A stretch of 64,000 nucleotides of DNA from Cystobasidiopsis lactophilus (taxonomy: Eukaryota > Basidiomycota > Agaricostilbomycetes > Agaricostilbales > Chionosphaeraceae), in the NCBI GenBank assembly GCA_001599975.1, contig BCIO01000002.1, positions 620,001 to 684,000 of the forward strand, in the 5' to 3' direction. The stretch's first letter is position 1. Each line of letters starts with the position of its first letter. The notes below the pieces were generated by a model. It was not told the DNA's origin. It made no database searches and saw only the letters and a list, made by a program, of their open reading frames with translations. Shown piece after piece: positions 1 through 64,000 of this stretch. Position numbers and translations under genes: made by a program.

Positions 1-3000
1 TCGAAGTTCAGATCGACGATGATGACGACGAGGAGGAGAATGGCGGTCGAGGCGGCAACGCCAACCGAAGCCGCCCTGACCTCCAGACTTTCAACGTTTC
101 TCTGGATTTGGTCGCCAATATCAACCTCGCAGACCTCTCGCTTTTCATCAAGGGCGAAAAGAAAGAGTCCGGAGACGTTCAGGCCGCTCTTATGGCTCTC
201 AACACCATGATCAACCACTCGCCTTGGTCAAAGTACCCCAACAAGAAAAACAGCTTCTTCCCAGCCAATGTCCAGCGTATCGCCGTCCAGGGTGGCGGTC
301 ACGGAGGCGGTCGAGGTGGATTCGATCGCGGAGGTGCGTCGAATCAGTGGTGTGCACCGGCCTTCTTGCTCACTTTTGCCCTCATCCAACAGGTCGAGGC
401 GGAGTAAGTTGCCTTCTTTCGCATCGATGTCGGGCAAACTGACCTCGAGATCCCCTTAAAGGGACGTGGCGGTGTGAGTGGCTTTCTATTTCCGCTCTTT
501 TTCGATGCCTGAGGACGAATTGCCTTTACAGCGCGGCTTCGGCGGACGTGGAGGCGGACGCGGCCCCGTTCTCACCAGTACCATCGGCGCTGAGGTCATC
601 CAGATGGGCCTCGAGATGTGGCGAGGTGAGCTTGGACGCTCGGAGCACCACTTTCAAAACCTGAAAGTCATTGATGCGATTCTCATCACAGGCTACTACA
701 CCTCTTTGCGCCCTGCTCTTGGGAAGCTTATTATCAACGTCGACGTTGCCCACCAGCCCTTCGTCGTGGGCGGCAATCTGATCCAAATCGCCTTGGCCAT
801 CATTGGCCAGAACGAGCCCCGCGACTTGATGGGCGCCGTCGCTGGTCATTCGGCCAATCGCCGCGACATGACCAACCTAGAACGCACTTTGAAGGGCTGC
901 GAGATTCGCGCCGACCTCGGCCCTTCCGGTGGCTTCACCCGCCGCAAGATCAAGGAGATCGGCAAGGTCCCCGCCCGCCGCCAGATGTTCACATTGCCCA
1001 ACGGCACCGAGACCAGCGTCGAGCAGTACTGGCAGTCGCAATTCAATGTCCGCCTCCAGCACCCCGAGCTGCCATGCGTTCGCGTCTCCGCTAATGCTTG
1101 TGAGTTTTGGCGCGCATCGTCTCGAAGGCTAATAGCTCATCTCGCATCTTTCCAAAGGGTACCCGTACGCATTTCAGTTGTCCCTTTGAAACTGGTTGGC
1201 TGACTTCGACTGGACAGCATCGAGGTCTGCACGCGTGAGTATTCTTTGTTGATTCCAAATGACAAAGTGCTCACGGACGATGTCTCCTCAGTCAAGACTG
1301 GCAACAAGTTCAATAAGACTTTGACGCCCGATCAAGTGGCCCAGGCCATCAAGTTTACCACCTTGAAGCCTCAAGAGCGCGGCGACTTCCTCCGTCGCAT
1401 CGAGTTCCTCTCGCCCGACAAGAATCCGATCCTGGAGACGGCCGGCCTGTCTTTCGACAAGAACCCCATGACTGTGAAGGCCCATATCTTGCCTTCACCT
1501 GATCTCTTTTTGTGGGGTTGCTGTCTCAAAGGGTGGCCTTCTTTATCTAACGACGTGTGTGTTTAGCTCTGGACGTGGCAACGACCGCATGCCTTGCCGC
1601 ACCGCCAACGGCGAATGGAAACAAGGTTCTTTGCACTTTCACAATCCGGCCAGCTTGCGCCACTGGATGGTCATTGTTTTTGCCGACGAGTGAGTTCGTT
1701 TCCCGCCTTGACCGCCTACCCTACATCTGAAAGAGCTTCACAGCCGCGGCCGCGCCATCGCGCTCCAAGAGATCCAGGACTCCGTGGGCCAGCTGGTTAT
1801 AGCGGTCAGTGCTGCCGTTGTCTGTACAAAGAATCGATTTTCTGACTTGATGAGTGTCACAGTGCGAGAAGAGCGGCATGCAGATTGCTGACCGTTCCCC
1901 CAGGATCCACTTCAGTTCGCGTTCTCCTCCTTCATGTGTTGGTGTGGGCTCTGACTTTGTTCTTCAGCTGGTCGCGACAGTGGCAACGATGTCGAGCGCA
2001 TCTTCAAGGCTGAGGGCGCACGCTTCCACCAAGAGAATGGTAGGCCTGTATCATGTTGTACAGACGGACTAGGGGTAAAGACGGTTCCACAGACGTAGTG
2101 CCGCAGCTTCTTCTGTGCTACTTGCTCAACACCGCCACCAACTCTCCGGGTGAGTTTGCCCTTCTCTGTCTTTCCGACTTCACTTCCGACTTCACTGCTA
2201 ATATTTAACGCAGACCATGCCGCTATCAAGCCCTTCGGTGACCAGGACCAGTGCGTGTTGTCTTCGCGTTTTGTTTTCGGCCTTCCTGACTTCAGGGCCT
2301 CGACAGCGGTGTGGCCACTCAGTGCTTGGTCCGTGACCATTCCTCTTGTTCTCTATCTGGATCTGAGTATTTTGCTTCAGTCTATTGACAAGGTCAAGCG
2401 CAAGGGCAGCGCTCAGTACTATGGCAACGTTGCGCTCAAAGTCAACGTGAAGCTCAGCGGCGTCAACCAGACTTTGGGTACGATTTTTCCCACTCTTTTC
2501 ACGATCCAATGTTTGAATTTGTTATCCCCCACAGACCAACGAGGCCTGCAGGAATTCAACAACGAGCCTTGTAAGTTCCCTTGCTCTTGTTTTACGGCCT
2601 TGGCTTAAGCGTTATCTTCGTGCATATTAGGCATGATCATGGGCGCCGATGTGAGAAGCTCTGTGGCTTTAGCATTTGACGCATACTCATGCTCTCGGTC
2701 TTCGATGTTCACAGGTCACCCACCCAAGCCCCGACTCCCGAGACCCTTCGTTCTCGGCTTTGGTCGGCACCATCGACCAGCACGGCAGCATCTACTCCTC
2801 CTCCACCCGCATCCAAACGGGCCGCAAAGAGAGCATCGAGGCTTTGGACGTCATGACCGAGGAGATTTTGGTCGCCTTCCACAAGCGCAACAGCTGCTAC
2901 CCCAAAAAGGTTATCATCTATCGGTGCGGGCGTTGTCGAAAATTGAAGCTACTTCAATCTGATTGCTTACTCTTGCAGAGACGGTGTTTCGGAGGGCCAA

Positions 3001-3954
3001 TTCCAGATCGTGCTTCGTGATGGTGGGTTGTTGGACGACTCCAATAACCGAGGCCGTGCCTGACTTGTCTGACAGAGCTGCCTGCCATTCGACAAGCTTT
3101 CAAGAAGGTCACCAAAAGCGACGTCCCCGTGACCTATGTCATTGCTGCTAAGCGCCGTGAGTCCACTGCTTCCTTGGCACTTTCAGCTCAATGCTGAGCC
3201 CCAGTGCAGACCACTTCCGCTTCATCCCTACTGACTCGCGCAAAATCGATCGCACTGGCAATGCACCCCCTGGCACTGTGCGTTGTTTGATGTCCTCTCG
3301 CCATTCCGAAGTTGGGCTCACTTTCGGAATCAGGTTATTGACACGGGCATCGTTTGTAAGTCTTGGTTCTACACAGACTCCTGCCTATATCTCACATACG
3401 CCATCAAGCTCCTGGCCAATGGGACTTCTACTTGCAGTCGCACGCCGGTTTGTTGGGCACCTCGCGCAGCTCGCACTACACCTGCCTCATTGGTTCGTCT
3501 CACCTACCAAACCAAAGCCTTTCTGACCTTGAGCTCTCTGTAGACGAAAACAACTTCACTGCTGACTCTTTGGCGGCCCTGACCTTCAACCTCTGCTTCA
3601 CCTACGCCCGAAGCACCCGATCTGTTTCCATTGTCACCCCTGCGTGAGCCACTGCCCCTCTTGACCACCGCACACCTTTCTGACTGAGCCACAGTTACTA
3701 CGCTCACCGAGTTTGCCAGCGCACCAAGGAGCTTGCCAGCCCAGCTTTTGACGACAACGCTAGCATCAGCGGTGCGTCGTCCTACTCCCGCGCTTCCGAG
3801 GAGAGCGAGGAGCGCCGCCAACGCAAAGAGGTGTTCGAGAAGAACTTGAAGGGCGTGCACTCGAATCTGCGCGAGGTAAGGGCACTTTGAGTATTCGCCA
3901 TCGCTTTTTTGGGCTAACAGGATCTGTGCCTTGCAGACTCTCTACTACATGTAA
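1..3954 (+). CDS. Argonaute (RNA silencing slicer), 5'-truncated by window edge
   Basis: Argonaute binds small RNAs and cuts or silences complementary transcripts. The 5' end lies outside the window; the reading frame enters at position 3. In order I see a Gly/Arg-rich N-terminal region, the ArgoN/linker block ([14 protein letters not shown], 595-720), PAZ-side sequence to about 1490, MID sequence to about 2500, and a PIWI domain from MGADVTHPSP (about 2638) to the terminal LYYM stop at 3952-3954. The slicer tetrad looks intact: D in GADVTHP, E in [10 protein letters not shown] in RDGVSEGQF and H in YYAHRV. At least ten short introns interrupt it. The family assignment is certain; individual exon borders in the PAZ/MID part are approximate. 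An intact tetrad implies that the host has catalytic RNAi. Confidence 0.95.
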
Positions 3955-4686
3955 AACCACCGCCTCCCAGAACGAAACCTCCCAGAGGCCGCAACGAACG
4001 GTCGTCTTGGAACCCAAAAGCTGTACATTCATTTTTCACACCCCGAAGAGGAGAAGGGTCGGGCTAGAGGACTCGGTTCCTTTCTAGATCCACCAATCAC
4101 TTGGAATCGACGCGGCTTTGCTGAAATCTCATCGCGAGCTTGCGTCTTCCCTTAGCTCCATACTTTGGAGCTTCGCTTTGAGTGGCTGGAAGAGAGATGC
4201 TCTGGAAGTTCCTTGAGTCGGTTCCTTGCTATTTGCTCTACGGAAGGCGCCGAATTTGGATACTGCTACACTTCTCTGCTTGTGCAGTATGCGCTGCCTC
4301 AATTCTGACGCCGCACGGCTCTTTGCCTTCCCCTTTTTGGCCTTCAGGCGTTGCGCCAAAATTTTTAGAGCGGTCCAATTATTCACTCTGAAGACGATGC
4401 CTTATTGCCCATCAAAACCCATCATTTGAATCTCTCTCGCTGGATCAGATGGCTGCCAACGCGGGCGATCTCAAAGTCCGGCCTGGAGGAGAGAACACGT
4501 CCGACTGCGTTCGTACAGGCAAAACAGCTTCGCGAGCCATCTTGCCCTTCCCTGGCCTTTCATTCGTCTTTCTACCACTACCAACTTGTAATCTGGAGGT
4601 GGCGTTCCCTTTTCTGCCCAGCGTGCAACATCTCTTCGTGCTGCGACTACTCCTCCTGTTTTCATCCGTTCTTTTGCCGGTGCCTA
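3955..4686. other. Intergenic, 732 nt
   Basis: Lies between the Argonaute stop and the next plus-strand gene. Open frames are short and share no coherent splice pattern. I see no RNA gene or repeat. It presumably holds the Argonaute 3' UTR and the promoter of the next gene. Confidence 0.5.
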
Positions 4687-5754
4687 ATGTCGCTGGATTT
4701 GACCTTAAAGAGCAAGACTACCAACAAAGAGGTCTATTTCTTTCCTTGGCGAGCCAACCCCGACCGCTTTGAGAGGAGCCGACCGCTCAAGGACGCAGTT
4801 ACGAAGGCGGCGGCCAGCCCCGGGAGTGCGGCCGCCGTTGCCCTTCTGCCGTGTACGTCTGAAGGCCCCATCTCTTTTCGCTTGTCCCAGCCTAAACTTC
4901 TGAGTAGTCATTGCGGCGTTGGCCGTGGTTGGCTGGGTCGGCTTGCTTGGCATTGGAACCGTGCTCGGCGCTAGCGTGGGAACTCGTCAAGTTGCCTTAG
5001 GAGTCGGCAAGTTGGGGCGTCGAATAAAACGCGGTACCTTTCCAGACGACAAACGGAGGTACAGGGCGACTAGAGCCTTGGCCGACCTCGAAGCGCGCTA
5101 TCGCCAAGGTGGGCTTGCCTTGAAGGCTTGCCACAAGTGCACGCTGACCCCATTGGCAATAGCGCAAAGCATGCTCCTGGATGTCTGCACTCGAGCCCAG
5201 AGTGTTCTGACGGCGCTTGAGGCTCGAGACAGCGAAGAATTGACGAACGCAGGCTTCGACATCTTTGGAGGCGCAGGTTAGGCACAGCCACTTGGTCTCC
5301 CTTAGAAGCGCTCATCGTCGAGGTTCAGAGCCTATTGAGCTGTTCCAAGCTTTGCAGAGCTGGCGAGATGACACTGAAAAGAGTGAGCCTTGTCCTCGGA
5401 CTCTATTACCTCGTACTGACCTTCAGCAGCTGTCCTTTCGGCCATCGAATCCATGCCGGATACAGCCAAGGGCAACCGAGCTCTTCATCTGTTCGCACAT
5501 GATGTTCTAAAACCTCAGCTCGCTATTTTTTGCTTCCTGGAGGTACGCCATCTTATACAAATTGCCGAAAACGAGTCTCATACCGAACTCAGCGCACCCT
5601 GGACACCGTCGCAACCCGCTTGGGCCCTGTCCAATTATCAGAGCCTTCTTTGAAAGGGGACACGTCGTATGTGTGCTTAGAGCTCATCAAGGTCAGCAAA
5701 GAAACGTTTGAGGAAGCGGTGGCGGCCTTGGAGGCTCCTTCGACCGAGCATTAG
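4687..5754 (+). CDS. Unknown protein with one hydrophobic segment
   Basis: Not recognised. A consistent model has exons 4687-4852, 4908-5108, 5163-5276, 5329-5382, 5427-5542 and 5593-5754, summing to 813 nt (270 aa), with matching phases at every junction. Residues about 56-80 form a Gly/Ala/Val-rich hydrophobic stretch (FIAALAVVGWVGLLGIG), a likely membrane segment, followed by a basic Lys/Arg patch. The rest is soluble and mildly helical, ending in APSTEH. The 54-nt piece 5109-5162 has good GT...AG ends but is also open in frame, so a 288-aa intron-retained form is possible. No enzymatic motif is visible. The membrane topology is inferred. Confidence 0.6.
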
Positions 5755-5913
5755 ACACGCCCTTCGGCTTTCTTTCCGTAGCATCCAGCATTCACTTCTG
5801 CAATCCTAGACTCACACGCGAGCTGTGCTCCCAAACCCACAAGACCTGCTTTCTCGACCACTTCGAGCCTTGAGTTCGCCTCTCTTTGCTCAGACCACAT
5901 CACTTCCCATCCA

Positions 5914-6705
5914 ATGGTCAAGCTAAAGGTCGAGATCAAGGTTGGACACTTCGCATCCTCAGACGAGCCGCTCTTTGACATCCATGCGCCGACGCCAACA
6001 GGCCGATTTGGAGAACTTGACCGATTTCGAGCCTCAGGACGATGTGGCCAGCTTTGTGCCGTCGTTGCAGGTCAAATGCGGCTCGTGCCACGAAGTACAT
6101 CCCACCAACGTGACGGTCGACCCGACCGACGACTTAGAGATGCAAGGCTCGAGGGGCACGGCCAACTTCGTCTGGAAATGTGAGGGCTGGCCATGGCCTC
6201 TCAAAGTGCTCGCTTTCCTGACCTCTCTGCGTCGTTCAGGTAACTTTTGCAAGGTGATTGAGCCTTCAATATGATCATTCGCATGGTCTGAGGTATATGG
6301 ATCGAGAACAGCGACCGGCGTCTGCTTCGTTAGACACCACTTTCAAGAGGCAGCCTTTGACCTTCGAGGATTCCGAATCGCACGTCTGGAAGACCCTCCT
6401 AGTGGTCGAATGCCGAGGGTGCGAGTTCACCGCTTTTGACCCGCATGCTGTAAGTCGAGGCACCTTCAGAGTTCTCACTCGCCGAGCTCAACTGCTGTTT
6501 TTCCTCTTACAGAGCCAATGGAAAGCCAAAGGCAAGGACTCTGGGACGCCTTTCAATGACATTGAGCTGGAGGATTGGACGGATTATGATGGCAAGTCTC
6601 CCTGTCCTCGTCTTTCCCATCCTCAAGAACCTCACATCCGCCGCAGAGAAGGCCGGGGAGCCGGTGGGCATTTCAGAGGTCGAGACTCGGGTAACAAGAG
6701 CTTGA
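5914..6705 (+). CDS. CZIB/DUF866 (UPF0587) zinc-binding protein
   Basis: Matches the small conserved eukaryotic family typified by human C1orf123/CZIB, a CXXC zinc-binding protein of unclear cellular role. Exons 5914-5940, 6002-6179, 6240-6253, 6312-6449, 6513-6591 and 6647-6705 sum to 495 nt (164 aa, close to the family's 160). First zinc pair CGSC (from VKCGSCHEVHP); second pair CNFC, carried mostly by the 14-nt third exon. Family blocks ADLENLT, VVECRGCEFTAFDP and DWTDYDEKAGEPVGISEV are present. The last intron (6592-6646) starts with GCAAGT, a GC-AG intron. The start is fixed by MVKLKVEIK joining ADLENLT. Function beyond zinc binding is not known. Confidence 0.9.
6240..6253 (+). other. 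14-nt microexon of the CZIB gene
   Basis: Flanked by an AG acceptor and a GT donor, with introns of 60 and 58 nt. It completes the codon for the first Cys and then encodes N-F-C-K, restoring the second CXXC zinc pair of the family. Skipping it would shift the frame (14 is not a multiple of 3). Confidence 0.85.
6592..6646 (+). other. GC-AG intron (CZIB gene)
   Basis: 55 nt, donor GCAAGT, acceptor CGCAG. Removing it restores the family motif DYDEKAGEPVG in frame. No GT donor nearby gives the same product. Confidence 0.85.
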
Positions 6706-6850
6706 AACCAAGGCGTTTCACAATTAAGAAGTACATTGATATCGTTGCGAGCGAGGAGTGACACAATTACGAGGTTATAACTGGAAGTGCGAGAGAACAG
6801 AATGCGAGCGGCCAACGCCAACAAACCCCAAACAGAACAAACAGACCTCT

Positions 6851-8900
6851 CTAAGCCTTCTTTTCCGCCCACCTCATCGCCTGGTCCTTGAAATTCGTCT
6901 TGCCCTTGGCGTTGGACAAGCCTTGCTTGAGCGCCTTCTTGCCGCTCTGCACCGTCGTGTCCTCGTCCTCCGCTTGCGCCCGCTCGTTCAAGTCGGAGGC
7001 GTCCGAGGACGAGAGGGAGCTGCCGGACAGGTTGCCCTGCAGGTAGACGCGCTGGTCGCCCTCCTTCTCCTTGAGGTCGCGCTGCTGCTGCTTGCGGTTC
7101 TGGAGCTTCTCCGAGTCGCACGGCATGACGATCACTTTGAGGCCGACCAGGTTCTGTTCGAGGTAGTCCTTGAGCAGAGGCAGGAGGTCGCCCTTGGGTC
7201 GGTAGGTGCCCGAGCTGTAAGGAACGGGTGAGGAAGAATCACAGCTGTGATTCGGGACAACCGCTCTTACTCGTTGTCAATGACCAGCTCATACAGAGCG
7301 GGATCCTCTGGCGGGTCGTCGTTCGGTGGCCCTCCTTCTAGGTGGTCGTCGGTCGGGTGGGCGTCTTGGCTCTCGAGCGGCTTGTTGCGCTCCTTGGGGT
7401 CCTTGACGCGCTGGATGAAGAACTCGCCGGAGCAGGCGATGTATTGGGACACTTCGGAGTGCATCGTGTGCTTGCTGAGCTGTCATTTCCAATACTGCAG
7501 AATTAGAGCCAAAGTCTAATTAAGTGGTGAGCGCGGACTGACCAAATCGATGCCAAACTCCTTTCCGGTCTCGGTGAAGCGCATTTGGCCGTCCAGCATC
7601 AGCACGTATCTGTGGGAAGCATTCCTAAGGAGCTCATTGAGCTTAGGGGAGGAGCCACCCACGTGAAAATGCGAGCTCCCTGGTCAAAGTGGACCATGCG
7701 CAAGAACTGGAGCGACATGTCCTTGCCCGGCTTCTCGAAAATGCCATATTGGGTTCTGTGGTGGTTGCAAACATATGAGATCTCAAGGGCGGATCTGAGG
7801 GAGAGAGATTCGCCACCCACTCCTTGTCGTGCAAGTACACCCGGTGGTGTTGGTGGTAGAGCATGTTGTGCAGGACCTTGCCGCGGAAGCCAATGTCGGT
7901 AAACATGCCCTTGACGAAAGGCTTGAACTGTAGGCGAAGTAATCGACAATAGTCCATCGGACTGGATGGAGGAAAGTCCGGCCCACCTCGACGTAGCGGT
8001 GGTACAGCTCGTCCGGTACCGGCCCGCAGAATTGGATCTTGTTGGCTTGAAATCTGTGAGTAGTCACGCTTCAAAAGAAATCCAAGCTGGATAAAGGGAG
8101 AAGGCCCGACTCACACACTGCGCTCGACGCCGTCCTTGCCCTTCTGCTTCGTCCCCGCCAGCCGTCCAATGAGCGGCGAGTAGTGCTGGCTCCAGGTGTC
8201 TGTACATTTCGATCGGAAATTTGAGCTTCTGCAGAGCAAGAAGCTATGGGAAGAAGCGAAACGCACTGGGTCCGACCGTGTAGCACTTTGCCGCCTTGTT
8301 CTCCGTCTTGCCGAGCACCTTGATGGAGACGTACAGGTCGCCGGACATCTTGCCCTTGCTCAGGGCCGCCGTGCAGGCGCGCAAGCCGTACGCGCGCCAG
8401 GAGCCGGAGCGCTTGAGGATGGTGAACGGCTTGTTGTTGATCTCGTCGAAGTGCTCGTCCAGCCGGTCAAAGTAGAGGTGGCAGTTGCCCAGCCGGTCGT
8501 CGTGGTTGCCCGGGTCCTCGTCCATGAGCCTGACCTTGAGCTTGAAGCCGGACGAGGGCAGGTTGGCCACCGTCCAGACCGAGTTCCATTCGGGCTCGAG
8601 CGTGCGCCGGATCGTCGGCGTCCGCCACATCAACGGCCCGTCCTCCTTGTGGCGCTGTGGCACGTCTGTTGTGAGCTGGCATTCGCAGTACGGGTCCGAG
8701 CTGAGCGTGTCCTGTGGGCGAATGGTCAGAAGGCCGCTTCCCGTGGGCCCTGAAGGCGGAGGCGGAGGGCGGCTCACCACGTCCGAGACTGGCAGGTTGA
8801 CCGCTCTGTGGAACGTGAACTGGACCGTGTAGCCTTGGTAAGGCCCTCGAGGGAACGGCGTGTCGTCAAAGCCGCCCGCAGGCTGCTTGTCGTCGCCCAT
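6851..8900 (-). CDS. C2-domain protein
   Basis: Starts at 8900 (MGDDKQPAGGF). Residues about 20-190 form a C2-like beta-sandwich with acidic loops (SSDPYCECQL, LMDEDPGNHDDRLG), typical of calcium/phospholipid-binding C2 domains. Minus-strand exons continue through SQHYSPLIGRLAG, FQANKIQFCGPVPDELYHRY, FVKGMFTDIGFRGKVLHN, YGIFEKPGKDMSLQFLR and a C-terminal part rich in Asp/Glu and Lys, ending MRWAEKKA. About six introns. I remember similar long C2 proteins as common but uncharacterised in fungi. A role in lipid-dependent membrane recruitment is inferred from the C2 domain only. Confidence 0.85.
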
Positions 8901-9145
8901 CGCTTTGCCGTGGATTTTGATCGTCGCTGTTGGCAGTCAACAAATCTAAAGGCGTCCCGGTCTTGGTAGCCCCTGCCGCGCTGCTGCTCTCAGGGTAGTG
9001 CTTGGTGGGTGCTGGAAAAGACTTTGCAGCAAACGCCAGTGAGCGTCATCGGAGGCCCTATTTTTGGCGCGCAGTCCGAATTTGCATGTGAAATGGCCCA
9101 ACCCTCCGAACTCGCACCCAGCTGGTGCTTTCATGCTAGCTAACA

Positions 9146-9593
9146 TCATCGTACAAGACAGCCAGTCGCACGAGGCGGTATTTCCAGTACACCCGCCGTC
9201 CGCGCCATTGCAGGCCATGTCTCCGATTGCGCCGACCAGGCCGTTTCCGCTTCTCGCTCAGAGGCCTTCGCCTCCGCCTTTGTTGCTCTGGCTGTGGCTG
9301 TAGTTGAGGGAGGAGGGGTGGGAGAGAGTAAAGATTGGCCAACTGTCGCATGCGGTCCGCCACGGCAGCTGCAAAGGAGAGCTCCATTGGATTTACACCT
9401 GCACTTTCTTTAGCCGCAGAGGGGATGAATAATTGAATGAATTGTAATACCTGGAACCGTCGGCATGATGGAGGCCATGATCGATGGCTCTGCGGTAGAG
9501 CTGGTGGTCGACGCGAAAGAGATGAAAGGCCGTTACTGGTGTGCCACATAAGGTTTGACCCCGCTTCTTGGCTCAATACAACTTACCAGTCAT
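9146..9593 (-). CDS. Small hypothetical protein (tentative)
   Basis: A spliced frame can be built with a 7-nt first exon (ATGACTG before a GTAAGT donor), a second exon of about 90 nt and a third exon to the stop at 9146-9148, giving roughly 110 residues: a Cys-containing middle (LLCSCRGGP) and a Thr/Ala/Glu-rich tail. No family recognised. A longer unspliced frame (end of 146 aa at 9136) also exists, so neither frame nor reality is sure. It lies between the C2 gene start and the F-box cluster. Confidence 0.3.
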
Positions 9594-9749
9594 TTTGATT
9601 AGGATGACAGACTTCTGTTTCTGTCATGCCGCAACCGAAACGTGGAGTCATGGCCGTTATCCAATAGCAATTCTGCCCAGACCAATCAAATCTTGCCCTC
9701 TGATGGCTCATATGAAAAGGACAAAACATACACCTCAAGGCCTGCTCGA

Positions 9750-11167
9750 TCAAGACCAAAACCAACTCTTCCCCTCTCGGAGCAGCCTGATGATGCCTTG
9801 TTGAAGGCGCTCTCCTCCTTCCGCAACCAATGCTACGAGGCCTCCTGCACCAGAGAGCTCTTCCAACATGTCCCTCTGCACACCTGCGACTCGACGCCCA
9901 GTGTACTCGCGCACCAAACGCCCGATTGGACTGGCAGCGAGCCCTCCCACCAAGCACCAGTTGGCCACTTTTGCCTCAAAGAGGCTGCCCGCGCTTCCCA
10001 TTTGGTCGAGGGCACATCCGTTAAGGAAGAGTTTGACGTGGGTGCGTGTGGTGACAGGGTGGTCGAAATTGATAGAGTCGCTGGGCAGGTAGCCGCAAAA
10101 CGCCGTGAGATGGAGCTCCCGCAGATTAGGAAGCTTCCGAAATGGTGTCTTGAATACATGCGGCGAACGATCCAAAGCCCAAATGGTGCAGCTGATGGAA
10201 AGCACTTCTAGAGAGGGCGGCAGTCTCCTCGATGCGAGTACTTTACACACTCGGTTGCGAGACAGCATGGTGTAAGTGAGATGCAAGGTGCGAAGAAATC
10301 GATGCGCAAAGAGCTGAGGTACCGGATTCCGGCGAAGTTCGCTCAAGCTGGACGAGAAGTCCAGGTGCTCCAAGGGGCTGTGTTGCGTCCAGGCGACAAT
10401 ATCCTCCATGCCATGAGGTTCTGCTTCGGATATCTGCAAGCTGCGGGCCCTGAGAAAGAGGGGATTGCCCGAAACTGATGCGGTGCAAGAGACATGGTCG
10501 AGCTGCAGGTTGAGTATTGCCGGCACGTCAGGATATACGGGCGCAGCTTCAAAGAAGACGTGTTTGACTGCCAAAGTGTGAACAGTTGGAAGAACAGAAA
10601 GTAATCGCAAAACTTCATGAGACGAAGTTGGCATGGCGGCGAATCCCTCCACCGCCAGGATCTTCAAAGCCGAAGTCTCGCTAGTCATAGGATGGACTGT
10701 AAGAGTTTCCAATTGCTGTGCGAAGACGTCAATACATCGGACGCGCCGGAACCTAGGGCTCGGCTCACGGCTGCCAACTCCCCCAGCGAAGACCGGCCGC
10801 ATGGCTTCAAGCACAGTGCTTCCAAGTTGGTGCATAGGTTTGTAAAGCCAGCGATAGCCATCACTTGCGTGCTTTCGGCAAGACTGGTGTCGACCTCTTT
10901 GATCCATCGGCCCAACGCATCACCGCCGGGTGACACCAGCGTCGTGGTCAGTCGATCCATGGAGGCGAGAGAAAGCGATCCAGTGTTCCATGTTTGATAG
11001 AGGGATAAGCTCCGAAGTAGCCTGGCACGCACTCGAGGAAGTGTGGCCTTGGTCGCGAGTTTCAAAGCATCGCTTGGACGCTCTAAGAGGGCGATAATCC
11101 TCTCCAAGACTTCAATAGGTATGCGGTGGGCGGCTGGATGAGCTATCATGTGGTGGTCCGAGGACAA
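9750..11167 (-). CDS. F-box/LRR-like protein 1
   Basis: F-box proteins link substrates to Skp1-Cullin ubiquitin ligases; the C-terminal leucine-rich repeats usually pick the substrate. The N-terminus carries the box (HRIPIEVLERIIALLERPSDALKL, quoted in part), followed by CTNLEALCL and repeated LxxLxLxx strands such as LRTLHLTYTML, SLEVLSISC and LRELHLTAF. Exons 10769-11167 and 9750-10715 (454 aa) are joined by a 53-nt GTGAGC...CACAG intron at 10716-10768, phase 0, after codon 133. Without that intron the two halves look frameshifted. First of three same-strand relatives. Skp1 binding and substrate are inferred or unknown. Confidence 0.8.
10716..10768 (-). other. Family-conserved phase-0 intron, F-box gene 1
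   Basis: 53 nt, donor GTGAGC, a branch-like TATTGAC about 10 nt before acceptor CACAG. It sits at the same place, 12-14 residues after the conserved (T/A/P/H)NL..L motif, as in the three related F-box genes. Confidence 0.8.
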
Positions 11168-11462
11168 TCATCAACGAAAGAGGAAACGTCGAGAACAAAA
11201 GCTGGGCGATCCGTGCTGATCATTAACAAAAGGTCGACACACCTGGGGCACAAAACTCCTCATGAAAAGTGGAAAGTAAAATGGGCCCTTGAAGCAGCTC
11301 ACACAAGCTTCAGACAGAGCGTCGAGGGCAGGTCGGACAGCCGATCGAAAGTGCCTCAAACCAAAATCGCAGCCAATCCTCAAGAACAACATATCCTTAG
11401 GCAAGGTCAGGGCCGATTGAAGTCTGTGAAGGACAAGGGCCTTAGTCGCGAATGCCCGCGCT

Positions 11463-12700
11463 TCATATTCGCATCAGTCGCCAGACACCATCCACTCGCA
11501 TCCACATTCTCTCCTCCGCATCCTCGAGCGACATCGCCAGAACGGGGCCCCGAATCGGCGCCTTCAGCCCAAGCTCCTTCCATTGGTCCCAACCGGAGTA
11601 GATGGACAAGTGGGGCCTGCCGTTGACAGGGTGGATGGACTTGATGCGGCCGGTGTAAGAAAGCAAGCGGAGCTCCTTCAGGTTTGAGAGCAGGGTGGAA
11701 TCTTCAAAGCAGGACGAAACCGATGGGCCGGGGACGCCGGAGCTCCAAAGGTAACAGCTGATTGAAAGGACCTCGAGAGAGGGAGGCAGCTTGTCAGAGA
11801 CCAACAGCTCCCGTATGCTGCTGAAAGAGAGCGCGTGGTACGAGATGCGTAGGGTTCGGAGAGAGGTAATCGCAGCCAAGGAAGGAATCGCGCTGCAATG
11901 CAGGTCGCCGTAGCTGTGCAACAGCTCCAAATGGGCGACTCGAGAGCCTGCCAGGGCGGCGACCAAGTCCCGCTCTTCTGCGTCCGCTATATTGACCAGC
12001 TCTAAGTGACGCAGAGCAGGCGACAGAAAAGGGTTGTTTGGAGGTGAAAGAGCACCCCAAACAAAGTGGAGGCGAAGTGCTGTTATTCCGGACTGAAAGG
12101 TTTCGTTGGTGGTTTCAAAGACTGCGTTTTGTAAGGTCAAGGTGGTGATAGTCGCAAGGAAAGAAACCAGACGAAAGACTGCGATGGAGCCAATGAGAGC
12201 CTCTGGCAGCCCGAGCAAGACCAGAGTCGTCAAGGTGGAGTTTGGCGAGGTCAAAGGGAGGAACGCTTGATACTGCAGCCACTGTGCATACGCGGACAGA
12301 ACGTCAGCTGGATTAATCCAGTCCAGGATGGAAGACTCGCCCTGTTGAAGGCGTTGAGCAAGAGGGAGTTGCACCCTCGCAAGCAGAGCTTTTTCAAGTT
12401 GGCGCAGCGGCTGGAAACGCCCACAATCAAGCCTGCATCGTTGACTTCGCGCAGGCTCACGTCCAGTTCTTTCACGAGAGCGCCCAGCCTGCCCATGGAG
12501 CCATCCAGCGTGGTGAGCAGCTGAGAAGCCAGCTCCGACCTCTGCGGGTATGTCGCTCGGAGGAGGATCACGGCATGGAAGCGTCTGGCTTGGATGGCGG
12601 GCAACGTGGCTCGACAAAGAAGCTTCAGAGCATCATTGGGCGACAGGTAGCCGATAATGTGCTCGATGATCTCGATAGGCAGTTGCCAGCCGTGGGCCAT
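11463..12700 (-). CDS. F-box/LRR-like protein 2
   Basis: Same family as its neighbours: box WQLPIEIIEHIIGYLSPNDA at the N-terminus, CANLKKLCLRG, then LRR-like strands (LRHLELVNI, VAHLELLHS, SLRTLRISY, SLEVLSISC, LKELRLLSY). Exons 12341-12700 and 11463-12281 give 392 aa. The joining intron 12282-12340 is 59 nt with a GCGAGT donor and GCACAG acceptor, a GC-AG intron in phase 0. With GT donors only, no splice restores the frame, so automatic annotation would probably call a frameshift or pseudogene here. I chose Met at 12700 because it sits just before the box, as in the paralogues; an upstream in-frame Met at 12778 exists. Confidence 0.78.
12282..12340 (-). other. GC-AG intron, F-box gene 2
   Basis: Donor AGG|GCGAGT, branch-like CTGAC, acceptor GCACAG, 59 nt, phase 0. 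Position matches GT-AG introns of the three paralogues, which supports it independently of the donor dinucleotide. Confidence 0.75.
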
Positions 12701-13080
12701 GGCTAATTGGCTTCCAAGCTTGTAAACTGAGCGCAGGGTCGGCGTGCGATGCGTCGAGCTCAAGCTCTGCTCCTTCAAGATGCAGAGCGCAGTCTGTTGG
12801 TGCAGTCGCTGAATTTCAGGCGGAGCTCGTCGTGGGACAAGCTGTCAACAGGCTGAGCCTGAGCCTGGTCAAGAGGTGGGCCCGTTCGGCGGACTTGAGG
12901 TAACAACAGCTTTGTTGTGGACTCTCTCTAGATCAAGTACAGCCCAAAAGAAGTAAGACCAAAGTGCTACAACCAATCTACAGAGATTTCGCAAGCTATA
13001 ACTCAAACCCGTCCAATCGACTGTCGGACCGCCACCTTGGGCTGTTCGTCCCATCATAGCCTGCATCCCACTACAGCACT
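12701..13080. other. Intergenic, 380 nt
   Basis: Between two same-strand F-box genes. It should contain the promoter of F-box gene 2 and the 3' UTR of F-box gene 3. No open frame with family resemblance and no repeat seen. Confidence 0.5.
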
Positions 13081-14247
13081 TCAAGCTGGACTCCCATCAA
13101 GCGGTTCGGCGCTGATCCAATCCCACGGCACCCCCAGCGTCAAGACGAAGCCCGGCCGACCAGCGAACGTAAAGGCTGAAGGAGCGCCACCTTGCAGGCC
13201 ATGGAAAGAGAAACGGCGCAGATGAGGGAGCCTTCTTGCTGTTTGAAAGATGGAAGGCAGCGAGGCATGGTGCGCGCTTTCCAGCTCGTCGTACCAAAAG
13301 GTAGGGGCGCCGACCTCCACCTCTTCTACGCTTGCCGGCAGATACTGAAGATACTGCGCCAAGTCATCGGTGTTGCACTTGCTGTATTGAAGCCGCAAGA
13401 TCCGGAGCATATCACACCGCGAAAGATCGGGCGGCGATGAACCTGCGTCGAGCGGGGCCTGCGAGAGATGCAGCTCTTCCAAATGCTCGGCGACTCTTGC
13501 GACAATCGGCGCATAAAACGAAGAGTGAAGGCCGTCCAAGTTGAGGTAACGAATAGCCGACGTGAGGAGAGGAACTTGATTGGTTGTCCGAAGGATGTTG
13601 CCAGACACGTTGCACAGACGAACCGACTGAAGGGCGCTGAGAGCTCCTGGGAAGGTGTTGGATGGAGCGAAAGCCACACGGTCGACAGAGAGCGTCTCCA
13701 AACACGGGCAAGCGCTTAAGAGGAGATAGAGGGAGAAGGACGGGAGCAGCAGGTCGGACGGGCCAGCCACGATCTCCAGGTGTTTCACTTGCGGCAAGCG
13801 CAAGCTCTGTGTCCACGAGTTCAGCGAGGGTTCTTCTTCCTCCTCTTCCAAGAAGGCTGGCCTCACCTTCGCAAAGACCTCCACGGCTGTAGCGTTACAG
13901 TCCGTCAAGGAGAGCTTTTGCAAGTTCGGGCAAGCTGTGGTGAGTCTTTGACCGAATGCGCCAGAGAGGACAGAGGGCAGGTGCAAGGAGAGGTCTCGAA
14001 TCAGCTCGAGAGGTGCCATGATGCCATCATTCACACCTCCGTTCAGCAGGCTCCACTTGCGCTCCCCGTTCTTCGGATTGACATAATCGCTGGCCAAGGT
14101 AACTTTAGAGTATAAGCGATGCCGGATCGACCTCAACAACGCCATGCAGAGAAAGCCCTGCCAGCTCGACCCCACGGGGGAAGGCAAGAGCTCGATAACG
14201 CGTTCTACGAGCTCGACTGGAAGCTGGGGCGGCGAGACTGCGGCCAT
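13081..14247 (-). CDS. F-box/LRR-like protein 3
   Basis: N-terminal box QLPVELVERVIELLPSP, then CPNLQKLSLTDC and LRR-like strands (LETLSVDRV, LEELHLSQA, LRILRLQYS, LRRFSFHGL). The whole 388-codon frame is open, but 13807-13866 is a 60-nt segment with GTGAGG donor, GCTGAAC branch-like site and ACACAG acceptor, in phase 0 and at the family intron position. Spliced, the protein is 368 aa and aligns better with its paralogues; unspliced it gains 20 residues with six consecutive Glu. I therefore read exons 13867-14247 and 13081-13806. Divergent from the membrane-protein gene at 14864. Confidence 0.78.
   Translation of the reverse strand: MAAVSPPQLPVELVERVIELLPSPVGSSWQGFLCMALLRSIRHRLYSKVTLASDYVNPKNGERKWSLLNGGVNDGIMAPLELIRDLSLHLPSVLSGAFGQRLTTACPNLQKLSLTDCNATAVEVFAKVRPAFLEEEEEEPSLNSWTQSLRLPQVKHLEIVAGPSDLLLPSFSLYLLLSACPCLETLSVDRVAFAPSNTFPGALSALQSVRLCNVSGNILRTTNQVPLLTSAIRYLNLDGLHSSFYAPIVARVAEHLEELHLSQAPLDAGSSPPDLSRCDMLRILRLQYSKCNTDDLAQYLQYLPASVEEVEVGAPTFWYDELESAHHASLPSIFQTARRLPHLRRFSFHGLQGGAPSAFTFAGRPGFVLTLGVPWDWISAEPLDGSPA
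13807..13866 (-). other. In-frame 60-nt intron (false acidic tract), F-box gene 3
   Basis: GTGAGG...ACACAG, 20 codons without a stop. It encodes an acidic stretch absent from the three paralogues, which have an intron at exactly this point. Confidence 0.7.
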
Positions 14248-14863
14248 CTTTGTTTCTTTAGGTGGGTGCGGTGTGAACGGTGTCGGCTGGCTCAGGAAGA
14301 GAGCGAGTCATCAACGGCTCCCTTATCGCCACATCAGTGGGCGAACTTGCGGTGCCCTTCAGTTCCGATTGAACCAGCGCGCAAGGGTGTTGTAACTATA
14401 GCGAATAGTGTCGAAACACGGGCCGTCGTACTGAGGAACGCATTGCGGCCGACTTTCGTGGCGTGGCGTCGGCAAGTGGCACTCATTTGCCACCTCTTGT
14501 TCTCGATCCATCTCGCTTGCCAAGACCTGCTGCTCTCTTCTGCCTCTTATTCGCTGATTCCATTCGTTTGATGCAACCTGGTTCCTGAAATCGCGTACAT
14601 TGCGAAGTCTCGGCCTCACCCTGCACGTCTTCATGCTAAATTAAAAATGCCCGGCGTCTCCTCTGCTCTCGTTCTTTGCCCTTCTGGCCGCTTGGAGAAA
14701 GACCACTATCTGCCAAGGCCTTCCACGAGCGCGGCCACGTCTGACAAAGGTGGCCCTACCGTTGCCACTAGGCCCTCTTAGCTAAAGATCGCCCTTTTGT
14801 GAGGGTCAGAAACTTTTGGGGCCCGAGACTTGGCCTCTCTTTTCTTCTTTCCACGCCGCCATA
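14248..14863. other. Divergent intergenic region, 616 nt
   Basis: Shared upstream region of F-box gene 3 (minus) and the membrane-protein gene (plus). Pyrimidine-rich stretches precede the plus-strand ATG at 14864. No supported gene. Confidence 0.5.
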
Positions 14864-17098
14864 ATGAGCTCTTCTCTAGCACCTCCTCCTCCTGTCGGTG
14901 CCAGAGGGCCTGATTACAGCCCCGTAGCTGCACAAGAGCACGATGCCGACGAACTCCAGCAGTCCCGCTCCAATCTCAGTTACTCTGACTCCAAAGAAAT
15001 AGTCTACCCCGCTAGCTCCGGCAGCGTTCCAGATGTAAAGAGAATGCCAGTCATCAAAATTCTGTTGAAAGGTGGGTCCAAAGGAATCCCAGCAAGGTTG
15101 ATTTGAGGCTCACCGCCCCCATAGGCCTAATGACAATTGCACTGTTGGCTGGACCGACTGCTGGCCTTCTGGTGTACATCTTTTATGTTCACAATGGCTA
15201 CATTGATGGCGACTCGGTGGTCACTTCGGCGTCTACCGGTACCATTCTGACGTGGCTGCACGTCCCTCTCTTCGTCATGACTGTCACCTTGTCTGTAGCC
15301 ACCGAGTTGTACGCTTTTTCGATGGGAGCAGCATGGTTACGGGACAGCGCGCTCCATCGCTCGCCAACTCCGACCATCAACACTCTCGACGGCGCCTTAT
15401 CTCAGTCAAGGTTCACCGGGCAGCAGATTGGCGTTTTGCAGCGGACACTTGCTGCCAAAATCTCATCGCTCCTAACTGGACTTTACATCTTCCGCAAGCA
15501 CCTATGGGTTGTCGGCAAGGAAGGTGCCCGTCAAGATGTTCACCGTCCAAAGGCACTGGCTCGCTCCTATTACTTTCTGCTGTGGATCATGTTTCTGTGC
15601 TACGGCTCGTCGGGAGCCTTCTGGGCAATGGGTCAACTAACAGAGTCACTTGAGTTGGCCAGTCTGTCAAGTTGGAAGGGCGATGTGCCACAGCTTTCCC
15701 GAAGCCTCAACCAAACTCTTTGCGATACTGCTTTCGGTTGGTCTCTCGTCAAAATGCTTAAACAGCGGCTGATCGTTTCCACAGCCCAGTACTCGACTAG
15801 TGCGGCTTCATACGACCAGTATGCCTCGAACCTATGCTACCTCAGGCAAGGTCGCGCTATGGGGTCGCAAACGGAGGGAGTAAGTCTGCGTCTGCGTCTT
15901 TTCGATTTTGCGATAAACAATCCTAAAAATCTTTCTAGTTACGGGCTCTGACAAATGCTTCCGATATCAACGCTGTGGCATGGGCGTCCGACCAAACTGC
16001 GATTCTTGTTCCCAGCGCCAGCATAGTGCCCGCTAACGCCAGCTACGTGGCCACTAGCATTGGTGTCAAATCGACATGCCGCAGGTTTGTCCGTTATCTT
16101 CATGTTGGCGACATGAAATAATTCAGCTTGCAGTGTAACCCGAGAGTGCCTCGACACAACGCGTGTCTCGCCCGAAGCGTACCAGTACTGGAACTGCCCT
16201 GCCTCTGACAACTTTGTTATCGGCGTGGATACCTTTCCATTTGGCGCCCTCAATTCTTCAGGCATGGTCACGGATGGCAGCAACGCCGCTGCCGTGTCCG
16301 CCAATCCCTTTTCTCTCGGTGCCGTCATCACCTCTCAGGTCTTCAACGGAGCTTCCGGAGCTGGTGATGGGGAGTTTGTGGGCGATACTGGCTTCTATGA
16401 CTGGGGCAACGCTGGCGCCTACAACGTGTTGCTTTGCAGTATCTTGGTGGCGGAGGTCTCTTACAATTACCAAAACAAAGAATTCTTCACTTTGTCGAGC
16501 TCACCCCTTGCGGTTGGTCCTTTTTTCCTCTTTCTCCGTTCGTGTGTTCATGAGAATGTGGCAGACCCTGAATGCGTCTCGAGTGGCGTCGAGTCTGGAT
16601 TTATCGTCTTTTGTAGATCCTGTCACACAGGCGGTCGATGGCATTGGCATCACCTCGGGCAACTACACCTTCTCCTTTGGCCTTCAATTGTCGCGCATGC
16701 TCGTCGGCGCGGTGGCCGGCATTTACGAACCCTCCGATCCAATGCAGCTCTATCAGGAGAACGTCGTGATCGGAACACGCTTGCACCTCGGCCTCTTCCT
16801 CCTCATTCTCAGTATTTTACCGCTTTACTGCCTCACCATCGCTTTCGTCACCTGGCGCGCCCTCTACCTCACCGTCTACCGCCGGCACGTCCCGGCCGCC
16901 ACCGCCTTCTTGACTGACCCCGAGGTCACAGCGGTCTACGCTTTTGGACCCCTGGACGCCAATCGAACGTATGAAGACGCTGGGGATGCAATGTTTGCGC
17001 ACGAAACGGAGCGCGATCGCTTGAGCATTGGGGTTGTGCCTACGAGCACGTCTGTTTCGGGGCAGCATCCCCGTTTCGGGCCTTTTCAGGACGTATGA
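14864..17098 (+). CDS. Multi-span membrane protein, unknown
   Basis: Starts MSSSLAPPPPVGARG with a disordered cytosolic head, then a membrane helix (GLMTIALLAGPTAGLLVYIF), a second (WLHVPLFVMTVTLSVATELY), a third region near YYFLLWIMFLCYGSSGAFW, a large likely extracellular part with Asn-X-Ser/Thr sites and Cys, and a last helix (LGLFLLILSILPLYCLTIAF) followed by a cytosolic tail ending FQDV. Introns lie near 15072-15120, 15885-15940, 16090-16130 and 16450-16550. I do not recognise a family; similar large surface proteins are frequent, uncharacterised, in basidiomycetes. Role at the cell surface is inferred from topology only. Confidence 0.75.
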
Positions 17099-17378
17099 TT
17101 CACTGGGTGTCTCGCGTAGAGCAGGAGGCTGTGATTGGTTCATCAGAACTGAGGGTTCAAGAAAGTGATAACACTCGTGCGCATCTGTTCTGGTCTAGCT
17201 AGCCTTCCACTTTCAATGTGCAACATTATCGTCTCGTTATGCTACTTTAATCACTTTGAAACAGCTCTTGTTGGCGGCATCATCGTCTGACGGAGCCGGT
17301 GGACACTGCATGGCTGATCCAAAGCCCTTCGGATATCTGCGCCACACGCTTGAGCCTCTTGTCCACTCTCCAAGATGC

Positions 17379-17938
17379 CTAGAGAGGAAGATATGCTTGC
17401 GATTTCAAAAGCTCCCGAAGAGGATTTTGACCCGGCTTGACGATCTTGCTCTGCGCCGACTTGATGACAGTCTCCAGCCTGTCGGCGAATGTGACTATGC
17501 TCTGGAACGCGTGGCCCAAGGCCTCAGCTTTGGCGCGTCGGTCGTTGGTCGACTTTAATTGCTCTTGCGCGGACACCAAGCGGGCGTCCAGGGTAGCCAG
17601 CTTCTTGGCGGCAGTCTTTAGCTGAGCTCGGAGGTGAGAGACGGCTTTTTGGAGATCAGCTTCACTGTGTGTGTGTTCATCACAGGTTTGTCAGTACTGC
17701 GGGTAGAAGAGCTGCGATTATGCTCGGCTGCCAGCGGTCAACGCTCACACTAGTGCCTGGGTCTTTGCGACAGTATTCGTGGTGGCTCTTCGATCCAGCC
17801 CAGTCTCTAGCGTCCTGAGATGCCTGTTAATGAAATGATCAACGATAGCGATTGTTGAGAACCATACGGAGAAGCCATGGCCACGGCTGCCATAAGGGAG
17901 ACCAGAAAGCAAAGCCAAATACCAAGTCGACCGAGCAT
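17379..17938 (-). CDS. Small secreted coiled-coil protein
   Basis: Exons 17868-17938, 17749-17823 and 17379-17664 add to 432 nt (143 aa) with phases 2 and 2 matching exactly. Residues 1-23 (MLGRLGIWLCFLVSLMAAVAMAS) read as a signal peptide: MLGRLG, hydrophobic core, small residues before the cut. The mature part is charged, Cys-free and strongly helical (KTAAKKLATLDARLVSAQEQ), likely a coiled coil, ending SQAYLPL. Introns are 44 and 84 nt. A helical, cysteine-free secreted protein could act in the wall or as an effector; neither is shown. Confidence 0.65.
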
Positions 17939-18593
17939 CTTTGCTTCAAAAGCGGTTTTTTAACAGTCGATGGTGGCACAGGACAGATAGGTTGAAGCTC
18001 CTCGACCAGAACAAGCAGTCTTGACAAATGGGCGTCACAACAAACTGCAGATCGACAAGCAATGTCGCGCCTTGAATGAGGACGACGACGCGTCGTATGT
18101 CCCTTTAGACACGCATTCATTGGCTGCAATAGCGAGAAGCAAGAACGACCGATGCAGCGCGCTATTCGGGGCCGCCAAGGTGAATTCACAGAAAAAGTTC
18201 AAGAACGGGTGTCGTTGTCGGCAGGAAGCTCCTGGCTGAGATGTCAAAAGCGTACGGAAGCTTGGACAAAACACGAATGTTACACAAAGGGGTAGAGATG
18301 ATGGGCGCTTGCGGGCAACCGTACCGACCTTCGTTTGCCACCTCTTCGACTTGGCCATCCAGTGGTACGAGCACGCAGCTTTGACTCGCCGCTTGCTGTC
18401 CGTACGCCTTAACAAGAGTGCTGCTCTCTGAGCATATGGCATGAAAAAGAATTGGCCTGCTTGCTAGGAGGACGTCACACTCGAGTCGGAATGTCGAGGG
18501 TTCGACGTTTCCCGAGTCGAGCTGTGGAAGCGAGCTGGACGCCTCTCTGTTCCTCCGTCGAAGTCTCTTCTGTAGAGCGCTTGAACGGCCAAC
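17939..18593. other. Divergent intergenic region, 655 nt
   Basis: Between the secreted-protein start (minus) and a small membrane-protein start (plus). A 135-codon minus-strand frame (18035-18442) crosses it but has no recognisable content or splice support. Confidence 0.45.
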
Positions 18594-18860
18594 ATGGACC
18601 TTCGTTCGACACGAAAAGCTGCTCTTCCCGTTCTGCTGATTTTCGCATTGACATGTCCCGGATTCGTTTCAGCGAACGATGATCCTGCTCCCAGCCCGCC
18701 AGCCGATCCAGACTGGACCACTCCTTACAAAGTTGACGTGGCACTTCTTTCCGGCATCCTATTCTTCCTGATCGTCCTGACTTTTCTGTGCTTCTCTCGG
18801 CGCAATGATAGAGCGCGGCATCCCATGTACCAACAGGAAAGAGCAGGCCTTGTTCCTTGA
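18594..18860 (+). CDS. Small type I membrane protein, unknown
   Basis: Single 88-codon frame. Residues 1-27 look like a signal peptide (AALPVLLIFALTCPGFVSA), then a short Pro/Asp-rich outside segment, a membrane helix (VALLSGILFFLIVLTFLCF) and a basic cytosolic tail (SRRNDRARHP). This signal-ectodomain-TM-basic-tail order argues that the short frame is real. No family recognised. Confidence 0.55.
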   Translation: MDLRSTRKAALPVLLIFALTCPGFVSANDDPAPSPPADPDWTTPYKVDVALLSGILFFLIVLTFLCFSRRNDRARHPMYQQERAGLVP

Positions 18861-19101
18861 AGTATAACCTCTTATAAAGAGTCTGTGACGGCCGCCCGAG
18901 TCGAAGAAGGCCGTGCGAGGACTCCGACATCGATGGACCAGACCGAGGTCGAGCAAAGTGCAAGAGCGACCATTCGACACCTCATCTTATCCTTCAATTC
19001 TAGTTCGTATCCTCTGGCAGAACTGCACCTCTGTCCTCGTCCTCGTTCTCTCCGCCTAACCACTAAACGGAATTCAAGATTTTCGCCCTCTCTTTGTTTT
19101 A

Positions 19102-19320
19102 ATGTATCTACCAAATCCAACTATAACTGGTCGCTCTGTAGACCCGGCTGTCATGTCCTCCATCGCATCGGTAGTGGCAGCCTCTATCGAACCTCGCCCG
19201 GCGCACCATTACCCAACTGGCGTCCTTGTCGCAGGATCCTTGGAGCTGGCTTGTTTAGGTTGCGCTCTTTTCATGTTTTTCGTTTGGCTTTGCTCCAGTG
19301 GGGGCGACTGGTGGATCTGA
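19102..19320 (+). CDS. Tiny hydrophobic protein (tentative)
   Basis: 72-codon frame with one strong hydrophobic segment (GVLVAGSLELACLGCALFMF) and a short end SSGGDWWI. An internal Met (MSSIASVV) may be the real start. Size, position and single membrane helix resemble the preceding small gene, but no homology is evident. Could be chance. Confidence 0.3.
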   Translation: MYLPNPTITGRSVDPAVMSSIASVVAASIEPRPAHHYPTGVLVAGSLELACLGCALFMFFVWLCSSGGDWWI

Positions 19321-19970
19321 AAGCTGCCTGCCTGCCCATCCCCTTTCGTCCGTTTTACACGTCGAGGCGTTTGAGCGCCTCTCGCTTCTCTATCGCCTCC
19401 GAAGGCCCTTCTAGCGAGACAGTCTGAACGAGCATTGCATGACTTCTTCAGAGCGATCCTCGTTATGGCTGGACGAGCGAATGGTCAGTCGAGTGGCGAA
19501 AATTCACCGAAGATTTTTCGGCAGTCTAGCTTCAACTAGGCGCCAAACGCTGCTCATGTACAAGTCACTGACGCCATTGTAAACGTGCTCCTGATTCATC
19601 GATCCAAGACTTGGGTCACGGTCAGCACTTAGCCCCTAAAGTCTGCTTTACTTCGCCTACACCTCTTCCTCTCGTTCTCCCTCACTGTCCTCGTGTCGTC
19701 GACCATTCAGAACCTAGATATATCCTTAGCTCACCATCTCCAAGCCACGGATGCCGAGTCGAAATGGCGGATCGGGTTGTCCCAGTTAGATGAGATCGGG
19801 TGGCAAATCTTCAAAGGGAATATTCTGCCTCCAAGGCCATGAAATCAACTGTGAAATGCATTTACAATATACCAGACCGATGCCAGCTCTTGAGCGGTCG
19901 AACCAACTCTCGAGGGGATTTTGGCTTGGCCGCCCTTCGAATGAAAATTGTCTCTTGCTCCGCGCGCACC
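19321..19970. other. Intergenic, 650 nt, upstream part of a duplicated segment
   Basis: The last roughly 180 nt (about 19790-19970) resemble 21180-21390 upstream of gene copy C: shared blocks include GGGTGGCAAA, a CCAAGGCC/AAAGGCC box, GAAATCA and GTG(G/A)AATGCAT, and TTGCTCCGCG. This shows that the 5' flank was duplicated together with the gene. Confidence 0.6.
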
Positions 19971-20858
19971 ATGTTCAACTTCTTGCGCTCGCTCTTGATT
20001 GTCCTTTTCTCTGCTCTTAGGAACGTCTACAACATCGTTGTCCAGCTCGCAGCGCCCACCATTGGCCTGGACCCCGCGTCCAAGCCCTCCCCCGCGCCAG
20101 CGACTACCTCAAACCAGCCTCGCAAGTCCAAGCTTGCCAGCCCGCCCCAGCCTGTGCCGGCACTCAATAGCCATGCCCAGCCTGAAGCAGCCACTTTGCC
20201 GTCGAACGCGTTCGCCCGCGTCCCTGCACCGGCCTCGGAAACGGAGGCGGAGAAGCGCAGGAGGCGCCGTCGAAATCTACAAGCGTCAAGCCGCCGTCTG
20301 CTGGGCAAGACGAATTTGGAGGCTTGGGGGAAGGGCGTCATCAGTGAGGTTCCTGTCTGAGCTCTCAAGCACACAGCTTATCCCTGACACTGTTGCGCTT
20401 TCTTCAGTGCCTCCGCTTGCCCCCCTTTACAAGGAAGTGACACAAAGCAACGGAATGTCCAACCTTTGCCCACCCTTCGAGGGGTTTCAGGCCAATGTCG
20501 CTCATGGACCTCCAGGGCCTCCAGGGCCGGACAACTTTGCCAATCCCGCCTTTCACAAGCTTGCCAACCTTTCCACNNNNNNNNNNNNNNNNNNNNNNNN
20601 NNNNNNNNNNNNNNNNNNNNNNNNNNNNNNNNNNNNNNNNNNNNNNNNNNNNNNNNNNNNNNNNNNNNNNNNNNNNNNNNNTGCCCACCCTTCGAAGGGT
20701 TTCAGGCCAATGTCGCTCATGGACCTCCAGGGCCTCCAGGACCGGACAACTTCGCCAATCCCGCCTTTCACAAGCTGGGCAACCTTTCCAAAGCCACTAG
20801 ATCTACGTCGACTAACTCTTCCCGTATCCTTGCCCCGGCCTTTAAAACGGACGGGTAA
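19971..20858 (+). CDS. Tandem-family gene A with 35-residue repeats, crosses assembly gap
   Basis: Exon 1 (19971-20349) starts MFNFLRSLLIVLFSALRNVY, a hydrophobic leader, then a Pro/Ala/Ser-rich stretch and a basic run (EKRRRRRRNLQ). A GTGAGG...TTCAG intron (20350-20408) leads to exon 2, which holds a 35-residue repeat containing QANVAHGPPGPPGPDN (collagen-like GPPGPPGP) and NPAFHKL. A run of Ns interrupts it; a second full repeat follows, then a tail ending at 20858. Exon 1 is related to copy C and to the relic B. Not recognised as any known family. The reading frame across the gap is uncertain because the gap size looks estimated. Confidence 0.5.
20461..20780 (+). repeat. 105-bp tandem repeat (35 codons), partly in a gap
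   Basis: Unit 1 spans 20461-20565 and starts AACCTTTGCCCACCC. A third unit lies at about 20676-20780 and differs from the first at only a few bases (for example GAGGGG versus GAAGGG, TTGCC versus TGGGC). The start of a middle unit, AACCTTTCCAC, is visible at 20566 before the Ns. The unit is a multiple of three and stays open in one frame. Confidence 0.85.
20577..20681. other. Assembly gap (105 N)
   Basis: Run of Ns inside the tandem repeat. The flanking copies are 215 bp apart, 5 more than two 105-bp units, so the true length is probably different and the repeat number is unresolved. Confidence 0.98.
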
Positions 20859-21052
20859 AAGCGCAAGGGGCGACTTCTTAACCTGCGTCCTTCGAGCCGC
20901 TGCCTGGTGGGAGAGATGAACCTAAGGAATTGGGAGAACCGCACCATTAGTGAGGCTTCCTGGTTTGATCCTTGGGCACACAGCTCACGCTGACTTCCAC
21001 TCCAGTCCCTCCATTCGCCCTGTTTTCAAAGGTCGAAGAGCCGGCCGCCTAG
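20791..21052 (+). pseudogene. Degenerate tandem copy B
   Basis: Similar to the second half of gene A exon 1 and its intron: GCCCCGGCCTTTAAAACGG against GCACCGGCCTCGGAAACGG, then the basic-run region, CGCCGTCTGCTGGG-like sequence, an ATTAGTGAGG donor region and a CAG acceptor followed by CCTCCATTCGCC. The frame carries an early TAA where gene A has a Glu codon, and the N-terminal half is absent. The repeat of gene A runs straight into it, so it looks like a decayed second copy fused to the first. Host tandem duplication, not a mobile element as far as I can see. Confidence 0.6.
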
Positions 21053-21054
21053 AA

Positions 21055-21073
21055 GTGTGTGTGTGTGTGTGTG
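21055..21073. repeat. (GT)n microsatellite
   Basis: About nine GT units directly after the relic B stop. Confidence 0.9.
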
Positions 21074-21396
21074 GCGTGTAAGCCTGGCCCGCCCGCTTGC
21101 GCAGTATCGAGCAAAACAGAAGGCGACGCCAGTTAGTCTGAGATTCTGTTCAGAGAATCGAGGAGGAGGGCCGCCACTGGGTTGGGTGACATTGGGTGGC
21201 AAAGTTTCCAAGCATTCCTACCTCTTCATCTCCAAAGGCCTTGAAATCATCTGTGGAATGCATCTCCAGAGCACCAGTCGCACGGGACACCTTGAGACCT
21301 GAGCCACCCTAATCGACCCTCACCTTCGGGCCGCCTTTCTTGCTCCGCGTTCACCAAAACTTTGCGCTTCAGACATAACTGCTCTCCTCTGCTCCC

Positions 21397-21732
21397 ATGA
21401 TCATCGACAAAGCTTCTGCCAAGCTCTCTGCGGCCACCAATGGCCCAGCGCCCGCATCCGAGCCCTCGTCAGAGACCCAGCCTCGCGAATCCGAGAGGGC
21501 CAGCCCGCCCGACGCTGCGCCGGCTGCCAATGACCCTGCCCAGCCTGAATTAGCCATAACGGACCCGACGAAGACCGAGGTGCCCGTCGAGACGGATGAA
21601 CAGCGGCGCAGGCGGCAGCTCGGCAAGCTTCGAGTGTTGAGCAAGAAGAGGTTCCGGGAGTCGAGCTTAAAGGCTACTCCTCGTACGTCTCTTGAGGCTA
21701 CGCCTGATTGTGCGCCCAAGGAGCCCTCCTAA
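21397..21732 (+). CDS. Tandem-family gene C
   Basis: 111-codon frame, Pro/Ala/Ser/Glu-rich with a basic run (EQRRRRQLGKLR), related to gene A exon 1 (shared LASPP/RASPP, AQPE and RRRR(R/Q) blocks in the same order). It lacks the hydrophobic leader of gene A because the matching ATG is changed, so it would start at an internal Met. A GTACGT site at the position of gene A's intron suggests that a downstream exon may exist (about 21749 on, containing DWLGILTGASIG), but I cannot complete the model. Possibly a decaying copy. Confidence 0.4.
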   Translation: MIIDKASAKLSAATNGPAPASEPSSETQPRESERASPPDAAPAANDPAQPELAITDPTKTEVPVETDEQRRRRQLGKLRVLSKKRFRESSLKATPRTSLEATPDCAPKEPS

Positions 21733-22185
21733 TGCCCGAGAATCATAGAGACTGGTTGGGTATTCTGACGGGGGCATCGATTGGCATTGGTGAGTGTCAA
21801 TTGCTGTTCAACATGCGGTCCACGCATTAGCTCATGGCATTGATTAATAGTACGGTGGTGTGATATGTTTCTGGTGATGTAAAGTGAGTTTGCGCCGGCG
21901 TGTATTTGACCGTGACGAATTGATGTGCACGATACAAGGAGTCTGGCATGGAGAGAAGATCTGACAGACAGGTCCCGGTCGACGGAAGGACTTTGTTGGG
22001 CGGGAACGAACGGGTAGCGGGATAGACTCTGAGGAGGCAGCCCGGGTCTTGCGAAATGTGAAATGGTCTAGTCGGGTTTCTTCCTCTCAAAGTCGACTGG
22101 ACGAAAGGCAAAGGAAGGCACAATGAGAGAATAAAAAACGAGTGGTCTTGTGTGGGTGTTAAGACAATGCAAAAGGAACTCCCTT
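21733..22185. other. Intergenic, 453 nt, convergent
   Basis: Between gene C and the end of the biotin synthase gene on the other strand. Holds the possible extra exon of gene C and the biotin synthase 3' UTR; nothing else seen. Confidence 0.45.
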
Positions 22186-23716
22186 CTATGCAGATACAGC
22201 TTCTACATTTGCTGGCGCCACCATCTTGTCCGCTGCCGGCGAGGATGCATGATGGTGGTGGTGGTGCTCTTCTGAGCCCGCTTGGATCTCGGTGCCTTCG
22301 AACGAGCCCAGCCCACTGAGCCCCCAGCGGCCGAGCAAAGCGTTGTCCTCGTCCCAGCCCGAAGTGGGAGTGGTGAGCATGCGCTCCCCCTGTTCGAAGT
22401 AAAAATTCACGACATAAGCTCAGCGGTTCAGATGCGCTTAAGGTGAGACAACGAACGGTGAAGATGGCATTGGCACCAGCCATGAAAGCCATCGCTTGCT
22501 CGGACTCGGAGTAGGAGATTCGACCGGCGGCCAAACGAATGATGGAGCTGTGTTGATGACGACAATTTGTCAGCAAAGTAGTTGGTTAAGTGAACAGATG
22601 CGACAACTCACGTAGGAAGAACGATGCGGGCGGTGGAGACGGTGCGCAAGATGTCGTGAATCTTGACTTGCTGTGATGGCATGCGTGCTGTCATCAGCGA
22701 CTGAAAGCTGATAGGATACAGGAAAACGAGACCGACCTGGTTGCCGCCAAGAGGGGTGCCGTCGATGGGCACGAGGGCGTTGACGGGGAAGCTCTCTGGG
22801 GGCTCGGGCAACTGGCTCATCTCCCAGATCAAGCCGACCCTGTCCTCCTTCTTCTCGCCCAAGCCAATGATGCCACCGGAGCAGACGGAGATGCCGGCCA
22901 TGCGGACGTTCTCGATGGTCTCCAGCCTCTCGGCGTACGAGCGGGTGGTGATCACTTTGGGGTAGAACTCGCGCGAGGTGTCCAGGTTGTGGTTGTAAGC
23001 CGTCAGACCAGCCTCTTTAAGCTGGCGGGCCTGGTCGGCGTCGAGCATGCCCAGGGTGGTGCAGACCTCCATGCCCATGCCGCGCACCTCCTTGACCATC
23101 TCGAGGATGCGCTTGAAGCCGGACTTGCGGCCGTGCAAGTCGCGCCAGGCGGCGCCCATGCAGAACCGGGTGGAGCCCATCGCTTTGGCCTTGCGGGCCT
23201 CGATCAAGACGGGCTCGATGTCCAAGAGCTTGGTCGCCTTGAGGCCAGTCTTGTGGCGAGACGATTGCGCGCAGTAGGAGCAGTCCTCCGTGCAGCCTCC
23301 GGTTCTGTCCACATCGCATCAGCATGTACACACAGAGGATAAGGTTAGGGAGACACGCACTTGATGTTGAGCAGCGTGCACAACTGGATCTTGGTCGGAT
23401 CGTGGTGTTGGCGATGGACCGAGGCCTGTTCGGGCAGAATGAGTCTCCATACACTGAGTGCATAGTGTCAAGGCAAGCAACGAACCGCTCTGAAGATCAA
23501 ATCCATCAACGGCGAGTCGTAAATCTTTTGGATCTCCTCCCTCGCCCACACCCGCTTCAAGTTGCTGGCCGGGCCCTGGGTGGCCACTGGCAGCGGGTCC
23601 ACCGCCGTCGCCAAGCCGCGGGTGAACGTCCGCAACGCTGCTGTGGATCTCATTTCTGTCAAGCCTGGTGGTCGAGCGCCAAAAAAGTATGGGGCAAGCG
23701 CGGAACAGGACGGCAA
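22186..23716 (-). CDS. BIO2: Biotin synthase (radical SAM, mitochondrial)
   Basis: Inserts sulfur into dethiobiotin, the last step of biotin synthesis. The radical-SAM cluster motif CTEDCSYC is present, as are the residues known to hold the second Fe-S cluster: Cys in RFCMGAAW, Cys in EVCTTLGM, Cys in ISVCSGG and Arg in IRLAAGR. Also YNHNLDTS and AMAFMAGANAIF. The N-terminus has a mitochondrial-type leader (MRSTAALRTFTRGLATAV); the first Met is at 23716, an internal one at 23653 fits the leader better. The last exon adds a nonconserved tail with six consecutive His (SEEHHHHHHASS). About five short introns. Confidence 0.95.
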
Positions 23717-24179
23717 TCCAATCGATCAAGAGGGTGTTGGGATTGTTTATTGGCCGTCGTTTGATTGGACCTCGTTTCTAGGCCCTCAAAGGTCTCAGGA
23801 TCTCAGGGTTTCAAGGGGCCAAGCTCAAGGGTCGAAGGCGGATAGCTCAATTAGTTCCAGACTCAAATTGGGGGTCGCCACGACAAGCCTCAACGAGATT
23901 TGCCACTTTGCCCAAGCCCCTTGAAGCGTTGCCAGATTGGACGAAAAGCGGACTCTTGAAGGGGGGCCGATGAATCCCGCTCTGAAGATCCAGCCAAAAA
24001 CCTTCCGTCGGCGACCTCCCTCCAAAAATGCCACCCAGCCTCAAGACGCCTCCTCCTCCATGTCCAAGACGATCACGAACGAAGCAAAAGCCATAGCCTC
24101 AGTCGGGAGCGGGTGTTGGGCGGCCGAAAATGGGACAGAGGCAAGAAAGTAGGAGATCCCCAAAAAAGGTGAGAAATGA
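23717..24179. other. Intergenic, 463 nt
   Basis: Upstream of biotin synthase and downstream of eL30, both on the minus strand. No supported gene, RNA or repeat. Confidence 0.5.
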
Positions 24180-24794
24180 TCATGCAGAGCCAACGGAAGC
24201 CAAAATGCTCGAATCGCCCGGGTCCACAATCGTCATCACACTGTGATACCCGTCGAAGCTTTCGATCAGCATTTGCTCGAAACGATGATAGAGCAGAGGG
24301 CAAGGCACGCACCCAACACGGAAGAGCTTGCCGGCCGCGGTTCCGAGGGCGACGTTGGAGCCGGCAAAGATGTGGACGGGGGTCTTGGAGAGCATGGCGT
24401 AGTACTCGAGCTCGGAGCGGCGCAGGGGTTGGCAGTTGCCCGAAATCAAAACCAGCTTGGCTGTAGTGTTCGCCAGCGAAGCTATGAGCCCGTTGTCTCA
24501 AGGATCATAGGGAAGCGAGAGCACTACCTTTGCCGGAGCGCATGAGCTTCAAGGTGGATTTGTAGCCCAACGAGTATTTGCCGGACTCTGTGAACATCGC
24601 ACTGTCTGAGCGCCCGACTCTGTTGGCCACTCGAGGGCGAAGCGAAACGCACTGATGGCCAAAGCCAACTTGGACGTCAAAGTGTCCGCGGACTTCTTGA
24701 CCTGTGCGCACGAAACCGCGCCTTTAAGCTACCGAGTTCTTGGGAGCACAATAAAGGCAGGCGGGTTGCGCACCTTTTTAACTGGGGGTGCCAT
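24180..24794 (-). CDS. RPL30: 60S ribosomal protein eL30
   Basis: Ribosomal large-subunit protein of the L7Ae/L30e fold. Exons 24774-24794, 24653-24701, 24528-24587, 24313-24460 and 24180-24240 sum to 339 nt (112 aa; family about 105-115). Family signatures: [75 protein letters not shown] and [10 protein letters not shown]. First exon is only 21 nt, a usual pattern for fungal ribosomal protein genes. Divergent from the CCDC137-like gene, 387 bp apart. Confidence 0.96.
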
Positions 24795-25181
24795 TGGTGG
24801 AAGGGGATCTGTTCGTGGGCGTTCAAACAAGTGCAACAGTCAGCTTGAGGTGTTCTGGCTTGTACGAGAGCGCAGCAGAGGGCGGTGGAGAGGGCAGAAG
24901 GGAGGATCAAGGCGGGTTCGAGGGTCGAGCACGATTCGTCAAAGCTGAGCAGCGGGTGGACCGAGTTGGCGACCAAGCAGCAGAAGCCCAGCAATCCAAG
25001 CTCGAAGCGCAACTCACGGAGGTATAGCGAAGGGTTAGGCCACACGGTTCCAAGAGGCAAGGTCAAGGGAGGGCCAAAATTTGCGAGGCTCCACAACCTT
25101 TCCACTTTGACTTCTGGTAGAGTCACGCGCTGCAAATCCTCGCTGCCTCAAGATTTCGTTGACTGCGAACAACGAGCAACG
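24795..25181. other. Divergent promoter region, 387 nt
   Basis: Between eL30 (minus) and the CCDC137-like gene (plus). Co-regulation of a ribosomal protein and a probable nucleolar protein would make sense, but this is inference. No gene seen inside. Confidence 0.5.
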
Positions 25182-25948
25182 ATGCCTCACAAGCGGCAGA
25201 AGAAGTCTCTCAGAGATGCGCATGATAAGAAACTGTTCGTCGCTGCCCTTGCCCCCAGCCACTTTCGAGGCTCACTTGCCTGATGTCGAACAGAGGCTTC
25301 AACAACGCCCCCAAGCCCGGCTCCTCCTCTAAAGACGACAAGATCTCGAAAGGACTAGCGCGTGTACTGCTGGCTGCTAAAATTGCCAAAGAAGGCAAGC
25401 GAAAGCGCACCGACGACGACGAACCCAGCAGCACGAAAGCAGACCCAAGGGACAAGCTCCGGATTCAACCCAACGAGTCCCTCAAGCAGTTCTCCAGGAG
25501 GGCCGAGCTGGAGCTGAGGCCCAAGCTGACGCAGGCTTTCAAGTCGGCTTCGAAGCAAGGCGCGAAGGACAAGGTGTCCAAAGCGGCCAAACGCAAGCAG
25601 GAAGCGCGCAGGAAGGCGATGGAGGAGGAGTCTGGCCCGGCGGTGGAGCACCAGTTGGTGGACCAGCGCATCGCGGCCAAGAGGGAGGCGACCAAGACCG
25701 AGTTTGAGGAGAAGCAGAGGACGACGAGCGTGAACGACGTGGCGCAGGCCCCGCCGACTTTCAGGCCCGGCAAGAAGCTGGTCGCTGGCGTGGCGAAAGC
25801 AGGGAGGGCGAGCAGGCAGGAGGCGCTCAAGGTCGAGAGGGAACTCGCTATCCAGAGGTGAGTCTTGTCTAAATAGTTGCAAAGGGAGTGTGATGGTTGA
25901 TGGTGATACAATGGCTCTAGATATCGGGAGTTGCGAGGCAAGGCGTAG
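25182..25948 (+). CDS. CCDC137-like basic nucleolar protein
   Basis: Starts MPHKRQKKSLRDAHDKK, a start typical of the fungal relatives of human CCDC137. A phase-2 intron (about 25234-25297) joins this to GFNNAPKPGSS. Then SKGLARVLLAAKIA, the conserved KLRIQPNESLKQFSRRAE block, a Lys/Arg/Glu-rich coiled coil (KAAKRKQEARRKAMEEE) and FRPGKKLVAG. A last intron (25859-25920) precedes RYRELRGKA and the stop. Composition and family suggest a nucleolar or ribosome-biogenesis role. The stop lies 7 bp from the convergent sorting nexin stop. The first intron uses a GTTCGT donor, so exon 1 is less certain. Confidence 0.72.
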
Positions 25949-25955
25949 TGCTAGG

Positions 25956-28619
25956 TCACAGTTTGATGCCTAGAGAAGCAGGAGGAGGTTGAGGGGCGAT
26001 TCGAGAAGCCGACCAACTCGACAGCCACCCGCCGGCCGACCACTTGCCCATTGACAAGCCAGCCGACAAGCCACTGCTCGACTCCCTGGTGCCGCCCAAA
26101 GTCCAGTTGCTGGCCACTTTCAGCGGCTCCCTCTTCTGCTCCTCTTCCACTTGGACATCTTCCAGAGCCGGCGCCTCTTGATCTTGATCCAAAGCGAGGC
26201 GGGCAAGCTGGAGCGCGTCCAGAGCTTGGGAATGGAGCTCGATCCGGCTCTCCACCAGGGAAGAAGCGAGGAAGTGCAGGTCCCGTTGGCGCTCGGAGTG
26301 CGACCGGTCCAGCTCGGAAGCGACCAGGTTCAACACCGCCTCGCACCGGGAGGCCAGCGTCTCTTTCAGTTCCGCAGAGTCTTCTTCGTTCTCCTATCAA
26401 CATCACCAGTATCTTCAGCAAAGCGTCAAGAGCAAAGAGAAGATGGGCGGACGGACCTGATTGGGGGCCAAGTCGTTGGCAGCCTTTAAAGCGGCCAGAG
26501 CGCCCTCGGCCAGATTCAGCAGCCCGAGGTGGCGAGTAAAAGGGTCGACGAGCTCCTTAGCCTGCTCTTGGACTTGCAATAAAGCCGAGTTGGCGTCTTG
26601 CGAGAACAGCTGGCATTCGACCAACAGGGCTTGCGATGCCGAGTGGATTTTGTAGGAAAGCGTGGTGCAATCTAACGACGCCAAATATCTGAGTTTAACA
26701 TTTTATGAAGGAAAGAGCCAGCAAAGAAGGGACGAACCTGAGCAATTGTCTCGCCAGCAATGCTTTTCAGGCGAGCTCGACGTGGAAGTGATCTTGTTGA
26801 GCAACCTGGCGGTCTTCTCGAGTTCCTCGGAGTAGCCTGTGCCTCAAATATCGTCAAAACTTGTGCCAAGGATCGAGTCAAATGAGAGCTAGGACTGACC
26901 TTGGGTGGCGTTTCGAAACTTGGCCAAGCCAGCTTCAGTGCCAGCCAGCAATCCCTCTCGCTCGCCAGCTTCGAGGAAAGAAGAGAGCTGGGACGTTTCT
27001 TGACCGACTTCGATGGGGTCCACGTTGAACTCTGGGTGCAAGATGCGGTCAAAGAGGAAGGAGCCAGGTGGGAGATCGAGGGAAGCTTGGAGGTCGCATT
27101 CCCATTCCGACTGTCGAAGCACATATCCACTTGATGAGATATAACTGATGGGAGCATGACAAAAAGACGAACATGGTCTGCCTTGAGAAAATTTTGTAGG
27201 ATGGCCGAGTTGAACAAAGGGGACACCTCGAGCACGCGTTGGAGCCAGCGATTCAAATCTCGCCTTCGCAATTCCACAAACTCGGCTTTGAATCGGCCAA
27301 TGACGCGCTTGGAGGGTAGAGGCGGCAGGAGAAGGGCGCTGAAGTGGTGTTGCAGGAAAGTGTCCAGCAAGACGAATTGGGAGAAGCGCCGGAGCACAGA
27401 GAATGCTTCAGCGGTGGATGTTAGACTTTCAATGGAAGTCTGGATTTTGAATAAGGTGATGGAAGCGCCCCGAGAGTCGAGTCCGTTGACAGCTTCTGAG
27501 ATTTGGGCCGAGTAGCTCTCCTGCGTTTGCTTCCAGGTCGGACCCCCCTGAGCATCCGAGACAGATATATTCGATCAATGCTGACCAGAGGGAGAGGTCG
27601 AGGGACCCACCTCAATGACAAAAGCTTGATCTTGCCCAGCCTCCGCAGCATCCACGGCCGTGATGTTGAGCTTCTTCCTTTCGGCCTTTGAGAACTCCTT
27701 GGTCGAGCACACCCACTTTTCAGCCCCACTGGACGCCCATCCGCCACTTCGCTGCTTCTTTGCTTTGACGGAGTTCCGCACCAGCCCTTGGATCTTCACC
27801 GAGGAAGATGCTAACTGCTGCTCCAGATCTCGCTTCTTCTGCGAAGCACTGCGTTTCAAAGGTGGGAACTCGGGTGGTAGTGGTTGCAGGTTGGGCATAT
27901 GCTCGGGAAAGATTTCCGCCTCTTGGGGCATGGGTGGCGATTTGTTTCGGAGCGAGACCGGAAGCGGTGCTCCACGCGAGGAAGGGGGCAGACCACCGTA
28001 CTCTTGATGCAAAGCAGTGTTGTTGGCGAACAGGTCGTTGAGCTTTTCGGCGGCTCGCGAGATGGACAGGGGCGAGTCGTCCTCCTCTGCCGGCATCGTG
28101 GCGACGGTCAGGTTGAGGGCATTCCAGCCCGTCAGGTCTATATCCTCCTCACGAGGAAGGATAAAGTCTGAACTGGTGAGAGGTGTGTCTTCAAGCTTGA
28201 GGAAAACGGATTGTTGGGGCGACACCAACGGAGGCGTAGCGAGCTCGAAACTGACGCCCTCAATCTCGACAGTCTCAACCGAGCTATTGGTGGGCTCGTC
28301 GGTGAGGTCAGGTGAAGACTCTTCGGGTTCGAGAAAGCGGTAGAAGCCGCGCGGAATCAGGCCTCGCTGGCCCATTTGGTTTGTGCCCAAGCTCCAGCCG
28401 TCCGACGCGTCGCTGCACTTCTCCTTGAGCGTTGTGGTTACGGTCAACACAAAAGAGAACTGACTAGATCCAGATCTCAAGAACTTCATTGGCAGCGAAG
28501 GACAGCTCGTTCGCCTCGCCAGCTTCGAAAGCGTGCAAAGCGATCGCCAGGCGGATGTCCACCTCGGCCTCCAGAAGCGACGCGTCCATTTGAGAGGACA
28601 CGCTGCTCGGCTCCTTCAT
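25956..28619 (-). CDS. SH3-PX-BAR-type sorting nexin (SNX9/18/33-like)
   Basis: Membrane-remodelling/endocytic protein. N-terminal SH3 (ALHAFEAGEANELSFAANE, then WSLGTNQMGQRGLIP) within the first 70 residues, a long acidic Pro/Ser-rich linker, a PX domain (VLRRFSQFVLLDTFLQHHF, LLPPLPSKRVIGRFKAEF, ELRRRDLNRWLQRV) that binds phosphoinositides, and a C-terminal helical region of about 350 residues like a BAR domain (LNLAEGALAALKAANDL, SERQRDLHFLASSLVESR). About seven introns. Start at 28619 (MKEPSSVSS) is provisional; MDASLLEAE ten residues on and Met at 28646 are alternatives. Convergent with the CCDC137-like gene, divergent from F-box gene 4. Confidence 0.88.
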
Positions 28620-28895
28620 GTCGGCTTGGTGGCCGGCCAAGAGCAAGCGGCGCCGTCAAAGCGCTTGGGGGCATTGCCACCTCCTGTCGGGCTTGCTTGC
28701 GTGCGTGCACCGCGTTCGGTCCGAATCTCAACTCAAAACGAGGGGCCCTGCCTTCGGGCCTGTACTGATGGCACTGCATAGAGTGTGCTTGGCTTGCACT
28801 CCGGCGGTCACAAGTCAAGGGAATGGCCTCGAGGCGGCTCGCCAAACCGGATTTTGCGACTCTTGCTCCGGGACGGTGACACCCACTTGTTCGCA

Positions 28896-30006
28896 ATGGC
28901 TAAAAGACCGCACCTGCCTGTCGAGATCATCGAGCAAATCATCGCAGAGCTCGAGAACAAAGCGGATGCCCTCAAGTTTCTTGGCGCCCACGCCCTGCTT
29001 CGAGCTGTCAGATGTCGACTTTACCGTGCCATCGAAATAGAGCACTTGGCTTTGTCCAGACTGTCTCAAATTCTGAGTTCGGTCCGGAGCTACACGCATC
29101 TGGTCCAGTCTGTCCATGTGGCGACTTTGACACAATCGCATCTCGACTTTGCTTGCGCTGTCGTTCCCACCTGCCATAACCTGAAAGAGCTCCATATCAA
29201 AGCAACATCTACGTCGCAAATCGTTCGTTTGGCCAAGGTAAATCATTTGGGCCTTCCTGACACCGGGAGAGCTCAATTTGGGTGGCGTTCAGGCTTGGAC
29301 GCTCACGCTTCAACCACCCTCTGGATCATCTTTGACGAAGCTCGAGGTCATAGGTTATTTTACTCTCATCAGGGGGCCTGCAACTCTGCAGCTATTGTCT
29401 CTGTTTCCAGCTCTTGCAAGCGTGGCCGCGCTGAATGCAGAATTCGCTTTCGCCGGCCCCCTCGCACTGCCTCCAATTCAAAAGTTGCGCCTGGAAGATT
29501 GCAAAGTCTTGCAGCCTCAGAGTAACCCTCTACTTGCGCTTCCTCTGCGGCACCTGGAGCTAGTCGACCTCAACGACCGAGCTGGACACCAGATCATCCA
29601 AAACCTGGCAGGCCATCAATTGGAGACCTTGGAGCTCATCCACGCGTCGTCGGATGACTTCTCTATCCCTTCCCTTGTCAAATTCGCCACTCTGCGAAGT
29701 TTGCACCTCTCGCACACCGTCTTCTTCTTGGCTGATCTTCACGCGCTGCTGGCCGCTCCCATACTTCCGTCTTCTCTGGAGGTCCTCTCCATTAAGGCTT
29801 GTGACATCGACATTTGCGCCTTACAAGCTCTCTCCGGCGTTACCTTTCCTCCAGCCCTGCGCCAATTCCACCTTGTCCCTCTGTGTGATCCGCTCAGAGT
29901 CACTCACTCCGTCCTAGAAAATCAGCGACAACAACCACTGCACGTCTACCTCGGCTTTGAAGATCCAGAAGACTTTGAATTGGAGGCACTGGTGGCGGAG
30001 ACTTGA
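28896..30006 (+). CDS. F-box/LRR-like protein 4
   Basis: Starts MAKRPHLPVEIIEQIIAELE, the same box as the 9.7-14.2 kb cluster, then CHNLKELHI and LRR-like strands (IQKLRLEDC, LRHLELVDL, LETLELIHA, LRSLHLSHT, SLEVLSIKA). Exons 28896-29237 and 29293-30006 give 351 aa; the 55-nt GTAAAT...TTCAG intron (29238-29292) is phase 0 at codon 114, the family position. The clear GT-AG intron here is the template for placing the introns of the other three. Dispersed 15 kb away and on the opposite strand. Confidence 0.82.
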
Positions 30007-30234
30007 ACGCGAGGGCGAGCGCCGCTCGGGCGGAGTTTGTGGGCTGGGCTGCTGGGCTGGGATGCTTTGGAGAGGAGGATTGAATGTGGAGTACTTCATT
30101 GCAAGAGTTGTACGGGAGTTGGGCGTGCCAATCTGGAGAAAGGTAGAGGCGCATGTGTTCAGAATAGGCACGGCGAGAACAATGAGGATTCAAGAAGGGA
30201 ACGCCTTGGCGAATCTGTTGAGCAGGTCCATGGC

Positions 30235-31784
30235 CTAGTCGAAAGCCGATAGGGCATCCAAATCGTCTGCAAAGATCGATAGGCGCCGGACCATCTCCAG
30301 CGCGAGATCCGGCTTCTGCATCAAGGGAAAGCGAGGATGAGGCATGGTGACGGTCCAAAAGGCTAGGGAAGACTTGAGTGCAGCTCAATCTGAGCAAATT
30401 CGGACAAGCTCACCGAGAGCGGGTAAGATCTGGCGCCGGATCGCCACCCACGCCGCCTCCTCCGAGAGCTGCGGGCCACCGTGCTTCGCAAACTCGGCAA
30501 CGTAAGCCCGAACCGCGCTTTTCTCCCAGCGGCGCCGATCCTCTGGGGTGTAGCAGGACCCGAGGACGTAGACAACGTCTCTGGCCCAATGCGCTTTGCA
30601 CAAACATTGCCAATCCACGAGCATCATATGCCCCGTCTCATGCTCTTTGACCCAGTTGCCAGCATGGACCTACTTTGTGTCACTTCGTATGCCACTTGAG
30701 TTCATCTGGCCAACTCACATCCGAATGACAGAGGGTTGGCGTGGCGTCCTTGTTGTCTTCGAGTGCCTTCAGAGTGACGGGCCAGACTTCAGAAGCTCTA
30801 GAAAACAGTCGGGGTGGGATCACAGCTTTGGCGTCATTGAAACCGGAGATGCAGACTTCATCGAATCCCATCAGCTTGCAGGCTTGCTGAAAATGGCTAT
30901 GCATGGTTTGCAGGTCCAGAAACCACGCTTCTTTGCTGTCATAAAATGCACCGTGCAAGCATGCCAGCTGTTGAAGCTGGCCGTGCATCATGGCTTCGTC
31001 GAAGTGGGTGCGCAGGCCATAGCAGAACTCGACTTGCTCGGCCATGTCCTTCATAACGATAATTGATGCCCATGACTTGGGGTCATAGCCTGTCGTTGGG
31101 TCAGCTATTGAGGCCATACGAGTCGGGGAGGGGAGAAAGACCACCCACCAGCAAAGTAAGCATCGGGCAGCCGCATGTTCTTCAGCTTTGATCGGGCTTT
31201 GTTGTAGAAGAGGACTTCAGAGATGGTGCCATTGACTGAGTAACCTAGGATGCGATTATGAAGGGCGAAGAAAGATTTGCAGCTGTTTGAGAAAGTTAGC
31301 CAAGAATTGCCACCTGGAGATGGCAGGCTGACAAAACGGTCTTCGGGAGCTCAGGAGAGTCTTTATCCCAAGTGAGCCAAATGCGTTTACGATTTGTCGT
31401 GCCGTCGTCGTTCTCGTCTAGCTTGAAGGAGACGACTTTGGCCTGTCCTTGCTCCATGATGGCTGTCAACCAATCGGTGGTGATCCACTCGTAAGAGCCG
31501 GGGATGTCGTGCTAATAAAATCATCAATGTGACTTCTCAATCTTCAGACGAATGACACTCACTTTGGTCCGAGCTAAAGGAGGGTGGCCTTCCGCTGCAG
31601 CTTCCTGCTCTGCCCGGAAGCACGCCTTGATGCGCTCTTGCACCTCATCCATGCTGGCCTCCATAAGGTTTGGCTGATTAAGATCAACACGCAAAGAGAA
31701 GAGACCACGGTTATCAAGGCCGGCCAGACTTTGCCCCTCTCCAAAATCAATGTGGAGCGAGCCGACGGACATTCCACACGACAA
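30235..31784 (-). CDS. APH/choline-kinase-like small-molecule kinase
   Basis: Phosphotransferase fold. The catalytic motif HxDxxxxN is read after splicing as CHSDVHAGNW and the metal-binding motif as MLVDWQC. Upstream exons give SYEWITTDWLTAIMEQGQA, VVSFKLDENDDG and SVNGTISEVLFYNKA. After a 51-nt intron (30338-30388 region) the last exon reads FPLMQKPDLALEMVRRLS and stops at 30235. Resembles the EcKL/DUF1679-type or APH family, whose fungal substrates are mostly unknown. Start is unclear: Met at 31784 or the Met at 31664 (MEASMDEVQ). Not a drug-resistance call; substrate cannot be inferred. Confidence 0.75.
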
Positions 31785-31940
31785 GTAGCTGCTCCCATTG
31801 CAAGGGTCGATTCAAAATAGCAATGGGCATGCAATACCAGTTGCTTGAACGCGAGCCAAAGCAAGTCCAGGGCCAAACACATCTCATTCTCTGGCCACCA
31901 CAACAAATTGAGCGGGAGAAGTCAAATCAAGGTCCAAGCG

Positions 31941-34777
31941 ATGGCGCTCTCGTGCGCGAAGATGGCGTCCATGCCAGGCGCTCAGTCAGCCGACATGATT
32001 GCAGTCTCGGGAGATGGCCAGATCGCCGCCGCCGTCAAGGGTTCAATCAGCATTCTGGTGGGCAACGAAAGAGCCGCGCGAATGCTGGACGAGAGTTGAC
32101 TGACCTGCGCAGACGCCGTCTGTGGGCCTCTCGGTGGACTCTACTGTGTCTTTCAGCGGGAGGCCGTCGAAAGGCAAGGGCAAAGGCGCCGCCAAGGAGG
32201 AGTCATTGCAGCACATTGCCATTTTCCATACCAGCGTGCCTATGGAGTATCAGATAACGTGGGACTACTACACGAATGGTAAGCACTTTATATCATGGCC
32301 CGCCGGACCTGCATTTCAGCAGCGGAAGCGCAGACCCGCGAGCGGCTGTGATTGGCTCTCAAGACTCGGTCTGGCGACAAGTTGGCTGGTCGCCTCGAGG
32401 TTTTGGCCCCACTGGTGAGGCTTGGTCGTGCCGACATACGCAGACTGGCTCAAACAGACTGCTCTAGGTACCTGCTTGCTCACCGGGCTGTCCAACAACA
32501 GCGAGTTGTTCCTCTTCCGACCTCAAAAGGACATGCTGCGCGGCAAATGGGACGTGGTATGTTCTTTACCGTGGTGTAAATTGTTGACGCTTTGAAAATG
32601 ATCCCAAACATCCAGGTCGTCGATATGACTCTGATGCTTCACAACATCGTGATGCCGCGATTCAATCCCAAGCAGGAGGCAGACGATGAATATTGCCGGA
32701 CTATCAACAGCCTATTGGCTTCTGTTCAAGTCACATGCTTCAGCTGGTCGCCATCTTGCATCGTTTCATCGGAGACGGACTGCTGTTTGTTGGCGACTGG
32801 CCATCGCTCCGGCCATCTGACATTTTGGCGGTCAGTCTCCCCTTCGAGTCCACACCAAAGGCTGAAATCTTGTCATGCATAGACTGTCTAAAGACAGCAG
32901 TGCCACTCCGGTCGTCCGCGTGCGAGTGAACAAAGAGTGGATCTCCGCCATCTCCTTTGCATCTTGGACACTTCTTGACGATGTTGGTGAGCTACGTTCC
33001 CATAACAAACTGTAAAATGCCTTCCTTAACAATGTGTCTAGCTGTCATAAAGCTTGCCGTTTCGACCCACAGCGGCTCAGTGTTCTTCTACGACCTCACG
33101 CAAGACTTGAGCGCCAACCCGGCCCCTTTCGCACCAAAAGCGGATCCCGATGCGCCGAGACCTTGTGTTGAGCTGTCCAAAATTCGGATGGTACCGGGCG
33201 ATGGCCGATTCGTTACTTGCATGCGTTGGATGTCGGCATCCGGGTTTGAAGTGAGAGCTCTCTTTTGTTCAAAGGCTGTGCAGCTCATCGAAATGAAAAG
33301 GAGCCGGTGCTATTGATTGCCAAGCTGGGCGAGGTCTCTGTGAAATACCTTACCGGGCAAGATTCAAGGCAATTCGATCTACCTCTCTTGGGCGGATGGG
33401 CCAGCCAGACGCCCTGGGCTCCCTGTGTCGGTGGGCACTGATCCGCCTCTCTCAGAGGTCAATTACTAATACAGGCGGAGGGTTCCTTCAGGCATCGCGG
33501 ACTCGGACGAAAAGAACGCCTCCCTCACACTCTCCAATGGCTCCATCTACCTCCTCCGCGACGTCTTCAATCTCCCTCAGCTGGACGTCCCGGCTTCTCT
33601 TGCTCTGACCCTTTCCGCAAGGCGCATATTCTCTCAAAACGAAGCCTACTCGGCCGTGAAGGTCGATAAGTCAGGCTACATGAAGACTTACGCCATGCAA
33701 AAGTTCGGCGACGCTTCCACCGACCTTATGGTCTGGCTTTATGAGTGCGTGGATGTACTCCGAGTGAAAGTGCACATGCACCTAAAGCTCTTCCTCACAG
33801 GTTCGAGCGAACAAGACATTTGGCCTACCGGCCTGACTCCCGAGTGACGACCGACTTCCTGATGGCGCCGCTGACGCCATTGAACGAAGACTCTAGCTTG
33901 ATTGAGCAGCTCACCGTGTTCCTATCCTCCGTCGGCTCGTCGCCGTTCGACCTCAGCGCGGCTCGCGGCAGCCTTGGGTTGCTCCAGATGATCCGCTCCC
34001 AAACTCCGCCCGTCCACCTGCCTACCATCTTGGCCTTTCTGAAGGATGAGCCTCTGGACGACATAGATCCAGATATGGCGGCGCCGAGCGACCGCCTATT
34101 CCACTCGCTGCTCTTCGCCGACTTGAGCCTGATGAAGCTGCGCAAGAAGGTCTTCTTGGCCGCCTTCCTCAAAGTACGCGATCTCACCCATTCCTGTTTT
34201 TCCCCCTTTTCACTGATAGACGAATCGGAGCACAGAACCACATGAGAGATCCGGCGGTGGCGGCCATGGCCTCTGACTTGACCCGCTCTCTCACAAAACA
34301 CCTCATCGGCCGACTTCATCTTTGGGCTGCCCAAAATCAGTCGGAGGACCCCTCGGACGGGGCGTTCGTCGCGACTTTGGCACACGTGTCGAAGAGCTTG
34401 CAGACGACCGGCGGCCAGGACGAGGAAGGGGTCAGCGAGCTCGAGGGTGCGGAGGACAAGTGCCCGGCCTGCTCCCAGCCTGCCGTCTTCAACCATCTGA
34501 GAAGGGTGGTGTGCTCCAAAGGCCACTACTTTGGTGAGCCCTTTCTCTCCTTCCATTCGCTCGTTAAAGCGAGGAGCTCACTTGGACTCCTCGCGCCACA
34601 GATCGCTGTAGCACCACTTTGCGCATCTTGGAGAGCACCCAGCTTCGGACGTGCGTCTGCTGCGGTCGCAAGGTGTATCTGCCAGAGACGCAAGTGCCGG
34701 GCACCGCGGTCAGAAAGGCCCTCGAGCTGGCCTCCCTCTGCCTGTTCTGCTGCGGCCCTTTTACGCGCTTCTCTTGA
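31941..34777 (+). CDS. TFIIIC subunit with zinc ribbon (TFIIIC90/Sfc9-like)
   Basis: RNA polymerase III initiation factor subunit. N-terminal WD-like half starts MALSCAKMASMPGAQSADM; strands such as ISGDGQIAA-like AVSGDGQIAAAVKGSISIL and FSWSPSC, TGHRSGHLTFW support a propeller. The C-terminus has paired zinc sites: CPACSQPAVFNHLRRVVC...GH, then CVCCGRKVYLPETQVPGTAV and CLFCCGPFTRF before the stop at 34775-34777, as in the zf-TFIIIC family. About eight introns. Divergent from the kinase gene, 156 bp between the chosen starts. Confidence 0.88.
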
Positions 34778-34937
34778 TCCCTCAATTGTAACATAGTCCT
34801 TGTACTACGCCTCTTAGGGCTTTAGGGTTGCAAGTCGTCGGTCACGCGTCGCCCCCAATTTCCAGTCTGAGCACAGCTTGTTTGCCCCGATCCGTCGCAG
34901 CCTTTGCACCTGGTTGCAACCTGCATTGATTTGGGCG

Positions 34938-36160
34938 ATGGACGAGCTAGATGAAGACCCAGCCTTCCTGGACATGGGTCAGTGTGGCCCCTTGCTGCGT
35001 GAAACCCAGCCCTGAAGCGATTGTAAACAGGCCAAGGCCAGACGCTCTCGCTGGACGATGTTGGGCACGGCGGGGGCGACTACCTGGGCCAGTCGCTGGC
35101 CGACGAACTCGCTTCCGCAGCGCAGCCCTCGGCGCTGAACCACTCGCTCATGGCCGAGCTGGGGCTGGACGAGGAGCCAATCGAGGGCGAAGCAGGCGCC
35201 GAGGAATTCGAGGGCTCCGGCGACGAGCTGCCTTTGCCCCAGCAGCAGCAGCGGTCAGCCCATGCGTCGTCCTCTGCGTCCAGGAAGGTTTTCAGCGCGG
35301 TGGCGTCGGGCGAGGACGGGCAGGGGGAGGACAACTTGGACGCTTTGGACGCCTCGTTCGCTTCCTCGAGCTCCGACCTCGAGGCCTCCGTCAGCTCCGT
35401 CAACCAGTTCCTCTCCCACCTCCAGTCGTGCGCCAACGACTCGGCCGCGCTCCCACCGCCCTCGTCCGGCTCGACCAGCGCAAAGCCGATAGGGGGCTCA
35501 GAAGCTCACGTCGAACAGCTTACTTCCAAACTCATCAAGACGTGCTACGACCAGGCTAAAGAGCGGGAAGGCCAGGTCAGGGAGCTGCAAGAGGCCGTTC
35601 GGATCCTCACCTCGCGCGCCAACGACCCAGATTGGGCGCTCGCCCTGTCCGAGCTGTCGCCTTTGCCCCCGCTAGACCTACCCGCCTCGACTTCCCGCTC
35701 AACGACCCTAGATACGATAGACGAAGACTCCTCATCACTCCTCAAACCTTCTCCGGAACCCGCCAGCCCGCTCATCTCCCCCTCCAGCGCGACCTTCCCT
35801 CGCGACGCCACCAATTCTTCCGCGCTCAAGAACCACCCTCTGGCCCAGCCCATCCACCTCCTCAAATCCTCCACCACGTCCACCAGCTCCTCCTTGGCGT
35901 CAATATCGGAGCACATCCAGGTCTACAAGGCCACCCACTCGGACGCGGGCCGGAAGCTCAAGTCGCTCAAGTCGGCCATGTCCAACTTCCAAGCCGAGTT
36001 CGAGGCCCTCAAGGTGTCCGTCGCGCTCATTGAGACGTGGGAGGTCAAGAAGGTGGACCACCGGAAGGCGTCGGACGTGGCCCAGAGCGAGATGGAGGCC
36101 ACCAAGGAGTTGCTGGACCAGGCGGCCAAGAGGGCCAACCAGCTGCTGGCCGTGTCATGA
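34938..36160 (+). CDS. Acidic coiled-coil protein, unknown
   Basis: Exons 34938-34977 and 35031-36160 (389 aa). N-terminus MDELDEDPAFLDM and SLADELASA...NHSLMAELGLDEE, a Ser/Asp-rich middle, two helical coiled-coil stretches (HVEQLTSKLIKTCYDQAKE and the C-terminal EHIQVYKATHSDAGRKLK to KRANQLLAVS). No enzyme motif. I do not recognise the family; shape suggests a scaffold or adaptor. The 40-nt first exon is supported by its phase match. Confidence 0.7.
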
Positions 36161-36342
36161 CCCCGGGTTTAATTTGTTGTTTCCTTATACCCTTGCATCA
36201 AAGATACTCTCATCATCGGCTCTGTGCGCGGATACGGGGTTTGATGTTGAAAGACAGAGACCATGCAAACCTAGCGATGCTATGCAACAGAACCGTAAGA
36301 CACAAGATAGAAACCCAAAAATCCTCATCATCCTTAAACCGC

Positions 36343-38071
36343 TTAGAACACGAAAGCTTCAAACAAAAAGACCAGTGCCAACGTGGTGAAACAGGCGGCC
36401 AGTTTGTGGGCGCTTGAACTGGATGAAGGGGCTGGCACAGGCAGGGTAGAAGAAAAGGGTTGAATGACAGGTGATATGGAGAAGAGCGGGGTGGGGATGG
36501 ACGAGCTCAAGGCCAAGATGGTTTCCACCGACCCATCGGAGAGGGTGGAGGGAGTGGCCGAGATGGTGACCATGCTGTCGGTCATTACCACGGAGCCACC
36601 GGCCAACGTTGTAACATAAGGTGAGTCGTAGACGCCGACATACGTGGTGATGACCTGGCCATTGATGGTCTCGACGGCGGGGACGACAAAAACTTGGTTG
36701 CCGTTGACATCGGCGCTGGCCAACACGGTGGAGATGGTGACGGGACTGCCACCAGCAGGCTGAATCACGATAGGCTGAGAAGCTGGACCGCCGTTGACAG
36801 GAGAGCCGCCGTTGACGGGCACGTTGCCGGGTTGCTGCCCGTTCCCTCCAGGTTGGCTTCCTCCCGGTTGGCTGCCTCCGGGTTGGCTTCCCCCATTTGT
36901 GGGCTGATGTCCGGGGCAGCTGTTGTAAGCATCGGATGCGGCTGAGGTTGATGCTTGTGAGCGTTGGTATTCAAACGGAGTCGGGCTCTTACATTGATAC
37001 CACGTGGCAGGGAAACTTAAGCTGTACTCTGGGCAGCCGCTATGACAGATCTGGACCTTATCCCATAGGTCGCAGACAGTCTTGGAGTTCAAGCCGACCA
37101 GACCACTGCATGCTGTCTCGCATTTGGGCGAGCTTGGCACAGGATAGCTAGGGTTCCAGCAAAGAAAATCATCGCTTTTCGCTGGCTGTCCATTGTCGCC
37201 ACATTGATCCAAGCAGGCGGGAGGTTTTTCAATGCCGTCTGAATAGAAATCGCACGCCAAACAGTTGTTGGTGATCCACGCGCCTTCGGTCGTGCAATCA
37301 CCGGGGTTGGGAGTTTCGACCGCTTTCCTACAGGTTTCGTTCGTTTGACCTGCAGGGACCAGATCGCGACAGAAATCGTCGCCGCATTCCTCCGTCCTCG
37401 TTTGGCCCGTCACAGGGTCCACGAAGAACTGAAACGTACTGCAAGTCAGTGACGAAAGGCTCGAGAGTGATAATGGCGCACCTGAAACTGAGCGCAAAGC
37501 ATGAAGTCGTAGCAAGTCTGTTCTTTGTTGGCGCCGCCAACAAACTTCACGGTGGTATCCAGATATCCTTGGCAAGTGTTGATGTCTTGGGTAGACGCAG
37601 TTGAAGCTGGAGGAGCTGCAGACGAAGCGGCTGCGGAGCTTGTTACGATCGTCGAGGTAGAAAGTGCCCTTGATGACATTATGGACGATGCCGCCGTGAG
37701 AGAAGAAGATACCGACGATGTTGTAGAGGTCGTGGAGGAGGTAGAAGCAGACGAATACAAGGACGAAGATGATGTCGTGGAGCTTGTTTGTATAGAAGAA
37801 AAGGTGGTCGAGCTCGTGCGAGTGGAAGAGGAGGTAGTCGAGCTGACAACGGCTTGCGGAGTCGATGGTGAGGTGGTCACCTCGACGACTGGAGTCGCTG
37901 TTCCTTCTTCAATCAACAATCTTTCCATTCTAGCGAAGAGGAAGACATACGAGGCAGGTTCTCGGAGGAGATGCCAACAGACTCGTCGCGCGGCAGCAAG
38001 ACGCCACGGAGCGAAAGGGCCTCAGTCGGCATACAAACAGCGACAGCCACAAGCAGTTGCAGCAGCTTCAT
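36343..38071 (-). CDS. GPI-anchored Cys-rich, Ser/Thr-rich surface glycoprotein
   Basis: Signal peptide at the start (MKLLQLLVAVAVCMPTEALS), a dense Ser/Thr region likely O-mannosylated (TSSTTSTTSSVSSS), a Cys-rich domain with about 18 Cys (TCQGYLDTTVKF, CYDFMLCAQFQ, ECGDDFCRDLVP, CDFYSDGIEKPPACLDQC, VCDLWDKVQICHSGCPEY), short GGSQP repeats, a beta-rich Thr/Val/Gly segment and a C-terminal hydrophobic tail (ACFTTLALVFLFEAFVF) preceded by small Ser residues as for GPI attachment. A 44-nt intron follows the leader and another lies near 37430-37480. Surface location is inferred from the signals; function unknown. Confidence 0.8.
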
Positions 38072-38726
38072 TCTGGCTCGAACTTGTAGGAAGACAAGAA
38101 GCAGAACAAAGGCAGCAAGAGGCATCCAGAACGGGGCGCTGCCAAAAATTTTGGGGGCAACCAAGCGAGGGAGACATTTTGGCCAATCCAACACAGAGCT
38201 CGAGCATCGGGATTTACCAAGTAGCAGAGAAAGAGGGCCAAAGGTCAGCGCCACTCTTATCAAATGGCTTCTAGACCAACAGGATCAGAGACATCTTCGG
38301 CGGAGGATCCTCCGCTTCAGCCAATCTGTGGCTGATCGTGGTGGCCACTCGCTCTAAAACTGCCTCGACAACGCTTTCATTAGTTGTTTGTATTGCCTGA
38401 CGGTCGAGATCGGTGTCAATGCTCCCCATTGAGCCAGAAAGAGCGACAAAAGGCGGTGGCGAAAAGTTTGAAGATCTGCAGACCTTTGCTAAAATGCGAG
38501 ACATGCCGACTAGACTCGACCCATTTGCATGTGCATAGACTTCGGTTGGTCTTGCGGTGGCCGGAAAGCCGCAAGACAAGGCCATGGCCCACCGATCTGC
38601 AGCTGGCTATAGTGGATTCTCATTTGCGTTTTCTTTGGGGTTGCCTGCTGTTTGTTCGCTATCGTCGTACTCCGACTCACATCTTCCTTCCTAACCTTCG
38701 TTTTTCGCCAAATCACTCTACAAGCC
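38072..38726. other. Divergent intergenic region, 655 nt
   Basis: Upstream of the GPI protein (minus) and of the two-TM surface protein (plus). Two surface-protein genes sharing a promoter could be co-regulated. No gene supported inside, though long frames cross it. Confidence 0.5.
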
Positions 38727-40429
38727 ATGCCTCGGCCAGTCTTGCGATTTCAGCTCCCAAGGACGGATCCGTTCAGCAAGAGGGTTACTTTGCTGATGGC
38801 TTTCCTTTCCGTGCGCGATCCTTCAAGTTGCCCACCAAAGACTTGCTGAGATTTTGCCGGGTACTAGCTTGTGGCTGCGGGAGCTATCGCAGTCTTCTTC
38901 TTTTTCACTCAAGTTCAGTGAGTGCAACTCGCGAAGGCCATCTAGCGAATTGTCACTGACACAGGCTCCAGTGAGAAAGTGTGCACATCCTCTCCATCGC
39001 CAGTCTACAAGCCGAAAACCTGCGCTCCGGCCTCTTTGAGCTTCGGTTCACTTTACTACACAACTGCGGTAAACTCTGCGGCCCCAGATGCTTCTCAAAC
39101 CACCATTGGTACATTCCCTTGGCAAATGGGCGGATTCGGCGACGGCGCGTCCGGAGGAGCGATCAACTACGGCCAGCAACAGCTCAATGTAGGCGTTATT
39201 TCGTCCAAGACTCCGCCTTTTGCTGACATGCTCGACGTGTTCTCAGTACACGGCGGCTCCTATGAACTGCAAGGTATCACTTTTGATCCATTTCGCTTCA
39301 AGATACCACGGATGCTCATAGGGTTTCCGTAGCTTTTCTACACGCAAGCTATCTTACATCTGGACACTGGCTCCTCTGTAACTCAAGGTTGGTCTATTTC
39401 CGTTTCTTTTCCCTCTGTTGCGACTGAATAAGGCCTCAGCATGCTACTACTGTGGTGATTCTATTCGTGTCACATGCGCTACCGTCAACTCGGAGAGCAC
39501 ACCGACGACCCCCGGATCAGTGGCCGGTTTCTCAACCCTTTTGGACAACTACTACCAGCTCCAATTGTACACGTGCGTTAGCACTCCCTTTGCGGCAGCA
39601 ATAATTGACTTGCATCTTGTCAGTATACAAAATCAGGCAGCATTTGTGCCTGGCGTAGCTTCGACTGTTCAGTCAGTTACTGTAAAAAATTATACCGCAG
39701 TCGAAGGGCTTGATCCAGCTATCTTGGGAGACCCGTTCAACACCAATCATGACCTGGCCAGCATTGGCACACCCGCCGGCAGCTTCCCCATCACTGCCGA
39801 CTCCGGAAATGCTGCCTCTTCGGGTCTCCATGACGTTTTGTCTCAACTTGGTGAGCAATGATGAATTGATTGACTGTTGTTCCCAACCTCAATTTTCCCT
39901 TGCAGTCTTCTTCATTCAGCAGTCGACGGCTGCCGATCTGAATAGTCGCTTCCTCTTGGTCGATTATGCGTGCGCCGAGTGCAAGAATCCTAAGCCTTGG
40001 ACCACTGTGTCTATCATTCTTGGCGGCCTGTAAGCTCATTGCATTCTCCATCAAAGCTCATCGCTCATCATGCATTCGGGCGACAGTGGATCGACTTTCT
40101 TCCCATTTCTGACCGTGGGTTGAACTGTTTTGCTCTTTTTAAGCACAGTCTAACCATTTATCCTTGAAAAGATCATGACCATCATCTTTGGCTTCATCTT
40201 TGGGGCTGAAGTGGCACATGGTCTCGCCACACGCCGCTCCAGCGAATCTTTTCAAGGAAGCGACGAAGAGAAACCAACACAAGACAGCAGAAGCGACTCC
40301 ACGGCGCAGTCTCCAACTGTCTATTCGCCTCCAATGTCCTACTCGCACCACACCACTAAGTTGTATCCGACCTCTTCCTCCCCGTCGATCTACCCAGCTC
40401 CCTCGGATTTGCCATACCACTCCGAGTAA
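38727..40429 (+). CDS. Two-TM surface protein with large ectodomain, unknown
   Basis: A 57-nt GTGCGC...TACTAG intron (38812-38868 region) joins MPRPVLRFQLPRTDPFSK...AFLS to LVAAGAIAVFFFFTQV, building one clean membrane helix. The ectodomain has Cys pairs (KVCTSSPSP, KTCAPAS, CYYCGDSIRVTC, YACAECKNP) and several N-glycosylation sites (VKNYTAVE). A second helix (TTVSIILGGLIMTIIFGFIF) precedes a Ser/Pro/Tyr-rich cytosolic tail ending LPYHSE. About six introns. Architecture parallels the 14.9 kb gene but without visible similarity. Role unknown. Confidence 0.7.
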
Positions 40430-40829
40430 CTCAAATCAGCTTCAACCAGAGTGTATATGTATAGGGAGGATTGAGGATTCGCGCTTGTCACGGTTCAAGG
40501 GGTTTGGGTGGCGTTGTTTGTCGTTTGGCACCTTAAATGAAGTTTCGTTCTATAGATTTCATGTGTACATGAGTCACATACAAGCACGGAAGTAGAGAGC
40601 CCGAGAACCAATAGTGCACGCGAGCCCATGTGCCGCCGCCCCGGTGCCACTGTGAGCTCGACTGCCCTTGATCCCGCCCGACCAGCATAGCACCTCGACC
40701 ACTCTCTGGCAGCTTGCATCACATCGAGACGAGTGCCGCCCATCCCTGCTATTAGCGCAGCTCCACCGCCTGCCAGTTGTTCCTGCGTGTGCTGCGGATT
40801 TCGAACAGAGGCAAGCTTCGTGGCCGCCC
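40430..40829. other. Intergenic, 400 nt
   Basis: Between two plus-strand genes; no supported feature. Confidence 0.5.
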
Positions 40830-43800
40830 ATGGCAACCACCATGGCAGCGCCGTTGGTGGTCAAAGCCTCTCTGTTAGTGTATCTGATTAATCGGCAAGT
40901 GCACGACTCAAGCCGATGCGCACAGAGGACGCTGCGACCCGCTGGTCAAGCGGCTGACCTTTCGAACGATGGAAGGTTTGACCTTTGACCTCTTCAAAGC
41001 CAAGCTCGATCAAAGTTTCGTACATTATGATGGCGAATCGATCAATACGAAGTGCATCTACATGGACGATGACGGGCTGGAGAACCTGATCGCATCGGAC
41101 AACGACTTGCTCGAAGCAATGTGGGCCACGCCCGGTCTCTTCTTTGGCTGGGACGCCCTTTAACGATGCCCGCAGACAATACTTCCTCGAAGATGACGCC
41201 ATGTCGTCTGGCTCTGGCAACAGGGCACCAAAGTGCACGTTAGTCATTCCTCCCTGCTCCTTGGGCTTCCTGCGTTTCTGAGCGCCCTATAAAAACAGCA
41301 TGCGCCTCATGCTCTTGCCTGAAGATGACTCGTTGAGCCTGAGCGACACCGCCTCAACGCACCCGTCCGACTCGAGTCGAAGCAACCGAAGTTATCAATC
41401 GGGTGGAGGCAGCAGCCGGCGCTCATCGAACCTCGGCCAGCCCCACAAGCCGTCTCCCCTGGGCCGTTTTCCACCTCGGAGGCACTCATCCAGCTCATCG
41501 GAAGGATCTGCGGAGACGTATCAGGACTCGTTCGGCAGCGGCCGACACGGCGGGCGACAGAAGGGAGGAGGAGGCCATTTCAACCAGCGAGACCTTTACT
41601 ATGGCGAAGACCCATCTTACCGAGATCAGTATGCCCCACCACCACACCACAACAGAGGCCGGGACTTCCACGCCAACTTCAGAGGAGGTGGACGGCCGGG
41701 CAACTTTGGCCCTCCACCACCACCGGGCCCTTACTATCGACAACCCTTTGAAGCTCGGTCTAGCTCCGACTACGAATCTTCCGAACACGGCGATCGGTGG
41801 GGCAGGCAACCGCATCACCAGAAGCGACCTTACGACATGCGCTCCCAGCCTTCGCAAGACTCGTCCAATGGGCGGTCATCTTCCTTGCTGTCGCTCACCT
41901 CAACCGACGAATCTTCTGTGTCTTCGGTTATCAGCTCTTTGAAGTCATGTCAGATGCCCATCGACCGAAGCGACTGGAAAGTCTGCAGCCACTGCGAGAA
42001 GGCTCTTGAGCGAAAAGCTTTCATCTGCATTGTCGGTGGTTCCTTGACGCGTTTCAACACACACTAAATATGATATGAACAGACCTGCTCGAAGCATCGC
42101 CCAACAGACAAGGCTCTCAGCGACGACGGCACCCAGCGCTTTGCAAGCACACAGCGGCGAAAGCTGTCAGCCTCGGAGGCTGAATCGAACGATTCCGAGT
42201 CGACTGGAACCGCTGACTCGGAAACGGCTACGCCCGAACCCAAGCAAAGATCTCAGGACGTGGTGTTTTGCGAAGATTGCGTCGCGGCCGAAGGCGAGAA
42301 GCACGTCAAGGCCATTTTTGACTTTCCAGCAGAGCACTGCTTTGCGATTTTTGAGGAGTCGAAGAGTGGCTGGATCCCTCAACGTGAGTGTTTCGGATTT
42401 TTCTCTCTACCGCTAGGATTGTAATGATGGAGGAAACCAGCTGCGCCAAGAGTGGAGGAGTGCTCCTCGTGCCATTCCGAGAACAGCAAAGGAGCTTGGC
42501 TTTCCTGTCAGCTCTGTCCTCCACCAGCTTCCCGATGTTAGCTGACCGTAAAAATAGGCCTGGCATGCTCTGGTTTCGACATGTGTTTGCTTTGTTTTTG
42601 TCGCGGCGAGGTAGAGCTCACCATTATTGTGGTTAGCGACATCGCTGAATATTCAATTGCAGTACGAGCATGGCCATCAAGCGTTCAGTATATCTCCATC
42701 CCCTCGGAGGGGCTCTTCCGCGCCTTCCTCTCAATCAAGCCGGAGCACCAAAATGAGTGAGTCGATATTTCATCGGACTGTGGCGAAAACGCTGCGCTCA
42801 TTGCACCGTCAAAGGCTACCGCCACTGGGGCGTTCAGTGCGGATCTTGCATGCAAGAGATTTTGGGCCCTAGGTCAGCCGGCACCTTTTCGTCAGACCTA
42901 TCGCAGATTCGGCTAACGCGAGAATCAGATTCTTTTGCTCTAAATGCGGCTTTGATATCTGTTGGCGCTGTGACGAAGCCGACAGCATCCCACGCGACTT
43001 CGATGGGTTTCATCAAGATGACCACATCCTGCTCAAGATCACCACACCGCTACGGCCCGGTTCTGAAAACTTATTCTCGGCTATAGACGACGCCAACTCC
43101 ATGTATGGTGGCTCTGAAGGTCCAAGATCCCGCACGAACGGCCCTTCGAACATGAACAGCCCCGGCCACCCAATGTGGCAGCAGCCCGGCTTCTTCCCGC
43201 CTGGCCCGCCACCTCCGCCACCGTTTGGGTTCGCTGGCTATGGAGATCATTTTGGCTGGCAAGGACCACGAGGACCGCCGCATGGGCGCCATGGCCCTCA
43301 TGGACATGGACCCAAAGGCCCTCACGGTGGCCCACGACATGGACCACCCGTGAGCGCTTTTTATCTTCGTTATCCCAGGACATTGCTAACCGGCTCATCC
43401 TTTACAGCCCATTTATGTTATCAACTCGGACGCTAGCGCCTCGGGCGGCTCGAGCATCATGCCGCTCGAGGCCCGGCACACGGCTTATGCGGCTGTGGCT
43501 TCCCAATTCGGTCTACATCACGTTCAATGTGTAAGCAGCTGCCTTTTGTCCCTTTTGTATCGCTGCTCATCGATGCTGCTGTGTCGCAGAACAACTGCTG
43601 CGGCATGATTGTTGGCGAGCGCTACCTCTGCGGCATGTGCCCAGCAGAGCCTGGCTACTCCCTCTGCGCGAACTGTGTTCAGGTTGCCGTCTCCGTGCAC
43701 CCACCCAATCACGCCTTCCTTCGACTGCCCAAGCCTTTGGCACGACCGATCAATCATCGCGGGGCTCTTCTGCCGATGTCTCTCATCTCAAGCGCCAAGT

Positions 43801-44172
43801 TTGACGAAGAGGACACTTCTGGAATCGTGCACAAGGGCGTGCAGTGCGATTCGTGCGGCAATCCCATCAAAGGGTCCTGGATGCGCTGCTGCACATGCCC
43901 TTCTTTGGACCTAGTAAGTGCCTGACTTTTCTGTCGGTCTCGAAGTTCGCTCAAAGTTTCCTTTTCAGTGCGAAACTTGCTTAGTCGAGAAGCCTCATAC
44001 GGAGGGTCACGTTTTTGCGAAGCTGGATAGGCCGTGCGTCCTTCTTCTCTGCCCCGCGCTCAGCGGTATCTCAAAATGGACTCGCAGTGTCAATATGGGA
44101 GTGTTTAAGGAGCTCACTGGGTTGGGAACAGCTCAGCCTAGGTCCTTACTCAAGATCAAGCTCTATGACTAG
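40830..44172 (+). CDS. PB1 and ZZ-type zinc-finger protein (Nbr1/p62-like)
   Basis: Exon 1 MATTMAAPLVVKASL splices (phase 2) to GRCDPLVKRLTFRTMEGL and on to YMDDDGLENLIASDNDLLEAM, a PB1 domain with the acidic OPCA-like strand. Then a long Ser/Arg/Gly-rich disordered part, Cys pairs KVCSHCEKALERK and FCEDCVAAEGEKH, a ZZ-like domain (CAHCTVKGYRHWGVQCGSC, FCSKCGFDICWRCDEAD, DDHIL), a Pro/Gly/His-rich stretch, then two more: CCGMIVGERYLCGMC...CANC and VQCDSCGNPIKGSWMRCC...LCETCLVEKPHTEGH. PB1 plus serial ZZ fingers is the layout of Nbr1-type selective-autophagy receptors, but I do not see the FW domain, so the role is inferred. About ten introns. Confidence 0.72.
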
Positions 44173-44357
44173 GTTTAAATTGTCAACGGATGGCTGTATA
44201 AAGGACTCTTTCGATTCGTATGTTGTAGATTGTAGAATTACATGATAAGCTTTTGAAAGCTCTGAAGCGCCTGTGGCGACCTGTACTCGCTTTGGAGTTC
44301 CGTGGCTGCGCTCGCTGGGACAAGCGGCGTCACACGCTGAAAATGTCCTATGCGAAA

Positions 44358-44978
44358 TCATCCTCTCTTGAAACCTAACTTTCTCTGTTCGCAAAGAAGA
44401 GTCATATCAGAATGGTGGCTTTGGGGGCAAGAGCAAAAGAAAAACCTACCCGTTCGTAAAACAGGTCGGTCTTGGACGAGCCGATGTTGATGATCTTAGG
44501 GCACCCGTCGCGGTCCTTTTCTAGTCTGTAAGCTTCAAATGTGAGTCTTGATACCAATAGTGAAGAGCACGAAGGCTTACCTCGTGCATTCAGCGCAGTA
44601 GTAGGCATCTGAAATTCCCGGGTGGCCGCAAATGATGCACTTTCCGCCGTAGCTGCCAAAGTTGCACTCGTCGCAGATTCTGACGAGCGTTTCCGGCCGG
44701 ACGTATGAGTCGCAGTTCGGGCTTCGTGGCTCTTTGTCAGCTTGGGTGCGCTAAGAAGGATTTGAAGGGCAGCTCACCATTTGCCGTCGCACTTCTCGCA
44801 AAGTCGCCCAATTGCTGTCACGTTGCGTCAGTCTGAGCTGTAAAGACGTGCTGAAAGAACTCACCAATGCCAGGCAGCTTCCTGCAGAAGATCAAGTCCG
44901 GGTTGTGCTTGGCTGGCAAAATTTGGCGTGAGCTTGCATAAGGGCAGACTTTCGAAGGGATGTGCTCTTACCTGCCAT
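44358..44978 (-). CDS. RDS3: Rds3/PHF5A, SF3b splicing-factor subunit
   Basis: Small zinc-knot protein of the U2 snRNP SF3b complex. ATGGCAG is the 7-nt first exon, joined to CCAAGCACAACCC to read [20 protein letters not shown]. Motifs [48 protein letters not shown] and [19 protein letters not shown] are all present, with the full Cys set. The last intron is needed: without it the frame runs to a false end at 44402; spliced, it reads [12 protein letters not shown] and stops at 44358-44360, matching the family's FYERKKYGFKKR. About six introns in a gene of roughly 110 codons. Confidence 0.94.
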
Positions 44979-45297
44979 GTTTTCAAGTCCTCGCTTGGAT
45001 AGGAAGAAGCTTTCAAGGTGGCGAGGTCGAAGCCGTCGCTGAAGGAGGGCAACATGTGTCGAAGCAAGGTGGCGATCGCAAAAGTGCTGCTGACAAATCA
45101 CTTGTCCCTTGCCACTCGCTGACTACTGCGAAGCTTCCAGCAACCAGCGAAGAACAATAGAGGAGCAGTACTCTCAGTGGAATAGGACAGGAGAAGGGCG
45201 TGTGATGCTATGGACGGCTGCTTTTTGCAGCTTTTGTCATTTCAATTCATAAAGCGTTTCTTTTGCGTGCAAGTTGCAACCTAGCAAAACCTTGCGT
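44979..45297. other. Intergenic, 319 nt
   Basis: Between two minus-strand genes (Rds3 start and CipC-like end). Nothing else supported. Confidence 0.5.
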
Positions 45298-46219
45298 TTA
45301 TTGGTAGTTCTGCTGGTAGTAGTCGGAAGCGGCCACTGTGAGAGTGCGGTGTATTAGCGCTGAATGAGGCAACCAGGATGTGCGCAAAAGGCTTACGCTC
45401 GGCTTGCTGTTTCCACAAAGCAAATGCGTCAGTCTCCTGTTTTGAGCATCAGTACAGACTACGAACCTTCTTGGCAGAGTGCTATGAGAGAGGTGTGAGA
45501 CTGAAGTCAAGGGAACGACAAAAATAGCGCAGCAACTCACCTTGGCCTTCTCCTGTTCGCCGGGAGCATGCGTGCGTTAGAGTATTCTCACAACGTTAGC
45601 CGGTCACCTACCTTCTCAATGAAGGACAGGCCCTTGGTCTCGGCGAGCTTGTCGACCTCGGCACCAGCGAAGCTGGAAAAGCAGTCGTACTTCAACGCCC
45701 AATCTGATGAACAAGACACCTTGGTGCTCACCCAGCGGCGAGCTCCTTGATGAATTGGTGGCTCTGAAGATGCATAGCTAAGTTTGAACCCCTGGCAACG
45801 CGCGAGCCGTGCGCTCACCTCAGGCTTGCCGTTGGCCTCTTCGTGCTTCTCGTAGGCACGGGCAGCGGCCTTTGAAGCCGACGTGTAAGCACCAGCCGAG
45901 AACCTAGCAAGAGGGAAAGTATTCACGAAAGCAGCAGCGCCAGCAATCACTGCACGTTTGCGTCATAACGCATTGAGCTCTCGTGCTTTCAGCCTTTGGG
46001 GGCAGCAAGGCAGCAAGCTCACATTCGTGGCCGAAGGAGGCCTCAGGGGCAGAGTTCTGGACCTGGTTGTAGGCCTGAGCTTGCTCGGAGTCGTGGCTGC
46101 GCAGCGAGCGGCTTTAGATTGAAAAGCCATGATGCGGCGCGCAGGAATGGGAGCACACCTGCTGCAGCGTCAGTACAGGGTCCTGAGGGCTGGGATTGGG
46201 CTCACCTGAAGAATCCCAT
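45298..46219 (-). CDS. CipC-like (DUF3759) stress protein
   Basis: Fungal family first described as a concanamycin-induced protein and later linked to stress and antagonism in wood-rot fungi. First exon ATGGGATTCTTCAG, then HDSEQAQAYNQVQNSAPEAS, FGHE, IAGAAAF, AARAYEKHEEANGKPE, SHQFIKELAAG, FAGAEVDKLAETKGLSFIEK and a C-terminal end ASDYYQQNYQ with the stop at 45298. It is spread over about nine short exons, several below 30 nt, so ordinary frames show it only in pieces. Exon borders in the 3' third (45300-45600) are approximate. Cytosolic; biochemical role unknown. Confidence 0.85.
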
Positions 46220-46608
46220 TGTATGTGTGTGTTTGCTTATTCGTGAGAGGAAGCGGTGGTAGGGGAGCAAGGAATGCGATGGCTTCCTCTTGCGCGAGCG
46301 GATCACCTCGCCTCTTCCTTTCGATCGTTTCCCACGGTTCTTTTCTAAAAATAGGGCGCAGCCCAAAGCCTAGAGCTAACGGTGACTCCGCGTCGCAGGC
46401 GCAAAAAGGGGTGGCAAGACGCGTTCAAACGTGCGGTTTCATCAAGACGGGTATCGAGCTCCTTTCCTTCAAGAGGCGTGTGTGTTACAAGGGGGCCCTC
46501 AAGAAAATGTCCATCGTGTGTCTGCGCATCTCTTGAAAACCGAGTGGAGAGAGTAGGGGGAGAAGGAGGTATCGAGGACGGGTGCACAAATGGCTAGCGA
46601 CGCCGTGT
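46220..46608. other. Intergenic, 389 nt
   Basis: Promoter of the CipC-like gene and 3' UTR of Pmp3, both minus strand. No other feature. Confidence 0.5.
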
Positions 46609-47306
46609 CTAGTACTTGAGAATGATGTCTGTTTCGCCGTCGTGTCAGTATCTCGCTCATCGGACGTGTTGGCTTCCTACTCACAGAGGGCCTGACAGTG
46701 GCGAAGGGTTGGAATGAGAGCGAACAGGGCAACCGTAATCGAGAACCTACATGGATAATGCCTGCGAAGTGAAAGGGAGGTCAGCAAACGACCGGCAAGG
46801 GCAGAAGAGCATCGAGCTTGCCTGGAATGTAGCCCAAGATCTAGTTGCAGGAGTGGTCAGACGAACGTCCAACACCGGGCAGGAGAGAGCAGCTCACGGT
46901 CAAGAGGACGTTGATCCCTTCGCACGAGCGTTAAGCCGCGGGACCTTTGCTGGCCAGTTGCAGGATTGTTTCACTCACAGAAATCAGCGGCGCAACCACT
47001 GGGAAGCAAAAGTGAGTCTAAGGAAGACGACACAAGAAGGCGCGGAAGACGTACCGCTCGAGGAAGACGCCGACGGGCTGGGCAGGCACGGGATCTCAGC
47101 ACAGAGCCTCAGCAGGCTGATCAGCGACAGGGACACACGGGCAGAAAGATGGCAAGGATGATCTTGCAGCTGTTGAGCGCAAACGAGTCAGGACTTTCGT
47201 TCGCCACAGCAAGAGGAGGCCTCGGACATGTCAGACGCGGCTGAGTTCGGGAGCAGTGTTAGAGCGGTCAAAAGGCTTTGTAGTGGTTGGACTTACTGAA
47301 AGGCAT
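46609..47306 (-). CDS. PMP3: Plasma membrane proteolipid 3 (Pmp3), ten exons
   Basis: Small two-helix membrane protein that affects membrane potential and salt tolerance. Exons on the minus strand: 47297-47306, 47228-47240, 47139-47169, 47055-47077, 46979-46998, 46898-46917, 46822-46840, 46751-46761, 46685-46691 and 46609-46628. They sum to exactly 174 nt (57 aa plus stop). The product reads MPFTASDICKIILAIFLPPV, GVFLERGCAADFWINVLL and TILGYIPGIIHALYIILKY, nearly identical to the family and of standard length. Nine introns of about 50-60 nt; exon 9 is 7 nt; intron 46762-46821 has a GC donor (GCAAGC). Divergent from Dcc1. Confidence 0.95.
46685..46691 (-). other. 7-nt microexon of Pmp3
   Basis: GCCCTCT between AG and GTGAGT; supplies Ala, Leu and the first base of Tyr in IHALYIILKY. 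No other reading of the region restores the invariant C-terminus. Confidence 0.9.
46762..46821 (-). other. GC-AG intron of Pmp3
   Basis: 60 nt, donor CAG|GCAAGC, acceptor CGCAG; splits the Gly codon of YIPGIIH. Confidence 0.9.
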
Positions 47307-47490
47307 GGTGTTGTGCTAGTGCTTTGTCGAAGTGTCAAAAAGCGCCTTCGGAGGACGGTGGAAGCAGGCCAAGAAGTTGAAATGCGATGACGTTGAACTC
47401 GGCGCTGCTGAAATTTTGGAAACTGAAAGCTGCTTGTGGTGGTCGACGTTGTTCGAAGTGCACCAATTCAGGCTCGAGAAATCCGACAAA

Positions 47491-48725
47491 ATGGACGTGT
47501 CGTACTCAGAGTTGAGACCCAACACGACCTACTCGCTTTTGGAGCTGCCGCCGGAGTTGTTGAAGCTGCTCGAAACCGAATCCGCGCCCTTCGCCATCAA
47601 AGGCAGCACGGCGGACGAGACGGTGCTCTGCTCGCACAAGCAGACATATGCTGTTCGCGCGCAGAAGAACTCGAACACCATGATGTTGTGCCTGCCGACC
47701 AGCGGGGGACTGGAGGTGGTGTCGACCTTGCACCAGACTTTGGACGTGTCACTTGCGCGCCCCAAGCTCGAGCGCATCAAGGAGCTCCTCAAAGGACAAG
47801 AGTGGTCCAATGAAGATGAGGAGGGTGCCCCTTTGGTGAGTTCTCGACCTTGAGACCGACGAAAAGCCCTTTCTCCGAGGCTCACGCGTGTGGCGACAGA
47901 GCAAACGCATCAGGCGATTAGACAGGCAGACCCTCTCCAGCCTGATTCAAGCTTCGACACTAGAGATCGAGGTGGCCTTGCAGAAGCAGCGCATCCTCCA
48001 AGTCGGAGCTTATATGCGGCCATGCGCCATGAGCTTCCTCCCACACGCCCTCCAAACCCTCCTGCAAACCCTGGACGACAAGCCCTCAAGTCAGGCAGAG
48101 CTCATCACCAAGTACTCGGAGGAGCTCGAGGTGGACCGGCCCATCGCAGAGCAGATCCTCTCGTGGTTCCAAGATTTGGAGCGCGAGACGGACGTGGAGG
48201 AAATCGTGACCGAGCTGGGCAAGACGCTGCTGTTGACCTGGAGGACTCGGAAGGAGGCGGTCAAAAGGGACGGGACGGTCGAGCTATCGGCTTTCATGGA
48301 CCAGTGGAAGCGCATGGCCGGCGATGCGGCAGAGAAGTATTGCGACTTGGTAAAGCTTGAGGTGTGCACCATTGATGCTCAATTCGTACAGAAGGTGTAC
48401 TGAGCTGTGGTGGTGATGTTTCACAGGGACTATTCATCCAAGACGGCAGCGTCCTCCGAGGCGTCCCACCCGATACGCTGCCCATCGAGCCCGCAGCCCG
48501 CTTTGCGCACCTGTTTGCTCTCAAGTCCAAATGGAAGCCGGAGGATATGCAGCCCGTGCGTTTGGCCACCTCTGCGATCATCCTATTCCAAAGCTGATGC
48601 TGCGGTGGGCTGCGACACAGTTCCTACAGGGCATCACTACGACGGACAAGGAGAAGGAGAAGTGGGTGCTCAAGTGTGTGCGCAAGCTCAAGGAGGGCAA
48701 CGCCACCGTCTGGGTGCCTCGCTAG
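47491..48725 (+). CDS. DCC1: Sister-chromatid cohesion protein Dcc1 (alternative RFC subunit)
   Basis: Subunit of the Ctf18-Dcc1-Ctf8 clamp loader. Starts MDVSYSELRPNTTYSLLELP; the family signature FAIKGSTADETVLCSHKQTY follows, then NSNTMMLCLP, VALQKQRILQVGAYMRP, a winged-helix-like C-terminal part (SQAELITKYSEELEVDRPIA) and GLFIQDGSVLRGVPPDTL, ending NATVWVPR. Three or four short introns. An in-frame upstream Met at 47332 would add 53 poorly conserved residues. The 184-bp gap to Pmp3 is a shared divergent promoter. Confidence 0.88.
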
Positions 48726-49244
48726 AGCACTCCGCTCTCAAGGCGGCGAGATGTTTGTAAAGAACAGTGGCTTTAATTCCAATGAGGAGGGAGGCGCGAA
48801 ACAAATCACAATAAGGAGCTCTTCCGACTTTGGCCATTCCTTTCCTTATTCTCGTACGAAAAAGAACCAATTAAGACTGGGAGCGCGGCTTTTGTCTAGA
48901 ACTGTACATTTTTCTCTACAGTGAAGTAGAAAGGAAAGCCAATTTTGTAGACAACGGGCAAGGAAAGAGCGAATCCAGATTGTGTGCACAGAGGACGGCT
49001 TTGTTAGGTGATGTGGGCGTGTGGGTGCTGGTGATGCTACAGAAGGCGGAATGGGTGTGGTGATAGAAGGTGGATTAAAGAGGTTTCTAGTGTGGTGGTA
49101 GCAAGGCGATTTAGGGGAGGCGGAGGAAAAAAGCCTAAAAGGACAAAGAGAAGATCGAAGGCGGTGGTCTAGGGTAAAGGGGACGACGAGGTGTTTGCGA
49201 GGTGTACAGTAGTTTGCGACAAATTGACAAACAGGGCGAGATTG
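48726..49244. other. Convergent intergenic region, 519 nt
   Basis: 3' regions of Dcc1 (plus) and the C2H2 factor (minus). AG/GT-rich, low complexity in places; no gene. Confidence 0.5.
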
Positions 49245-51028
49245 TTAGAACGAGACGCCGGTTAGAGGCTGGGTGTGGGTGGAGGCCCGATGGGCTGCAG
49301 CGGCTTGATGGGCAGCGGCTGCGGCATGCTGAGCCGAGATGTGCGCCTGGTGGTGGGCGTGGTGGTGGTGATGGGCGCTCTCGGGTAGAGGCTCGAAGCC
49401 CCAGCTGTCGGTGGTGCCGGGCGCGTTGAAGCCAAACGGGGTTCCACCTCCACCTCCGCCTCCGATCAGCCCTGCAAACTCGGGGATGCCGTCCAGCGAG
49501 GAAACGGGCAACGAGCCGCGCCGCTTAGGGAGGCCCATCAGGCCAAAGTTGCCCAAATTCGGATTGGGCGTGTTAGAGGGGGAGGAGCCGGAGGAGGACT
49601 GGGGCGAAGTCGGGGCCGGCCCGACGGAGGAAGCGAAAGTGAGCGGCTGGCCAGTCAGCAAGGACGGGTCGCTCGAGTGGTTCTTAAAAGGAGAGGTAGG
49701 GGTGATGGGGTACATGCTAGATCCGGCAGACGAGGGGGAAGGCGGCGGGTGGTGGCTGAAGCCAAAAGGGTGGATGACGCCTCCCGGAGCTGTAGCCGGC
49801 CTAATCGCGGACAGCGACGAGTCCATACCCAAAGGCTCTGGGAAAGGCGTGATTTGCGGCAGGCCAGAGTAAGGCGGGATAAAGAACTGCTGCGTGTGCG
49901 CGGCCGGCTCCGACACCCTGCGGCGCGGCACGGAGCGCTCGTTGGGCGACTGCGAGCCCTCGTCGTCGTCGTCCTCATCGTCGTCCTCGTCTTTGCCCGC
50001 CGCTTTCGCAGCCTTGCGCGCGGCTTCCGCCGCCTTCTTCTTGGACCGCCATTCCTTGCGCATCTCTTTGAACTCTGCTCGATGGGGTTCTGAGTAAGAT
50101 TGTGCGTCCCATAGAGTGAGCTGGACCACGAACCGGCTGGAAGACGTTTGGGGCCATGCTTCTGGGCAGCCACATGGGCGTTCAAGTGGTTCAAGCACTG
50201 CGAACCTCAAAAGCAAATCAAATTTTCGCTCAAAGGCAGTGCAATGGATCGGAAACTCACGCCGTACGACTTTGTGCAGCCGGGGTAGTTGCAGTCGTAC
50301 ATGCGCTCAATCTCGTCGAACCGTCGCCGCGCCCGCTTCTTGTGCTGGGGGCTGCCATTGACGCCCAGCGTCAGCGGGAACGACCCGTCCTGCCCGCCGT
50401 CCGAGCCGGAGCCCATGAAGGTGGAGGTGGAGGTGTAGGAGGACGCGGTGTCGGGCCTGGCCGTGTTGGCGGTCGTGGGCCGGGAGGAGGTCTGCTGCTG
50501 GAGGCCATTGGCGGTGTTGGGCCTGGAGGAGGTGGACGCGATGGGGAAGGGGTCGTGGGAGAAGGGATAGTGTTTGTGCCCCGCCGACCTAGGTGGCGGA
50601 GGAGCCTGCTGGAGCATGCCGCCCCATTGGGAGTGGGAGTAGGCCGCGGCGGAGGTCGCTGGCCTCTGCTGGCTGCCCGGCTCGTCGGGCAGGCCATTCA
50701 ACACGGATCCAGGCAGGGAGAGGACCCGGTTGCGCTGCTGCTGCTGGAAGTCATGCTGGTGCTGAGGCGGCGGCTGGTAGAGGAAGGCTCCCGGCGAGTG
50801 AGCGAATGAGGTCGTCGGCGGATAAGACGAGGGGGCGGTCATGGGCCTGAGCTGCTGCTGCTGGACCTGGCCGCCTGAGAACAGGTCATGGCTGCTGTTG
50901 CCCCAAGTCGGTTGCGTCAAGTGAGGGTAAGGCTGGTGTTGCTGGGGATAAGCGGGCGGCGCTGTGAACGCCCACTTGACCTCGTCCTCCTCCTGCTGCT
51001 GCGGCACTCGGTGCGAGAACATGTCCAT
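49245..51028 (-). CDS. C2H2 zinc-finger transcription factor
   Basis: A long Gln/Pro/Ser-rich disordered N-terminus (MDMFSHRVPQQQEEDEVKW) leads to a single finger split by introns: YDCNYPGCTKSYG joined to ALNHLNAHVAAQKHGPKR, then EFKEMRKEWRSKKKAAE. This finger plus the EFKE(I/M)RKEWK block is a recurrent fungal arrangement. The C-terminus is acidic, then Pro/Ser-rich with runs of Gly, His and Ala (HHHHHAHHQAH). Nuclear DNA binding is inferred from the finger. Targets unknown. About three introns. Confidence 0.82.
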
Positions 51029-52862
51029 CGCTGTTGTTGGCGGTCTCGGAGCGAGCTAGAAGCACGTCGTTCGTTGCGCACCGCGAGGTTCTCGGCAGGC
51101 AGGCCGTGCACAGACGGTTCGGGCGGCGACTTTTGGTTCAGTGCGTGCCTTTCGCTGATCCGCAACGATTTGCTCGCTGCTCGACGTCGTCGCTCGCAAC
51201 TGACAGACACAGAGCACTGCGAGGAACGCACAGGCCCGTGACTTGGCGGCTCGCGAGGCAGGCTCTCTCCCACGCAGAGGTTCCTTCGCACTTTCGTCAT
51301 TATTTTTGCACAATTCATCTCCTGATTTCTCACGCCTCTCATGGGCCTGCGCGGTTTCACGTACATCTCATGAAGCTTCTGTGGCAATGACGAACCCGCT
51401 TGGCAGAGCCAAATTCCCTGCATTCTGCATAAAAAGCAACGATGCTGCAATGGGAATGGCAACACGCCGCGAGGTCAACAACTCGTTAGCCTGCATCTGT
51501 TCGGCGACTAGTCTGTCAACAGATAGATAGAGTGTGGAGAAGTATCTCTAGACAAACCAGAACGGCCTTAAACCTACCTTAGCGTACGCGTTAGACTGTC
51601 CAGCATCGGAGAACAGCGCGTGCAGGGAGGAGGAGACAGGGAAGTCGCCTCTTCGCGTGGCAGGCGTGCCGAGACGCCCTCCCCTGAGGACACATGTCGG
51701 TAAAAGTATCAAAACTCTCGGCTTGCGAAGGCTGGCTCGACTTCTCCCCGCTCAAAGTGGGGAGAATGAGGACAAGATGTTTCACCAGCCCTCGAGAGAG
51801 GTCCCAGGGTTTGATGTCGCCCTGAGAGGCGTGGCGGTCTGCGTCTGAGGCAGAAGCTTCTTACAGGACGGCCTTGAACATGCAACCGGATTCAGGAACC
51901 TAGCGCGATGTAATGGGCTGCGAGGTTCGCAGCGAGGACGGGGTGAAGGCGAGCGCACGTGAAAGTTGAAAATGTCGGGGCTGAAGCCGTTGACGAGTGG
52001 AATGTAGAGAGGACGAGAGCTTAGCAAGTGATGGCGCTGCTGAAGTCAGAAGGGTCGACGAGATCATGATGGCAAGTGTCGGTAGTGTCGGTGGTGTTGA
52101 GGTTCCATCAGAGAGCAAGAACCCGTCTCGACGTTGCAGATCCTTGTCACAGGCAGTCAATGAAGATACAACGAAAGCATTTCTAGGTTATGCAACCAAG
52201 GCCGGATGGAGCAGGCCAGACGCCGACCGCAGTTGGCCAGGTTGCTGTCCAATCGCATCAAATAGCAATGCTCGTACGATTCACAGCCTGATAGTGAGCT
52301 AAACAAAGGCCCGCTCTGTTCAATCAGGGAGATAGCCTTCCAAGCAGACAGCATGCGCAAAAAACTTGTCGCTGGCAAGGCAAGCCTGTCGGACGCGACT
52401 TAAATGAAAGCGCTGGTGTGCGTCTTGTCGATGTGCATTGGAGCCCATTGACCACTTTTCAGCCTTTTGCAAGTTTTGACAGAAGGTGCAGAGAGGCATC
52501 AGTTGGACTCTTTGTACTGGACCACAGCAGAAGGCGCATTCAGCGAGGAAGGCTCCAATCCGCACCGCTTTCGCTCCAGCGCATGACTTCGTGTCAAGAC
52601 AGAGCTGTACCTCACAGCAAGTAAGCAAGAGATCATCGAACAGATAGGTCAGAGATTGAGCAAAGACGGTCGAGCGTGTGCAAAGCGGCCCCGCCACCGA
52701 AAAAGGGAGTAGCCACGAGAGGCCTACTTCTGGTGGCAAGCTTCCCGCGTTTTCCAAGGAGACCGAAATGAAACATAAGCGCCACTCTGATCCGAGGGAG
52801 CCATCATACGCGTTCCTATCGCAAATGCAAATAAAAGTACAGTCCGCTGCCACCGCGAGCGT
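51029..52862. other. Large poorly resolved interval, 1834 nt
   Basis: 51029-51480 is probably the 5' leader and promoter of the C2H2 factor. 51486-52160 has coding-like minus-strand pieces (separate entry). 52170-52862 holds a 177-codon minus frame (52320-52853) without recognisable content. No RNA gene or repeat found. Confidence 0.4.
51486..52160 (-). CDS. Possible small spliced gene, unresolved
   Basis: Several minus-strand pieces look coding but I could not join them with confidence: an N-terminal piece with a mitochondrial-leader look (MISSTLLTSAAPSLAKLSSS, Arg/Ser-rich, no acidic residues), a piece GFSPDIFNFH ending at a GTGCGC site, and a piece RRGDFPVSSSLHALFSDAGQ followed by SNAYAK and a clear GTAGGT donor at about 51576. 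A stop at 51486-51488 follows in one phase. Could be one mitochondrial protein or two genes. No family recognised. Confidence 0.25.
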
Positions 52863-54288
52863 TCAAAACGTCTCCACGTCAATCTGAAAGCCACAGCTGG
52901 TGCAGACCTCCTTCTCTTCGTCGCCGACCCGCCGTGATTCAAACGAGTGGACGTGCGCCTTTTCCTGGCGCTGGGCGTGCAGGTTGGTGCGCGTGCGCTT
53001 CCGGAGCTCGCTGAGCTTGTCGGCAAACTTCTTGTTCTTGCGCTTCTTCTTCTCCGCCGTGCGCTTCTCGAACTCGGCGTCCAGCGCCTCGGGCGAGCCC
53101 CACTTGGCGGGCGAGAAGGCAAAGGCCTCGACTTGGCAGCGCAGGTAGAGCATCATGTTGGAGTAGGTCGACCGGTGCGGGTTGGCTTTGAGTAAGTGCG
53201 GTAAGAGGTCTTCGTCCTTGAGCTCGGCTGTGGGAAGCGCAAGATGGCTGGCATCAGAGTGAGAACCTGATAAGAGGGAGGGACACTACCCACGATCGGT
53301 CAACAAGTAATCTTCCTTGCACTCCGTCTTCGTGAGCAGCGAGTACTTGTCCGGGTGCAGCTCCTTGTCCTTCGGGCACACCGCCACGCCAAAAACGCGG
53401 TGGATGAGGAAGTCGAGCTCGACCGAGCCGCACTCTTGGCACTTTGCGTTCTTGCTCATGTCGGCGTGCAAAGCGGGGTCTTGCAGTAATCCCTGCCGCT
53501 GTGCTTCTTTGAGGCGCTGGGCTTTGCGCTCTTCCTCCAGCTTGCGCTGCCGCGCTATCCGTGGGTCATCCTCCTCGTCCAACATCAGGAAGCCGCCCTT
53601 GGAATTTCTGTGCTGCAAGGTTCCAAAGACATTCTACGTGGAGTGAAGGGAGCAGAACGACGCACTTGAGAGTCGACAGATCATAGTCGACAAACTCGCT
53701 TGTCCGGATCTCGCGCCCCCTCGAGTCCTTGGCCACCGGCGAGCTGATGCCCAGACCACTACTTGCAGCCGTTTTCGAGCGTGAAGCAATGCCGGTAGAC
53801 GGGCCAGCGATGGCGTTTTGCAGGGCAGAGGACGAGGCGAGCGCTGACGAGGTGGCAATCGAGGGGAAGGTGCGGCTGGCTGGGGCCGTGGGCGAGGTCG
53901 AATCGGCAGGCGTTACCTCCAGAGCTGTGCAACACATTTGTACATGAACACTGACTGAAGGAGAGCAGGGATCAGAGGGACGCACGTCGCTTGCCAAAGC
54001 TGTTTGGCTGGTGGATCGCCGCTCGCGCTCGCTCTTGCTCCAAGAACTTGGCCTTGGCTGTGAACCTTTACTTCAGCTGCAGACTTCACATCTGGGAGCT
54101 TAACAGACCCACCTTTGAGCCGGTTGAGCTCCATTTGCTTGACCTGTCCGCCTGCGAATGAGTCACGCATCCTCCTGCCCTCTCGATGGCCCTCACTCTC
54201 TCGCTGTGGGATCATCGTGCCTTTAAGTAAGACTGCGGGCAGCAACTGAGGCAGCAGAGGCCACTCACGGAGTCTGCGGGGCGTCCAT
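52863..54288 (-). CDS. RAD14: Rad14/XPA nucleotide-excision-repair protein
   Basis: DNA-damage recognition factor. N-terminus assembled from a 20-nt exon (54269-54288), a 7-nt microexon (54197-54203) and an exon starting at 54143, reading MDAPQTPERVKQMELNRLKA in agreement with the family, then KFLEQERARAAIHQPNSFGK. The core has CQECGSVELDFLIHRVFGVA, LLTKTECKEDYLLTD, ANPHRSTYSNMMLYLRCQVE and AFAFSPAKWGSPEALDAEFE. In the zinc finger the usual second CXXC reads CPKD: the fourth Cys is Asp. The C-terminus ends VCTSCGFQIDVETF. About six introns. Confidence 0.92.
54197..54203 (-). other. 7-nt microexon of Rad14
   Basis: CGAGAGA between a 65-nt intron (54204-54268) and a 53-nt intron (54144-54196). 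With the two preceding bases it encodes P-E-R and puts TPERVKQMELNRLK in frame. Confidence 0.75.
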
Positions 54289-54595
54289 GATCGATTGCGT
54301 CGTTGACGAGATCGCCGACCGGGGCCAGCAAGTTTCAGGCAAAGTGCCGCTTGACGACCGCTCCCATTTGCTTCGAGTGTTGACTGCGACCGCGTGGCTT
54401 TGTTGTCTTCGTACTGCCATCGAACGCTGCTGGATCAGCTGCTACTTGCGTCTGGCGGGCTGGTCCCCTTGTCCATTTGCCACATTGCCCTTTGCCTCTT
54501 CGCGTTGTTCCCGCGGGCTTGATGCCTCTGTGACTGCCTTCTGCTAGCTATGATCATCATTCACAAGCTCGTGAGTCGTTTGCCATTGTGCGAGG
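54289..54595. other. Divergent intergenic region, 307 nt
   Basis: Upstream of Rad14 (minus) and of a membrane-protein gene (plus). An ATG at about 54550 (MIIIHKL before GTGAGT) could be an extra first exon of the plus gene, but the intron would be only 31 nt. Confidence 0.45.
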
Positions 54596-56613
54596 ATGCA
54601 GTCAAGGCTAAGACTGGGGCACAAAACGCAGACGAGCAAGTTTGGGAGCGACCGGCTCACGGCGACCTATGCGCTCTCCGCTCTCGTCCTCGCCTTGGTC
54701 CAAATTGTCTTGCTGGCTCAGACGTTTGATCTACAACACCACACAGCCCGCGTGCTGCATGTGTTTGCCGATGCTCCAAGGGAAGCGATCCCTGCGCCGG
54801 CGCCTTTGCGGAAGCGGAGGCAGCACGGTGATTTGTTTGCGAGGGGCGAGCACCGCTTGGACTCCCACCATCAAGCTAGCAAGAGTCGAGAGGTGGAGGC
54901 GGAGGAGAACGAGGAGTTCCAGCACAACCACTCTACCGACCTGGCCCACATCGACCCGGACGACCACTTTCTGATCTTTCAGAACGGCAACGCCTCTTAC
55001 TCCATCCTCGGCATCTTCCGAGGCGACCGCACCCAAGCTGTCGACCTCTCCTCCGACTGCGTGTCGGCCCTGCACCAGCCTTTGGATGACGTCCAGCACT
55101 CGGCGGACCAGGCCTTGGCCTTCGTCGCCTTCGAGGCTTGGTTGCTGCTCTTGGCGCTCTACGGCACTTGGCACACCTCCATCCCACACTTGATTGCCGT
55201 GCTACTCGCGAGAGTAGGCATAGCGGGTTGGAGTGTTTACGCTCTGGTCTCGGCTCAAAGGTTTCAGAAGTGGTTCCAGGCCGACATTGTGAACGGGGCG
55301 TGCCAGCTGGAATTGATCCCAGTGGGCTATTGGCAGCAAGTGTTTGGGTTGAATGTGGCCTCGCTGGTCGTCGACTGGCTCTTCTTGATCGGCTTCACGG
55401 TGCTCACCTTTAAGCTGACCAAGGTGCGTTTTTTTCTCCTTTATCCCTTCCGCAATTTTGGCCCATGAAAGTTGCACAGGTGTTCGGATTTGCCAATTTT
55501 GCCAATGTGGGAGCCGCGGCAGAGGACATTTGGACACGGCGGCTGATCCTCTCGTTCCGCGTGCTGCTCCAACTCGCCGTGTACTTCGTGGTCACCTTCC
55601 ACGCCATGCTCATCAACGAAATCTGCCACTACCCGAACCCAGACTCGTCCATGATGCTCACCCACGGCTTCAAGATCTTCCTCATCATTATCACCACTTT
55701 GATTCTGCCGTGGATCGTCACCGGCTGGCATGCTATCGATTGCAGCAGCTATCTTGGATTGGTCATCTTCGGCTTAGGAAGTGAGATTATTCCCTTTTGA
55801 CTTCGAAATGACCAGTCTTTAAGCTTCGTGCCACAGGTCTGGTGCTCGTGTTCGACGGCATCTTCCTGCTGGCTGTCGATCCCCATCAAGTCTTCCACAC
55901 CATCGAGCGCCATTGGGCTTTCTTGCGCTTCCTAGGTGCGTAGATGGTCCCCTCTCAGATATTTGCCATCTGACACTTTGTTGCTGCGGCCCATAGGTGT
56001 CGTGACCGCCATCTTGGTCTTAGCTAGCACAGTCGTGGCGGCCTATTTCGTCTTCAAAATGCACCATCAGCACCCAGGATCCACTTCACTTCTAACGACA
56101 GCTCGCGACTCGTCATCCAGCACCCACTCCAACAAGGAGGAAATAAAGATCGATTTTCCTTCGCCTGTCCAGCCTTTCAAACCTGCTCACACCCCAAACT
56201 CCTCCTTTTCGACCTACACGAAACGCATGGACGTCCTCCGACCACCACCGCTCTACTTGGGCGCGGCGCAGTCCCTCCCCGTCAATGCTGTGCCTTATCA
56301 GAACTCGCAGTCCGACTCCAGCGAAGAAGGGGTTGGCAACAAAGACTCGTTGGACAAGTCAAGGTGGTCGTCGTCCACTAAGTCGGATCAAGCCCACCAG
56401 AGCCAGCGGCCGGCATCGAAGGGTGCGAGCGACAAGAACCGGTCAAGGTGGTCAGACACAACATGGGCTTCAGACCACGCCCATTCTAACAAGAAGGAGC
56501 TACTTCAAGCTCCACTGCTACCGCAGAACGTCTCGAGGTGGTCCGGGACCACTCACTCATCGGACCAGAGGGCGGTGGCAACACTTCAAGAGGACAGAGG
56601 GCCGGCCCCTTGA
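54596..56613 (+). CDS. Multi-span membrane protein with repeat tail, unknown
   Basis: One helix near the start (LTATYALSALVLALVQIVLL), a His/Glu-rich soluble part, then about seven more helices (AFEAWLLLLALYGTW, LIAVLLARVGIAGWSVYAL, VASLVVDWLFLIGFTVL, FRVLLQLAVYFVVTFHAML, FKIFLIIITTLILPWIV, YLGLVIFGLGSLVLVFDGI, VVTAILVLASTVVAAYF). The cytosolic tail carries three copies of an SRWS-type motif: SRWSSSTKSDQA, SRWSDTTWASDHA and SRWSGTTHSSDQ. Introns near 55424-55480, 55785-55836 and 55935-55996. Not recognised; layout is reminiscent of fungal seven-helix surface proteins, but no signature confirms a receptor. Confidence 0.7.
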
Positions 56614-56823
56614 GCCTTTTTCTTGTATTGCATTAGGAACCTGCATCAGCATTTTGGCAGAATCTTGGCAAGATCGACGTCAGCGGTCAAGTGCCAGCCA
56701 TCATCAAGTCAAGGGAAGGCTTCTGCTCTTGCACTCGGACATCCGACTTGGAGCTGCTTGCGGATATTGTGGGCCTCTGTCCGGCTACTTTGAAGCGGCT
56801 GCACGAGTACTCCTGCTTCCGCC

Positions 56824-58068
56824 ATGCGTTTCATCCCACGATGGGTCACCCGCGTCGTGAACTTTGGCCTCGCTTTTGCTCTCGCACGAGTCATCCCTGT
56901 TCTGCACGCACACCTCGTCCAGCTTCATCCCAAGGCCGCAAAAGATGTTTTCCTGGCATTGCAAAGCGGTCAGGGCGGAAACTCTGCCAGGTACAGGCTG
57001 TGTGAAGAGGGACATTGCGGTGGCGACCTCGAGCGCGACTTTGGCCCCTCATACAAGCACTTGACGGACCAATTGAGCTTGATACGAGCCTATATCCAAT
57101 CTGCGACTTGGCTCCATCTCGCTATGCACGCCATCATGGTTCGATTCTGGAACAAACTCGATCCTCAGCTCCAGCGCGAGTTCCCTTGCCCTAAGATCAG
57201 CGACATTGCCGCTTACTTGCAGAACGACTTCCCCTGCATCTGCTGGATCCCCAATCCGCTCTCGTTCCCTATTGCTCGCATTTCCGAAGGGCAGACCGAC
57301 AGCTCTGTTTCCAAAGCACCGGCCAACTCTATCTCGATTGCGGCCTGCATATGCAAGCTGGTCCTGAACTCGGGACTGCAAGTCCGTTTTTCTTCTTCCT
57401 TCTCTCCTGGATCATTATGCATTGAATGGGAAAGTAGCCTGCTGGATACGTGTTCCAGTCCAATAACGAAGCCTGCGACGTCTTGTTGCGCATTATGGTG
57501 CACGAGTGTATGCACTGCACGACCGAACGCTTTTTCGGCATCCTTTTGACCCCTAGGGGAGTTGATCCGGACTCGATGGACGGCCAAGCCGAAAAAAGCG
57601 GCTACTTGCTTGAAAACAGAGTCTTCGGCGGAATCATGGGCGTCGACTGGGGGCCGGATGACCGTGGGATGTTGCAGAAGATGCAGACTTTGACGTTGGA
57701 ACAGTTGGGCCAATCTTCGGCTTCGCCTTCTACTTTCACCGACATCACGCGCGGTGAGTTAGTTCATGGCTCAAACATCGCCAATTCTTTGGCTTGACTT
57801 GATACATTTGAATGCAGCGCACTCGTCATGGGCAACAGCTATTATGAACGCAGTGCGGGCCGGCCAACGATTTCCCCTCCTCGGTGCGATTGTCGCCGAC
57901 ACCGTGGAGGCTTCGCCACCTCAGCCAGGGTACTCGCGCGAGCGACTGCACAATGGTGTGACTCAAGTCGTAAAGCGGCTGTCTCCCCTCGTTTCGGTCT
58001 CCGCCCTCCAGAGCCAAGCTACCGCCTTCAGCAACAGTGTGCGGATGATGGGGGAGGACCGTTACTAA
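56824..58068 (+). CDS. HExxH protein, putative zincin-like metallopeptidase, uncharacterised
   Basis: Starts MRFIPRWVTRVVNFGLAFAL. A phase-0 intron (57382-57458) joins NSGLQ to SNNEACDVLLRIMVHECMHC, giving the motif H-E-C-M-H. About 45 residues on, GQAEKSGYLLENRVFGGIMG supplies conserved-looking Glu residues that could be a third zinc ligand, as in gluzincins. A second intron (57755-57818) leads to the last exon (HSSWATAIMNAVRAGQRF) ending MMGEDRY. About 355 residues. From memory, similar HExxH...GYxLE.xxFGG proteins are common but undescribed in basidiomycetes. Peptidase activity is inferred only. Confidence 0.65.
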
Positions 58069-58220
58069 CGGGTGGACAAGGGTCGAGCTCTGCAACACAG
58101 TCATGCATTTGTTGTCCCGCTAATTACAGCCATACAATTAAGAAGCGAAAGTCAAACGAGTTTTCCCCTTACAAGCGAGGCCCAGCCTCTCTAAACGAGT
58201 CCCCCAGCGTCTAGCCCAGT

Positions 58221-61484
<3,264 letters not shown>

Positions 61485-61658
61485 CAATAAGAGTTCTTAA
61501 TGAAGACTCCCTAGCTCACGTTAGGATATCAGCGGCCATTTCAAAGAAAGGGAGGGAGTTTGGAGTTGCGGCAAGCTTGCTCGACGCGCTCAATTTGCAC
61601 GCGCTCTCCCGGCCGCTCTGATAGTTATGGTCCCTTCCTTCTAACGATCTCCAAATGG

Positions 61659-62951
61659 CTATTTCTTAGGCTTAGGCCACACCTAGAAGCATTGGAAGTC
61701 AGTCGAAGTCAAGGGAGGGCAAAGGGAGCGAGGACGGACGTAGCGCTTTTGAGTGAGCTTGGACGAGCGCACGCTCTTGACGAACGGCATGAGCGAGTCC
61801 CTCCTGGCCGTGTCCGAATCTAGAGAGGCTTGGTAGAACCACTGCGGGTCGAGCAAGTTGCCATTGGCGTCCTGTTCGCTCAGGGCTTGAGAATCGAGTT
61901 TCAATGTAAACAAGGACGGACGCAGGACGAACCTTAAGATTGTTGCTCGGGACCACTCCGAAGGGGCCAGTCCGGAGAGTTTTGAGGGCCATGCCAGAGG
62001 TGAGCACCGGCAGAGAGGGCTGGAGGGCGTGCAGGATCTCCGAGGTGGTCATGGTGGACCGGAGGCTGAAGACGAGGTTGGAGGCGATCAGGCCGGTCAG
62101 GTCCACGTTGTCCGGCAGCACCACGTCCTCCTCTTCTTCGTCTTCGTCCTGCTCCATCCCGCCGTCATGACCGAGGTGGTTGGACGAGGTGGCGTCGTCG
62201 GAGAGCTCAGAATCGGATTCTAGGTCGTCCTTGTAAATCAGGCTTGGCGGCTTGGAGGATGTTGGCGGTCCAGGGACGGTGGACAGCTTGGTTATTGTTG
62301 CCCCGGTTTGGTCGGTCAAGGTGATCGCCGGTGATGCTGCTGATGAGGCTAGAGTGACCTTTATGCAAGCGTCGAAAAAGTCGACCAGCACGCTCGTCTC
62401 TCCTAGCGGCATCGGGCGGGTCTGACCTCTTGAGACGAGGATGCCATTCAGCTTCAATCCGTTCTGGCCTAGCACGGTGATGTGGGTGTTGGTGATGCTG
62501 AGTGTCGATGCATAAATAAACAACACTTCCGAGCGCAATGGGACAAAGCGACGAACAGGGCGTGGCAGCGGGACACTTTGGCCTTGCCCGACAGCTTGAA
62601 GAAGCGGGTGGCGCTGTGTTGGGCCAGATCCTTAGCCTCGGGCGTCTTGCGGCCCACCAAGACCTGATCGTCCGGCGCCAGATGCAGCTCGCGGATTGGC
62701 GGTAGGTAAGGCCGGCTGAGGGTGGACACGGGCGAGGAGATGCTGCTGCTGTTCAATGCTGTGGACGTGCACGGCGAGGGATAAGGCTCTGTCTCTGAAC
62801 TTCAGCTGGTTTGTTGACTGGCCAAGCCGCGAGGGAACGCACGATATTTCTGCAGCTTGCGCTTCTTGAGCGACGGCACCTCGAACTGCGGGAAGGGCGA
62901 GGACGTCGCATTCGTATTGCGAGACGCCAGGGCTCGACGGGGAGTGGCCAT
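61659..62951 (-). CDS. FHA-domain nuclear protein
   Basis: Starts MATPRRALASRNTNATSSP, followed by a basic stretch (KKRKLQKYR), then an FHA phosphothreonine-binding domain: VLVGRKTPEAKDL, KVSRCHA, and after an intron NTHITVLGQNGLKLNG. An acidic middle (EQDEDEEEEDVVLPDN) and a conserved-looking C-terminus (PQWFYQASLDSDTARRD, LMPFVKSVRSSKLTQ) end in YVWPKPKK, reached through an intron with a TCTAG acceptor; the stop is at 61659-61661. The layout resembles fungal Tos4/Plm2-type FHA proteins acting in DNA-damage and cell-cycle transcription, but I hold that only loosely. Adjacent to MCM3, same strand. Confidence 0.8.
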
Positions 62952-63176
62952 GGTGACGGGTGAGGAGCAACAATGCTCCCGCACAAAGCTTCGTCGCCAG
63001 TTTGTTTACTTTTGCTTTTTCCCGTTTGCGCGCGCTCGCCCGTGGGATCACAGGGCCAACAAGCTTCTTGACTTCCTCCAACGAGGTACGAGTCACATTT
63101 CAAGACTGGCATCCCGCAAGACTTTAGACAGAGGCAGGCCCGAAGTGCGTCCCCTTCCATTTTCTGGTGCATGAAT

Positions 63177-64000
63177 TCAAGCCTCCAGCTTCAACGGCGA
63201 CGTCTCGGCAAACTTGACTTCTTTGTACACCTCTGCGATCTTAGGAAGGGCGAGGATGTCCTTGGTGTACTGGGTCGCATGGGGATATTTTGCTTGAACG
63301 GAGCTGGTGGAGCCAACAAGTCAGCATCGAAGCCTCGCTCACTTTGAGGCCAATGGAGCTCACGAATCAAACAGTCCACCATAGCCTCTGACCAAGCCCG
63401 AGACGACCGCAATGTCGGCCAGAGTCAAGGAGTCACCGACGAGGAACCTCTTCTTGTGCAGTTCGAGGTACGTGTCCAACCGGCCCAGAGCATCGACCGC
63501 GCTCGCATACTTTTGCTGGAGGAGCGCTGGCGAGACTTCTTTGTTGAAGCCAGCCAACGAGCCGTAGACGAACAGCCTGGTTTGGGGCCGAGTTCAGCCT
63601 TGGATGACCGCACTTGCACAGCGGGAAGAGAGCTTACAGGTTCACGAGCACGGCAAAATCCACCCAGCCTTGCCATTGAGCGACTTGAGCCTGCCCAGCC
63701 GCATCCGCAGGCAAGAGTCCGCTCTCGGGCGCTTTGAGGGCAATGTAAAGCGCAATGGCGGATCTGATGAGCGTTCGCACTTTCAGCTCGAAGGTGCGTT
63801 GTGCGAAAAAGAAGAGTATGAAACCCACCCTTCGGAAATGTACTCGCCATCGAGAGTCTCGAATGCGGGAGCTTGGCCGGATGGGAACTTGGCGCGGAAC
63901 TCAGGAGTTCGGTTGGTCTCGCCGTGTTTGTAGGACTCGTCCAATTTGAGCGACACGTTGGCCACACTGGCAGCCGCCAAGATACGGAGGGCTCGGTGGG
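63177..64000 (-). CDS. Glutathione S-transferase-like (eEF1B-gamma-type N-domain), 5' end outside window
   Basis: Minus-strand gene entering from the right edge. Thioredoxin-like half: ALRILAAASVANVSLKLDES, then NRTPEFRAKFPSGQAPAFET and LDGEYISEG; helical half: LKAPESGLLPADAAGQAQ, QKYASAVDALGRLDTYLELH, FLVGDSLTLADIAVVSGLVR. It ends SPLKLEA at 63177-63179, directly after the GST C-domain. The sequence is closest in style to the GST part of elongation factor 1-gamma, yet no Lys-rich linker or EF1G domain follows, so it is a stand-alone GST or a short relative. About five introns visible. Confidence 0.85.

Follow-up and report, generated by a model that had tools for sequence, protein, structure and literature searches.

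A very probable Pmp3 gene of 57 codons divided among ten exons, down to 7 nt in length, in an intron-dense fungal genome

The window analysed here, a single 64-kb stretch of DNA taken at its whole length, carries on its minus strand (47306 to 46609) a Pmp3 gene whose ten predicted exons join into an open reading frame of 174 nt, i.e. 57 codons and a stop codon. From 5' to 3' the exons measure 10 nt (47297..47306, with the start codon at 47306), 13 nt (47228..47240), 31 nt (47139..47169), 23 nt (47055..47077), 20 nt (46979..46998), 20 nt (46898..46917), 19 nt (46822..46840), 11 nt (46751..46761), 7 nt (46685..46691) and 20 nt (46609..46628, ending in the stop codon). They are separated by introns of 56, 58, 61, 56, 61, 57, 60, 59 and 56 nt in phases 1, 2, 0, 2, 1, 0, 1, 0 and 1, respectively, which together occupy 524 of the 698 nt of the gene (75%). 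The initial annotation had given the exon lengths, the coordinates of the gene and a sum of 58 codons, all of which proved exact, and an intron share of about 75%, which agrees with the present figure; its count of seven exons of 20 nt or less is to be corrected to eight of ten. Nine of the ten are 30 nt or shorter, and the longest exon is that of 31 nt.

The joined exons translate into MPFTASDICKIILAIFLPPVGVFLERGCAADFWINVLLTILGYIPGIIHALYIILKY, a predicted membrane protein of 57 residues in a frame free of internal stops, which fits the family size of ~50-60 residues; other marks of Pmp3 are a place in the plasma membrane and an influence on membrane potential or salt tolerance. The protein matches the Pmp3 profile PF01679 over its full length (92.1 bits, E 2.1e-26, profile positions 1-49 of 49), far above the Pfam gathering cut-off of 22.9 bits, and the proposal that these exons rebuild Pmp3 is borne out. 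When the protein was used as a query, its identity to bacterial plasmid records ranged from 61 to 69% among the ten listed of 97 with a match, and the solved structures matched at E values up to 1 were 7ueb chain F ('PscF | Ric1 protein', 3.1e-05) and 5z9o chain A (0.85). Pmp3, RCI2 and YqaE make up this family (PF01679), and it is in gene structure, with nine introns, that the present member differs. A Pmp3/YqaE-like gene was also observed in four viral contigs of IMG/VR, whose best segments are 55-60% identical to the fungal product.

The Dcc1 cohesion gene (47491-48725, plus strand) lies back to back with Pmp3, and the gap of 184 nt between the two divergent starts (47307..47490), delimited by the gene finder and Pfam, is likely, from its position, to hold a shared promoter. 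On the other side stands a DUF3759 (CipC-like) gene (45298..46219, minus strand), which is intron-dense and includes exons predicted at 10, 12 and 15 nt (gene finder and Pfam). The next gene but one is PHF5-like (44358-45055, minus strand), with six predicted exons, the first of which is doubtful in the model; in other organisms PHF5 belongs to the splicing complex SF3b as one of its subunits. Further away, the predicted proteins at 11463-12700, 13071-14247 and 28896-30006 have similar N termini (LPVELVER-like), appear F-box-like by eye and possibly form a local family. Positions 20577-20681 are 105 N, an assembly gap, and a search of the window for tRNA genes and for Rfam matches at gathering thresholds returned none.

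The exon borders were examined by spliced alignment of four intronless homologues (three plasmid records and one viral contig) to the genomic strand, with introns of 45-90 nt allowed freely. The alignments scored 147, 129, 139 and 105 as compared to 35-44 for the best unspliced ones; 100 shuffles per query gave means of 26-27 (SD 3.1-3.9) and maxima of 43, 35, 39 and 37, corresponding to z values of 31.0, 33.5, 32.4 and 23.0, respectively. All four queries place exons 4 to 9 identically at either end and share the 5' border of exon 10, the alignments ending 3-6 nt short of the end of that exon. Exon 3 is complete, and the 3' border of exon 2 is found, in three of the four, the fourth covering exon 3 from 47162. 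The 5' border of exon 2 is given by none, as two queries begin within this exon, that of the viral contig stops short of it and the left end of the Rhizobium query lies seven bases further out, at 47247; exon 1 falls outside all four alignments. The Azospirillum query, the sole one tried against both strands of the whole window, scored only 44 at its next-best place.

A homology-free gene finder, combining codon, donor, branch, acceptor and intron-length terms, was self-trained on the window minus the genes touching 46400-47450; its starting splice-site preferences came from general fungal knowledge and were set after the Pmp3 introns had been read. The final listing of this held-out finder contains exactly the ten Pmp3 exons (46609-47306, score 11.7), while six dinucleotide-shuffled windows yielded 0, 0, 2, 0, 0 and 1 genes, each with one intron at most and a top score of 3.5. 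Shuffled homologues and shuffled windows both score far lower, and chance assembly of the exons is rejected on the query shuffles together with the held-out finder. The placing of exon 1 and of the 5' end of exon 2 relies on the finder, the start codon, the reading frame and the usual N terminus of fungal Pmp3; read upstream from exon 2, the frame meets a stop before any ATG. The Pmp3 RNA would, on this evidence, be spliced into the predicted ten-exon form.

It is unlikely, though the least so of the alternatives, that the gene is real but differs from the model in one or two junctions, most probably at exons 1 and 2 or where intron 2 has its weak signals, or that it is frequently mis-spliced. 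Exon 1 and the exon 2 start lie beyond the homologue alignments, as described above, the donor of intron 2 is weak, and the first round of the finder, also with ten exons, placed the 5' end at 47681. Against this, 47306 was chosen from the second round on, and retention of intron 1 or 2 would end the protein after 12 or 20 residues.

The introns of the ten-exon model have the ends GT-AG in eight of nine cases and GC-AG in intron 7 (60 nt, 46762..46821), which has CAG before and GCAAGC after its 5' junction and a CTGAC branch motif. The best-scoring branch 7-mer contains CTNA in eight of the nine introns, with the exact CTGAC in four; the top 7-mer of intron 1 is TTTTGAC, and CTAAC is also present in this intron. 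Judged by the GT-AG or GC-AG ends and the CTNA-type branch motif, these are introns of the major (U2) type. Weak donors are seen in intron 2 (GTCCGA) and intron 7 (GC), and GC donors make up one of nine in Pmp3 versus two of 164 among the introns predicted elsewhere. GC-AG introns usually carry a strong donor context, as intron 7 does. Splice-site scores of the nine Pmp3 introns (mean 8.58, SD 1.63) fall somewhat below the level of the 164 introns predicted elsewhere (mean 9.67, SD 2.15), which argues against stronger splice sites offsetting the short exons. These lower scores, and the weak donors of introns 2 and 7, count against the model.

The Pmp3 introns span 56-61 nt, and their median of 58 nt is also that of the rest of the window. 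An intron length typical of the surroundings, combined with very short exons, suggests recognition across introns, so that the intron definition put forward in the initial annotation appears the likely mode. Intron definition has been extended to basidiomycetes by a published comparison of splice variants from 42 eukaryotes (PMC2397502). Each Pmp3 intron would most likely be recognised as a unit across itself, and exons down to 7 nt could thus be tolerated with no need for exon-spanning contacts. Adjacent introns may be taken out one after another, because the 7-nt exon hardly has room for two sets of splicing factors at once. We consider it highly probable, from the DNA sequence, that this is a nuclear and very probably working Pmp3 gene of an intron-rich fungus, most likely a basidiomycete, whose 174-nt coding sequence is split by nine ordinary spliceosomal introns, and which represents the extreme of an intron-dense genome with other exons of 7-20 nt. 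The sequence, its frame, the splice signals, the homology and the density within the window are shown directly, whereas splicing of the RNA in this form, intron definition, stepwise removal and the fungal group are the parts that we infer; the assignment to basidiomycetes is based on the dense and short introns and on the general look of the proteins. Its seven consecutive exons of 7-23 nt offer a compact natural test of the floor of exon length under intron recognition, and of whether neighbouring introns must leave in order.

The nine introns, so alike in length within so small a gene, might also have arisen recently by copying of a mobile intron (introner-like elements) that has struck the gene repeatedly, and the closest pairing of any Pmp3 intron with the other 164 does score 25 versus 22 in a single shuffled set. 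The mutual similarity characteristic of such elements is however at the shuffled level, as evident from a best pairwise score of 22 and a mean of 12.1 for the nine introns versus a mean best of 20.9 and a mean of 12.3 in 20 shuffled sets; among the other introns the best score is 27 versus 29 when shuffled. A recent origin of this kind is thus quite improbable, the comparison bearing on recent copies and not on old, diverged introners.

In Pmp3, retention of any one of introns 1 to 7 or of intron 9 brings a stop into the joined frame and gives a wrong protein, while retention of intron 8 shifts the frame. Skipping of any single internal exon also shifts the frame (eight of eight), and the length in multiples of three that marks cassettes of alternatively spliced microexons is found in none of the eight; as 38 of 135 internal exons elsewhere are divisible by three, this is only mildly unusual. 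Both Pmp3 introns with a length divisible by three contain a stop, versus 31 of 50 elsewhere, two being too few to judge. Single retentions and skips all spoil the protein, leaving one productive form among those tested. It is conceivable, but rather improbable, that selection keeps the gene shattered in this manner and that its output is gated by splicing fidelity, falling for example under a stress that slows splicing; Pmp3 would in that case serve in nature as a sensor of splicing, and might have more introns per codon than any other fungal array. Least probable is a degenerate or unexpressed copy with a better one elsewhere in the genome, the search for Pmp3 having covered the 64-kb window; ten exons free of frameshift or stop, nine intact pairs of intron ends and a full-length conserved protein speak against decay.

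The gene finder predicts 32 genes with 205 exons in the window. With 51.7 introns per kb of coding sequence, Pmp3 is the densest of the 32, the other 31 having 164 introns over a coding length of 36,204 bases, or 4.53 per kb. At a uniform rate 0.79 introns would be expected in 174 nt, and the probability of nine or more is 1.6e-7; as density differs from gene to gene, this value marks Pmp3 as an outlier and not as the product of a special process. The second densest is the neighbouring DUF3759 gene, with 20.7 introns per kb as predicted by the finder. When a 57-nt intron kept by the finder in this gene is removed, its Pfam match becomes one stretch of 115.7 bits versus two at 99.7, and the gene then comprises ten exons, nine introns and 330 coding bases encoding 109 residues. 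The initial description of the Pmp3 intron density as extreme holds as far as the rank among the 32 genes is concerned, but it is overstated in view of nine introns in the 330 bases of the DUF3759 gene and of the 15 of 135 other predicted internal exons that are 20 nt or shorter.

Exons of 7-17 nt fall within the Pfam alignments of three other genes. The Argonaute gene (268-3954, plus strand; PAZ and Piwi domains, N terminus probably incomplete) has 27 predicted exons, including ones of 7, 10, 11, 17, 18 and 20 nt, of which those of 7 and 17 nt lie in the PAZ alignment; exons of 14 and 17 nt lie in that of a CXXC zinc-binding protein, and exons of 12, 15 and 10 nt in that of the DUF3759 protein. 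Small exons within the conserved domains of other genes suggest that tiny exons are a habit of the whole genome, with Pmp3 at its tail. The Pfam check covered 15 of the 32 predicted genes, namely Pmp3, a set of nine that all matched, and a set of five in which three had no match, one was above the cut-off and one below; with this partial support the gene models elsewhere, and the window-wide intron and exon counts, are approximate.

The effect of a minimum exon length on recovery of the gene was followed with the same finder, first and last exons being exempt. A minimum of 8, 10 or 12 nt for internal exons truncates Pmp3 and loses its true 3' end, and at 15 nt or more the gene is lost altogether. 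The expectation that gene finders would miss or misbuild this gene is thus correct for those with a minimum internal exon length, but not for a simple self-trained finder lacking one, which builds it exactly; since the held-out finder recovers it, failure is a property of finders with exon-length limits and is not inevitable in principle. The locus is a demanding benchmark for annotation, as even a floor of 8 nt on internal exons is enough to spoil the model.

Schistosome micro-exon genes have a large part of their coding sequence in very short exons, mostly multiples of three, which are used for protein variation. The coding sequence of the present gene is likewise finely cut, whereas its internal exons include no multiple of three (0/8). 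Micro-exon genes of schistosomes are named in PMC11121469. Among members of the Pmp3 family, the Brassica RCI2 genes, which are plant relatives, have one intron, or two in one gene (PMC8775908), and a predicted intron is listed for PMP3 of N. castellii (PMC4202332). A partial literature search found no description of a Pmp3 gene with this many introns or of microexons in Pmp3, and no paper under the wording of tiny exons in basidiomycetes.

Short introns and tiny exons are shared with Cryptococcus neoformans, which has 3.35 introns per kb of coding sequence, a median intron of 56 nt and a smallest exon of 1 nt (PMC3990503), and with the P450 genes of Phanerochaete, where exons start from 6 nt (PMC1184071). 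The Cryptococcus figure is, however, an average, as compared to 51.7 per kb in one gene here, in which no exon exceeds 31 nt. The P450 gene CYP621A of Fusarium has a one-nucleotide exon in a conserved motif that gene models misbuild and RNA reads support (PMC12940212); that case is a single tiny exon backed by RNA, whereas Pmp3 has nine of ten exons at 30 nt or less and is known from a DNA model. Other papers report about six introns per gene in Rhodotorula toruloides, with five of six genes studied regulated by introns (PMC5124236), and an average exon of 254 nt in Rhodotorula graminis (PMC4585186). A survey of 590 species gives a mean ratio of intron to exon length below 1 in all fungi (PMC11649378), in contrast to 524 to 174, or about three, in this gene. 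Fungal exons of 1-10 nt are already published, and Pmp3 adds a striking extreme that is chiefly a test case for splicing and annotation; in all probability the gene is real, and it takes to an extreme the small-exon phenomenon known in intron-rich fungi.

An explanation of the intron density by high expression, as read from codon bias, was rejected, as the density is not correlated with the use of C versus T at third positions in the 32 predicted genes (Spearman 0.10, p 0.60). The third positions of Pmp3 itself are ordinary (35 C and 12 T; Fisher p 0.87). For gene length, the corresponding correlation with intron density in the 32 predicted genes is -0.33 (Spearman, p 0.07).
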